Source of the DNA: Lutjanus erythropterus
Lineage: Eukaryota; Chordata; Actinopteri; Lutjaniformes; Lutjanidae
Reading direction: 5' to 3'
Assembly: GCA_020091685.1 (NCBI GenBank)
Contig: CM034600.1
Location: forward strand, 7,453,837-7,517,836
DNA length: 64,000 nucleotides
Positions 1-64,000 of this stretch are shown here, in pieces (within the stretch, counting starts at the first letter, position 1; the number at the start of each line of letters is the position of its first letter). The notes under the pieces are model-generated. The model did no database searches. It had not been told where the DNA came from and was given only the letters and a program-made list of their open reading frames with translations. A program made the translations under genes and the position numbers.

Positions 1-505
1 CGTGAAAAGGCTGAGACCTATGTAGTGCTGAATTAGACCAGGAGATAGTTGTTCACAATTTATGTATCTGAGATTTTTTTGGGCTTACCTGAAACATGGC
101 TCAGTAACGTGCCAGTGCCATGGCCCCCAATGCTATATAAGGCCCACAAACTGACATAAGAATGACACTGCCTTCCCCAACCCTCACCCTCCCTAACAGT
201 CAGTAATCACTGCACCTTCAGTGACTCTCTCAGTCCAAAACAGTCCAGCAGTTCACTTCAGCTCACTTCAGTTCCAACAACCTGACGCAGAAGGGAAAAA
301 AGACTACCAGACTGTCACCGTCCTCTGGCTCTGGTGGCTCAAACATATCTGAACATGTCCAATAAAGCTGCTAGACAGAGCGTCCATGTTTCAGGTCATT
401 TCAGGCTGTAGTGTTTGACACTGAGACAGTGGAGCAGACACGCCCCAAGCATTTCAGACCAGGAAAAAAAATTACTCATTTCAATTATGATTTTGAGATC
501 TACTT
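1..505 (+). repeat. LTR-like dispersed repeat, copy A (cut by window edge)
   Basis: This is one of four copies of a family also found at about 12780-13375 (minus), 27005-27515 (plus) and 31515-31810 (minus). Copies A, B and C line up over most of their length, including the stretch rich in TTCACTTCAGCTCACTTCAG and the block around the AATAAA at 361-366. A TATATAA-like box lies at 134-140, about 225 bases before the AATAAA. That spacing, with a conserved tail after the signal, resembles a solo LTR with its own promoter and poly(A) site. I see no internal retroelement genes beside any copy. A non-autonomous DNA element is the alternative. The copies differ at many positions, so the family is old. 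Confidence 0.6.
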
Positions 506-889
506 TTATACACTAGTCTATCATTAACAATAACTGAGGACTGAACTGATAAAAAAGGATTGAATTTTAGTGAAATAAGGTTAGCAGAATAGAACCTGGA
601 AACTCCTGTTTGTTTATTTCCCCTGCATAGATCATTTTTATTCATCTTTGTTTCACTCTGTTTCTCTCCTGGTCTTCCACACAGTGGCTCTTCATCCCCC
701 CAGATGATCTTTAATGCACAGATAATAGGTTGATACAAATTTTCTCATCTCACTCTCAGAAAAAAGTTTTTAAAAAGTATTGTTAGTGAAGGATCCAAAA
801 GGAATTTACAAACACTGTTGCCTTTGCTTTATTTCTTTACAACTGTATTTCTGCTTCTGTCTCTCAGGCAATTTCAGCTTATGGTATGA

Positions 890-950
<61 letters not shown>

Positions 951-1930
951 ACACACACACACACACACACACACAATTGCTTTCATTGCTCACAGTTATT
1001 CTTTCTCTTTTTTGCGCCCTCTGCGATGTCTCTTGTGCGTATCTCCTCTCTGACACGCACAGAATCACTGACATTTTCACCCTCCTTTCTCCCTCTCTCT
1101 TTCTCCCTCTCTCTTTCTCCTTCCCTCCACGTTCAGCCTCTCTCTACCCTCCTCTCCCCCATCTCATTCTGATGCATGGCTGTATATTTGGCCTTTGTAG
1201 AGACAGCCTCGCTCCTGGAGGATTCTCCTGGAATCAATTTACCCTGCCTGTGCCAAGCCACTGATCAACAATTTACAGGCCATCAACTGCTGGGGCTGCT
1301 GGGAGGCTGTTTAACCGGTATATTAGGTGTCTGACATGACAGAGCATTTACAGCAGGTATAGTCCCTGCTTTAAACACAAAGAGTACAACATATCAGGAA
1401 TGCCTTTGATATCGAGTTGCGCCATGTTTGCGCAATTGCATATTATCCACACCAGTTTTATTTAACCTGCAGTCCCTCCGCTGTGGGCTGACATGCTGCC
1501 TTTTGGGACCTGAGTGGATTTAAATCGATGAAGGTGTAGTGTGTAACAAAAATGCACTGCAGCAAAATGTGTTCAGAGTTCAAAGCCTGGAACTTGCAAT
1601 TTAAATATTTTGACATACAGCCAATCAGTCAAGGTTTTTGGTTGCAAGTCAGAACTCTGTTTGGGACTTTGAATTATATTTGTTTAAGTCCACATGAAAT
1701 GGAAATAGACTGCTTTTTTTTTTACTGCGTATTTAAATGTTTTCTGGCAGCTAGGGACGGACCAATAGCACTAATTAAGTAACAGTGCAATGCCCTGCTG
1801 ACTCGTCCCGGACGGGGAGCTCCCAGTGAACACAACCAGACTGGGACCGAACACCACCTCCAAGACAGATGGAGGTTTGACGCCAGGGAATAAAGTACAA
1901 CGGTGGTTTGCTTGTTGGATTTCTCTCCTG
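506..1930. other. Intergenic stretch with simple repeats, no gene seen
   Basis: No recognisable exon. It holds the AC microsatellite at 892-975 and a pyrimidine-rich run at about 1078-1170. Open frames here are short or driven by the simple repeats (a His-Thr run from AC repeats, a Ser-Leu-Pro run from CT repeats). The rest looks like unique AT-rich DNA. Confidence 0.6.
892..975. repeat. (AC)n dinucleotide microsatellite
   Basis: About 84 bases of AC repeat, interrupted once near 947-951 by AATC. A CT-rich stretch follows about 100 bases downstream. Confidence 0.97.
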
Positions 1931-2065
1931 GCATGCAGGGGCTGAGTCAGCTAACTTAGCTGTGTGGCTAACTGAGGTAATAGCAGTTACCTGTTTGCTA
2001 CTTTAGCAACAAGTAAAGCTATCTTTCCATCAGGAAACTCTGCAAATGACCTCTGACTGGATTCC
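1930..2065 (-). repeat. Dispersed repeat piece, inverted relative to 11120-11205
   Basis: The reverse complement of the stretch around 1995-2035 contains GGAAAGATAGCTTTACTTG followed by TTGCTA. This matches the segment near 11140-11165 (GGAAGGATAGCTTTTACTTG, then TTGCTA), and both have GTTAGCT-type words nearby. This supports two opposite-strand copies of one unclassified repeat. The boundaries are approximate. Confidence 0.45.
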
Positions 2066-3544
2066 CTATTGGTCCCTTACATAAGTGTGCATCATAGTTT
2101 GTTTTCAGGAAGAAAAAATGATTCGATTTTGCATGATTTAAAAAAAAATAACCAAAAAAATGTATCTTTTGTTAGGGTTTTTGGCATATAGCTATACATG
2201 TACCTAATATGAGGGGTGATGTGATCTAAAAGGGTTAAAAAATCATTTTTTACTTTGTCTGGACTTTGAGAAAACATCATGGAGAGGCAGAAAGATCGAG
2301 GCAAAATGACTGTCATTTCAAGTCATAATGTAAAACCTGTACCACCTACACTGCAGCACAATTAACAAACACATTTCACAGGAGAGAATTACATTCAACA
2401 CATTTCGGTGTGATTCTAGTGGAGGAGTTGAAGCCTGCGTGGATGTTTGCGTCAGACCTGCATGTAAAGACTAATTCAGACATCTAAAACCCCATTACAG
2501 AGCCCTCACATGTCATTGCTCTCTTTTGTTGAGCTGTGCAAAATAACAGAATACAAGTTAAAAACGCAGCTCTGTAGTGCCGTATCCATGGAGATTAATT
2601 AGATTCATTGGGCCTCTCTCGGTCTCTCCCTACACACCTCTATGCGTGCCGAGAAAAGAAAAGAGACAGAGTGAGAGGGGAAGAAAAAAACAGAGAGGAA
2701 GCGTGAGAGACAGTCAGGCAGTTCAAACGACAGACAGGCAGATAGGAACGTAGTGGTTGCCATGCGACGGCCATAGAGTGGTGATGGCCGTGGTAATGCT
2801 ACCTGGCGTTCTGTTCAGTGATTTAATCAGCTCGCCCAGCCAGCCATAAATCATCATCAGGCTGAGTTACAAAAACTTAAAGGAGAAACACCGACAAACA
2901 GCAGAGCTCACGTCACTGCTGCTGAAGGGAGAGCTTGTTGCTCTGACTTCTGTGTTTAAGCTTAAATCTTTTTCAGAATAGAACAATTACATGGTCCAGT
3001 GTGTGGTGAGTGGTACGTCCACAAGATCTGAGTGCATGAAAGTTTTTAGTCCAGCACTGAGACTTAAAAACACCCTTGAATTGAACTAAGATTAAATCAA
3101 ATGTTTTTCTAAGAAATCATTATTATGTTTTGTTTGACTTGTGTAGACTACTTCTTTGGTCAAAAATAAATTTACCAACTCCCTGGTGAGAATCAGTGGA
3201 AAGATGAACCAGGTAGGTTCAGTAGCTTGAACTTTCTGGGTGGAAGCAAGTTTGCACAGGCTGCTAGCTTCCACTTTCTGCTGGCCATGTTATGGACCGC
3301 TTCATCCATTGCATAGTAGACAGTTCTGGAAAGTCCCAAAGAAAAATCAGGTGAGGCAGTTAGCCTTCACCCTTAAAGTCTTTCCTCCTGAAAAAGAAAA
3401 AAAGCATAATGTTTGATTCCGATAAAGCATGAATCTTACTTTTGTGTGGCTTGTTGATGCTTGTTTTCTCTGTGCAGTGAGTCCCCTTGTGGCCACTGGG
3501 GAAAAGAATACCCACCACAACCACAGTTCCCAGTAGAATTAGAG
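2066..3544. other. Intergenic stretch, no gene seen; possible regulatory patch at 2570-2900
   Basis: No exon or known repeat recognised. The part from 2570 to 2900 is less AT-rich than its surroundings. It carries a GATTAATTAGATT homeodomain-type core and CATAAATCATCATCAGG with few low-complexity runs, which resembles conserved noncoding DNA. That is inference only. Confidence 0.4.
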
Positions 3545-3990
3545 GCAGACACCTTAAAGGCAAGGCAAGCTTATTTATATAGCACCATTCAGACAAGAGG
3601 CAATTCAAGGTGCTTTTATAGAAGTAAAGAAATAAATAAAAAACAAAACTAAAACAAGACTTTAAGGAAACATTAAAATTGCATAATGACCATAAAAACA
3701 AAATGCAAAGCAAGCAGTAAATAGTTAAAACATTAGAGAAATAAAAACGAAAAATGAAAGCAAACAGATATAAAAGCAATAGCTATAGATTACTTTAACA
3801 AGAAGTTATGTACTTCATTTGATAGCTGCAGTAAAAAATAATGTCTTCGGCCCTGATTTAAACGAGCTGGCAAGTTCAACACACCTCAGGTATTCAGCAA
3901 GTTTGTTCCACAGGAGGAGAGCAGAGAAACTAAAAGCTGCTTCACCTTGATTGGTTTTGATCCTAAACCTGTTCCAGATGACCTGAGGAT
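3545..3990 (+). repeat. Common teleost interspersed repeat (TTTATTTATATAGCACC type)
   Basis: It begins GGCAAGCTTATTTATATAGC, then a CAATTCAAGGTGCTTTTATA-like segment. Further along come the GTTTGTTCCACAGG and GATCCTAAACCTGTTCCAGATGACC-like segments that usually follow in this teleost repeat. I know the pattern from many fish sequences but cannot name the Repbase family with confidence. It is diverged and has no usable open frame. Confidence 0.6.
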
Positions 3991-5649
3991 GTCAGTGTTT
4001 TTAATTTACTGGATCACACAACTGACTAGAAATAATTCTTTCGGAAAATGTGGGTTTTCGATGCCTGTTTTGTATCGCTTTGTGATTCCTGATTGTCACT
4101 TTGTCTTGGTCAGGTCTCCCTCGAAAAAGAGATTCTTAATTTCAATGGGTCTCTCCTGGTTAAATAAAGGAGAGAAGAAAGAAGAGAGAAGAAAATCAGT
4201 GGACCACCAGCCATGGGGGAAGTAATGAGCCACAATGAGGAGAACAAAGCAGCTTACTGGAAAATGTATAAACAAGGACCTGGATACACCGTCACTATTC
4301 AGCCTTGCTTCCAGTTTTTCCCAGTGCAAAAATTATTCGAGTGGGAGAAACATTTTGCATATTCAGTGAGCTGCGTATTGCATAAGTAAACCTGGAAGCT
4401 AAACAACGTTTTGGTGTATGCACTGAACAGGCACCACCTTTGGGCCCAGTATCCTGTGTTTAATACATCTATGCCAAGTGAGACGAAGGAGAGATTTATG
4501 CTTTACAGAAAATGTTTTAAAAGAGTATTTTGGGGGGTTTTGCAACAGAAAAAACTTTAAGTTAATTTAAAAACAAGAAATGTTGACCAAAGTACTTTAC
4601 AGAGTGAATGATGGGTTTTATGAGATTATTTGACTGATGATTACAATCAAATTAAGATGTAAGTAAATTGACAGAAAGTGTAGAAGAAATAAATCAGACA
4701 TGCAGCCAGTCATGTCTTCATAATGACTATTGAAAAGCTAAAGAAAACACATGGGACAGGCTTAAAGACATCACTGGAGTGGGAAGATCTAATAGTGAGC
4801 CGCAATCTATTCTACATTTTAGGGCCAACAACAAAAAAAGCCGGATCGCCCCTTGGCTTTAACACTGGAGTAAAGTGCAGCGATTGGTCTGCAGATCTGA
4901 GGGGAGATCTGGAGGTGGATCAGGGGGTGAGGAGTTCAGAGATATAACCTTCTGCCAGGCCATAGTGCTTGAAAATCTTTAAATCTTAAAATAAAGAAAG
5001 TTTTGAAATCTGTGGTCTAGTTATCATCATGTGTGTGAAATCCCCCCCTGCTAATTTCACAGTCCAGTCCACTCTGTCTCCTGCTGTCTTGGGGCCAGCT
5101 CCTGGCATCTACAGTCAGAAATTACATGCTTTGTTCATTTTTTGTCAGTTTATGAATGACTGACTAACATGATGATAGGAACAGCATGAGCTAATTGGAT
5201 TTTAGCTGTGATCTGTAATTAAAAACCCAACCTAACGGCCGTTTTGGCGGGCAACTCACTGGGCAAGAAGATGAGATACATTCCTTCAGTGCATCTCTGG
5301 GCACTATTAGCCTGTGTCTGACTCTGCTGTGAGCTTTACTACATCCAACAAACTCAAAATAAGATGTCACACTGGCTCATTTCCATTTGGATCAATATGC
5401 TAATGATCTGTCATGAATATATAAACAATTAAAATCTCTCTATGCAATCAATTTATTAAAGAAGTCAAGTGATGAGAAACTAGTTTATTATCCTTACCAG
5501 CTTATAATTTATAACTTATAATTTAAGACCAAAATTTGTCCTTTTGAGGAACAAAAATCAGGAACAGTTAGGAGTTTGGTCATGGTTTTTCTCACAGACT
5601 TATTGTAAAATTATTCAGGGCATTGCTGCTCAGTCCTGCCACCAGTTTT
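3991..5649. other. Intergenic stretch, nothing recognised
   Basis: AT-rich unique-looking sequence with only short chance open frames. I see no exon with good splice sites, no RNA gene and no clear repeat. Confidence 0.5.
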
Positions 5650-6060
5650 CCCAGTGGCCACTCATGGTATAGCAGTGAAAAGTTCCCCATCAGCCCAAAA
5701 AGCATTTTCCCACATAGACCACCATTATAAAAGAGACATCTGCGAAATTGTTGACAGGACACCTCGAACTGCAAATAAGGTCAATTATGACTCTTTCTAT
5801 TAGGAATGTTTGATCCATGCAGTTGTTATATTTGTAAAACTTCCCTCAGGCTGAAAAAAGCCATTAAAAAAATCTGTCATGTCACCACAATGTAAAGTCT
5901 ATGGGGAACTCGAGGGTGGGGTCAAGGGTGGAAACACTACTGTGCATATCCAGTGAACTGTATAACAAGGTAGTAAACCCATAAGCTTGAAGAATTTTTT
6001 GGCTTATGTGCCAGGCAAGCAACTCTCATCAGACTGAATGGGTGCCATCTTCGCTCATCA
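5650..6060 (+). repeat. Dispersed repeat pair, copy 1 (other copy 35270-35690)
   Basis: It aligns end to end with 35270-35690 in the same orientation. Shared landmarks in order are GCCCAAAAAGCATTTT, CACCATTRTAAAAGAGA, TATGACTCTTT, CACAATGTAAAGTCTATGGG, AGTAAACCCA and GGGYGCCATCTT. Both are about 410 bp. There is no coding frame and no obvious terminal inverted repeat, so the class is unresolved. Confidence 0.75.
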
Positions 6061-6215
6061 TACTTATCCCTCATGATGACTACAGCCACTAGAGGTCACT
6101 GCCAAACAATAAATGTAAATATGGGTCATAATAATAATCTGATTGCACAGACAGCTTATGCAGATGTTTTACTGGTAAGTACAGGCTGGATGTATCACAG
6201 TTTTTCAAATAAAAT
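6061..6215 (+). repeat. Short dispersed repeat, also at 8835-9000
   Basis: The words ACTAGAGGTCACTGCCAAAC, then AATGTAAAT, GCACAGACA and GTACAGGCTG recur in the same order at 8870-8990 as CTAGAGGTTGCTGCCTAACG, CACGTAAAT, GCACAGACA and CTGTAGGCTG. It may be the tail of the preceding repeat or a separate element. Confidence 0.5.
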
Positions 6216-8544
6216 GCTACACATAATTAATTGTAGTGTCTTATTAACTATTTATTAAGTGTTTATATACAGGACCTATAAATGCTAAATTGAGGGAGAT
6301 AAATTAAAAATGTTACCATTTTTTAAAACGCAATACAAAAAAAGAGGTTTTCAACTGATTTAATTTTGTCCAAATTATCATTTAACCATTTAAGTTATTT
6401 CAAAGCCTCCTCCACACCTCCCAGTAGCAAGTACACCCCAGATATCACACCTCTCAGTCTATGGGCGATCTGTTCAGACCTTTGGCTGTACATGCCTGCA
6501 ATGCCAAAGATCCCGTCAGCCCCGCAGAGAGACTTGAAACCCCTTGACAACTCACTCAACAGGCAACCAGCATGCGAGCCACCTCTGCCTGTGACACTCA
6601 TCCACAAAGCCCTCATATTTGGCACTTTACCTCTTGTTGGCCTATTCAGTCCTCTTGGGGAAGAGTGTGCTACTGTGTGCCAAAATGCTTTTATATTTTG
6701 AATATTCTACAACAGAAATCTTGTCTTGCGCATGTGAAAAATGTGAATCCAGTCAAGACAAATTGCACATTTCAAGGGCCATTAAAGAATCTATTGTATA
6801 TCTGAAGGAGCTGCACCAACTTTCCTCTTGTTGCTTAGCAGCAATTATTGGTTTCTGTGCTGTTTGATTGGATAATATTGGTGGATTTAGCACTGAGCGC
6901 ACAGAAATCCTCCGCTCTATCTATAAAGTAGCGCCCTCCAACTCCCCTTTAAGTACAGGACAGATGGCTCCTATGTCAAGTAAGCTGTTTCAAGTAACAA
7001 CGCAACAGACACAAACACACGCGTGCACACAAACACACCTGCAGGTAGGCTTGAACTGTAGGTCTTATCAGGTTGCCCCAGCTGTGTTGCCAGACGCTGG
7101 CCTCCACTCTCCGTCTGTCTGCCGGAGTTAAACTGGGGGTGTTTAAAATTAGATTTAACATCGATCATTTCCCCGGCCTGAATGGGGCCCAATGTCAGAG
7201 GCTGGCAGGGGCAATCCCTCACCCACCGTCCGTCTGCCTCACCTCAGCACGCCATCAGTCAGGCCGGGGAGAGACGTAGGGAGGAGAGGAGAGGGAAGCA
7301 TAACAAGTGAGGGCAGGGGGATGAAGAAGTGGAGGAGGGACAGGAAGGGGGGAATGAGGAAGAGAAGGAGAGCGATGGAAGACTATAAAGGTGAAAGAAG
7401 GAGAGACGAGCAAAGGGAGGGAGAAAATGAAGACATATACACAAATAAAGTCCTTATGGTTTCATTCTACCCAGCAGGTGCATCAATTTAGCACTCTATA
7501 TTTCATAAAAAACGCTTTTATCCTTTTAAAGAAACATTTTAAGTATAGTATGCGTAGAGAAAATGTAGGTTCGGACAAAGTTTAAAACACTTACTTTAAT
7601 TTATGACATCATCCCGGCCCCTGAATAGATAGCAGAGATTGGACGGCAGTGATAGGAGACTGCAGGTTCCTACAGTGGTGTCATTTATATGACTTATTTG
7701 CATGGTAATTGTATTTTCATGCTACGTTTCCCTTTATGCAGTGTCACCAGCGAGCAAGAGGAGGAAGGTGATCTGCATATTAACGAGTTACATGGTGGGT
7801 AATGGTGGCACAATGTTGGATAATAGAATAATAATCTAACTGTTGCTTGATTCTGGATGTCCTGGTGTGTGCTGCTGTGTTTGATGCTTTAGTTGAGCAG
7901 GAGGGGAAACGTGGTTAAAGATATGTTAATGTCAAATTATGATAGAACTATTTTCTGTCTTTTTCTGACAACAGTGTAATCTGAGACAGGCCCAGCTCCC
8001 AGATCAGCTGCCGTATAAGTCCAAAAAGCACTCCCTTCAGGTTGGCCCTGTTCCTCAAGATGCGTGTCCGTTCCTTGAACCAAACAAAGATGGCAACCGT
8101 AAGCTGCTTACTTGATTGTTCCTGTGTTTGTTAAGGTCATAGAATAGACACATCTGGAGAAACCCAAATGACCCAAATGAGAGGGATTTCCTTTCACAAG
8201 CAGTTTGGAAAAGGTTTTCCAAAGTGGGGATGTTTCTTCAAAAATGAGGTAAAGTATTGGTTTTTAAACAGTCTGGCACATTTCTCAAAGGTTAACTGCT
8301 ATGTAAACCATTTTCTGATAACACAGCAAGTCTCAAATAAACACAAAACAAAGTCACAAACTGTGGCTATGGGATGTTGTCTTTGATTTTTGGCTAGCAG
8401 TTAAGGACATGCAATCACAAGCAAAAACACTAATTAGTAACACTAGTTATTTTCCAGTGATTCCCAAAACAATATATGGAGGAGTGTGTCATGAACAGGC
8501 ATATGGGACCTTCGTTGTACTGGACCTTCGTCATCCCGTGGTTA
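6216..8544. other. Intergenic stretch; purine-rich block and octamer-bearing patch
   Basis: No gene seen. The + strand at about 7262-7440 is strongly purine-rich (GGAGAGG and GAAGAAG-like runs), which accounts for the Arg/Lys/Glu-rich open frame there. At 7640-7800, between AT-rich flanks, are TTATTTGCATGG (a POU octamer) with TAATTG 5 bases further on and CTGCATATTAACGAG. This is a plausible enhancer-like patch, inferred from motifs alone. Confidence 0.45.
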
Positions 8545-8720
8545 ACGTTGTCAATCATCATTTGGTTAGGTTTAGGCACCAAAACTACCTGTTTAGGTTT
8601 CAGAAAAAAATATGGTTTGGGTTAGAATAAGTACTTTAGTTAAGTAAGTTAAGTTACGTAGACTGTGTAAGTTAAATTACTTTACCTATGTGGCGTACAT
8701 TAAATTTTTTGACGTTTGGT
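8545..8720 (+). repeat. Teleost repeat with GGTTAGGTTTAGGCACC motif
   Basis: It carries TTGGTTAGGTTTAGGCACCA followed by TTGGGTTAGAATAAGTACTT and an AAGTTACGTAGAC tail. A reverse-complement relative lies at about 29376-29490, next to the pentanucleotide array. I recognise the motif as common in fish genomes but cannot assign a superfamily. Confidence 0.6.
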
Positions 8721-8834
8721 TTCACAGGGGACACCAGTGGTCTCTTGAGTGAAAGTCTGGGTGTAGTTTTGACCTATCCATCGTGATCTCCTCCCTATGA
8801 TGACTTTGTTGCTCTACTATGTCACCTGACTTCC

Positions 8835-9000
8835 TGGTTTGCTCTCCATAATAATTTGAGTACAACTGCTGCTAGAGGTTGCTGCCTAACGATACACGTA
8901 AATCATCAAGCTGCTCGCACAGACAACCTATACAATAGTTTTTATGTTGAGGGTGGGCTACTTATGTTTAGGTTAGCACCTGTAGGCTGTACTAACCAGT
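8835..9000 (+). repeat. Short dispersed repeat, second copy of 6061-6215
   Basis: It shares ordered words with 6061-6215 (CTGCTAGAGGTTGCTGCC, CACGTAAAT, GCACAGACA, CTGTAGGCTG). Sequence from 9000 to 9420 may belong to the same insertion but has no second copy in this window. Confidence 0.5.
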
Positions 9001-10484
9001 ATATTTATATAGATCAGATGATAAGGTGTACTGTGAAAGGTGTTGGTAGCAGTGAGTTCCACTCAACTCTACAGAACATTTTAGCATCTTTCAGCTCATT
9101 GTTTTTGGTTTTACGACTTGCGACTTTACTGTTCAGCACACATGCGATTCTAGAGAAAAAGTCATATGCTACCCACTGTATGTTATCTATGTTAGTAGCT
9201 CGCTGGTGTAGGAGCATTTAGGAGCTGCTGAAGCCATCTCTCTCAGGAGTTGAAGGAGAGCCACAGAGTGAACACTGTACTCACAATTGCCAGCTAGAAC
9301 CATGGCTTTGAATGCACCGTAATGTGGCTCTGTGTCAGCATAGAATAAGCATTTGTCAACAGGTTTGCAACTAATTCCTAACAACATTGTGTTTAGCTTG
9401 ATCCCCTGCCGTGAGTCGACAAAAATGACATTTTTTTAACACTCAAATCAAGGCAACTGTAGTTCATACAATAAGTTCTGCAAAATAATGAAGTTTTCAG
9501 ATTGGAGCCACATTGTTTTTGATGAATGTAAAATTATTTGTATCCTGGATGTGTACTTTGTGTCCCTGGCATATATTCATTAGCTTTAAAGTGGTGCCCA
9601 TCCATTTAGAATAAGAAGATATACAAAGAAATAAAAAATAAAAGGACTTTGTAGAACAGGTAATTGGTCAAAAAGATACATCACTGCTGTATCAACCTGC
9701 CTGACCCTTCGCCAGTCAAGCAGTGCATCCTTTCAGGAAACACACAATAAAGTCTTTCCAAGCATGACATTCTCTCTGTACTGCCATCCATCCAACACAC
9801 CCCAGTTATGGCCTTGCAGCTATAATGCCCACTCATTGGACTGTCGCTACTACCTTGTTATGTTTGTGAGGCATGGCCTTACCAAATGTGAGGAACATTG
9901 ATTTTTATATCCCTGCTCCCAGCAAGGTTTGTAACATCTTTACTCTTGCTCTCTGGTCTTATGTCTTTACAGACTTTTTTTTTTTGAGTGAATATGGTAA
10001 TTAAGCAGTTAAGGTCTGTCTGATAAACATTTGATCAGCAGTATGATAAACTGTTTCCCCTTCGTAGAATAAATACCCCACTCTGTTCTGTTCAGTTAAT
10101 TCCTGGAAGTGGATTTCTTATTACAGTCTTAATGGTTGTTCAATTAGAGTTTTCATCACTTTGAATTGAAAGTGAATTAGCCCGGTGCTGAAGTCTATGA
10201 ACTGCAGTCAACTCTTAGTACAAAAGGGCCATTCGGGATGTGAAAATGGGTTTTACCTCAAGGATGAAATCATTGGGCTGTTACAATAATAATAAGAGAC
10301 CAGACAGTTTCATCCACACATGGAGTGAAAGTTGAGGGACCAGTGTGTGTGTGTGGTCTCCAAAATGTTTTACTAGCCAGGGATTTATACCATCAAATAC
10401 CACATGCATGACCACTTTCAAACTCTTTGGGTGTAATGTAAAATATTATTTAATTTTGGAACAAAATCAGATCATACAGTCAGG
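9001..10484. other. Intergenic stretch, nothing recognised
   Basis: No exon, RNA gene or clear repeat seen. Open frames are short and show no family resemblance. Confidence 0.5.
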
Positions 10485-10625
10485 CTTGGAGGGTAACAGA
10501 TTACAAGTAACAGGATTGCGTAACTAGGATACAAAAAAGGGCAACTATATTCCATTACAGTAACAAAAACATAAGACGTAATCAGATTAGCGATACAGTT
10601 AATAAAATTATCAGCAGGATTACAA
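10485..10625. repeat. Teleost repeat with GTAATCAGATTA motif
   Basis: The words GGGTAACAGATTACAAGTAA, ATTCCATTACAGTAAC and CGTAATCAGATTAG match a short teleost repeat rich in GTAATC and GATTAC words. This copy is degraded. Confidence 0.5.
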
Positions 10626-12779
10626 TTTCTTAAATTCATTTTGAAATAAATAATAAAGTCTCAACACTTCTCTGGTCTCAGTGAAACTGGCCATTCTGAC
10701 AGTTGCCAATACTAATTATCTTGTCTCAACATCTACTTTAAAGAAATATTTACAGGTAAAAACAGCTTGTAATGATAGCTACACAGACCTCTTGCTAATG
10801 TCAACTACACAAGTATGGAAAATCTGTGGACGTCTACATTTCATAAAAAATTTAATCGCTAGGACGTTGGCCTGTTTCAAGGTTTAATAGCTAAGAACTT
10901 GCTTTATTGAATGTATTTTATCATCATATTTGAAGGGTACGAATCAAAAAACCCTCAAAATACAGTTTCGTCCCAAACCTCAAGAATGCATGATGGACAG
11001 GTTTAGCATTGTACTTGCTAAAGTAGCTAACCGTGACAGCTACCATTAGTGGGTAACAGAATTGAACTCAGCAGCCTCCAAGTGAACACAAGAGGTAAAC
11101 ACAGCCACCAAGACTGAGGCTGTTTACACTGTCTCCTGGTGGAAGGATAGCTTTTACTTGTTGCTAAAGCACCTTAGTTAGCTTTGTTAGCTGTGTCTCA
11201 AAGTCAAACCCGGCACAAACCCCACCTCAGTACTATAACTCATTCCCCTGTTGTCAAACTGACCTCCACTGGTCTCAGAGGCTATACTGGTCCTGATTTG
11301 ACTGTGATGACTGCCAGCTCTCAGTGTGGGAAAAGTCAGCTAATAGGACTGCTCTCCATCCTACATTCATAGACCATGGTCCCTCTCTAGCTGCCTGTTT
11401 TGCAGGAAACATGTAAGCATGTAAGAGTACTCTGTTAGCCTTTTCATGGGAACTTTAAGATTTAGCAAAAATTGCAAATGACTAAATAAATATTAAGTAC
11501 CAGCTGTTCCTTTAAAGGTCTGTTATGATCATTTAAAAAATATTCTTTCATTCCTATATAGACTATTGAGTGAAAATTAATCTACATATTTAGGATGATA
11601 TGTATTGACTATTGTTTTTATCGGGTAGTGTACAGTTTCGCTTTTTTGGCCTTTCATTTTAAGTTGAAGTATGTTTCTATAAATGTCTTTATGTCCATGT
11701 GAGTGTTTCCACTTTAAAGGCACAAAGACAAAGTGCTGCACTTTCACTGTATTTGGACGTGATAGAAATGATGATGTGGTTGTGTTTGCAATTACAATTG
11801 TGATGTCTTGCACAAGAGAACACGTCTAATGATGCCAGCAGGAGTCTGAAATACAGTGTGAGCCAGAATTGAACCGCTTCCCTCCTCTGTCATTTGTTGT
11901 ATGTTACATTTCTGAGCTGCTTTTGTTGTTTGAGGTTCATTTTATTCCCATTTATAGCTTTTACTTGTGAAGAGAAAACCTGTTTAATTTGACAGAACAC
12001 AGGGAAAGGTAGGTAGGTTATATGAGATCACTTCAGTAGATGGACTGTGAAAGTTAGACCCACTGCTGCGCCACAAAATAGACTCAGTTTTCCTTGAAGT
12101 TTTAATGGAAGTTCAAGTACCCATTTCATAGGATCTTTACAGTAAGTGTTTGTGGCTGTCCCCCAGAATGAAAGAGCAAAGACTTCTTTCTAGAGGCACC
12201 ACTTTACACTGACATTCAACGATCAGGGAGAGCTCTATCATAGAGGAGGTGCAGACCAATTTGACTGTGGCCTGAATGGGTCTGAATGCAATGCAGCAAC
12301 AATTTTCATCTCTGTGGATCTTTCACTGCCTGTGTATATGGGAAACAAAATTCTTTTTAGTGGCTCTTGTTGTCACTTCAACAACCAGGCATGTTAAACC
12401 TTGACTCTATCTTCTTTCTATTCTTGTGGGTGTTTTTACTATATTCTTTCAAGAAGATTTAGAAAATATAAGACACATCCCCACTGTCTCCTCACCTCTG
12501 CCCTTGATTCATACTGTCTTGTATGGTGAACATTTTGCAACAGTGTCCAAATTTCTTGGCACCAATAGAAATATGGCATCAATGTTAATGGAATTGAGCT
12601 GGTCTGTGTTGTGATTTATACTGAGGATTGTTGTATTTTTAGTCATGTTAGTGACATGACACAAGGGATGGCAATGTCAACCAGCCCATCATGAGGTTGT
12701 CTGCGAACCAACCCCAAAATCAGTGTGCCAACCATCCCTACTCACGTTTGACCCAACCTGTGTTTTTAACCACTGTGCC
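10626..12779. other. Intergenic stretch, unclassified repeat piece at 11120-11205
   Basis: No gene seen. The part at 11120-11205 is the opposite-strand partner of 1930-2065. The rest looks unique. Confidence 0.5.
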
Positions 12780-13375
12780 AGGTCTCAAGATCATGAAAAA
12801 TTAGCAGTTTTTTCAGTTTTCTAATGTGAAGTGCTATGAATGTGTCCACTCCACTGTCTCAGTGTCAAACACCACTACAACTTGAACATGACCCTCAACA
12901 TGGACGCTGTGTCCAGCAGCTTTATTGGACATGTCCAGGCATGTTTGAGCCACCAGAACCAGAGGACAGTGACAGGATAGTATTTTTTTCTTTCTTCTGT
13001 GTCGGGTTGTTGGAAATGAAGTGAGCTGAAGTGAACTGCTGGGCTGATTTGCGCTGAAAGAGTCGCTGGTCGCTGGCTATGTTTATAACTGATTGTTAGG
13101 GAGGGGGAGGCAGTGTTTGTGTGTGGGTTCATGGGGCTTATATAATGTTGGGGAACCATGACTTCAGCACGCCACCGAACCATGTTTCAGCTCCGCCCAA
13201 AAACTCTAGAAGACATAAATTGTGAGGAACAGTTTACTGCTCTAACTCAACAATTCAGTGCTACATAGTTCTCAGTCTTTTCACGTTTTCAGCAACTATG
13301 ATCTAACATATAATATTTTAGAAGAAAAACTACCTTTTTCCTTTACAAGGACTTCTAACTAATGAATACAACAGC
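12780..13375 (-). repeat. LTR-like dispersed repeat, copy B
   Basis: This is the reverse-complement copy of the family at 1-505. Its AATAAA equivalent is TTTATT at 12921-12926 and its TATATAA equivalent lies near 13138-13145. Read on the minus strand, it matches copy A from the GTGAAAAG-CTGAGA-CTATGTAG start through the tail that ends in TGAGACC. With copy C it shows that the family extends to the left of what copy A retains in this window. It looks like an old solo element. Confidence 0.65.
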
Positions 13376-16300
13376 AGTTAACTGTTGTGTCCAAGATATT
13401 ATGCAGCAACCCAACAGTATCCAGAGCTGCAGCCCAAGCAGGATGGGAGGGAAGTAAAGATTACATCTGGTAAAACCAGCATGGTTTGGTGGTATTTTGA
13501 TTTAGAAAATGAAACTAGGTTTAATGTAGGCTGTGTCAGAATAAAGTGGCATATAACCACTTGATGGGAGCAATGCGTCACCACATCAAACACAGGTATG
13601 TGACCGATCACCTGCAGGGAGAGCAGGCTGCTGGTGCTAGAAATGCTAATGTTAGCCACACTCTGCAAACCAATATGACTTTGTTAACTGCCCCTGAATT
13701 TTTTCTTACTTCTAATCTAGCCGACAAAGTTTGCGTTTAATCGACAGGGAATTAGTCATTAGGAACATCCTCAGCAAGCGTGGCTGTATACTCTTGTCTT
13801 CTTACTTAAAATTCTCTAGAGCAGGTTTAAGATAAAAGCTCAATGTAGATAAAAAAATAACTCTTCTCAAAGATAAAGTAAAATGACAAGAATCATGGCA
13901 CATCATGCACTGAACTTTGTGCCAAAGTACTCTCCTGTTTAATCATTAGTAAGGAGTATGAGCTGTCTCTTACCATATCTCTTCTTTACATCCATCCAAA
14001 CTAAGTTAATTCTCCTTTTTTTCCATGGCTGTCTTCTTCCCTCTCAACCCCTCTGCGATATCCATCAATCCTTAACTGTTGAGGGACACACTCATTTCAC
14101 AGGTCAATTAATTTTAATCAGAGTGTGTCAATTTAATCTGAGTTCAAACCGCTAGACGGACACTTTGTGAAAATCTCATTAACCTTCCCATTTCCAATCT
14201 GCTCACTTCATCAGCGGGGCAGAGCAGTGACTCAGTCATTTTCAAACCCACGCTTTTTCTGTTAGTAAACAAACTCCTGAATTTGGATAATTTCATGGGA
14301 AAAGAGGCGCCTGGGAGGGGAACACATCCTCGCACACCGAAGCTGACACTGACATTGACTTAGTCTCCTCACGTAGGTGTTTTAATAGCAATAACACCGG
14401 CAAGAAAATCAATGTGATCTCAAGATAAGGTTAAGGTTAAATGATTGCCATGAAGATACGGGATGACTGCAGCCAGAAGAACATAGAGAGCTCAACAAAG
14501 AGGACATGTAATGTAAGATAATGCAGAAGATGGTGCAGGAGATTAAACAGCAACAATAAAACAAGTGTCTTCATCAGACCAACTAAGTTTAGAAACTCTA
14601 TACTAATCTATATGTCCACACTGCAGATCACAATGTCTCAAAATGTCTTTTATGGTGCTGTGATCTTTTCTGAATTCAGCCATTTCACTCTGCATCAGAC
14701 AAATAACTGTTATTAAACTCTGCACGAGTTTGTTAAGAAAACAGCATAGAGGACAACAAGTCAGTCAGCCAGCAGACAGACAGCAAAACTATAATTAGTA
14801 TTTGTGGAGGTGCTTAAATTCAAACTTAACTATAAGTGATACTTCTGTTTGAAAAATTAGCAGCTACACTACCAAAAGAAGACCAAATGAAGCCACAACT
14901 GATTGTTTGCTTCAGGGACGACAACCCCCCCCCCCCCCAAAAAAAAACGGCAACTGTATAGCTGCACTATTCAATAGTTTAATGCAAGCAGTGAATCAAA
15001 TGACTTTGTGTATTTTCTTTGTGAGATGTGTCACTTGTGGTGCCATACCCACAGAGAATTTACCGTTTCTAAATCCCGCCCCCTTTTCTCTGTGCTCCAA
15101 CAACACTTGAGCGAACTTGGTTAATCAGTCAATTTTGTCCTTTTCCAATAAAAGTGGCATATAAGCCATCTTTGATTTCATGTGACGTGTGATTGGCCCA
15201 AATACCACAACTACAGCTAGCAGCTACATGCAGTCCATGGTATGGTGAGGTTGATGTATCTGACAGAGTTGGCAGTTCAACATGCAGAGATTAACAAAAC
15301 ATTCGTATCAATAGCTATACTGCAAGCCTGTGGCTGACAAAAATAAATACATTAAATACGGAAGGATTATTCAGGAAAATCTGGTAATATGAATTACATG
15401 AATCATTTCATCAAGCATGGAGAAAACATCAGGGTGCACAGCTCCACTGTCTAAAAAATGTATTCTGAAGTATTCTGTTTGTATCGGTATCACTTTAAGG
15501 GTACTGGTATTGGTACCGGTATCATATTTTTTTAAACAATACACAGGCCTGTATCTTAAACTAACTAATGTTATCAAAATGCTAGAAAACTAGCTAGCTA
15601 ATGATTGATGTAGATTAGCTAGCTAGTTGGCTAGCATTTTGACACTGCTAATTTTAATTGTGAATATATGTTGCTTTTACAGGTCCTCGAGCAACATCTT
15701 TTCAACATACTTCAATCCAGCATATAGCATAATTAAGTACAGGAAACCGGACCTGTTGGCCAATGTGCCAAATTTCTCAACTGTCATTGGAGGACAGAGC
15801 GAAAAGGGGCAGGACTTATGAAAGTGTAGTTATCCCCTGACTCTCTACTTCCCCTCAATTCATTGCAGTTTAGCAGTTCATTCTCATTAGCTCCCATGAA
15901 TTTGATTTCCAGCTGTAGCAGACAGCATTTTTCAGCAAAAAGCCATGATAATTTTAAACCCACTGTGCACTAGTTTGCGGCACCAAATGGTCCTTAAAAA
16001 ATGTAGCCTCCAACTGGTGAACATAGTGGATCATTTAGCAGCTACAGGGCCAGATATTTCCCTCAGAGCTAAAAAGAGAATACCTGACTTACATTTGTCA
16101 GGTGGCTAGTAACACATCTACAAATGTATTTATTATTAGTGGCACTGCCTACAATGTGCTAAAAAATCAATTGATGCTGCTTTAAAGTATTTGAGTATTA
16201 ACTTACTCAGTCTCAGTGCAGTTTGTGAAAAAGTCACTCCCATTTACACTTTCAAAATAAAAGTCTTGGGAAGGTGTTGGCACTAAAACCGCTTAAAACC

Positions 16301-16480
16301 AAATCCTGGTTTCCTGTGTGATAGTCCTGTTTGACACACCCATCCACACCGTCCTCCTCCCAAAGTAAACTTACTTGCTCTTTATATATTCATCCTCATT
16401 ACTTTGAGACTTCATCTATCTGTCACATATGATACTCATGTACATTACATTTCATGACTATTTCACCAAATACTGTGCTG
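13376..16480. other. Intergenic stretch with hairpin and possible regulatory patch
   Basis: No gene seen. A poly-C/poly-A junction lies near 14925-14947. A near-perfect inverted repeat lies at 15574-15642. The segment 14050-14340 has TCAATTAATTTTAATCAGAG and TTGGATAATTTCATGG, which resemble homeodomain-site clusters. Near 15480-15530 are GGTATCGGTATCAC-like words that occur in some teleost repeats. Confidence 0.45.
15574..15642. repeat. Inverted repeat, 29 bp arms with 11 base loop
   Basis: Arms at 15574-15602 and 15614-15642 are reverse complements except for two adjacent mismatches. The arms contain repeated TAGCTAGC words. The loop is GATTGATGTAG. It could be a MITE core or a recent template-switch product. 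Confidence 0.9.
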
Positions 16481-17040
16481 TAGTAAAGGAGAAATCTGTG
16501 ATATATTTACTGTAATAAATCATAAAATGACCGTGATATGTCAAACAAATTAAAATACTCACTTGTTTGACATGGATGCTGCAGCCATAGTGTCCTCCTC
16601 TTTTTGTCTGCCTGTTTCACATAAATTAAACTTTGAATTAATGCTGAATGTTCACTGAATGAGTTAGTGTCTGTTTAAGAGTCGTGAGAAATCATTAATA
16701 ATCTTTTAGAAAGAGTAGATGTTTATAACGGCTAAATTGAGCAATATGTTAATGGAGGCAGTGAGAAAGGCAGCCACCTAACTCAAATTCCAAAATATGT
16801 TATTTCAGAGCTGTGGACTTTTATTTTCAGGATAACAAGCAACTTTACATTGGCAAACAACTGACAGATATAAACAGCTGATGAACTTACAGTGGAGGAG
16901 GGATCAAAGGGAAACAGCTGGCTTTAACCATATATTAAATAGGATTTCAACCTATTAAATGTAGTCTATGACTGCAACTCAATATGTGGACTGCTGTACT
17001 CAGTTTTGCACATGGAATTGCTCCATATTGCTCCTTTAAG
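16481..17040. repeat. Non-autonomous DNA element (MITE-like), copy 1
   Basis: About 560 bp. It begins TAGTAAAGGAGAAATCTGTG and ends CTCCATATTGCTCCTTTAAG, so the ends are imperfect inverted repeats (AAAGGAG at both). A second copy is at 46305-46850 in intron 5 of ctnnbl1. Shared internal landmarks are TAATAAATCATCAAATGACC-like, GAAATCATYAATRATCT, GATGTTTATAA, TATGTTAATGGAG, TTTTCAGGATAACA, CTTTAACCATA and GGACTGCTG. No coding capacity. Confidence 0.75.
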
Positions 17041-19796
17041 TGTTGCTTTTTATTCTTTATCTCTCTAGGCCATTTCATTAAGGTCCTTTCAGATTAATAC
17101 TGGATGTGGTTCACTTTCTGTTTAACATGTGACTTAAGCTGTATGATCTCAATGCTAAAATGAACTCTAACCCTTTCTGCCTCATGAAGTCTGTGGCCAC
17201 CACTGCTGGATTTGATTAAAACCTTATTTTAAGCACTAATATGAATAATGCTCATCATTTTTTATTTGATTTTTGAAGGTGAAAATAAGCTTTCCTCAGA
17301 TTTAATGTCTCCAGGCACAGCTATGTTGTGTTTCCTGCTGCAGAAACATGATGATCGCCGCAGTTTACCTAATATAAACTACGTTCTCTTGTGACAAGCA
17401 CTGCTCGTATTCCTGTAATACAACGTGCAGAGAAAAATGTGAAGAACATGTAAATGAGCTTCTGATTATACTGTACACCAGAGAATTTTGAGTAACAAAA
17501 ACAACAGTTCATAATTAAACTGCAAACTGTTGTGCTGACAACTGCATTTAAAAAATCTAATTATCGCCATTTCTAATACTCAAAATAGAGAACCACAAAT
17601 TCACTTTAATTTATAAAAACAGCAATAATATGAACAGTAAATAGGGAAGTAGCAATTACAGCAGAGCAGATGTGCATGTGTGCATAATTAGGTCTTCATC
17701 ATTATCAGATTTACAGATGGATAATGCAGATATGTATTGGTATTGGTATATGTCGGTCTGATGCTGTGCTGTTAGTTATTCACACAATCGTACTGCAGCT
17801 TTCACTTAGTGTTCCATTAAATTTACACCATTCTGATGAAAAATACTGTGGATATATGCTGAGTCTTTATGCACAAAGATTACATCTCTTCAGCAGAGGT
17901 TACACACACTTCATTAAGCCTGACTCTCATTGCAACTGTGGCTTAGTGCTTTTTACTCTGGAGGTTTCAATGTGCTCGACAGACCAAATCAAACGCGCCC
18001 GACCACTCCGGCCAAGTATTCGTTATTTGGACTCTGGGTGTCATCGTGAAGGGCTGATAAGATGCAAGCTCATTTGCATGAGAGGCCAAGGCACCCTTCA
18101 GAAAGCACGGAGCCGTGCAGGCCGGCCGCTGTGGTCAGCGCTGGCCTTTCATCTCTATCTTTATCTCCTTTACTCTCTTATTCTCTTTCTTCACGCTGCC
18201 AGGCAGGCGCAAGAGAATAATAGGCACGCACTGCAAAAAATGACAAGGTTGGCGAGAGATCTTATGTGCCATCAAAGCTTATCAGCTTCATTTTAAGATA
18301 GTTTCAGTCAACCTACTCCAGCAGACTCCCAGTATAATGTGAATTGTTTCAGGACATTTGCTTCTAAAAAAAGAGAAACTGTCTCAGAGCTTTTTGTTTG
18401 GAGACTTTATGATTATTCCCTGGGAGAGGTCATTTGAAGTGAAACCAGCGGAATTCAAAAGAACGAGCTGCACAAAAATACCCTGAAGTAAGAGCGATAA
18501 TTCTTGCTACAAAACACAAGCCCTTGCCAAGCTTGTAATTTTTACAGTGCAGGGATATGAGGATATGAACATTCACAAATACACACAAACACACTCTCTC
18601 TGTCTTGCACATAAAGGCGCTCTCTGGCCTCTTTAGTATTCTGATGTGGTTCGTGATTCTCTGTCAACATTTGACTTCACAGGCGGTGGGGATCAGACTC
18701 ATACAGAGAGAGGCCAGCCGCCTGTGGCTTGCCACCGCAGAGGACTGTGGGTACGGATTACACGGACAGAGAGACGAACTGACACAATGACATACAGACG
18801 GACACATACTCCCCTTACTGCTGGAGTTAAAGGGTGTTGCGTAATCTTTGACCTTAATGAGCTGTAATGTCAGAAGAAACTGTAAAAAACAAGTTTTTGA
18901 CCCCATCTCCTGTCACCTTGAGCTACGGTGGCCTGTAACTGTCACAAAAGCATAAGTCGGATTGTCACAAAAGAGACAAATAAGCCCTCTAATTACACAG
19001 CACAAGCCTTTATCAAAGCCCTGCAGATATATTACGGTCATTCTGTGCTCGGAGGCAGTAACTTTTACTTATAGCCCCTTTAACATTCATCTCACAGCCA
19101 GTTTGCTTCTGGATATGATTCAGCTGGAGTACATTTACGCCTGACATTAAAATGCGACTGCGGTATACACAGCGAAATTGGATTTCTCTTTCCCCCGCCT
19201 AAATGCAGATTGTGTCCTTTACGTCCTTCAAAAGTGACAGTAAACATCTCATCTCGCCTGTTGTTCACCGACAAGTATCCCATTTTTGACAAGTATTTTA
19301 CTATCCAAGCCGCCTGTTGGCAGTTTGATTTGTTTTACTCCTGTCTTCAGTTGGCTTTATGTTGGATTGAAGTTGCTTTACATTAACTATTTAGGCCACC
19401 TCAGGGTATCTGGGAAGGGGAGGTGACATCCTGTGCGCACCTTGCTCAGAGAAACACATTTACACATGCTGGTGCAGTGTCCTGATAGTAGTAAAGCTGA
19501 TAAGTAGTAGAAATGCTGAATATTTTAACATGCAACATGTATACTAATGCTTTTAAGGGTGTTTGGGGACTGAATGGGGAGTGCTCTGGTGTCCTGGAGC
19601 GAGTCACCAGTGTGTCTGGTGTAAGTTTTAATCGCTGTTGTGGTTATGCCCTCAAGGTGGATTAGAAATACCCAAACATCGGGTTTTTCTCACTCACCTC
19701 TTACCGTCAACCTCCCAGCTGTTAACCAAGTGCCTGTGCTGACCTCCCACATCTGTTTCCGTTCCCCCAACCCACACTTCTATTAACACATAATAC
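17041..19796. other. Intergenic stretch; candidate conserved regulatory patches
   Basis: No exon could be supported. The longest open frame (17724-18296, 190 codons) has no family resemblance. Two patches look constrained by composition and motif density. One is at 17950-18290, with GATAAGATGCAAGCTCATTT then GCATGAGAGG, that is a GATA site beside an ATTTGCAT octamer. The other is at 18940-19300, with CTCTAATTACACAGC, TTTATCAAAGCCC and GGATATGATTCAGC. This is motif-based inference. Confidence 0.45.
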
Positions 19797-20050
19797 ACAG
19801 GCAGCAACCTCCAAGGGTGCAAATTGAAGCCAGCATGGATGTGCCTAAAACTGCAGTTCCTAAAATGGCCACTTCATGCCCCAAAAGTGAATCAGTGCTC
19901 ACAGAGCCCCATACTAAAATGCCCAACTTTACAGTTTACATCCTGGTAAAAAAAAATTGTTTCCAGTTTTCTCCTTCATTACAAATGTATGGGGTGAAAT
20001 TTTCCCTGTTCCCCCTGTTTAAATGGTATTAAGGATTAAAGTGCCCATTT
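19797..20050 (+). repeat. Teleost repeat, first of two direct copies
   Basis: Ordered words GGCAGCAACCTCCAAGGGTG, ACTGCAGTTCC, AAATGCCCAACTTTACAG, TACATCCTGG and ATGGGGTGAAATTTTCCC recur at 20308-20600 in the same direction. I know this repeat from many teleost sequences, usually followed by TTGGGCGTGG and GAGTGACAGG, which copy 2 has. Confidence 0.65.
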
Positions 20051-20235
20051 TTACCACTCTCATCACAACTAGCTTAGCTTAGCACACAGGTCGAAAGCAG
20101 GGGTAAACAGTTAGCCTGGTTCTGTCTAAAGTTGGAAAAAAATCTGCCTACCAGGACCTTTGTAATTTACAAAAGGACGTTATTCGTTTAATCCATGAAC
20201 AAACAAAACATATTAATAGTAAAAATTTTGAAGTA
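20051..20235 (+). repeat. Teleost repeat with AGCTTAGCTTAGCA motif
   Basis: TAGCTTAGCTTAGCACACAG, GCAGGGGTAAACAGTTAGCC and TGGTTCTGTCTAAAGTTGG form a well known teleost repeat motif. A second piece lies at 31080-31165. It sits between the two direct copies of the neighbouring repeat. Confidence 0.6.
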
Positions 20236-20307
20236 CCTGTAGGAAGAGTCTTTATGGTTAACTAAACTAATCTCTTCCTGGCTCTAGGTTCAGATCTAGT
20301 GTACAGA

Positions 20308-20610
20308 CCAAGTGGCAACCTCAAGGGCAGAAAAGAGGCAAACACTAAGTGCCAAAAAGTGCAGTTCCTCGAATAGTCTCTTGAGGCTCCTCATAGATCC
20401 CCACAACACACAACTTCAGAGCAAAAATGAACATGTACATCCTGAAACAAAAAATGGTTTTGGTTCCTAATTTTCCCTTTCATGGCAACTGTACGGGGGT
20501 GAATTTTTGTTCAACTCGCCTGTATAAATTATATTAAAGTTATGCATATTTTGGGCGTAGCTGATTTGAGTGACAGGTCTGTGTCATCACAGGTAGCCAC
20601 CTCAGCTCCA
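20308..20610 (+). repeat. Teleost repeat, second of two direct copies
   Basis: Matches 19797-20050 (GTGGCAACCTCAAGGGCAG, GTGCAGTTCCTCG, ACATGTACATCCTG, GGGGGTGAATTTTTGTTC). It continues into TATTAAAGTTATGCATATTT, TGGGCGTAGC and GAGTGACAGG. Confidence 0.65.
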
Positions 20611-23071
20611 CTCATAACTGATTTGCCCAACTCCAACTCTTTGCCCATTTTTGGATAAGCTGGGTTTTGGCGTCAGGCACTGACATGATGGAGACGGCCA
20701 GAGTCACCACATTGTGAGCTTTACAAAGTCTCTTCACAAACCTTTGGGTGCCGTCATGGAGACTAGAACCATGTCAGTATAGTGGTATAGTTCCATATGA
20801 AATTCCTACATACATTTTATGAGTCTGGACAGTCATGGATATAAAGTGTAATTTGACTGGTTGCTGGTTGGCTGGTTGCATCTGGTGGCATTGCAGCAGG
20901 TGCTTCACCATCTGTTGCCTAGTGGGGATCTGCGCTCTACTGAGTGAACTCTTCTATAGTGTGGGGGAGTACTGCATTGTTTGTCACTCTAAAGTGGTCA
21001 CTGTAGTGTTTGACTGAGCTCTGATACTTTTGTATGAGTCTCAACCTTTATCTTGTATGTGGCCTTCATTGGAAGTGGGGAATTCCCAAACTGATTTGGG
21101 CAAAATTAGAGAAGGACTTGTGTAAATTCACCCTGGACTAGATAGAAAAGGAAAAAAAAGAGTGTCTCTTCCCACATCCTCAAACAAAGTCTGCTTTCCT
21201 CTTTCTCTAATTGGCACACGTTAATCTTTGAACCTGCAGGATAGATTAACGTTGTCAGGCACTAACGTGTGTTGCAAAATTTTCTGAACAGCTAATCCCA
21301 CTATCAGATCTCTGTATTGTGGGAATTTGATTGTGTGTGCAAAAGCATGTGAATGAGGAAAAGATAAAGAGAATATGAATGTGAACAAGTGGTGTGTACA
21401 GCTTAATGTGTCCACACAGTCCCAGACTGTTGTGTGTCAATTTTCATGTGTTTGGAATTGTGTGCAAGGCAAGCAAAGCTTCAGGGACTTGATCCTGTAC
21501 CTGTGCGCACTAAGAGGGAGTGATGGAGAGATTAATACAAAGGGATCTATTCAGTGTTGTGAATAATTCATTAAAAATGTGAGATACTAGGCCTCATGCA
21601 GCAATATTCTCTTAAACTATTTATTCTAATCTATCTAATCTAATCTATTTTTTTCTCTTAATTTTCTCCAACTCCAGATGCTTCAAATGTTCTTCACCAT
21701 CCAAGCTGCTCTTACCCATGTGTGCCGAATGATGAAACCCACTTGATCGTATGTTTTTAGAATACGTAACGCCCCTCAAACACTATATAAAGGCAATTGT
21801 TGTTCCATGTCCAAGGATTCTGACGCATGCACAATAAATGATCCTTCGCTAAGCCCTGCCCTCCTTAGTTACCATTGCTAAGCCTGCCAAACTTTCCATT
21901 CTCGCACTGCATTTATGCAATTTACAGTGACGATGGTGTCAGATTTAATAGCAAAATTGGCAGTAATTGTTGAAACATAAGGTCTTTGATTGCTTAGAGA
22001 TGTATACAGAAGCGGTTTCTTATTTCTAGCTGATGATGATGGATTTTGTCAGCTAGAATAATGACTCATAAGCAGGTTTCATAAGTGTAGCTGAATGATG
22101 TAAGCTAACACTCATATCAATGCCTAAACTCTGATTTGGCTGAGAAGTCAGTCTCCAGCTGACATTTTAATGTTCCCATCTGACATATTTTCAAACAAGA
22201 ACCCTGTGAAACAGTAAGTGTAAAGTTACCTGACAGCTGCGCTGTTAATGCTACAAGACTGAGGCTAAAGACCAGCTGGACTGTGGTTGCAGAAGACAGC
22301 CGGGATAAGAGCTAAGCTAACCCATCTTAGACATGAGACAGCACGCCAGCGAGAAATGCATTGTCGCTGACCCACATTGATTCTGCATCAGTCCACATCC
22401 TCTTCCTCAAAACCCCACAGAACAAATGCAGATGCAGTGGGATCTAACAAGTTTGGCTGGAGGTAAAGTTACTGCAGCTAGTAAGCTAGTTAGCCAGACA
22501 GGCTAATGTTTGCAGCTTATGTGTGCTCTCGTGTTTCACCTTTCTGAGAGAATACAAAAAAAGATGCCTCTGTCCAGACTCATGAAAAGCTGGGTATCCA
22601 TGCTAACCTTCAGTGTGTAGGCAAATGCAAAGCTTGACAGCTCACTTACAGTTGCTAAGCTATGACTGGACTATTGCTGTATGGATGTGGAGCTTAGCGA
22701 AGGGTCCATTGGAGGGACACCATGATAAAAGCATGAGATGAGAGATGTAGACTGAGCAGAAACAGTCATCACACCTCCTTTTATATTGCGTGGAGGTTCT
22801 GGAGTCTCCTCCCTCTTTTGACTTTCCAACTCACATCCAAACATACTGGTGTATAGCCATCTTGCACTCAAGGTACTTCATACATAGGCCATAAAAATGA
22901 GCCCATTCAGTGAGTCCACTGTCTGGCTGTGTTTGGCTGTGGCAGCATTCCTGTGTTAATTTGTGTCATGTCTATCAGTGCAGCCGGTCTGCTTGGTAAT
23001 AGCTCAAGGAGAACTTGGTATCTGGCTGAATGGATACATTACTCTGAGCTGCCCAAGGTAATGGGCGGATG

Positions 23072-23110
<39 letters not shown>

Positions 23111-24978
23111 ATACTGATGCTTCCAGAAAATATCCCACAACAGAACATATGTGTAATTTGTAGCACAGTTCAAACAAAATAAAAACATAATTTGTCTCTC
23201 TCCATATTCATGTATAGGTTCCATGGGGCACACAGGAAGAGACGTGACTTTGGCACTCTAAGTACAGTATAAGATAATAGCTCCTAGCATGGCCATAACC
23301 TCTTCTTGTTAAAACAAGCTAAAGTTTTAGGTTGTATAATACAGCTCTGCAGATCAGTTATGTTTCTAAAAGGCTACACATTAGAGACAACAATCGCAGT
23401 TAAGTCAAAGTCCAATTATCCCTATTGCAATTTAACCATAGTTATTTCGTCCTTAGATCCTTGAATCAGATCAGAAGGAAAAACACAATGGCTTCATTTT
23501 TGTGTCAGTGTATCAGTCGACTGTTTGCACTCGTGAATTCCATGCTCTTCAAGCCATAAAAATTCTTAAGACACTACTGAAATAGTTACGTTGGGTGGCT
23601 CTGTGACTTTAAATTAGGTTTCCACTTACTAGACACAGGGGGGAGCAGATTAATTAATTTAATTAATTTCCATGCCTTTAAGGAGCCTCTAATCCACCTA
23701 AAACACTTTCGCCAGTATCAGTTTCATTGGAGAGTTTCTGTATCACATCTTGTTCTAAATTCTGTTTCAGTGTGTGTGTGGGTGGGTGGGTGTGTGTGTG
23801 TGCAGGCTGCTCCTATTAGCTACCCCTGGTCCGCTATCACCCAAAGGCATGGGCCACCACCACAGCACAGCAGCACAGCCATCATATTCATAATGGAGAT
23901 AAAATTAATTTGCTTTCCCCTCTTCTCCTCTCTCTATCTCTGACTGCTACTCTCCACCTCCTCTATCTCTTGTTCTCTCTCCCTCCTTCTCTCCCCTGCT
24001 ACACTGTTCCTACATACACTTATCACTTAACTCTAGTGAGCGTCCTGCCTCTTGCCATCTTCTCTCCCAGCTCTCCTTGTTTGTCGTTGTCTCTCTATCA
24101 TTACAGTAGGCCGGGCACACTGTAAAAAGCGTATTTCAGTAGAAGCTGATGTAACGTCATGTTCTGAATGAGTTTCATTCAGCTTTCTGCTTTGGTGATG
24201 TCTATTTTTGTATATTATAACAACTTGAAATTACATCACGCTCCCTTAACCTGCTATTCTTATTTCAGTGAGAGCGCTTTAGGTGGGTTTACCTGTTGAT
24301 TCCACCAAGCATGGCGCGTTTGCGCCACAGTTGTGATCCATCCTCCACATGTCTGCAGCCCTCACCAGCAATGTTTCAGAGGCATTTCAGCAGCGGAGTG
24401 TTTGCTCACCTGATTATGTTTATTTAATCAGATTTTGTTGATTAGGTCTTCTTACCTTGCTCTTTGTATTAATACCATGGATAAGAAGGCTACATGATTA
24501 AACTGATTAAATTCTTTTCTGTCTGTCCTCATGATCGTGAGTCTGCACATGGTCTTTTATTTTGAAAATTAAGCGGATTCTCCCTGCCTTTTCTGTGTCT
24601 GACTTCTTGCTCGTTTGATCTGCTCTGTGCTAACTGATGCAGCATCTATAAAAAATAGACTTGGTGCATATTTGAAGCAAAGCGGAGAGCCGCTTCTGGG
24701 ATGCACCGAGATGCTGCACGTGGAATCACAAGCATTGTGTAGAATGGCTGCGATCAGCTCCGACAGACATGGCACAACCCTAACGCGATGTGTCTGGTGG
24801 AATTTAGTCATTAGTATTGTTCGTCTGACATCATGACAGCCACATTTTTTCCAGATTCTTCCCCCTTCAGTTGAGCCACTATTTTCTCTTGGTGACTCTG
24901 AAAGAAGGTTAATTCTAATGTCTAATGTCTAATGACAAATTATATATTGTGTAATCATATAATGAATTATGGTATATA
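20611..24978. other. Intergenic stretch with simple repeats and AT-hook-like patch
   Basis: No gene seen. It holds CT/CA microsatellite DNA at about 23070-23109, a TG-rich run at about 23769-23804 and a pyrimidine-rich run at about 23910-24110. The patch at 23600-23720 contains AGATTAATTAATTTAATTAA followed by TTTCCATGCCTTTAAGGAGC, a dense cluster of homeodomain-type TAAT cores. The patch at 24560-24820 has a CTATAAAAAATAG MEF2-like site. These may be regulatory. No function is shown by the sequence. Confidence 0.45.
23070..23109. repeat. (CT)n(CA)n compound microsatellite
   Basis: About nine CT units run directly into about nine CA units. Confidence 0.95.
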
Positions 24979-25619
24979 CACTGTAAAAATAGAATGGTAT
25001 AGAAATTAAAATTATCACGGTAACCTGAAGCAATAGATTGTTGAGTTTTCTCAACTTTTGGCACCTGCTGTTGACTTTACTAAGGTTTTCAGGTTTAGAA
25101 AGGAGCTCAGCCAACTTGGATCTTCTTGTTCACATAATTGTGATATTCTTGTGAGGCTAAGGAGATTGTTGCTTTGATGCTATGTATTTCTACCTTCAAC
25201 AAACATAGGCCAACAAACATCCTTATTGATTTACTCACAATTCTTAGTTCAGTGAAGTAAAACTTTATTTTATAAAAGTAAATAAAATATCTCCAACTTG
25301 CTTTGCATCCAACTTCGGCCACACGGTTAGTTTCTATCCACAAAATGTCCATCCACCTCAGCCCAGGCTCAGACCCTTAGGCTCAGGCATGGAAACCCTG
25401 TAGAACTGCACCTATATGGTTTCCCTCAAGGAAAATAAGGCTGCTAATTGCAAGTCGTTGTTATACTGATTTGAAAATTCTTAAAAAGTCAACAATAGAT
25501 AAAGGTTTGCTGTCTAGACAAGTTTTTGTTAGTTACAAATGGCATAGCTTTACTTCTGGGTCTGATTAATTTAAAAACTTCAATGAGATCAACAATTACT
25601 ACTCAGAATTTTTACAGTG
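24979..25619. mobile_element. MITE-like element with CACTGTAAAAAT ends
   Basis: It starts CACTGTAAAAAT and ends ATTTTTACAGTG, giving 12 base perfect terminal inverted repeats 641 bp apart. Near the left end is TTGAGTTTTCTCAACTTTTG, a feature of a common teleost non-autonomous DNA transposon family. I see no clear target-site duplication. No coding capacity. Confidence 0.65.
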
Positions 25620-25851
25620 TCTCATGTCCACCTGAATTGGTTAAATTGTGTTGTTTATGTTTCAGTAAGTTTCAGTAAACTTGCTGGATGAAACCAGCTA
25701 TTGTTAAGTCAGGCTAACTTTAAGTCACGCTAATGTTATGTCATTTTTAGCAATTATATTAGTTATATTTAACAAACTAAAAAAAACACTAAAGTTACTA
25801 TAAAGAACTACTTTTCCTGAAACCATGCTATTAGGGAGGAGCATACTTTTG

Positions 25852-26019
25852 CCAGTGGTGTACATGTACTTTTGAAAACTTAAGTATTTTTAAAAGCAAG
25901 AACTTTAACTCAAGTAAAATTTTGACTGAGCGACTTTCACTTGTAGTTGAGTAATATTTGACCAGGAGTATCTATACTTTGACTCAAGTACTGGGGTTCA
26001 GTACTTTGTCCACCACTGG
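25852..26019. mobile_element. Short MITE with CCAGTGGTG ends
   Basis: It starts CCAGTGGTGTACATGTACTT and ends AGTACTTTGTCCACCACTGG, so the ends form an inverted repeat of about 20 bases with few mismatches. The inside is full of ACTCAAGTA-type words. This matches a very common teleost short MITE. Length 168 bp. Confidence 0.8.
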
Positions 26020-27004
26020 CTAAAGCTAATAATTGAGTTGAAATACTGGAAACTTTTAGGTTTTCCTGCCTCAAATTTAAGGTGCATTAGTGGAACAGTT
26101 GATTTGAAAGCAATCAGATTATTAAGTACGTCTGACTTAAAGCAGTTGTATTCATATAACTTGATTTGAGAATTAAATTGTGTACTACCAATTGATGTAT
26201 TTTTTTAGGTTATCCAATAATTCTGTTTTTTTTTTTCCAGTGCAGCAGCCTCCATCCTCTCTGTCAGGTTTCTGTACCAGACAATGGAGAGGAAAGCTAT
26301 TGGACAACTGCCGACTTCCTTGAAAGCATTTATAGAAAATAGGAGTTTGTTTTTGTTCTTTCTTATCAGGAAAGCACCATGTCACCACACATCCATCTAT
26401 CCATTAGTTATTGTTTTCTGTCAACTGCATTGTGTTAGCACAATGCAAATATAATAACTCAATTTTCCTTATGCAGCATATGCAAATGAGTGCTTGCTAA
26501 TTAGCTATTGTTGATATAAGAGCATAAGAGTGAGAGAATATAGTGTGAGACTTGAGTTTTTCAGCCCTGAAATGGACTGCCAAATAGTCATTCAGGTTCT
26601 TATGTAAGAGCAAACTTAACTTCTCCGGCATTCCTGCAGCAGGAGGTTGACTGAAAACTGGACCTCTCAGCTGCAGCAGTACATTAGTTGAAAATATAAT
26701 GCTGCTTTGACGTAACATGGGAATTGCCCTCAGGATGACTTGACCAATTAAAGTGACAACTTGGAGGGGCTTATGCTCTTATCTGCTTTTCCACACTTAA
26801 CGCACTCAGTGAACACATTTGAGTTTCATAGCAAACCAAATGCTGCAAACACAAATAACAATCTCACTCCAAGCATGACATATATAAATACCCAACTACT
26901 AAACTTAGCCAGCGCTCAGATGCTGACACCCAACTGCTGAGTGTAACTGAGACGCCACAGAACACAGGTGGCTCACAAAAGTCTTTGTTACTACAGCGTA
27001 GAAG
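26020..27004. other. Intergenic stretch, nothing recognised
   Basis: AT-rich unique-looking sequence with no supported gene or repeat. Confidence 0.5.
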
Positions 27005-27515
27005 TAAATCTAATTTGGAAAAAGGGAGTTTTTCTTTTAAACATATCATATATGTTGGAATATAGTTGCTGAAAACATTAAAGACTGAGAACTATATAAT
27101 ACTGCATTGTGGAGTTGGCGCAGTGATGTGCTGGAGCCTCAACACTATATAAACCTCGTGAACCAACGCACAAATGATACTGCCTCCCCCTCACCCAACG
27201 GTCAGTTACAAATGTAACTTCAGCGACTCTCTCAGTCCAAATCAGCTCAGCAGCTCACTTCAGCTCGTTTCAGTTCCAACAACAAGGTAAAAAAAGGAAG
27301 GAAAAAAAAAATACCATCCTCACTCCCTTCTGTGGTTCTGGTGGCTCAAAAATGTCTGGACATGTCCAATAAAGCTGCTAGACAGAGCTTCCATATTTCA
27401 GGTTGATTTCAGGTCATTTTGGTTTTTGACATTGAGACGGTGGAGCGGACACGGCCCCAGCATTTCAGAGCAAAAAAACTGCCATTTTTTTCATGATTCT
27501 GAGACCTAATTGTGT
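27005..27515 (+). repeat. LTR-like dispersed repeat, copy C
   Basis: Same family and direction as 1-505. TATATAA lies at 27146-27152 and AATAAA at 27368-27373, 222 bases apart, close to the spacing in copy A. The left end is shared with copy B as far as a run near 27025-27040 (GGGAGTTTTTCTTTTAAAC). The right end is near GATTCTGAGACCT. It looks like an old solo element with no internal region beside it. Confidence 0.65.
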
Positions 27516-28872
27516 ATTCTTAGCGATTTTTCTAATCATTCAAATTTGCTGGGTGGTTAATAACACATGGACCTGCTGCACTTACATCAGTCCCTTCCCA
27601 GAGTCCAATGTGAGAGCAGCAGTAAAACAGCAACAAAAAGTGGTGTCTTGAGCCCCATTCTCTGTGTTCAGGGAACGTTTGTCAGTTTGACATAAACGGC
27701 CACCGTAATATGTACATTTTGATCTTCAGAACTGTGTGTACTGGCTGGTAAATGTGTTTGCACTGCCGGGGTTTGTCCTCTTATGTGCATTTGTGAAGGA
27801 GCTGCTTGTTTTCTCCAATGTGCACATTTGTACACCCCCCATGGCACTGGATGGCATGTATTAAATAATTCCTGTGGTAGTGTGCAATCCACTGGTTAAA
27901 CAAAGCACTGTCTCTGCTTCAGCTCGAAAAATACTAGGACGCTGTATTTGGTACAAATTGTTCTCAAGTCCTAAGACACCATAGTACATATTAAATGATT
28001 ATCTGGCTTTTTGTGTAAAATACAAAATTTTTCAATTTGGTCTTAATAATTAATTAGGATAACCTCAGGGTTATCCTTAGACTTGATGTGTCTCCTTTCC
28101 CTAATGTAAAGTTTGAGATAATATTTCTGCAAGTTAGATTATTCATAAATTGGTGTGTCCTCTAAGTACGGCCCAGTATCCGTTTGAAGGTGATTGGGCA
28201 CATTTTGAGGCAGAAATTTGCAATCTATTACTGAGCTGACATTAATGTTAAATTTTTGGAAAAAAAAACACATCCATGATATTCTGTAATCTTAATCTTA
28301 AAGAACCTTTATCATATAGTTTTACTTGCTGTTGTCACAATCTTTCCGTAACCCCAATCATACTGTAGGTAAAACATTCCCACTAAATGTAACTCAAGAT
28401 TTTCCAGAACGACTGAATGGTGTGTTTTCTGTCTTTTTTGTGCATCTCAGTGCTAGGTTTTACCTTCTCAAAGAGGGACATTTCACAGGCAAGAAAAAGC
28501 AATTTGTTGTAGCTTGTCTTCTCCATGGTGAAACTAATGTTAGCATCCACTGACTTTGTGTGTTTAGTGAAATCTCCAATTACAGCTGGCCCTGATCTTT
28601 ACCCATGTGTTGTAAACATAGCTCAGCCAGTGACTTGTGGTTCCTCCCAAAATGGATCTACTTCTTTTCTTACTCCTTCCTCCATGTATAGACTTTATTG
28701 CAGCAGTTAATTGTTATGAACAAATGGGTTCCATTGAAAATAAATAAATAAATATAGACAGTATGTCCTCATGACTGTATAGTTTGTCAGTGCAAGAAAC
28801 TTATTATGACAAGGGTTTGGTACCAAACCCTGTATTTTTTTTCAAGGGTAACCACACTACTGAATTCACATC
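27516..28872. other. Intergenic stretch, nothing recognised
   Basis: No exon, RNA gene or clear repeat seen. Short chance open frames only. Confidence 0.5.
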
Positions 28873-29370
28873 ACACACGTAACATAGTGTAATGTAACGC
28901 ACGTGATATAGATAGATGCAACATAGCACAACACAGTATATTGCAATGCAGCATATTGCAATGCAGCATATCACAAGGCAATGTATTGCAAGGCAGTGAA
29001 ATGCGAGGCAATGCAACACGAGGCAACATAACGTGAGGCCACATGATACCAAGCAACATAATTCAACACAACGCAAAGACATGTAACATACTGTTACTTA
29101 TGGATCTTAGGTAACTCAACTTTTGTAACTAATGCAATGCAATGTAATATAATGTAATGTAATGTAGTGCAACATAATGCAACACAAAGCAAAGCAACAT
29201 AGCACAACACAATAAAAAATGATGCAATGCAATGTAATGTAATGCACTGCGATGCAAAGTAACCCAACATAATATAATGTAGCATAAGGTATTGTATCGT
29301 AACGCAATGCAATGCAACACAACCTAATGCTATGCAACCTAACAAAATGTAACATAGTGTTACTCATGGA
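28873..29370. repeat. Degenerate pentanucleotide array
   Basis: About 490 bp built of variants of a five base unit (CAATG, TAATG, CAACA, TAACA and relatives). It is nearly free of long G or C runs. Three points share a landmark: GTAACATAGTGTAATG near 28878, GTAACATACTGTTACTTATG near 29084 and GTAACATAGTGTTACTCATG near 29350. This suggests larger blocks of about 200-270 bp were duplicated. The Cys/His/Leu/Ile-rich frames on the minus strand (four overlapping, 62-92 codons) come only from the five base period and are not genes. Confidence 0.85.
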
Positions 29371-29375
29371 CGTAA

Positions 29376-29490
29376 CTTAGCTTACGTAACTGACATACTA
29401 CTTTTAGGCCAAACGTGATCTTTTCCTAAACTTATTTAGTTAGTTTTGTTACCTAAACCTAACCAAACTGCTTGTTTAGTTATGAGGAAA
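29376..29490 (-). repeat. Teleost repeat with GGTTTAGGTAACAAAAC motif
   Basis: The reverse complement reads GGTTAGGTTTAGGTAACAAA and then TTTAGGAAAAGATCACG, and it ends in AGTTACGTAAGCTAAGTTAC. It is the opposite-strand relative of 8545-8720. It directly abuts the pentanucleotide array. Confidence 0.55.
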
Positions 29491-29545
29491 GCTATTTGGC
29501 CGCCATGCTGTAAGGTGGTGGTTTCAAATTAGCAGTATTATGTTT

Positions 29546-29636
29546 CCATCCATCCATCCATCCATCCATCCATCCATCCATCCATCTGTCCATCCATCCA
29601 TCCATCCATCCATCCATCCATCCATCCATCCATCCA
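29546..29636. repeat. (CATC)n tetranucleotide microsatellite
   Basis: About 90 bases of CATC repeat, interrupted once by CTGTC near 29586. The Trp-Met-Asp-Gly frame on the minus strand is an artefact of it. Confidence 0.97.
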
Positions 29637-29639
29637 ATT

Positions 29640-30702
29640 CCTAAACTGGCAGAAAAATGTAGACTCAGTGGATGATAGTAAATCTTCTTAGCAACCATGC
29701 CCGAGGGATAAAATGATATCAGGTGGCTGTAAAGTAACAAAAAATGATTTATTCTGATGGAGAACAGTCTCCTCCATTAAAGTCATTACTAACCATGTCG
29801 GCACAGAAGTCCTTCCACACTCACCAGCTAAAAGAGCGAAGTACTATTTTTGAGATTGAGATCAGTTTTGTTGGAATAAATTGTGTTTTTCGCCACTTTA
29901 GACTTTTTTCCAAATCAAATGGTTGCCTAGCAAGGAGGATAATACAGAGTCGATAGCACTTGTCCTTCCATAGAATACAATTATACTTACTTCATGACCC
30001 AGACAACTATGTTTCAAACTGTTGTGGAAATCTAGATAAGGACTTTTTCTTGATTTGTACGTTGGTGTAGGTGGTGTCTTTGAAGGACTCCGCTGATGTG
30101 ATGCATAACTCAAATCGTATCTAAGCAGAGAGAAAATCATTTGATTGCACCACTTGACTTAGCGAGGCAAGATGGTGAGGGCAATCGCTCCTCATCATCT
30201 CTCTCTCACTCTTTTAATAATAGCATTGCCACTGTGAATTTTGAGCACACTTATGTTGGCCTCAGCAGCATGATACAATCACACTGACCTCATGTGATTT
30301 AATGCAATCAGCCCTCACAGCTTGTGTGAAATTGTATTGTTCTGTTTCAAAGGAAATGGGCTATGATTCTGTGGAAATGATCCTACAGTGTCGCCCCAGA
30401 ATAATTCTGCAGGGAAATGATGAGGCGATGTCATTAAGCAGACAGTTGTGTATGAAAAGCTTTTGGCTCCTTCAGGGATTGTGGAATGTGTTAATCATTG
30501 TGTAGAACAAAAAGGATTTGTAATAATAGAGGCTTCAAGGCTGCTGCAGCAGGGGAGGAAATTCAGAGTTAGTTGATTTCTAGGTTGTTGGTTTACTCTA
30601 TTTGACATCTTTATAGGAATTTATACACCACATTTGTGTGTCTATGGTACCGCAATCGCAGATTCTTTGATGTCTGTCTGTCACATTAAGAGATTATTGA
30701 GA
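29640..30702. other. Intergenic stretch with candidate regulatory patch 30150-30480
   Basis: No gene seen. The patch at 30150-30480 has balanced composition with TTTAATAATAGCATTGCC, GTGATTTAATGCAATCAGCC and TTTCAAAGGAAATGGGC, and no simple repeats. It resembles conserved noncoding DNA. This needs an alignment to decide. Confidence 0.4.
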
Positions 30703-31020
30703 TTAAAGGGATATTTCACCCCACACTCAAAAATACATATTTTCCCCTGGCTTGTAGTGCTGTTTACCCATCTAGATAGTTGTGGTGTGAGTTGCAGAGT
30801 TTTGGAGATATCCGCCATAGAAATGTCTGCCTTCTCTCCAATATAATCAGACAAAATGGCAGTTGACTTGTGGTGCACAAAGCATCAAAAAATACATTTG
30901 AAAAAATCAAAAACAGTATCTCTTTGCAAAAATAATGACCCATTTACTCAAGATAGTCTAATTATCTTGGAAAAAAGGCAGCCGATATCCCCAAAACAAA
31001 GAAATCTATATGGATAAATG
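30703..31020. repeat. Foldback-family MITE, shortened copy
   Basis: It starts TTAAAGGGATATTTCACCCC. It shares with 58988-59487 the words AAAATACATATTT, AGTGCTGTTTA, CATCTAGATAG, GAGTTTTGGAGATAT, TCTGCCTTCTC, AGTRTCTCTTT and TTACTCAAG. The right arm is only partly kept (CCGATATCCCCAAAAC). Confidence 0.65.
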
Positions 31021-31079
31021 TAATAGACATTTTGGGAAATGCACTTATTCACTTTATTGTAACAAGTTGGACACAAAGC

Positions 31080-31165
31080 CAGCAGCTGTCTAGCTTATCT
31101 TAGCTTTTCTTAGCGTAAAGACTAGAAACAGGGGTTAATAGCCTGGCTCTGTCTAAAGCAGGGGT
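31080..31165 (+). repeat. Teleost repeat with AGCTTATCTTAGC motif
   Basis: CTAGCTTATCTTAGCTTTTC, AGACTAGAAACAGGGG and AGCCTGGCTCTGTCTAAAG match the motif also seen at 20051-20235. Confidence 0.6.
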
Positions 31166-31514
31166 TCTCAACATTTTAATGACTCAGTGCCGGTTTAGGG
31201 AGCCAGCATATGATTGACAGCTGCACAGGAGAATCCATGAACCTGTTGCAGGATTTGTGATTGTTCTCATAATGACATAACTCTGAATTCCATGAACACC
31301 AAATTCATCTGATAAGGCAGACCCTGAAGTCCAACGAAGTACAAGAGTTGATAAATTTTCCGAAAATCTCATCTCCTCTTTTCCTCAAGCATACATCATT
31401 TTTTTTCCAAATTGTCGACCAAAATCGCTAGCTTTAGCTAACAGCACTTTCATCGATGACAGAATATAATTAAACTTGCAAGGTGCCATGGTTTCATTCT
31501 ACAAGTTGTCAAGC

Positions 31515-31810
31515 AGTTTTCTCTGCTCTGAAATGCTGGCAGTTGTTTCAGTGACCTGAAAAATGGACGCTCCATCCAGCAGCTTTATTGGACATGTTCA
31601 GACATGTTTGAGCCACCAGAGCCGGAGGACGGTGACAGGATGGTATTTTTTTTTTTTTTCTTGTGTCTGGTTGTTGTAACTCAAGAGAGCTGAAGTGAAC
31701 TGTTGGGCTGATTTGGACAGAGAGTAATTTGTAACTGACCGTTAGAGAGCATGAGGGACGTTATTGTTGATGTGTTGTGTTTCTGAGGCTCACATTGTGT
31801 TAGGGTATGT
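31515..31810 (-). repeat. LTR-like dispersed repeat, copy D (partial)
   Basis: Minus-strand partial copy of the family at 1-505. TTTATT at 31584-31589 is the AATAAA equivalent. The flanking GGACATGTTCAGACATGTTT and GAGCCACCAGAGCC words match copy B closely. The promoter-like part is poorly kept. Confidence 0.6.
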
Positions 31811-31864
31811 GTCCATAGGATCCGTCATTTACCAAGCTCCCCAGTCATACATAAGCAGCTCCTA

Positions 31865-31903
31865 ATTTGCATAAAAATTAGGTCAAGGCTATTTTATGCA
31901 AAT
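31865..31903. repeat. Inverted pair of ATTTGCAT octamers
   Basis: ATTTGCATAAAA at 31865-31876 and TTTTATGCAAAT at 31892-31903 are perfect reverse complements separated by 15 bases. Each contains a POU-factor octamer. It may be a binding site pair or chance in a repeat. Confidence 0.85.
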
Positions 31904-32290
31904 AAGGGGCATCAAGTGCAACTTGCTGCTAGAGAAATATAATAAGAGAAAGGCTCCAAAATAGCCGTCATGTTGGTCTGATTTGAAATCTGGCAGAAGA
32001 CGGCCCACGAGTGAAAACATTCATCCAATCACATGCAGCCAGGAAGTATTTGAGCAGCTGTGCATTGGTTTTCAAGGAGATCATCATCCACCATGATACC
32101 ACCTAGTGGCATGCTCAACAGGCCTCCAAAGCTGGGAGGCGGCGTGTCCCCTCATGTCCAGAAATGCCCCTGTGAACATGTACCCTTACAGTCAGTTCAC
32201 ACTACATGCTTGGGCAGTGCATGTGTGGGTGTTACTTGTTGGTTTTTATTTTAGCACCCATATTAACAGCCCACTTGAGAAGCACTGTGT

Positions 32291-35269
32291 GTCCCGTGCG
32301 GCTGTAGCTGTGCTTCATGCAGAGACTTGAAGTCTCGCTTATTTTCAGAAATAAGTACACATAAGAAGTACACAGTGAAAGTGACCTATTGACAGTCAAA
32401 TTGACATTATATCAGCAACAGGACAACTCTCACTAAAGTTTAACTGTCTATATCTGTAAAATAAGTCACAGACATGAAAAAAACAGGCAAACGGTAGTGC
32501 TCTTTCTTTTTCTTCCTCTCTTTTCTTTTTCTCCCTCCTGCTCTCCCTCCCTCCTTCTCTCTCTGAAATAGCGGGAACATCACTGATTGCCCTGTGTGTT
32601 TACAGCTCTTTTCTTCTCTTCAAAACTCTCCTGCACAGTCAGTATAGAAAGACAGGGCTTTCAGCAGCCACCTTACAACAGAAACGCTGTCTGTGTGAAC
32701 ACCACAGGTGTATAAGGTGCTGCAGTTCAGTAAGGTAGCCAACACACACAGGTACATGTGGTATGAACCAGCCATTAGGGGGGCCATGTTTTTACTGGTC
32801 TAACTCCTTTACACAGACTTTAATAGTTCCATGGTTGTGTAATTTTCTTGGATTTATTCATATGATTCATATGATACAAAACGTCTTATTTAATGAATGT
32901 CAAACACTTTGGATCTCCATATCACCACACTGTAATATTGGAACAAAATTCATGAAAGATAAAAGGTCTCACCCCTCTCTTTCCTAACGCTCTTTGTTAA
33001 AATTGTGGGTATTTTTCTGCACTCATTAATTTTTTTGTGGTTGATTTTATTGTATTCTGTCAGGTTAAGTTTTCATTTCATGTTTCGATGCACTTTTGAC
33101 CCTCATGTTCAGCACTTTGAAATGCCTTTGTCTTTGATAAATGCTATACTGTAATCTTGTCTTACTGTGCCTGGTCTTTGGTCTTTTTGAGTTTCAGTTG
33201 TGTTCACGGATCAAACTATACTATCAAACTATTTTTTTTACAGCAGACATTTTGATTTGTCTGCCACTCAGCTGACTTTTATACAGGAAGCCCCCCAGCA
33301 AAAATCTAATTATTATAATTACATGAAATTTCTCGCTAACATAAAGAGTGACCCGTTTTCAATGCAGCGAGAATGAAGACCGGTAATGATGATAAATATG
33401 TTTTATTGTATTGACTGGCTGAAGTAAAGAAATTCCTAACATATCCTGTCTATATTTAGCATAAACTTAGGTTTATCTCCCCCTTATCAGCCCTGGGAGT
33501 TAGGAAACACACAGATGTTACTAATGACATTAAAGGTTGCTCCATTCTGTTCAGGTGAAACATACCTGAAACTGAAGCAGCTAAATGGAATTTAGCCATT
33601 CAGCCTCTGTGCTTTTCCTACTGTGACATGCCAAATAGTCTTCTGTGAAAAATGCCTACTGATATACAACTTTTCTTAACAAAGCTACGTCATGATTTAA
33701 CTGAATGTTTTGCTTTATTTAGATTTTTGCACATTTAACCTGATGATTCCTTTAAAAAAAAAGACAAATTGAACATTTCAAGCCTGGATTATTACTTGAT
33801 GTTTCACTACAGTCGTTGTCTTTTTACTACCCAGGCTTGTTCACATTAGATGAACATGTGGCTCATTGTCATTGTTTGATTGCAGCATACAGTCGCTGCC
33901 CGTCCGTCTGTCAGCAACATTAAACATTTAATTACAAGCCTGGTGGTACACAAAAGCTGTGATTAATACGCATCATCTTGTGATGACTCACCATCAAGAC
34001 TCATTTTCAGCATCAGCATATAATTTTGGAAATATTGGTCTGATCTGATCTAATTTACCTTGTATTTGCACAGAGCATTTCAGATTCATAAAATGAAGGG
34101 TGTCAGGAGAATTATTTATAACCAAAAGTCAACTTCATTAAAAAAAAAAAGAGTTCTCTGTAGTTTTCCCAATCAAGGCTTTGTATTCATCTGAAGCTGC
34201 TTCCCTGTGTCTAGCCTTGGGATTTCCATATAAATTTCTCTGTTCAGCCCTCTTGCTCCCTTTTATTCTCTTTCACCAGTTTCTCTCTCTTTCCTTTGAT
34301 CAAGTGCTTTTTCCCTCGTGTTTGCCGGGACGTCAAGCTTGACTGCTTGGCAGTGGCCTTCCTTTTAAATGTTGTTTCTATTGCTCTACTGTCACAGATC
34401 ACTGACCAGAGACTGGAGTGGCAATGGAGGCTTCTACACCATGCACCACTCATACATTTCCCAATGATGCTCATTGAAAAGGTGATTTTCTGCCTGTCTG
34501 GAACAATAAGCCAGCTTGGCACATAAAGCTCTCCTGGTATGAATACAGCAAAATTGAGCCCTTAAGACCAGGATTTCATGTGCGAGGTCTGATGAGGAAA
34601 CAGTCATGTCTAATTTTACTTGCATCATTAAGGGGGTTTATTTCAGGATTGGCAAATAAGCTGAAAGGATTCTGTTGCAGTAAAAACATATTACAGACAT
34701 ATATCAGGTAGTATTACTTTGAGTGCAACATGCTGGGTGACAATTGAATTCATTTAAAGTGCAGACACACAAAAAAGTGTGAAAATTATGCTTGTATAAA
34801 TAAATCCATATATATTATATATTATAATATTTTAATATTATTATGATGTTATAAATTCTATTAAGTATTGTAATCCAAAATAATATTTGAGGTAGCAGTA
34901 CACTTAATATATATGAAATCATCATTTGTAGGGTATTTTAAAAATGGCTGGTGGCTGTCCTGAACCTTAACCACTAAATTTCAACTCATGAAAATGATAA
35001 GGTAATGATTTTTGCTTTTTTTTTTCCATCGAGAGATCGTAGATCTTTTTGATGTTTTTGAAAAGTGAAGTAGAAAAAAGACAATTATTTTGTATTTTCT
35101 TTGAAAATTAAGCATCTCTATATAAAAATGTTTGGAAAACACTTGTTTGCATCACAATTTTACATCATCACATAACCCTACACTTTTAATCTGGAAATGC
35201 ATCTGTGTCCCTCCCTCTCATGGCTGCATGGTGAGGAGACAGGTGCCATCATTTTGAACTAAACGTGTT
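32291..35269. other. Intergenic stretch; weak LINE-tail-like piece at 33050-33165
   Basis: No gene seen. A pyrimidine-rich run lies at about 32500-32565. At 33050-33165 the words AGCACTTTGAAATGCC and TGATAAATGCTATA resemble the 3' tail of L2/CR1-type LINEs. A very AT-rich stretch lies at about 34795-34870. Confidence 0.4.
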
Positions 35270-35690
35270 TAAAAAGTCACTTGTGGTATTGCAGCAAAAA
35301 AATTACCCACAGGCCCAAAAAGCATTTTTTCCCCCCATGCACCACCATTGTAAAAGAGATGTCTGTAAAACTGTTGGCAGGACACGTCGAACTACAAACA
35401 AACTCAGTTATGACTCTTTTTGTCATAAACTTTTGCTCCATGACAGTTTTATGTTTGTAAAAGTTTCTTCAAGCTGAAAAAAGCAATTTAAAAATCTGTG
35501 ATATCATCACAATGTAAAGTCTATGGGCTGAGTGGGAACTTGCAGGTGGGGGCAAGGGGGAAACAATACCGCACATATTCAATGGGCTGTATAACTGGGA
35601 AGTAAACCCAGAAGCCAGAAAACATTTTTGGCTTATGCATAGGTGAATTTCATTGGATCGAATGGGCGCCATCTTTGCATTCATTGTTTA
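35270..35690 (+). repeat. Dispersed repeat pair, copy 2
   Basis: Direct-orientation partner of 5650-6060 with the same ordered landmarks (GCCCAAAAAGCATTTT, CAATGTAAAGTCTATGGG, GGGCGCCATCTTTG). It ends about 0.8 kb before the ctnnbl1 start codon. Confidence 0.75.
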
Positions 35691-36279
35691 GTTTCATTAT
35701 GATACATCTATGTTAGTGACCATTTTGCATGATAACAATACAATGCATATAAGCCTTTGTTTTTGCCTTTGGCCTGTGAACTGTCATATTTCCCTCCAAG
35801 GGAAAAAGTTTGGTCACTCCTACTTTAAATGTGTAAGTAGTTCTCTCTGTGTTATTTATTGTAGATAGTCTGGTGCAAAACATTTTTAATCTTAACCAGG
35901 CTTTACAACTGTTTCAAGGAATGCATCACAACTTTCTGCCTGCTGGTGCCCCGCAGGACGCAGCTGGTTCCCTTTTTTTATTTTTTTTTTCACACTGGCA
36001 CTGCTGCTCAGACAGCCTGATCTAACTCTAAATCTGTATACAGTCTATGTTGCCAGAAAGCCTTCATTAGCTGAAATTTTATTTACTTATTTATAATTTC
36101 CATAAAATCTGATTTGCAATCTGCTGAATTACCTCGACTCATAAGCTTTAAACAAAGACATACATTTAATTCAGTTGTAGACATACATGTTAGGGAAAAC
36201 GCTATTAAGTTGACTTAATGTGTTTTGTTTTGTTTTTTTAACCCAGATTTACAAAAATAAGCTTTAGGGTGCAGCATTC
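35691..36279. other. Intergenic stretch before ctnnbl1, nothing recognised
   Basis: AT-rich, with poly-T runs at about 35972-35990. No repeat or exon recognised. Confidence 0.5.
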
Positions 36280-36488
36280 AAGAGCTCCTATCATATCACG
36301 GATCTTATAGCTGTCAAAGTTTACGACAGTATCTTGCTGCGACAGTGAACACAACGTTTTACGGCAAGCATGTGTATTACGTGCAAAGCTTGTTGTTAAC
36401 CGGGTGAATTACTGGTGGAGTATACGCTTTCATTTATTTCCGAACATTGAACAAAATATTTTTACGTTTAGGCATTTAACCCGGAGAG
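36280..36488 (+). promoter_or_regulatory. ctnnbl1: Probable ctnnbl1 promoter and 5' leader
   Basis: This is inferred from position just before the first coding exon. There is no TATA box. CpG words are more frequent than in the flanks (CACGGATC, TTACGACAG, CTGCGACAG, ACAACGTTTTACGGC, TTACGTGC). An in-frame TAA at 36477-36479 stops any upstream extension of the protein. A nine-codon upstream frame (ATG 36370-36372, TAA 36397-36399) would be in the leader if transcription starts before it. The transcription start cannot be placed from sequence alone. Confidence 0.5.
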
Positions 36489-36518
36489 ATGGATGTTGGA
36501 GAGCTCCTGAGCTATCAG
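36489..36518 (+). CDS. ctnnbl1: ctnnbl1 coding exon 1
   Basis: Ten codons, MDVGELLSYQ, identical to the start I recall for the mammalian protein. The donor is CAG|GTAGAT and the intron phase is 0. The start context is GAGATGG (G at -3 and +4). Confidence 0.95.
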
Positions 36519-39500
36519 GTAGATATTTTATTCTGGAACTCTAACTTAACTCATTCTTTTTGATTGCATTGCTAGCAGTTACTGAGGAATGCTAGCAACG
36601 TTAGCTTAAGTTCAGTCTCGTTATTCACGTAATTGTGTTTGTTTGTCTCAGTTAGTTGACCGGCAATGAATTGCAATAAATTAGCCTTGTGCAGCGCTAC
36701 ATGACAGGACAACAACCCGACTCTTGTCCGTGTTTATCGATATAAAAACGTTGGCATTTAGCGTGCTAGCTGGACAGGTCGCTAGCTGAGTTTCTGCAGT
36801 GAAATAAGAGGGAGACTATGACTAACTTATACTTAAACTAGACTAGTTGTACACAAAAGCATTTAGACAAACACGTATGCATTTGTACACTTTCTCAGGA
36901 GGTTGGAGACAGCCGGATCGGTTACGACTCATGTCTTGAAAGCCAGTTTCTAATGGAAATTCTCGTAATTGATACCATTTTGTTAATTAAACTAGACGTA
37001 CACAGTTTACACCATAGGACGAAATGCATTTTACTAGTCGTTAGTGTTCAGCTGCAAATTCGGCACACGAGTGACTCTATAAATATCACTTAACTTAAGT
37101 AAAATCTCATGTTTTTACAAGCTCAAACAACTTGTTGCAGCTTGTTTTAGCAGCTGTCATTATCTCAGAGAATTGCTGCTGTATGGAAGATGCACTTATG
37201 TAAAACAAACAGATCAAAATAATTCATGAAAGGTCGTGATTCACTGTCCTCTTATTGAGTTTATGTAGTAGTGTAATAGCGTCCTGTTTACTCTGGTACA
37301 TGGAGATACATTGTTACATTTCGCATTGATATGTAAGATGTAAGGATTTTATTTGTTATCAGTTATCACTGCAGTCTACACAATGGTTAGACTGAATATG
37401 TTTACGTGATTTGTTAGTCCACAATATGTTCAGCTGATATCCTGTGGCCCAGTTCCAACAATGCTAACCTTAGACTAGCCTTCTGTTTATATTTTGAAGT
37501 TTTAAGAATAGCTTTACTAAGCAACATACCTGTTTAGTTCAAGATTGTTATAGGAATTATTGTTCACTTGACACTGAAACCTGTTGCTACTTACATCAGC
37601 ACAGATTTTGATGTTAAGCTAATGGTTTCTTTTACATAATGATTTAGTCTATTCTTATTTAACTGTTTCTTTGAGGTATCTTTTCTGATTGTCTTGCTTT
37701 TGTATCAGGTTACCCCAAACTTCTCAGCAGTAGTGTACACCTCATCAAACCGGCCAAATTCCTGTGTACATTGTTATATTTGACCATCTCCTTTCATCTT
37801 GCAGCCCGATAGAGGAGCAAAGCGTCCCAGGGAGGAGGATGGAGGAGCGGCAGGAGGAGAGGAGGACTCCAGAGGAGGGAAGCAGCAGAAAGGGTTGGGT
37901 GCCAGGGAGTTGGCCAGATACCGCGAAGCAGCAGGAATAGGAAATGAAGCAGGCGGTGAAATGAGGGAGACTGAGGAGCTGAGCTGGGACAAGAAGAAGA
38001 TCCTGGAGACACTGATGGACCAGGATGAAGAGGAACCTGAGGTATGTGAAACTCTTTTCAATAGAATTGTTAGATTCGAATGCTGATGCAGCTTTCACAA
38101 CAACATGTTCTTCTCCAAAAAAAAAAAATATGTTGCACCCAACTAGTTCCACATTGTTCAATGTAGAAACATCATTCACACATCAAAATATTCAGCTTAT
38201 GGACGTGGTTGCTATCATTCAGATGTCATACTTTCTGAAATAGTCAGTGTTTTTGGTGAAACTTTCCCTCATTCAAAGTTAATGATGGAATCCTCAAAAT
38301 TTCCACATTTTCACTGTGTCATATTTTCAAGGTTTTCTGATTCTTAACTTCTCATTTATATTTAAAACACCAAAATATTACACATCTTTCCTAAATTTTA
38401 GCTTCCAGTCACCTTTCAAATCCCATTAAAACTTTTCAAAACATTCAGTGTTCTTTGAAGCTTAGTTTTAATGCAAGACAATTAGAAAACTTTTCAAACC
38501 CACTAATCATCATCCTCTACAGTTTAGTGTGAGCCTTTCAACAAAAAATATATTCCACATATATCAGAGATTCTTGGTGTTATTTAGTTTTTCAAGCCAG
38601 CAATGCAGTCTAGCATCAGTTTCTCAACTGTCAGCATTCATGCCCACAATTTCTTAAGCAATAGCCTTCTCCAGTTACATTTGCTTTTCTGCACACTATC
38701 ATGTTTATTAAAAAACAATTATATATGAAGCCTTATTTGAAGATGTCTTCCTCTCTCGTTCATAGTTGTAACAGTGTATTTCACCATTGAAGTACTGCAC
38801 AATTTGTCACAGGAATTACGTGTCACTGTCACTGTTAACTTATAAAATAAACAGGCACACACACTCTGATTTATTGTCACTCACATTATCTCAGCAAGAC
38901 ACAATCTTCCATAAATATCAGCGACATGATTGTAATCAGTTCTATTGTGTATTTGCAGGTGTTGTTGCTATTGTTTCAGTGGTGGTTTTGTCTGGGCTGC
39001 TTTGCACTGTGATGTCTGAATAGAACAGCTTTGCAGTTGAATTGTCAGCACTTTATCATCCACAGCAGCTGTTTGTCTTATAAGAAAAAATGTGAGCTCA
39101 GTATGGTGTGCTTAAAGTTGCAAAAGTCTGAGTAGAATCATTTTATTTCAGGGTGGAGATGGCATGGCAGAGATGTTTCTTATTGTCTCTGCAGGGTTGA
39201 TGCTTGTCAAAATCCTAGCTGCGTTTCTGTTACTCTTGTTAATCTGCATCACTTTGTTCCTGTGATTATGTTGAACTCTCTGTAAGCCTCTCTGTATAGG
39301 TGTTTGAAACCAGAAGCTTAACCCAGCCTGACTCACATTTAGATGTGCTGGGAAACCTCGGCATGCATAGCATAGTTTCTGACCTTTATTTTCTTCACAG
39401 AGGAAGCCCCTCAAGTGAATTGCTACTGTAGGTGTATGGGTACTGTTTATCTATTAATATTTGAATTGTTAGCCATTCAAAATTTATCAGCTACACTGTT

Positions 39501-42500
39501 TGAGTTGCCAAATACTAAGTTGTTTATGACCCAAACTCAAAATCAAGTTAAGCGTTGTTTATGCTGCACAGTCAATGCTAAGGAAGAACTAACCTCTTGG
39601 CTAATTATATCATATTTACAGTAATGTTTATTAATATACACTGTCCCTGAGAAATAAATAAAATAAAAAATACGTTTTAATTAACTGAAAACTCTTGTCT
39701 ATTCATGGACATAGTTAATTGCCATTAGACAGTCCCTGTAAAGGAGATTTTTATTTTTTAAGCATTTAAAAATAAACAGGCTTTCTTAACATCCCCGAGA
39801 CATACTAATAGTAGAAATAATACAACAGTTAGTTCTGACCAAGTAATTTGATTGGACGAGAGACATTGGACGAGTGCTGATGAAGATTACAACATCACTG
39901 TGACTTGTAACTACAGTATTACAGTGTTCTAATAACTCTTAGCCTACATTGATGTTACAGTGACTAACAGATAGAGACCATGAAGACAGGATGCGTTCAT
40001 GATTCAGGGCTTATTACTGTCGGATCCCTGTCCCACATGTTTTAATCTGACAAATTATATGGAGTTGGATTCAAGCACAGCAGTTTAAACAGCTTTTCAT
40101 CTATTAATTGGGGACAACACCCACCTTAACATACACGTGTTACAGTTGTTATGAAATGCTTTGCATTGGCTTATATACATCAATCATGCAGTCGCTTCCT
40201 GAACAGATTTCACAGTCAGCAGATGGATTTATTAGTCATTCGGCTTTTCATGCTTAAGTCACACATCTTCTGTCATAAAATTTTGTGGTTGCTTCATTTG
40301 CGTTCAGACCACAAACAAACTGCACCAGAGTCTGCTTGGAGTTAGACTGAGTCCTACCTACTCAAGCAGTGTTGGTCCATTTGTTTGGTCTGTGTCTCAA
40401 AAATATAAACATCAAGATTCAAGATTCAGAGCGAGCTGAATACAGTCTTGAGGCAGTTTAATGAATCCATCCAAACAACTAAACAAGAGTTCTACTGTGG
40501 TAACGTGTCGACCTACACAAAGTAGTCAGCGAGCTAACATGTTGACGTGTTGCTAGGCAACAGCCCAGTCCCAGTCCAGAGGGGTGTACTACGAAGCGAG
40601 ACTAATGGGTTAGCAAGCTATGTTGAGTCTAAACCCAGGATTTTCAGTGTCACGAAGGTGGCTCTCTTTTAACCTGGCTAGATCACCATGGTAACTTATA
40701 CTAAACTCATAACCTGGTCAGGAGCAGGTTATGTTCAGAGTTTCAGATTAAATCGTCTGTAAAAAGCTCCATTCTTCAACTTATAATTGTCCTAACAAGG
40801 TTGTTTATGAGCGATATAGCTTATATACTGAGGGAAGGCGTTAAAAATGAAAAATTGCTGAGCTGTATGTTTGTAATATCACTGAACAAATCTATATAGT
40901 GTAAAAATGTAACAGCGGCACAAACTGTCTGCATCGCACTGTCATGGTAACCTCCGTTTGGTGATGCAGAGTCATTTTCCCTGTTTGCTCCAGATCATAT
41001 TAACACTTTAAATTGACATGGTATATAATCCACACAGTAAAATAATGATGAAACAACTACAGACACTTTGAATACTTTTTACTGTTATCTGTTTTGTCTC
41101 GGTGATATTGCAGCTCAGATCACTGATTAGAAAATTCATCATCATTTATCACAGACAATCTTAAACTCATTTTACGTTGGTTTGGTCAAAAACTTCAGTG
41201 ATGTCCACGTCTCTGTCATCATAGGACAGTGTCAGACAGACTTCATCATGTTTAAATCTGCTGTATGGAGTTTTATTGTTTAATGTGCAGTTTTCATGTT
41301 AGAATAAACGGCAGCATTAAGACATCATAAGAGCTCATAATTATAACAACTTGATGATTTTGACTTAAGTAAGTGGCTCGCGATCGCTTCATTTCATGCA
41401 GAAGAAGAGTCAAATGACGCAACAAACGCCCCTTTTATGTGAGTGCGCACAGAGTCTGAAGACAAAAGCCTGGATTAACAAAGTGAGTTGATAACCACCA
41501 TCGTGATACCCGTTATCTCTGATTGCAATTTTAAGCTTTGTCGATCCAGATCATGCAAATAAAGCCTGGCTGTGTTGAGCTTCCTTCATAGTACAGCCCT
41601 CAGTTGTGGAACTGTTTGTGTTGGTGGAACCAAATCAATGAGTAAATAAACAAAGAAATCACAGCTGTAATCATCTTCCTGCGACTGGATCACAGCTGTC
41701 ATGGTATATGGCCGTTGTGTTCTCAATTGTATTGTACTGACTAATGCTAAGTTCTACAGATGCCATGTTTGAACTTTTGTATTCAATAAAGTGAGAAAAA
41801 TCAAACGAACAAAAGGACCCATTAAAGTTCTCCATCTTGAAATGAAAAGACCCATGTGCAACAGGCAAAAATCTGGAGGTGCACCATGACCACTTGCAGA
41901 CGCAAGAATCAGATTGATGTCACTTTTAGCACACGCACCAGACACACTGTTTCAAGCGTAAATCTAGCTCATGTCATCTGTGTTCTCGTCTAAAGTTGGT
42001 CGGAAGTGCTGTAATACCTGCAGAGTGAAAAGGCTGTGATTGTCAAAAAAAAAAATCCTAGACTGTCAGGAAAGTTCCTGTGCGATTGCTTCTTGAAAAA
42101 AAAAAAGAACCAATTGTCAGTACCAGTGTTGCCATGTTATGTAATGCCTTTAGAAAACTGTACATCTATTATCCTGTACTTATTATCTGACACAGCAGCC
42201 TTCTCAAGTATTCACTGTGTCAAGAGCTACTCAGAGCAAAGTGCTGCACTGTTCTATAATGGCAGACAATTGTACTTTCCTAACCTGTCATTATCTGCCC
42301 AACACTTTGCAGGCTTTTAAGCCAGCAGGAGGTCAAATGCTTCCCTTTCCACTGTCATACACTCACATTCCACCTGATGGTAGAAAATCTCTGGCTGCTC
42401 TGCTCCACTCACATAATTAGGGTGATCATGATGTTTCTTTATTGTTTTTGCTGCAGTTACCTCAATCAAAGACTTTCTTTCCTTTCTCCTCTCCCCCCCA

Positions 42501-45500
42501 TGTTCTAATTCAACAGGCAGAACCGGTGGATGAGAGCTCGGTGAAGAAAATGATCCTGACCTTTGAGAAAAGGTCGTACAAAAATCAAGAACTGAGGATT
42601 AAGTTTCCAGACAACCCAGAGAAGTAAGCCCATCACTGATGGTTCACAATGTTTTGCTCTTTTGGTCGTTTATTTTAATACCTGAAACGCTGTATGTGAA
42701 CGAAGACAAATTTAATTTGCACTTAACAAAGCTTATTACTATTTTTCTCAAACACATTAAACAGACGGTCTGAGCACAACTTCTATTTTATTGTCACTTC
42801 ACTGGCTCCCAGTAAAACAAAGAACTGATTTTAAAGCACTTCTTATTGTTTTAAAATCTGTTGGCACACTCACTGAATACACACTGGACAGATCCCTTAG
42901 ATCAACAAATAAAGGTCTCCTTACTGTAGATAGTTTATTCAAAATCAACTAATGATGCTTTCAGTTATTATGGTCTTATTCTTTGGAATTCTCTAGTACA
43001 TGAACTACACTGTGCTACAACAAAGCGTTCTTTTTAATATTTATTTTTTTTATTGTCAGTATAATTATTATATAATGATAATAATAATACCATCTTGTAT
43101 TTTGTCCTATATGTTTTAATATATGTAATACTTACTTATCTTATATGGTATTTTTTATGTTTTTGTCATGTGTGTATCTTTGCTTTTATTTTGAAGCATC
43201 TTGAATTTACATCATATGACTTGACTCACTATCACCAAAGTGAAATGTATTAGATTGATGGTAACATTGAATGCTAACATGCTAACCAAAATGCCTTCAT
43301 CTTTAAACCAGGTTCATGGAGTCCGAGCTGGATCTGAATGACATCATCCAGGAGATGCATGTGATCGCCACAATGCCAGACCTCTACCACCTGCTGGTGG
43401 AGCTCAACGCCGTCCACTCGCTGCTGGGCCTCCTCAGTCATGAAAACACTGATATCCTTTACCCAAATACTTAAAAAACTGAAAAATAAGCCAGTTATAC
43501 AAAAGAAGCAAAAACAGGTAAGGAGAACAGATTGGAATATTGAAGTGTTCAATATTCCAATCTGTTCTCCTTACCTGTTTACAGCAGAAGAAAACTTCAC
43601 AATTCATTGATTTCTTTTAGATGACAATGGTAGGGAAATTATTTAGTTCATTATTTACACCTTAAAAAGTTATTAAATTAAATAACCAGTTTCAAAGGCA
43701 CTGAAGTCTCTATTTGACCAAATGTGACTGGAAATTTTTACTTGCAGCTTTAAAGAAATGGTCAGTTTCTTAATTACAGTACATAAGTAAGTATCCCTCA
43801 TAATTTCAAAAGAAGTTCAGGCTGTAACCTGTTTCAGACTGTCTGATCAAAACTATCCATTCATCCTGTATCTAGAATTGTGGGGATTCCACATTAGTCT
43901 TTAAGAGATAAGACTGGTGATATTCTTTTTAAAAACAACAATGAATATGTGTAGCCAACGCCTGATATAGCTTATTCTGCTGTGCCGCAATGCTCCTAAA
44001 ACAATAGTTTTGTCACACTGTAGTGCGTTTTGAGTCAATCCCAAATACAAGGGTGTCAAATGAACAGGTGAAAATGCATTTTGTGAATGCATTTTTTACT
44101 GTTATTTTAGAATTGTTTGCTAAAAACTACAGAGCTAATCTGTTCTACAAAACGACTGACCCTTTAAAGGAGAAGTGTGTGATTTCCAGTGGCATCTAGC
44201 GTTCAAACCTTAGATTGCAACTAAGAGGATTTACCCTGACACCGCCCCTCTCTCACCAAGAGTAAGGTGGCCGTCAGTGGACAAAATTGCGAGCGAAAGC
44301 TATCTCACAACAAACTACAATTATGTGTGTAGGATGAATTACCTGTCCAGCAGAAAACAGGCAACCTCGGTGTCACTGTGAAAATGTTTGTCCTCCAGCG
44401 ATTTCCATCGTGTAAACGCTATGCCGATGTTGATTCGTGTTTTTGCCGTTTCCTGTCATGCTTGCGTTTACTTTCTTCGCGTCTCCGCTTCTTGGATGAT
44501 GGGGATTCACTGTCCGCTGCTTTTTGTTCTGGTACAGTGTATGTATGATCCTCCATTTGTCAAAACTGTGCCAGTCAAGGTTAAATGATCTGCCAGCAAT
44601 CACCCGCGTCTATCCTCCCCATCTACTTCCGTGTTTACGCTGCGGCGTCTACATAAGGTCGCCATGGGCTTCCCAAGAGTTTGTCCGCTCTGCGCTGCCG
44701 TAAACGGCGCAGGATGATGATCTCCATAAATCGACCCGACCGTATGTAACTATAAATGGCTATTTCTAAAGTAACGGGAACATATAGATTATGAGTTTAC
44801 ATTGATTGATAATAATAAATAACATACTTATATATAATATATTTCATTTATGTACATAAATTCCTGTAATTATTACACACTGGTCCTTTAAGAAAAAGAA
44901 AAGAAACTAAATTTTTGTTTTGTTTAGTTTTTGTTTAACCCCGTAAAAAAAAAAATAGCTTCAGCTTTAGTAGGACCGAATAGGCTGAGAGCCACAGTTT
45001 GTGACAGATGGACTAATGCATTGTTGGTTTTTGTCTTTGCATGGGTTTTGGTTTTGCTAATCTTATCATCAAATTATGATATAATATACCTAAACTTTCA
45101 TTAAAACTATGTAGCCTAATGTATCTGTAAATTTTAGTAAATGAGTGCAATTTATTATCAGCAGTTAAAAGGAGGGAGTGGGGAAAAATTGGTTGAAATT
45201 AAAATAAATTCATACAGCGTAAAAATACAAACACAATCAAACTATAGGATATATAAAAATTAATTTACTATATATATTATAACAATAATCAAGTCAAAAC
45301 AATTTAATTAATTTCTCTGTGTTCATCTTGAACACAGATTAAATAAGAGGATGATGACACTAAGGCTTGAGAAGCAGCTCATAATTGTACTACTGGTTTT
45401 GTTGCTCTCTAGAGGGAGCTGCTCACGGTCTAATAAATTGCCTCAAGTGATGTCACTTAAGTCTCTTGGGTCTGAATTCAACAAATTTGAAAATAAAAAA

Positions 45501-48500
45501 AAATTGGAGGAGTGTAGTAAGAAGAAAGTGAGCCTAGCAGACCTCTTTAGTCTGCTGCTCTTCTCTTCTCCAGGCTAGCAGCTCAAGGCTACATTAACTT
45601 CTATGAACATAACACACCTGAATCTCTTACAGAGCACTGTGGGTAATGTAGGCACCAGGTTTTAATTAAGATGACTAATGCTGCATTGAGTATAATCCGT
45701 CCATCATGTGTCTGACAGTGTTATAGCAGTATCTAAGGGCGGTGTGCTAAATCAGTGGAGTTCTCCTTCAACACAAGCTGATTGTCCTTAGCCTGAACCA
45801 CATGTTGCCATAGCAGTGGTGGACCTGCTGCAGGAGCTGACAGATATCGACACGCTCCACGAGAGCGAGGAGGGTGCCGAGGTACTCATAGACGCTCTGG
45901 TGAGTTCAGGATTTACATCAGTCTTTGATTAGATTGATGAAGCAGCACTTTGTGGCGTCAGTACTTCAGTTTCCTGGGCTCTGAAAGAGGCCGAGGGGAT
46001 TGATTAACGGTATTAACATATCAAAAGCAAGGCTTCGCTCGGCTCTCATTGACTGAAAGACTTGCAGACATTTAGACTTATTGACTGTTTGGATAACAAG
46101 CTTTTATCATGATACTGCTTCAGACCAGTGCCTGTCCACATGTGATATATTGATTGATACTGATACGATATAATCATTTTTCCTTTCTGGTAGAGCAGAT
46201 TATTAAAGGAACTATGCAATATATTTATACTATTAGTTAAAGAGTTGTAAGAATTTTGTATTTTTTCTTAGAAGTTGGCTTTTCTTTTCAGGATAGTGGA
46301 CCTAGCTTTAAAGGAGAAATCTTTAATATATTTACTTTGATAAATCATCAAATGACCAAGAGATGCCATCAAAGATCAAGGCCAGAATAACTGTTTTTGT
46401 TTGCCCATTTCTTGTCTATTTTTTTTGTTTAAATTAGAGTTTTGCCAAAAGAGTGAAGGTCTGTTTATGAGTGGTAAGAAATCATCAATGATCTCTTCAG
46501 AAGACACCGATGTTTATAAGGGTTAAGTTGAGCTATATGTTAATGGAGTCTGGCAGACAGTCACTGAACTCCAACCTCAGAGTGTGTGTTTTCATAACTG
46601 GGCTTTTGTTTTCAGGATAACAGGCTCAGCTTTACATGGACAGACAGTTGACCTTGTCACCAGAGATAGTGCTGTGCTTGTCTTGCGCTCATGTAGGTTC
46701 CTTCCCTGCACGTAAACCACCTGAGCTACAACTCGCTTTAACCATAGATTGTTTTTTTAATAGAACTTATTTAATAGTTATGACTATGGCTCCAACTGTT
46801 TGGACTGCTGCACTCATTTTTGAACAGTAGGAACTTATTGCTGCTTTTCATGTTACAAATTTAACATTATACAAATTGTTTTTTTTTACTAGTGGTATTA
46901 TTAAAAGTAATTGTCTATTAACTTTTGAAACATGCTGCAATGACTCTGTGCTTTCTGTCATGGTTAAATTATTATCATTAATTTAGCTAGTTTGCACTTT
47001 ATAGCTATATGCCAGTGTGAGTCGCCGTGGATATTAATTTACAAAGTAACAAGAACATAGTCAAGGGGAAGAAAAAATAAATTTTGAAGTGTAATGTCAA
47101 CTGTATAATTATAGCATCTCCTCTCACACCCTTTTCGGTTATCTAAAGGCTTTCTTCGTCACCCTCCAGCTGTGTCTGTTGGCGTCAGCTCTATGTTTAA
47201 CATCTCCTCTCTGTATCTGTTTTTTTTTTTGTCACCGAGCCTGTCGTGCGGTCTATGAACCAGGGAGGATTTTTGATGCCCCATTATGTGTGCTGACATT
47301 TAGAGCGACACAGACAAAGGTCAAACTACAATAATGTGCTGATATACCTATAATGGGGGAGAGAACTGCATGCCCCTGCCCCTTCACGGCCGTCACTGTG
47401 ACACTTCATCAGAGAATCTGTTGGCTTGAATGTGCTTTATGTCAGGTTACATCCCAGTGTCGTTCATCGACCGTGAATGAGCTGTTTTGTCTGATGTCTC
47501 AGGCACATTATTTAACCAGTGCCCAGTGGCTGGCTTCTCTTAAGGCCAAGCGGAGTGTTTTCAGAGTGAGAAAATTTCAACCTTTTAGAGAAGTGCTTAT
47601 GACCTGGAGTGACCATCACAGAAAAGAGCAGGTGCGGTGTAGTGCTGTGTGGCTTCCAACCACAGCACTCCTCTATCTGTTGTGGTAAGAAAAGATCACT
47701 TTCATAGAGCTCTACCCGACTTTTGTCAGTTGAATTGGATTTGGCTGTTCAGTACAAATAAGGACTTCAACTAATGTTATTTTCATTATTGATTATCTTT
47801 TGATTATTTCCTTGAATAATTGATAACTTGTTTGGTCTGTACGATGTCAGGAAATATTGATACGTGTTTCCCAAAGCCCACGAAATAAAATAAATTTCAT
47901 TCTCCACCTTATTTAGCTACAATAATCACAAACTCTTTCATCTTCAGTTACACCTCTGTAGCTTCCTTCCCAATCTGCCTTATGCTCTGTAAAAATGGAG
48001 GTTCATTTTGGCGCATATCAGACAACACAGATACCGATATAGCTGTGTTAGGCCAATATCTATTATCAATCGAAGTTATTTTCTAACTTTATTTTATACC
48101 CCATTGTTTTATGATGCCTGTGTTGTTTTTATTTGGCTCTTCTTTACTGCTGTTCTTTTCTGTGTTGTTTTATCTGTGCAGGGTTGTACAAGGTGCTTTC
48201 TGTGAAGCACTTTTTAACCTTCTTAAGAAAATTGCTCTATAAATAAAGTTTATTATTCTATTCTATATCAAACGAACGTGTCTCTGTGTGGCGTTTTGAA
48301 AAGCATCATGAGGTTTTTCTTGTTTGCAAGCTGGCTGGTTAGTGTCTGACAAGAACAATTGGATAAATGTCAAAGACCCTTGACAGAAAAAAAGCTTGTG
48401 TGTGTGTGAATTGGCTTGTGATGTGATAGTGGGCGAGCAGTAGCTCAGGTGGCTTTGCAACGCTTTCAGGATAAATGCATTATATAAATGCAGTCCATTT

Positions 48501-51500
48501 ACCGAGCAATGGAGCGCCCATAAACCACACTCTTCTTTACAGCTACTTCCAAGGGAAACAGTTTCAGGGCAGCAAGGGTTGGATGAATCCATTTGTCTCT
48601 CCTCTTTGCTGTAATGCTTCCAGCTCCTCTGTCCTTGTTGCCAGAAGGCCAGGTGGTATCCTTGATAAGATGAATCAAAATGATCCACGACGGTCTCCGG
48701 TGGCTCATAAATCTGTGCCGACTGTCCGTCTTCTTTCATCTGTAATAGTACTTTTATCCAGCCAGGCGGCACCCCGCGAGCTCTGTTTGGTTATGAGTCT
48801 CCGATCTTGACTTGACTGATAACGCGCGGACATGTTCAGAGAAGCTCAGGCAGGAACCAGGTTCCTTCTGCTGCGACTGAGGCTTAAAAGTCACGTTGTC
48901 ATCCCTGCCTCTACATGTTTCTTCTTTATGAAATGAATTCATCAGTTTTCTTCTGAAACATCACGTCATGTTGCAAACTACAAAGAGAAGGATTGAGTTG
49001 ACAGACTTCCAACACAGTGGAAGAAATTGAAAGTTGTGAGATTTGAAAAGTTTTCTGTTCTGTTTTAAAGCTCTGTAGCTGAAGCTACTACAAGGAACTT
49101 TCATTTTGTGTTGATTTTGAAGGCTAAAGTACCACTGACTCTAACTTTGGCTTCGTTTCATCTGATTTCACAGAGAATCTGACCCACTTGCAGGCATTGA
49201 GAATAATTGTACAGAAATAGCTGATCTATTCACTGATGGTCTTGTTTGCTTATGTAGGTCATGTAGAGGCGTCATTAACAAATTGAGACTTTCAAAATCA
49301 GTCACAAACTCCTTGTGGCAGCCTTGAATTTTAAGAACAGTGCTACCCATCTTAGTTTCCCACTGATCAATTAAGTAAAAAATATATTTAGGAAATACTA
49401 ACAAGCCTTTTTAGCATCTATATAGAGGAAGTGATTGATCCCTGATAGACTTCGATTTGCCTCTTAAACTGTTAAAAAATTGACTTGAAACTCCATTTGT
49501 GTCTCATGTGTCTGTAGTTGGAGGGTCAGGTGGTGGCCTTGTTGGTGCAGAATATGGAGCGGCTGGATGAACAGGTGAAGGAGGAGGCGGATGGCATCTA
49601 TAACACACTGGGTAAGAAGATTACGCTTCAGTCACTGTTAATACTAAAGCAAACTGCTAGACTGAGATGCAGCAAATGTATTACGGAATGTACACAGTGT
49701 ATTTTCAGCTTACATAAATATTTGTTTGACTACATTTACCACAGAGCTTAAGTCATCTGCACAATGTACGCTAAATAAATCTGAATCACAGCTGAAAACT
49801 TGGCATACTGCATTCACACATTCTCACTTCTTCAGTGGTGGGGTTTTTGGTTTAGAAAAAAGTCATCACAGTTGTTCTGTGACATTTTTCGGTGGGTTTT
49901 TTTGTTGATCATCGAACAACAAGATCGAGGGTAGACATCAGCAATAGCTGCATTGATATTGACAAAGGAGTCTGATGGCTTGGGGAAAAAGCTGTGGTAG
50001 AACCCATCAATTCTGCATTGTATCTTGCAGTATTTCTTGCCAGAGGGAGAAGGACAAACAGTCCATGGTGGGGGTGAGGTCCCTGCCAGTACCGAGGGTC
50101 TTGTTTGGGAAGGGTTTGTGTGATATGTCCCAGTGATATGTCCCTCAACTGTCCATACCAGTCTCTGTAGGGCCTTCTGGTCAGAGACATGGCAGTCTCC
50201 ATACCAGATGGAGATCCAGCTGGGCAGTACACTCTCTACGGTACCCCGGTAGAATGTGGTAAGGATTGGAGTGGGTCGGTGTGCTCTCCTCATCTGTCGC
50301 AGGAAGTGCAACCACTCCAGGTCAGGTTGTCCGTGATGAGCACCCCCAAAAATCTTTGTGCTCTTGATTGACTTAACAGTGGTGTGATGATGAAGAGTGG
50401 AGCGTGATTCTGATTTTTCCATCTTTCCAACCTGAAGTTGACAATGATCTCTTTAAATTTGATGTTCGATGTTCAGGTCCAGATTGTTAGTCACTCACAA
50501 GTAAGTCTCGAAACACATCAATAAGACTGAGGACAATCTCACAAGTTTTATGGCTAAACCTGGGTGGAAACAGAGAGTAGACAAAAACAATCCAAAGTTT
50601 TTAGGATGGCCCTTTATATTGGAGCGGTGACATCGTGTACGAACTTCTGAGGAGAGTGGGGGGACAGCATTATTCCCAGTAAGGCGTGTCCTTCAAAAGT
50701 AAGGCATGTAGGTTTCTTAGCAACTGGACTTTACTGTGCTGCTCAAGCAACTACCTTGGTGGCAATATTTCAGATCGTTTGGTGTTGTGAGTCCACTGGT
50801 TGAACAACCTCCTTCCTGTAAGCCAGTTCTTTGTCTTCCCATTGTGTCATCTGTGTACTTTATGATATGGTTCTTGCTGAACCTGGCTGAGGGGAACCTG
50901 AGCTCACTGGAATGGTGTTGAAGTGTTGTTCCCCACATGTACTGACTGATGTCTGACGAAGAGAACGTCCAAAAGCCAGTTGTAGAGGGGGTTGTTCAGA
51001 CCCAGCTGACCCAGTTCACTTAACAAGTGCTGGGGAAATTATTCTGTTAAAGTGAACTGAACAGCATTGGCACAGGGGTGTTCTGTTCCTCCAGATGTAG
51101 CTCAGGTGGAGTGCAGAGGATACGGTGTCCTCAGTGGAGCCTTTAGGACAGTATGCAAACTGAAACAGTTGGGGGTAATCTGGATATTATGTGAGACTTA
51201 GCCAGACTCTTAAAGCATTTCATCATGATGGGAGTGAGTGCTAAGTGGAGATAGTCGTTGACAGCGTTGGGCGATGTCTACCAAATTGGCATGTGAAGAT
51301 GTTCATGGTGAAACATGGACGATGGACAAAGACTTAATCGTTGAAGCTCCCCACTGTAGTCACCCCGACTTCAGACTGTTGCTTTGATGGCAACTTCCAA
51401 CTGTTTCACTCGGCCAAGAAAACCCTCTCTTCTTGCTAGGAGAGCGTCTGACATACATCGCTGTGCTGGATATAACAGGGTCCTCGTCTCTGCACATGTC

Positions 51501-54500
51501 CATAACTTAACATGACAAAGTTAGCCAGCTAACAACACTGAGGAAAGCTTAGATAAGAAAACAATAGTGCAAATAACAACAGCATGACAAAACTTTTTTG
51601 GTGCTGGTATGATGGAGGTGGTCTTGAAATGCTCTTGAAGGATGACAGCCTGACTCCTGGCTCCTATGTGCTGTAGAGTCCTCACAATACCAGAATTTTC
51701 AACTTTGATACAATACTAGTGTAAAAGAAATGATACTTGATACCTCTTTCTATACCACAGCAAAAAGAAAACAAAGCTCCACACAGAATATTTTAACAAT
51801 ATTTTTTCACTGTCTGCACACAGTCTGGGACAGAAAATGTCACTGACAGTGTTGTGCACTTCACACTTGCTAATTCAAAGTTTAGTTCACAGACATTAAA
51901 ATGATCTAGTTAACCTTAATAGTTCAAAATGTTGAATGTTGAACAAAGTTCACAGTCCCAAAAGTGTTTTTTCTCTGTTTTCTCTGTTTTTTTTCTAAAT
52001 TCAAATTTAAATAGACCCCCAAGGAGTCTTTATAGTGATGTCATACTAAATGATGCACCGTGTTCCTGATTTTTTTGTATTAATTTGACTTATATCTTAA
52101 ATCTATAGTTATAAACAGCAATGTATTTGAGAAGGTTTTACATTACACCAGATACCAAACTTAAATACCAACATACTGTTCATGTTATCAACTGGGAACT
52201 TAAATCCTGACTTTCCAGTTCAAATTAAACACACCTTGATATATGAGAACTGCAGGTAGAGAGACGAGATTAAGGAGAAAACATATTTATCTGTCTGTTT
52301 TCCGCTGTTAAAAGAGACTCCAGTCCTCAGCGTCCTCCAGGTCATACACTGCACGTTACTTGATCAGACATTATTTATATTAAGTCAGCAGTTTGGTTCG
52401 AATATGCATGTTGTCTTTCTGATAGAAGTCTGCATCACCCTTTTTTTTTTACGAGAGCATAGTTACCTCTCTCAGGAGTGAGGCTCCGACACTCATGTCC
52501 ACAAGCATGAGTTGCAAACTGATCCATTCAGTTCACCATTCACCAAAAACACAAGTACATTTAAACACAACTCTTGTCACTGAACACTGTTTGGTTTTGC
52601 TGCAAGCCATATTTCAAGACACAAGGACGATAAAGTCAGAACTGAACTGAGCTCTTGAATGAGAACTTAAAGCATTTTTTTAGCTTCGGTGCTGTCGATA
52701 TTATCAGATGTTTGTGTTTTATTGTTTTTAAACTAGCGCTGTCAATCGATTAAAATATTTAATTGCGATTAATTGCATGACTCTGTAGTTAATTGTAAAT
52801 TAATCACATTTTTTATTAGTTCAAAATGTACCTTAAAGGGATATTTTTCAAGTGTTTAAAATGATAAAATATAAAATATAACTTTATTAAATAAATGCAT
52901 TAACCAAAAACAATTAAAAATTTTGTCAAGAAACCCTCAAAGGCACTGCATTTGGCATGTTGTGATCAATCAATTTAAGTACAGAAATCGGACTTTGAGT
53001 AAAAAAAAATCACACACACACACCACTTAGTCTACGGTAACATTATGATTCATGATCATCAAAAGTCGACACATCTGTCCATATTCACATGCTATCTTTC
53101 TCTGCCTCTCTCTCTGCTGTGTCCTCCCATACTTACATTGTCGGGTGACAGGGAAGCTCGCTTCTGATTCAAACTATTGGTCAGGCCAGTATAACAGAAC
53201 GTGCGTTAATTGCGCATCCAAAAGAAAATAGTGGCATTAAAAGGAATTTGCACTAACACGTTATTAATGCGTTACCTTTGACAGCCCAATTTTAAGCACA
53301 TGCTATTGAAAATGTATCACTGCTTCGTTACTTTTGGCAACTTTAATGTGCAGTATGACAGCTAAAGAAGTAGACTGGAAGATGCTTTTATCGACTGTAC
53401 AGCCTTTGTGTGATCATTTATATTCAAAACATGTGGGACAAATATCTGGGACAGATTTCATTGCACAGTGTAGGTGCTACAGAAACTCTCCTGTGTGGTT
53501 CTATAGTGCACACGATAAAAAAAGAGGCTTGGATGAAGACAGCAGCTTGGTACATTTGAATATTAGGAGCAAGAATAATTGATGGCCTGTTGTTTTGGTG
53601 CTGCGACATGATGAGCTCTTCCAGGGGGAGGTATGCCTTTAAGGTGCGTGTGAGCCAGTGTTAAGGCTTTGGGCAGTACAGTGACAGGGAGTCCTCCTGG
53701 ACTTGGGCATGACATTACACAGAGGATGTAGACTAACTTTATTTGTATTCTTAAAGCTTTAACAGTGTCCCGCCTGCTGACAAGTGGCCTAGACTTTTTC
53801 CACTGACAGCAAAAGGAAGCCGTCAATGTCTCATTTAAATGTTTTGACAAGGAGAAACAGCTTTTAATGCATGTACCATTCAGTTTTATAATGCCTTCAT
53901 GCTGGAGACAGCCATGGCCCAAGGCATTATGTTTTCAGGTTGTCCATTTATAGGTACCTATGTGCATCCATCCTACTCTTGTGAACATGATTTCTCAAGA
54001 ACACCTTGAGGGAATTTGTTCAAATTTGGCACAAACATCCATTTAGACCCAAGGATGAACTGACAAGAATTTGGTGGTCAAAGGAAAAAGTCACTGTGAC
54101 CTCACAAAACATGTTTTTGGCCATAACTCAAGCATCTGTACTGTAATTATGACAAACTTTCACACAAATATCTAAAAGAGAGTCGAAATCATGCCCTCTC
54201 AGGTGTTAGCTTATGGCGAGAGGCAAATTATTTTTTGATTTCATTTTAATTGTGCCAAGAATAACACATATAATACTTGACGATTCAAAACAATTTTACG
54301 AGTCAAAAAAGTTGCAGTTCATCTTACGTTTATCATAGTTGTAGTTTAGTTTAGTGTGAAACCTCTCAGTGAACTGCCTCTTTTCTCGCGCAATATATGT
54401 CACCAACACAAACATCACTGTCTCTTGTAACGTTTTCTTATCTTATATGTTTGATCCAGCGGTCAGTCTGTCTAATTATGTGTCTTCACAGTCTGTTACG

Positions 54501-55353
54501 TCAACAGTTTTTAACAGACAAATGGCGGCTTTTTTGACTTGTAAAATCATCTTTTAAATTGACAAACATCATATGTGTAATGTATTCAAACGGGATCAAA
54601 AAAGGATTTGGCTCTCACTATAGACAACAGTTCATATTTTTCTGAAGTTAGGTCCCATGGTGGTCCACCAGAAGGGGAGTGACTTTGCCTCTCTATAGGA
54701 TGAGATGATGAGGTGATGACATTTGATATTCAAAAGGACAACTTCACTGCGTCATCATAATGTGCTGTAAAAACACTTGAAGCTGTCTTGTGAGTCCTCT
54801 GTCCTCTGTAAAAATAATCTCCTTGTGAAATAACTGGAAATGATTCACTGGAATCATGTTTCATAACTTCTGCTTCACCAAAAAATACACTTAAATCCTT
54901 TTAAATTCCTTCAAAGTCTTCACTTCATATATTATATCAGTCGGCACAGACACAGATGTTAGTGGCAACTTGACTGTTTGGCAGAGGCGTACAAACCTGA
55001 GGCGGTAATTCTAGTTTTATCTGAGGTGTGAACTCTTTCTCAAAGTGAGCCAGAGTCGGTGTTTGAGGCATAGATTTGACAGCATTAACTGTACACACAG
55101 GGTCTGTGAGGGGGGCATGGGCCAGCAGATAGTTTGAGAAGTCACGCTCTCTGTATTTAGCCTCGCATGAATCCGACTTTTCTGCCTCCTAGCTCTTTTT
55201 GTGTTGAATGAGTCTACTGAGATGATTTTTTTTTCTTTGTTGCCAGATTGAGGCCGAGTGTCAGGAGGGCTGTTTAGGTGTGTGTGTTTGGCTCTTTGTA
55301 CCAGTGTGGGTTATATTGAGGCAGCAGTGCTAGTGCATCTTCTATTCAAGTTG

Positions 55354-55406
<53 letters not shown>

Positions 55407-58400
55407 CAAGGGAGCTCTCCAAGCTTGAATAAGCCTTTTGTCTGCCTTGGCTGCTCTCTGCTCTGAGCCTGCTGTCCTCCAGGATGCTGTCTGTCTGCTC
55501 TGTTTGAATCACTGATAAAGGCCCTTCCTCTCCTCTCCCTCAGCACCCATCCTCTCCATCTCCTCCTCTGTTTCTTTCTCTCAACATTTCTCTATCATCT
55601 GCAGCCCCTCTCTCCAGATGTTGCTCTTTTGTATTTTATTTGTCTTATCTCTTTTTTTTTTTTTATTATTGCTTGTTTGTTATGCTCTGGGTGCATTTCC
55701 CTCATTCCCTCGCTCCCCGTGTCCCTCATTCCCTCCGCTTTCCATCCCTCATCTTTGACTTGTCTTCCAACCCCTTTGCCTCCCATCTGCTTTCCTTCTT
55801 CCTTTATTTGCTTCCCCTCAATCCCCTCAGTTTTTCTCCTCTGCCTCCTTTCATCACCACCCCAAAATCTCTTCCTCTCTCTCTGTCCCCTCCTGTGACA
55901 GTCTGCTGTGATAGAGATATCATGTGGCAGCAGCAGCTTTGATAATATTAGAAGTAGCTGGGACCGAACCCAGACGAACCCTCTATAAAAAGCTGAATGT
56001 CGTATTTCACCGTTCCTCTCCTCCACAATGTGTTTGATTAAGAACTATAATAAAGTTTGAGTACGTACTGAAGCAGACACACCAGCACCCTGTCATTTTA
56101 CTCTCCCCTCTGGATCAATCAGTTTGTCAATCATGTGGAAAATTTCACAACACAGATGTCCCCTGGTTTTACTCCATTTTGCATCCAACCACCTGTGTTT
56201 GAGTTGAGCGTCTCTTGTGTGACAGCTTTAGATAAATGTAGTCGGACATCTAACCAGCAGTCTGTGAGTGTATGGACGCACAAAAATCCAACGTTTTATG
56301 TCCAATTCATCAAGTGATGCCAAGCTTTTAGTGACCGACTCATACATGAAGGTTGAATTTAGATTTTTTCATCTTGTTATTGTCTTCCTCAGCTATCATA
56401 GAAAACATGGCAGAGTTCAGACCAGGTCTGTGCACCGAGGCAGCTCAGCAGGGACTCATGCAGTGGCTGCTGAAGAGAATCAAGGTAAGAATGTGGCACC
56501 GCATTGGCTGAAGTTAATTTTAGCACTGCAGCAATTAAACGACCAGTTGATTGACAGGAAATTAATCAGCATCTATTTGTAGTCCAATAATTGTCATTTA
56601 AGTGCAACACTAAATATTCTCTTGTTTAAAGAGGCAATCTTGAGGTTTTCAGTCTTGGTTGATTTTTCTTTGTTGCCTGCAGCTTTTCATTTAACAGCTC
56701 TCACTGCCGCAGCTCCTTCTTGTTCCATTACTTATATATATATATTTCCAACTGATCCACCATAAAAAAAAAAAAAACCACTGAAAATGACCGTTGTGTT
56801 GTTTTGTAGATGCAGTTTTGATGAACGATTGCTATAAGCACTAATCTCACTGACAAACACTTCCTGTGACGACTTCTTAATACCTCATAATAGTCAACTT
56901 GTGTTTCACCAGTAAAATGCTTTTAATGTAAAGCTGCAGCATTAGGAAGTGTTCGGTTTGCATTAGCAGCAATCTCGAAACCATCAGTCATCTGACAATG
57001 ATTTTACCTTCTGCAGGTATGTTATGCAGTGTTTACAGAGATTTGATTCCAAGGAAGTTAATACAGCAGTTTTTCTGGGAATGTTGCCACAGAATACTGC
57101 AAATATCTGAATATTGCATTTCTTTCATAAGTGGGCCATAGACTCAGTCACCATTGTTACCTCATTTGGTGATATATAATGACTTAACAGACGTTCCCTT
57201 AAGTAAAAATCTGAGATGGCCACATGTTACAATTTACTTCTTCACTTTGTCTTATTATTATATTCTTCTAAATTGAATAGTTTTAAGTTTTGGGCCATTA
57301 CTCTGAAGTTTCATGGCATCAGTTATGGCTGTAAGAAATTGTGGTGGGCATTTTAAACTGTTTTCTGATGTTATATAGACCAAATTGTGAGAAATTAAAA
57401 TAATTCCTAGATTAATCAAATTGAGGAAATAACCGATAGTTGCAGCCTTAATAATTATGTTTTACCTTTACTCCAACACCTTGTTAGACAACTAATTGCA
57501 TTTAGAACGTCCTAAAAAGTCACATTCTTCTAAAACTAAAATTGCATAAAAAAAGAACTTCTCTTCTGAGGTAATTTCAGCCATGCCCAGATGTGTTTCT
57601 GGTTATTTTGGCATCATTCAACAAGATAATGTCAGTTGGTTCTAGGAATTTTTTAGAAACAAACTGGTTTTCTCTGTAAGTGAGTGAAATAGTTTTCCTT
57701 GCTGAAATGTGACTGAAAATATGTAAAAAATGCCCAAGTGATGAAGTTGTTTTGGTTTTAAAAATATGCTTTTATGCATGCAATGAAGTGTATGTTCAGA
57801 TAACCTGCCATGTAAACCTTAGCTGATCCAGAAGTTTAAAGATTTTCAAAGATTTTACTGTTGCTGTGCACCACTACCGAAGTCAACTAATTTTTATGAA
57901 GCAGAAACAGAGGCTTTGCTGACAGTTAAAAAAAAAATGCACATTTTTTGTTGAATGCTGGGTGATTTTCTAATACTCTGGACTCTGTAGAACAGAGTTT
58001 CTCAGGATGAGTGGCTAATTTGAATTTGGTCTCTCTCCCTTCTCCTCTCAGGCGAAAATGCCTTTTGATGCTAACAAGCTGTACTGCAGTGAAATCCTGG
58101 CGATCCTGCTGCAAAACAACGACAGTAAGTGTGTCTCAGTAAATGGCTTATGGCCTCCAAATGATGTTAATTTATCTTCCACGTTTGTCACCTCTCAGCT
58201 CTCTCAAACAGACAGAAAATGTTCTGTCCCCTTCTTTTCCTTCTCTACTTTTTCTTTTCGTCATTGTCATACTCCTTTCTCTGTCTTGTCATCCTTTTTT
58301 CTACCCATCTCGGATTAGTCTTTGCATCTTCCCCTTCTTCCTTCCTTTCTTTTTGTCTTTTCCATCTCTCTCTTTCCATCATCAATCCTTGCACTCTTTC

Positions 58401-61400
58401 CTTTTTTCTTCACCATTTTCTTTTTCATGTTACCTGTCATGCTGTCTCCTTTCCATCTTTCCATTCCTCTTCCTCCCACTCCCTCTTTCAGTCCTCCCAT
58501 CTCACATTTATTCCCCCTCTCTCCTCGTCTGTTTGCTGTCTTCTCTGCTAAAACCGTGTAAAGCCCCAGATAGCCACAGGACTATCAGGTCCTTGGACAG
58601 GTTCTCATTAATGGTACAAGCCATATTGATATTCAGTGAGAGTCGTGTTTCATGTTACACTCATTCTGCTCTTCTTCACCAGTGCTGCTGCCTCCATTAA
58701 TCCTCTCCCTCCTGCCCTTCAAATCCAAAATAAAATTTACCCCAAAAATGTTATTTTTCACACGAATAATGTTCCCTATTAAAATCCTGTCAGTGTCTTC
58801 AAGTAAGAATAAGGCTAATCACACCACTACTATTAGGAAAATGACAATTTGGGAAAATCCTTGATGTGCTAATTTGAATGTAATTATCGCTTCCTGCTGT
58901 CAAATTTGACTTAAAACGCTACTCTGAAGGGTTTATATGTAAAAATACACACTGATGCAAATGAGAAACATGTCTCATCCAACTACTAATTAAAAACACC
59001 CCAAAATCAGAAATACATATTTCTACCCCAGCCTGTACTGCTATTTATCCTGCTAGATTTTTTTTGGGTGCAAGTTGGAGAGTTTTGGAGATATTGTCTG
59101 TAGAGATATCTGCCTTCTCTTAAGTATTATGGGACTAAAATATACAATCGAACATTTCAAAGCTAGTGTCTCTTTCCAAAAATCATGATCTGATTACTCA
59201 AGGTAACTCAGAGAGGTTCATATAGATACTTCTTTCTCTCTAGTAGAAAGAAAGTAGTTCTGCTGGATTCTACTGCATAACCATGTTTTCTGATAAGATA
59301 CAGTGCTGTTTAGTTTTCACATGTTTTTTTGGCACTTTTAGCAACACAGAATTAGTGCCATCTACAGCTCTATAGCCGATATCTCTAAAACTCTGCAGCT
59401 CTCAACAAAACTATCTAGATGGATAAACAGCACTACAGCCTTGGGAAAAATATGTATTTTTAATTTTGGGGTGAACTCTCAAATTAAATTCTGCTAGAGA
59501 AAGTACCAAATGCTAAACGGTGTCTGCCATTCCACTTCCTCATGTCAATTTACAGGATTTCCAAGTTTTGTGATCCTTAAAGGGATAGTTTTGTTATTTG
59601 ATGTGGGTTTGTATGAGATACTTCTGCTTATATACAGTGTATTACCTATAGAAAATGTCAGTTGCAGGTGCAGGGATAGGGACCACAGGAAACCACTTTT
59701 TTTGCAGGTTATATAAGCCAAATATTGTTCTCTAAACCAACAAAACTCCATAGTCATATAGCTTTGCGAAACACAGATGTTGCAGGCGTCCGTCTCTGCC
59801 TCGTTTGTGCTGTTGTGTTGATTTCTATGTTTTAAAAGAATACCTCAGTCTCACTGAAGTCACACTGTATATAAAAATTATTTGGCAGAATTTTGTTTAA
59901 TCTTTATTAAATTTACTTGAGGTCTTGGTAGAACCTTGGTGCTTCATACACAGCACTATAATAGAAGAGCTAACTCATTTACATCTGTTTGAATATTGAT
60001 TAATGTACTTTTTCAAATAAATAAATCCTTTTGAATTAATGACCTTTGGCCCTCGCAGCCATTTGGGGCTGCTATAAAGCAGAATTGTATTATGTAACCT
60101 TAAAAAATAAGATGGATTAACTTGTGTTGATATATATTTTTCAGCGCCCTCGTTTCTCCTCATTTTCTCTCTCCGGAGGTCCCTCATGGCCAACGTGTTT
60201 GTCTGTGTTTATGCTCATCGTATGCCCTCCCTCTCTTTGTCTTTTACTCTTTTACTTTCCCTCATCTATCCACTTAAACCTTTTTTCTCACACTGTTTTC
60301 CATCCTGCATCACACACTAAAAATCTGTTTTTTGCCGCCATCTCAGTTTAATCTCTCTGTTGTCCTGTTACTCCATTTTTATCTCTGAAGTCTTCTTCCA
60401 TTTTTATTTCTCTTGCCCACAGATACCAGGGAGTTATTGGGAGAGATGGACGGCATTGATGTGTTACTGCAGCAACTATCTGTAAGATTTTTGCTTTTTG
60501 TCTATTTTTAGTTTGCTCTGCTGCCACCCCTCTAATTTGCCCGTCATCCATTTGAGCCTGGCAGGGGTGAAGCACAGTAATTTCTCAAACATGAGCATCT
60601 GTGTGTACTGTGTGGAAGTGCTCTAACCTGTGGGTGCACACCAAAATCAGTCTGCACAGTACTAATTTTGTCTGCTATTTTTCTTTAGTTAGTTCTGTGT
60701 CAAATCTCATTTTTTATCATATTTAGCTAACAACCTCCTTCATCTTTTGGTCAGGTTTTCTAAGCTGACTAAAAGTCATTTTATCCTTATTTTAGTCAAA
60801 GACACGGTTGCTATTTCAGTCTGCCTGTAGTCAATGAAAACTGTTGACATTTTAGTGTTTAGTCTTCATGATTATATTGAAAATTGTTTAATTAAACAGT
60901 TACTAATCAATTATAAAAATAAACGCCAATTTTTTATTTTTTATAATCTTTTGATCTATTTGAGTAATTTTAAGGAAAAAAAGGTGAAAAATCTCTCATT
61001 CTAGCATCTTAAATGTGAATATTTTCTTGTTTCTTTACTCCTCTGTGATGGTAAACTGACTATCTTTGGGTTGTGGACAAAACAAGACATTTGAGAACAT
61101 CATCATGAGCTTTGGGAAAATTTGCTCAAAGTTTTTCACGATTCTCCAACATTTATAGGCAAACAACTATTAATCAATCAATCGGGAAATTTTCTGACCA
61201 TTTTATCGACTATGAAACCCTAAGTTCAGTCAATTATATTTCGTTGTCATTTAATTCAAACTTATTTCACATAAGATTTTGTCTTATCATCTGATAACAC
61301 CACTACATTAGTAGTTGGCTGTTTCCCTCAGTAACAGGCCCTGTTACTTCACATTTGTGGCATGTTTACCAGATATTGCATGGCCACATTGCTTCTCTTC

Positions 61401-62401
61401 TGCTAAAGCCTCATTGTAACAGAAATGTCCCCAAATATCACCTCATTACTTTCTCCTAAGCCCTGTTGTTGTCATTGTTAACTTTAACTTGCTTTTTGTA
61501 AAAATAGCTGATGTACGTTACTCTGAGCTCTGACTGTGCTCATTATGTGCTGCTAGTCCTCATATGACACACTCACTCACACAAAACAGGACACACAAAC
61601 GCTCCGTCAAATTATATTCTGTCACCTCTTTTTTTGGTCAGTGAAAACAAAGACTGATTTTGGTAAAGTTTTATACAAACAAAATTTTAGCGTTGTCTTT
61701 TTTCATCAACAATATCGCATGCTGATATAGTGACAATTAGTGTTTAATTACATCGTGCTTCATGTATGGAAAGGAGGTGATTGATGAACATATTTTAGGT
61801 ACAGTTTTTGTGAATGAAATTAAGCCCCTTTTAAACCCTGTTTTCAGCCTAATGATTAGCTTTACTCAGATGGATTTTCAGGCTGTTCTGAGCACCCTGT
61901 GAAATTTGACTCAGCCAACCACAATAGTACATCCGAATTACAGTTTATAACCCGCTAAATTAGCTATTAAAGTTTGTCACTGACCAAACTTTGGTAGAGG
62001 GTGTTGGCATTTTTCCACTCCGTCTCTTTCAGTTTCCTTAATTATTCTACGAACCTGGCTAATATTTCTGTCATGCTAGGCTTATTTCCTCTCATAATTA
62101 AAGGAGCTTATTTTGTCCACATTCCCAAACTTCTCTAATGAACCATTTTGTTTCAGTGAATTTACCTCTCATGCAAAAGCAATGTGTCCACCTGAGTTTG
62201 CCTTCTAAATGCTGCCTTTCTCAGTGCTCTCTCCTCCCGCCTTCCCGCTCAGGTGTTTAAACGTCACAACCCATCCACGGCCGAGGAACACGAGATGATG
62301 GAGAACCTCTTTGACGCTCTGTGCTCGTGCCTCATGCTGCCAGCCAATCGCGACCGCTTCCTCAGAGGGGAAGGCCTTCAGCTGATGAATCTCATGCTCA
62401 G
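36489..62401 (+). CDS. ctnnbl1: ctnnbl1, beta-catenin-like protein 1, 5' two thirds (10 exons)
   Basis: The gene encodes a nuclear armadillo-repeat protein known as a member of the PRP19-CDC5L spliceosomal complex that binds the nuclear localisation signals of CDC5L and PRP31. It is recognised by near identity to the vertebrate protein: MDVGELLSYQ start, KRPR nuclear-signal core at residues 17-20, SSVKKMILTFEKRSYKNQEL, LDLNDIIQEMH, TMPDLYHLLVELNAVHSLLG, LLQELTDIDTLHESEEGAEV, GQVVALLVQNMERLDEQVKE, MPFDANKLYCSEILAILLQN, DGIDVLLQQLS and RHNPSTAEEHEMMENLFDAL. Exons join at 36489-36518, 37805-38041, 42517-42623, 43312-43451, 45802-45899, 49518-49611, 56393-56484, 58052-58124, 60423-60481 and 62253-62401. 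That gives 359 codons plus 2 bases with no stop or frameshift. Roughly the last 200 residues lie beyond the window. The start is supported by the match, a G at -3 and +4, and an upstream in-frame stop. Confidence 0.97.
36519..37804 (+). other. ctnnbl1 intron 1
   Basis: 1286 bases, GT-AG. Unique-looking AT-rich sequence with no repeat recognised. Confidence 0.85.
37805..38041 (+). CDS. ctnnbl1: ctnnbl1 coding exon 2
   Basis: 237 bases, residues 11-89, phase 0 at both ends (TTGCAG|CCC and CCTGAG|GTATGT). It encodes PDRGAKRPREED, which keeps the basic nuclear-signal core. Then comes a low-complexity Gly/Ala/Glu/Lys segment and an acidic end, MDQDEEEPE. By my recollection of the mammalian sequence this region is about 16 residues longer here and much less conserved than the armadillo part. 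Confidence 0.93.
38042..42516 (+). other. ctnnbl1 intron 2
   Basis: 4475 bases, GT-AG. It holds the TIR element at 40579-41601. The part from 38060 to 38740 is AT-rich with many TTTTCA and CATTCA words and may be an old repeat, unclassified. The rest shows nothing I recognise. Confidence 0.8.
40579..41601. mobile_element. Non-autonomous DNA transposon with inverted ends
   Basis: It starts GAGGGGTGTACTACGAAGC and ends GCTTCCTTCATAGTACAGCC then CTC. The ends are inverted repeats of about 20 bases with a few mismatches, 1023 bp apart. Inside are GGCTAGATCACCATGGTAAC and AACCTGGTCAGGAGCAGGTT near the left, and ATGCAAATAAAGCCTGGCTG near the right. I know these words from a widespread teleost element. 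No transposase frame is present. Confidence 0.75.
42517..42623 (+). CDS. ctnnbl1: ctnnbl1 coding exon 3
   Basis: 107 bases, residues 90-124 plus two bases of codon 125. The acceptor is CAACAG|GCAGAA. A second AG four bases later would shift the frame, so it is not used for this reading. The donor is GAGAA|GTAAGC, intron phase 2. It encodes AEPVDESSVKKMILTFEKRS and onward, matching the conserved start of the armadillo-domain region. Confidence 0.95.
42624..43311 (+). other. ctnnbl1 intron 3
   Basis: 688 bases, GT-AG. It contains the LINE C-terminal fragment at 42794-43040 and an AT-rich tail after it. Confidence 0.9.
42794..43040 (+). mobile_element. LINE ORF2 C-terminal fragment (CR1/L2-like)
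   Basis: Translation from 42794 begins SLHWLPVKQRTDFKALLIVL and ends at a stop at 42950. From 42954 another frame continues DAFSYYGLILWNSLVHELHC and stops near 43038. This is the conserved C-terminal signature (LHWLPVK-RIDFK-LL, then a WN-LP-like block) of jockey-superfamily non-LTR retrotransposons. The stretch between the two conserved parts is shorter than usual, suggesting an internal deletion, and there is one frame change. It is a dead, 5'-truncated insertion on the gene's own strand. The stretch 43130-43220 may be its 3' tail. Confidence 0.8.
43312..43451 (+). CDS. ctnnbl1: ctnnbl1 coding exon 4, ends at a U12-type donor
   Basis: 140 bases, completing codon 125 and covering residues 126-171 plus one base of codon 172. 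The acceptor is AACCAG|GTTCATGG. It encodes FMESELDLNDIIQEMHVIAT and MPDLYHLLVELNAVHSLLGL. The exon ends ACT G and the intron starts ATATCCTTT. No GT donor fits the conserved protein here, and the AT-AC reading restores D-V-A-I-A-V-V-D across the junction. Confidence 0.95.
43512..43580. repeat. Perfect inverted repeat, 33 bp arms, 3 base loop
   Basis: Arms 43512-43544 and 43548-43580 are exact reverse complements around the loop GTG. The left arm includes CAG|GTAAGG (43515-43523), a near-consensus U2 donor. Perfect arms over 33 bp imply a very young event, such as a template switch, or an assembly artefact. Confidence 0.97.
44161..44891. mobile_element. Teleost MITE with CCTTTAAAGGA ends
   Basis: It begins CCTTTAAAGGAGAAGTGTGT and ends ATTACACACTGGTCCTTTAA. 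The reverse complement of the end (TTAAAGGACCAGTGTGTAAT) matches the start with a few mismatches. Inside are GGCATCTAGCG, TAAGGTGG, ATTTCTAAAGTAACGGGAAC and ACATACTTATATATAATATA. These follow in the order I know from a common teleost non-autonomous element. 731 bp, no coding capacity. Confidence 0.78.
45802..45899 (+). CDS. ctnnbl1: ctnnbl1 coding exon 5
   Basis: 98 bases, completing codon 172 and covering residues 173-204. It follows the AC acceptor (AACCAC|ATGTTGCC). It encodes VAIAVVDLLQELTDIDTLHE then SEEGAEVLIDAL. The donor is CTG|GTGAGT, phase 0. Confidence 0.95.
46305..46850. repeat. Non-autonomous DNA element (MITE-like), copy 2
   Basis: Direct-orientation partner of 16481-17040. It starts GCTTTAAAGGAGAAATCTTT and keeps the ordered internal words (TTGATAAATCATCAAATGAC, GAAATCATCAATGATCTC, TATATGTTAATGGAG, TTTTCAGGATAACAGG, CTTTAACCATAGATTG, TTTGGACTGCTGCACTC). 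The right end is diverged. Confidence 0.72.
47762..47895 (+). repeat. hAT-like MITE end (ACTTCAACTAATG type)
   Basis: ACTTCAACTAATGTTATTTT, CATTATTGATTATC, TTGGTCTGTACGATGTCAGG and TTTCCCAAAGCCCACG match the left part of a common teleost element that starts GGGCTGCAACTAA. Only this end is kept here. A fuller opposite-strand copy is at 60880-61245. Confidence 0.65.
48110..48275 (+). mobile_element. LINE 3' tail (L2/CR1-like)
   Basis: GTTGTACAAGGTGCTTTCTG, GAAGCACTTTTTAACC and GCTCTATAAATAAAGTTTAT followed by TATTCTATTCTATA match the usual 3' end of L2-type fish LINEs: a GTGCTATATAAATAAAGTT-like segment and a short tandem tail. No coding part is kept. Confidence 0.6.
48431..48503 (+). mobile_element. 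tRNA-derived SINE remnant with internal deletion
   Basis: GCAGTAGCTCAGGTGG is a tRNA A-box-like start. It is followed after about 10 bases by GGATAAATGCATTATATAAA and TGCAGTCCATTTACC, the tail I know from a teleost SINE. The B box and the body between them are missing, so a deletion joined the two ends. Confidence 0.55.
49518..49611 (+). CDS. ctnnbl1: ctnnbl1 coding exon 6
   Basis: 94 bases, residues 205-235 plus one base of codon 236. The acceptor is CTGTAG|TTGGAG and the donor is CTGG|GTAAGA, phase 1. It encodes LEGQVVALLVQNMERLDEQV then KEEADGIYNTL. Confidence 0.95.
49832..51690 (-). mobile_element. Decayed Rex1/CR1-like LINE, reverse transcriptase region
   Basis: Read on the minus strand, fragments of ORF2 appear in the expected order. 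Near 51600 is FKSISRPPP-like (start of the RT region). Near 51200 is PIIMKCFKSLAKSHIISRLP. Near 50840 is SKNHIIKYTDDTMG, the remnant of the catalytic FADDT motif. From 50422 down to 49832 is an open 196 codon stretch with LTTFYRGTVESVLPSWISIW, YGDCHVSDQKALQRLVWTVE and PSGKKYC, the conserved C-terminal part. Several stops and frame changes separate the pieces and the 5' half with the endonuclease is missing. It is a dead, 5'-truncated insertion, antisense to ctnnbl1. Confidence 0.85.
52735..53287. mobile_element. Non-autonomous hAT-like element (GCTGTCAA ends)
   Basis: The left end reads GCGCTGTCAATCGATTAAAA then TTGCGATTAATTGCATGACT. The right end reads TTAATGCGTTACCTTTGACA then GCCC. The ends are inverted (GGGCTGTCAA type). 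The inside has the GATTAATTGC and TAATGCGTTA words of a very common teleost element. About 550 bp, no coding capacity. Confidence 0.75.
53937..54780 (+). repeat. Teleost repeat split by a nested insertion
   Basis: Left part, 53937-54180: GAACATGATTTCTCAAGAAC, CACCTTGAGGGAATTTGTTC, AATTTGGCACAAACATCCA, AAGTCACTGTGACCTCAC and GGCCATAACTCAAG, all typical of this repeat. Right part, 54693-54780: GATGAGGTGATGACATTTGA, AGGACAACTTCACTGCGTCA and GTGCTGTAAAAACACTT, which normally follow directly. About 510 bp lie between. Confidence 0.7.
54181..54693. mobile_element. Insertion nested in the teleost repeat
   Basis: It interrupts the repeat at 53937-54780. GAGAGGCAAA at 54218-54227 and TTTGCCTCTC at 54684-54693 are perfect inverted repeats. 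The left 37 bases before the first of these are not explained, so the true left edge is uncertain. No coding frame. Unclassified. Confidence 0.5.
55357..55403. repeat. (TG)n dinucleotide microsatellite
   Basis: About 47 bases of uninterrupted TG repeat in intron 6. Confidence 0.97.
56393..56484 (+). CDS. ctnnbl1: ctnnbl1 coding exon 7
   Basis: 92 bases, completing codon 236 and covering residues 237-266. The acceptor is TTCCTCAG|CTATCATAG and the donor is ATCAAG|GTAAGA, phase 0. It encodes AIIENMAEFRPGLCTEAAQQ then GLMQWLLKRIK. Confidence 0.95.
56485..58051 (+). other. ctnnbl1 intron 7
   Basis: 1567 bases, GT-AG. Pieces near 56525-56600 (TAGCACTGCAGCAATTAAAC, GACCAGTTGATTGAC) and 57390-57452 (TAGATTAATCAAATTGAGG, AACCGATAGTTGCAGCC) resemble the two ends of the GGGCTGCAACTAA element. 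They may mark an old copy spanning about 0.9 kb. The middle is not recognisable. Confidence 0.7.
58052..58124 (+). CDS. ctnnbl1: ctnnbl1 coding exon 8
   Basis: 73 bases, residues 267-290 plus one base of codon 291. The acceptor is CCTCTCAG|GCGAAAATG and the donor is GACA|GTAAGT, phase 1. It encodes AKMPFDANKLYCSEILAILL then QNND. Confidence 0.95.
58125..60422 (+). other. ctnnbl1 intron 8
   Basis: 2298 bases, GT-AG. A long pyrimidine-rich run lies at about 58195-58555 on the sense strand. It explains the long Ser/Phe/Leu/Pro-rich open frames there, which are not genes. The foldback MITE is at 58988-59487. A second pyrimidine-rich run lies at about 60140-60310. Confidence 0.85.
58988..59487. 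mobile_element. Foldback MITE with arms of about 100 bp
   Basis: The left arm (58994-59100) has CACCCCAAAATCAG, AATACATATTTC, CTGTACTGCTATTTATCC and GAGAGTTTTGGAGATAT. The right arm (59378-59480) has the reverse complements in mirror order: ATATCTCTAAAACTCTGCAG, GGATAAACAGCACTACAG, AATATGTATTTTT and ATTTTGGGGTGAACT. AATTAA lies at both outer edges. No coding capacity. A shortened copy is at 30703-31020. Confidence 0.85.
60423..60481 (+). CDS. ctnnbl1: ctnnbl1 coding exon 9
   Basis: 59 bases, completing codon 291 and covering residues 292-310. The acceptor is CCCACAG|ATACC and the donor is CTATCT|GTAAGA, phase 0. It encodes NTRELLGEMDGIDVLLQQLS. Confidence 0.95.
60482..62252 (+). other. ctnnbl1 intron 9
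   Basis: 1771 bases, GT-AG. It holds the opposite-strand hAT-like MITE at 60880-61245. The rest is unremarkable AT-rich sequence. Confidence 0.85.
60880..61245 (-). repeat. hAT-like MITE, minus-strand copy
   Basis: On the minus strand it reads GATAAAATGGTCAGAAAATT, AATCAATAGTTG-like, CCCAAAGCTCATGATGATG, CTCAAATGTCTTGTTTTGTC, CACAACCCAAAGATA, GAGGAGTAAAGAAACAAGAA and AATATTCACATTTAAGATGC. These are the ordered landmarks of the teleost element that starts GGGCTGCAACTAA. A partial copy is at 47762-47895. Confidence 0.75.
62253..62401 (+). CDS. ctnnbl1: ctnnbl1 coding exon 10
   Basis: 149 bases, residues 311-359 plus two bases of codon 360. The acceptor is CCGCTCAG|GTGTTT and the donor is CTCAG|GTGAGG, phase 2. 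It encodes VFKRHNPSTAEEHEMMENLF, DALCSCLMLPANRDRFLRGE and GLQLMNLML. It is the last exon in the window. Confidence 0.95.
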
Positions 62402-64000
62402 GTGAGGCCAGCAGTGGGACTCAACCTTGGGTTACTTGATTGTGGAAGTTGAAACTTTTAGAGCCGTATTTAAACGATCTATAGTGTGTGGTCCAAAGTG
62501 TGTGGCGCACATACATTTATGGCATGTCCAACTCTGCTGTGCTATTTAGACAGCACACAATCTGGGCGCTTAGTCAGGCACCAGGCTCAAAGGGGTTGCA
62601 TCTAGTTTCTTAATTAATCATAGATGTGTTGTGGGTGTAACATGAATAAATGATATATGAAATGATAAACTGTCCCTGTCATCTCTCATTCCCTTTTAAG
62701 AGCCTGCCTCTTCAGCATTGCTATTTAAATGAGCAAGTTGGAGAAGTGAAGAGAGATGCTAGTAGTCATGTAGTTATTCAGGGAGGGTGGTTAACTCGCA
62801 TGTCTGTTCCTAAAAATTAACACTGTGACTGTGTCCTCACTGTGTGTGTGCGCTTTATGCATGGTCCGAAGCACAGAGGGATGACTGGTGTGACATTACT
62901 GCAAGCATGGAAGCATTGCCACAGTAGGTTAATTACTGAAAGCAGCTTCTCTGATCATTAAAATAAGCCATGAAGAAAACACTCATGTCAATACAACACA
63001 ATCACCTGCAAGGTGTGCTCTGCCGAGAGGCTGTTTTTAGTTTCGTTTCCATGCGTGCAGTAATGTCACTGCTGCAAATATTGTTAAAATTGAAACAGCA
63101 AAACTAAAATCTGCAATTATAAACAGACAAGCTAGAGGAAACTCGCCAAAAGAAATCATTTTTTTAGACAACTCTGTTGGAAGTCGGTCCTTATATGGCT
63201 GTTTTACTCCAAGTAGTATTATTGTGTGAACTCTCTCACTATGTGAGAGATGTTTTGGATGTGTATAACACAGGACATTAAATATGGCAGGATCAGTCTG
63301 GATCTAGTGTTAATTAAACAGTCAATGAAGTTACAGCTGCTGTGCCTAAATGTGCACACAGCTTCATCCTATGTCACCCACCTGCAATCTTTCTCTATTA
63401 ATCAGTGTTAATTTTTATGACCCGTGGATTAACTTCTGCACCCTAGAAATAGTTATTGTGTGTCGTGAACCTATGTAGGCTCATCTTAATGTCTAAATAA
63501 TAAGTACTTTAAATAGCAGGAAAATACTGAGCCATCGACTTCTGACCAGGTTTTTGTTGGTCAATAGCCAGTCACTTTCTGGTGCCTCAAAATAGTAACG
63601 AGCCTGACAGAAAGTACCAGAGAACAGCAATGATACCTGCACTGTGCGCTGCTTTGAAGATGAAGCCATTAGTCTCTCTAGTTTTCTGGTAAGCTGCTAG
63701 CTTGCACTGTTTTTCTTTCGTGCCTTTTTTGGTACATGACTGCATGTGTGGTGCGTGGCTCTACAGGGCACCCTTAAGATTGAGTTTGTATAGGTGTTGT
63801 CTTTTTCTGTTCAACCTTGTTATTTGTATTTTACAAAATGCTGTCATTACTTATCAGCGATAAACACCAACACATACAAAATGTAGCTCAGAAGCAAAAT
63901 GGAAATCAATTAATGGAGCTTGTCATTAAACATATTTTCCATAAGCAGCATCCACTCTTTATGAACACGACAGAACTTCTTTCCATTGTTTCAAATATGC
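62402..64000 (+). other. ctnnbl1 intron 10, 5' part
   Basis: At least 1599 bases, still open at the window edge. No exon matching the expected continuation (EKKISRSSALK in mammals, as I recall it) is seen. No repeat recognised. Confidence 0.8.

Follow-up and report, generated by a model that had tools for sequence, protein, structure and literature searches.

Intron 4 of ctnnbl1 in Lutjanus erythropterus as a probable U12-type AT-AC intron with a perfect hairpin near its donor

Introduction

Which spliceosome removes intron 4 of the ctnnbl1 gene in Lutjanus erythropterus, and what would the answer mean for expression of the gene? The question has an added edge because an earlier note on this DNA, besides calling the intron a U12-type AT-AC intron, described CTNNBL1 as a component of the spliceosome itself. 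That description is borne out by PMC13332222, which counts CTNNBL1 among the NTC proteins in the human spliceosome at its early activated stage, and by its presence as a chain in PDB entry 7abi. The window analyzed here is the whole 64-kb stretch of DNA, and all positions refer to it.

A U12-type intron in CTNNBL1 is already known for the human gene (PMC3564746, PMC8329584). Human CTNNBL1 is listed as one of 18 twintron genes by Janice et al. (2013, PMC3564746), who give lengths of 563 aa for its U12 variant and 376 aa for its U2 variant. The same paper describes the ancestral intron as U12-type in all 18 genes, with its presence highly conserved in vertebrates. In the CTNNBL1 twintron as presented in a review (PMC8329584), the U2-type intron lies on the outside.

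Gene model and protein

Coding exons 1-10 of ctnnbl1 lie on the + strand between positions 36489 and 62401. At least one further exon follows past the end of the window in the first of two fetched stretches of 9901 bases, and the second fetched stretch gave no match. The joined protein of the window part, 359 residues, matches residues 1-343 of human CTNNBL1 (E 8.8e-171) and is also matched by the Pfam family CTNNBL (E 1.1e-117); the match to CTNNBL1 thus runs along the length of this window part. Across the junction of intron 4, the fish and human proteins align over 40 residues with no gap (E 3.8e-16). A protein search of the genome (937.6 Mb in 444 contigs) scored 11 candidates, and all eight of its matches were exons of this ctnnbl1 on the same contig. 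The same genome was also searched for another copy of the gene, including an intronless one, in which the junction could be read directly; none was found, and no relatives were confirmed in viral contigs or prokaryote genome contigs.

Junctions and class of intron 4

Intron 4 occupies positions 43452..45801 on the + strand (2350 bases, phase 1). It begins with the 5' splice site ATATCCTTT (43452..43460) and ends with an AC acceptor (45800..45801). The flanking exon 4 (43312..43451, with a phase 1 end, ACTG) and exon 5 (45802..45899) were placed by junction trials and protein match. At each exon edge the trials reached about 25 bases into the exon and about 60 bases beyond it, and a junction was accepted if it gave an exact copy of 13 junction residues. 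For intron 4, three junction pairs keep LSHENTDVAIAVV, with ends AT-AC, TA-CA and AT-AT, and only AT-AC is a recognised pair of ends. The window holds nine complete introns, of which eight have GT-AG ends and intron 4 has AT-AC; GT-AG was among the solutions for each of those eight. A wider trial at intron 4 found 31 GT-AG or GC-AG pairs, using nine donor positions, that remain in frame without a stop, and every one of them loses or replaces junction residues. The earlier note had placed the intron at exactly these coordinates, from ATATCCTTT to AC, and had held that no GT-AG reading keeps the protein, the AT-AC junction giving HENTD-VAIAVVDLL. Both claims stand, as none of the three exact junctions is GT-AG.

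The donor of intron 4 agrees with ATATCCTTT at 9 of 9 positions and conforms to the published U12-type consensus ATATCCTT given in PMC2831892; the intron combines this donor with an AC acceptor and with the lack of any GT-AG junction that keeps the protein. The word ATATCCTTT occurs once on both strands of the 64 kb, and shuffled sequences contain it 0.62 times on average, so that its mere presence carries no statistical significance. Its weight comes from its position, where the protein demands a junction, and not from its rarity. Scored as U2-type sites with approximate weights, the ends of intron 4 reach -7.9 and -6.2 bits; on the same weights, nine other donors in the window score 3.9 to 11.1 bits and eight acceptors 4.8 to 14.0. 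No polypyrimidine tract is visible by eye directly upstream of the AC. According to PMC10639083, minor introns of animals and plants are most often in phase 1.

Sequence, reading frame and protein match together support the claim of a U12-type AT-AC intron in ctnnbl1. We regard it as very highly probable that intron 4 is U12-type, of the AT-AC subtype, and most likely the intron known in human CTNNBL1. Because vertebrate introns strongly tend to keep their type (PMC2831892), intron 4 would be orthologous with the human U12-type intron, and it presumably occupies the same position.

Branch site, minor snRNAs and proposed splicing route

A candidate U12 branch site, TCCTTAGC, lies at 45785..45792 on the + strand. 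Its proposed branch A, at 45790, is 11 bases before the last base of intron 4, which is where the earlier note had put it. The site is imperfect: GTCCTTAGC matches the consensus TTCCTTRAY at 7 of 9 positions. Compared with the published TCCTTAAC (PMC2831892), TCCTTAGC agrees at 7 of 8 positions and has one difference. The pattern TCCTTRRY shows no enrichment, with 11 occurrences in the window against a mean of 18.4 expected.

The genome contains a U12 snRNA gene (128.4 bits, gathering score 53) and two U4atac genes on different contigs, at positions 1501-1630 of locus L011 and 1501-1627 of locus L012. The U4atac genes score 96.6 and 94.3 bits, both over the Rfam gathering score of 53. The U12 snRNA carries GAGUAAGGAAAA, and a pairing drawn by hand between it and the candidate branch site consists of UCCUU-AAGGA, a bulged A45790, a G-U wobble and a C-G pair. 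A duplex program gave -6.5 kcal/mol for the candidate and -7.4 for the consensus, and it did not place the bulge-plus-GC pairing. In predicted local folds, the candidate branch site is paired and the donor of intron 4 partly paired.

In the route that these elements suggest, U11 would recognise ATATCCTTT at 43452 and U12 would pair with TCCTTAGC, leaving A45790 bulged out. The minor spliceosome would then join ACTG to ATGTTGCC, giving HENTD-VAIAVVDLL. If intron 4 is retained, the reading frame gains six residues and meets a stop at about 43472 (SHENTD-ILYPNT-stop), and minor-spliceosome activity would therefore limit the amount of full-length mRNA. Judged from the sequence, the U12-type sites of intron 4 are probably those in use, and the ctnnbl1 mRNA probably depends on the minor spliceosome. 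Slow removal of intron 4 may also tune the level of CTNNBL1, an idea that draws on general literature on minor introns (PMC8329584). No support for a need of CTNNBL1 in minor splicing was met in the literature consulted, and a feedback loop is thus not supported.

A perfect hairpin in intron 4

At base 61 of intron 4 begins a perfect hairpin of 33 bp with a 3-base loop, located at 43512..43580 on the + strand (arms 43512-43544 and 43548-43580) and pairing at 33 of 33 positions. The window holds three inverted pairs of at least 20 bases within 100 bases of each other, and this hairpin is the only perfect one. In 15 simulated sequences with the same dinucleotide make-up, the longest perfect stem ranged from 9 to 12. 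The predicted folding energy of the hairpin is -52.0 kcal/mol, and the surrounding 181 bases have a z-score of -9.97. A search of both strands of the genome with the hairpin and its surroundings (221 bases), which skips very common words, returned only the hairpin's own locus (one candidate scored), and no further copy was found elsewhere in the window. Viral contigs had no match to 28 bases taken from the hairpin arm, and phages had none to the intron.

A microRNA identity was considered and rejected. At a loose threshold several Rfam microRNA models match the hairpin, but the best of them, mir-3202 (RF03799), reaches 45.6 and 44.6 bits where the gathering score is 90, and the whole window had no match at the gathering score. 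A tRNA scan found none. A mirtron from GT 43518 to AG 43584, 67 bases long, was likewise set aside, as splicing would be improbable from a donor that is paired throughout.

Two other repeats were observed. A long inverted repeat at 15574-15642 has 29-base arms that are 93% complementary and 11 bases apart. Inside intron 4, the stretch at about 44162-44892 has similar inverted ends, with CTTTAAAGGAGAAGTGTGTG on the left and CTTAAAGGACCAGTGTGTAAT on the opposite strand on the right; this stretch resembles a non-autonomous DNA transposon.

Alternative readings of the intron and the hairpin

Ends of the AT-AC kind do not by themselves prove the minor route (PMC2831892), and intron 4 might instead belong to the U2 type in spite of such ends, as certain introns of sodium channel genes do, and be spliced out by the major spliceosome. 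In PMC2831892, however, U2-type AT-AC introns have G at position +5, whereas intron 4 has C (ATATC). Together with the full match to ATATCCTTT and the low U2 scores of both ends (-7.9 and -6.2 bits), this makes such a reading exceedingly improbable. A separate proposal is that a nearby GT-AG pair is used as well, as the outer U2-type intron of a twintron, and yields a slightly shortened protein. A splice from 43437 to 45813 stays in frame and turns LLSHENTDVAIAVVD into LLTVVD, and an outer U2-type intron is listed for human CTNNBL1 in PMC8329584. The candidate donors in exon 4, however, score at most 3.5 bits, with 43437 itself at -3.5, and no acceptor close to the junction exceeds 1.9 (approximate weights). 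The human U2 variant reported in PMC3564746 is 187 residues shorter than the U12 variant (376 vs 563), unlike the slight shortening proposed for the fish. Use of an outer intron is very unlikely here, and removal of intron 4 as a U12-type AT-AC intron is the reading that we retain.

The hairpin raises a further possibility. Its left arm contains a U2-type donor-like candidate, CAG/GTAAGG (43515..43523, +, with GT at 43518), which has the top score among 3907 GT donors on the + strand (approximate weights) and is predicted to be fully paired. A strong U2-type acceptor-like candidate at 45554..45573 (+), with its AG ending at 45573, is the best in intron 4 and ranks 4 of 3953 on the + strand. 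Joining 43517 to 45574 keeps the same early stop. A nested U2-type route from GT 43518 to AG 45573 might compete with the U12 route, be suppressed by the hairpin and produce an mRNA with an early stop. The ranks of the two sites and the predicted pairing of the donor speak for it, and its topology matches that of prospero and SRSF10 as presented in PMC8329584. On the other hand, the donor-like site at 43518 was chosen post hoc, CAGGTAAG is not above chance (3 found against 1.86 expected, two of them being the arms of this hairpin), and the arrangement reported for human CTNNBL1 in PMC8329584 is the opposite one, with the U2-type intron outside. We consider the nested route very doubtful. The same low standing applies to its extension, a structure-gated twintron in which the hairpin would hide the region's strongest U2-type donor, and in which ctnnbl1 would change over from the minor to the nested U2-type route, with its early stop, once the hairpin was opened or bound. 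If true, hairpin gating of a competing donor would make this intron a clean test case, provided by nature, for the way in which minor introns avoid the major spliceosome. A masking role is speculative, and an accident is the likelier explanation. Local inverted copying during replication can give rise to hairpins, and this one is most likely a recent accident, perhaps of such a kind, with no role in splicing. Its 33 of 33 pairs, its 3-base loop and the failure to find another copy in the 221-base genome search or in the window are consistent with an accident. Against it stands the setting of the hairpin: the only U12-type intron found has its donor close by, and the donor-like site with the top score lies within the hairpin.

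Comparison with known systems

Intron 4 resembles the nested introns of prospero and SRSF10 in having strong U2-type donor and acceptor candidates within an AT-AC U12-type intron (PMC8329584). It differs in that the ctnnbl1 sites are candidates only and in that the donor lies within a perfect hairpin. With U12-type AT-AC introns in general, intron 4 shares the ATATCCTTT start, the AC end, the lack of a GT-AG solution, phase 1 and a candidate branch-like site 11 bases from its end; the difference lies in the branch site, TCCTTAGC rather than TCCTTAAC. A further parallel is the U12/U2 twintron of human CTNNBL1 (PMC3564746, PMC8329584), where the gene is the same and removal of the U12-type intron likewise gives the full-length protein. 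In the fish, by contrast, the outer U2-type candidates are weak and the strong candidates lie inside the U12-type intron. The ctnnbl1 gene analyzed here provides one more well-supported case, from a further genome, of a minor intron that is known for this gene in human.
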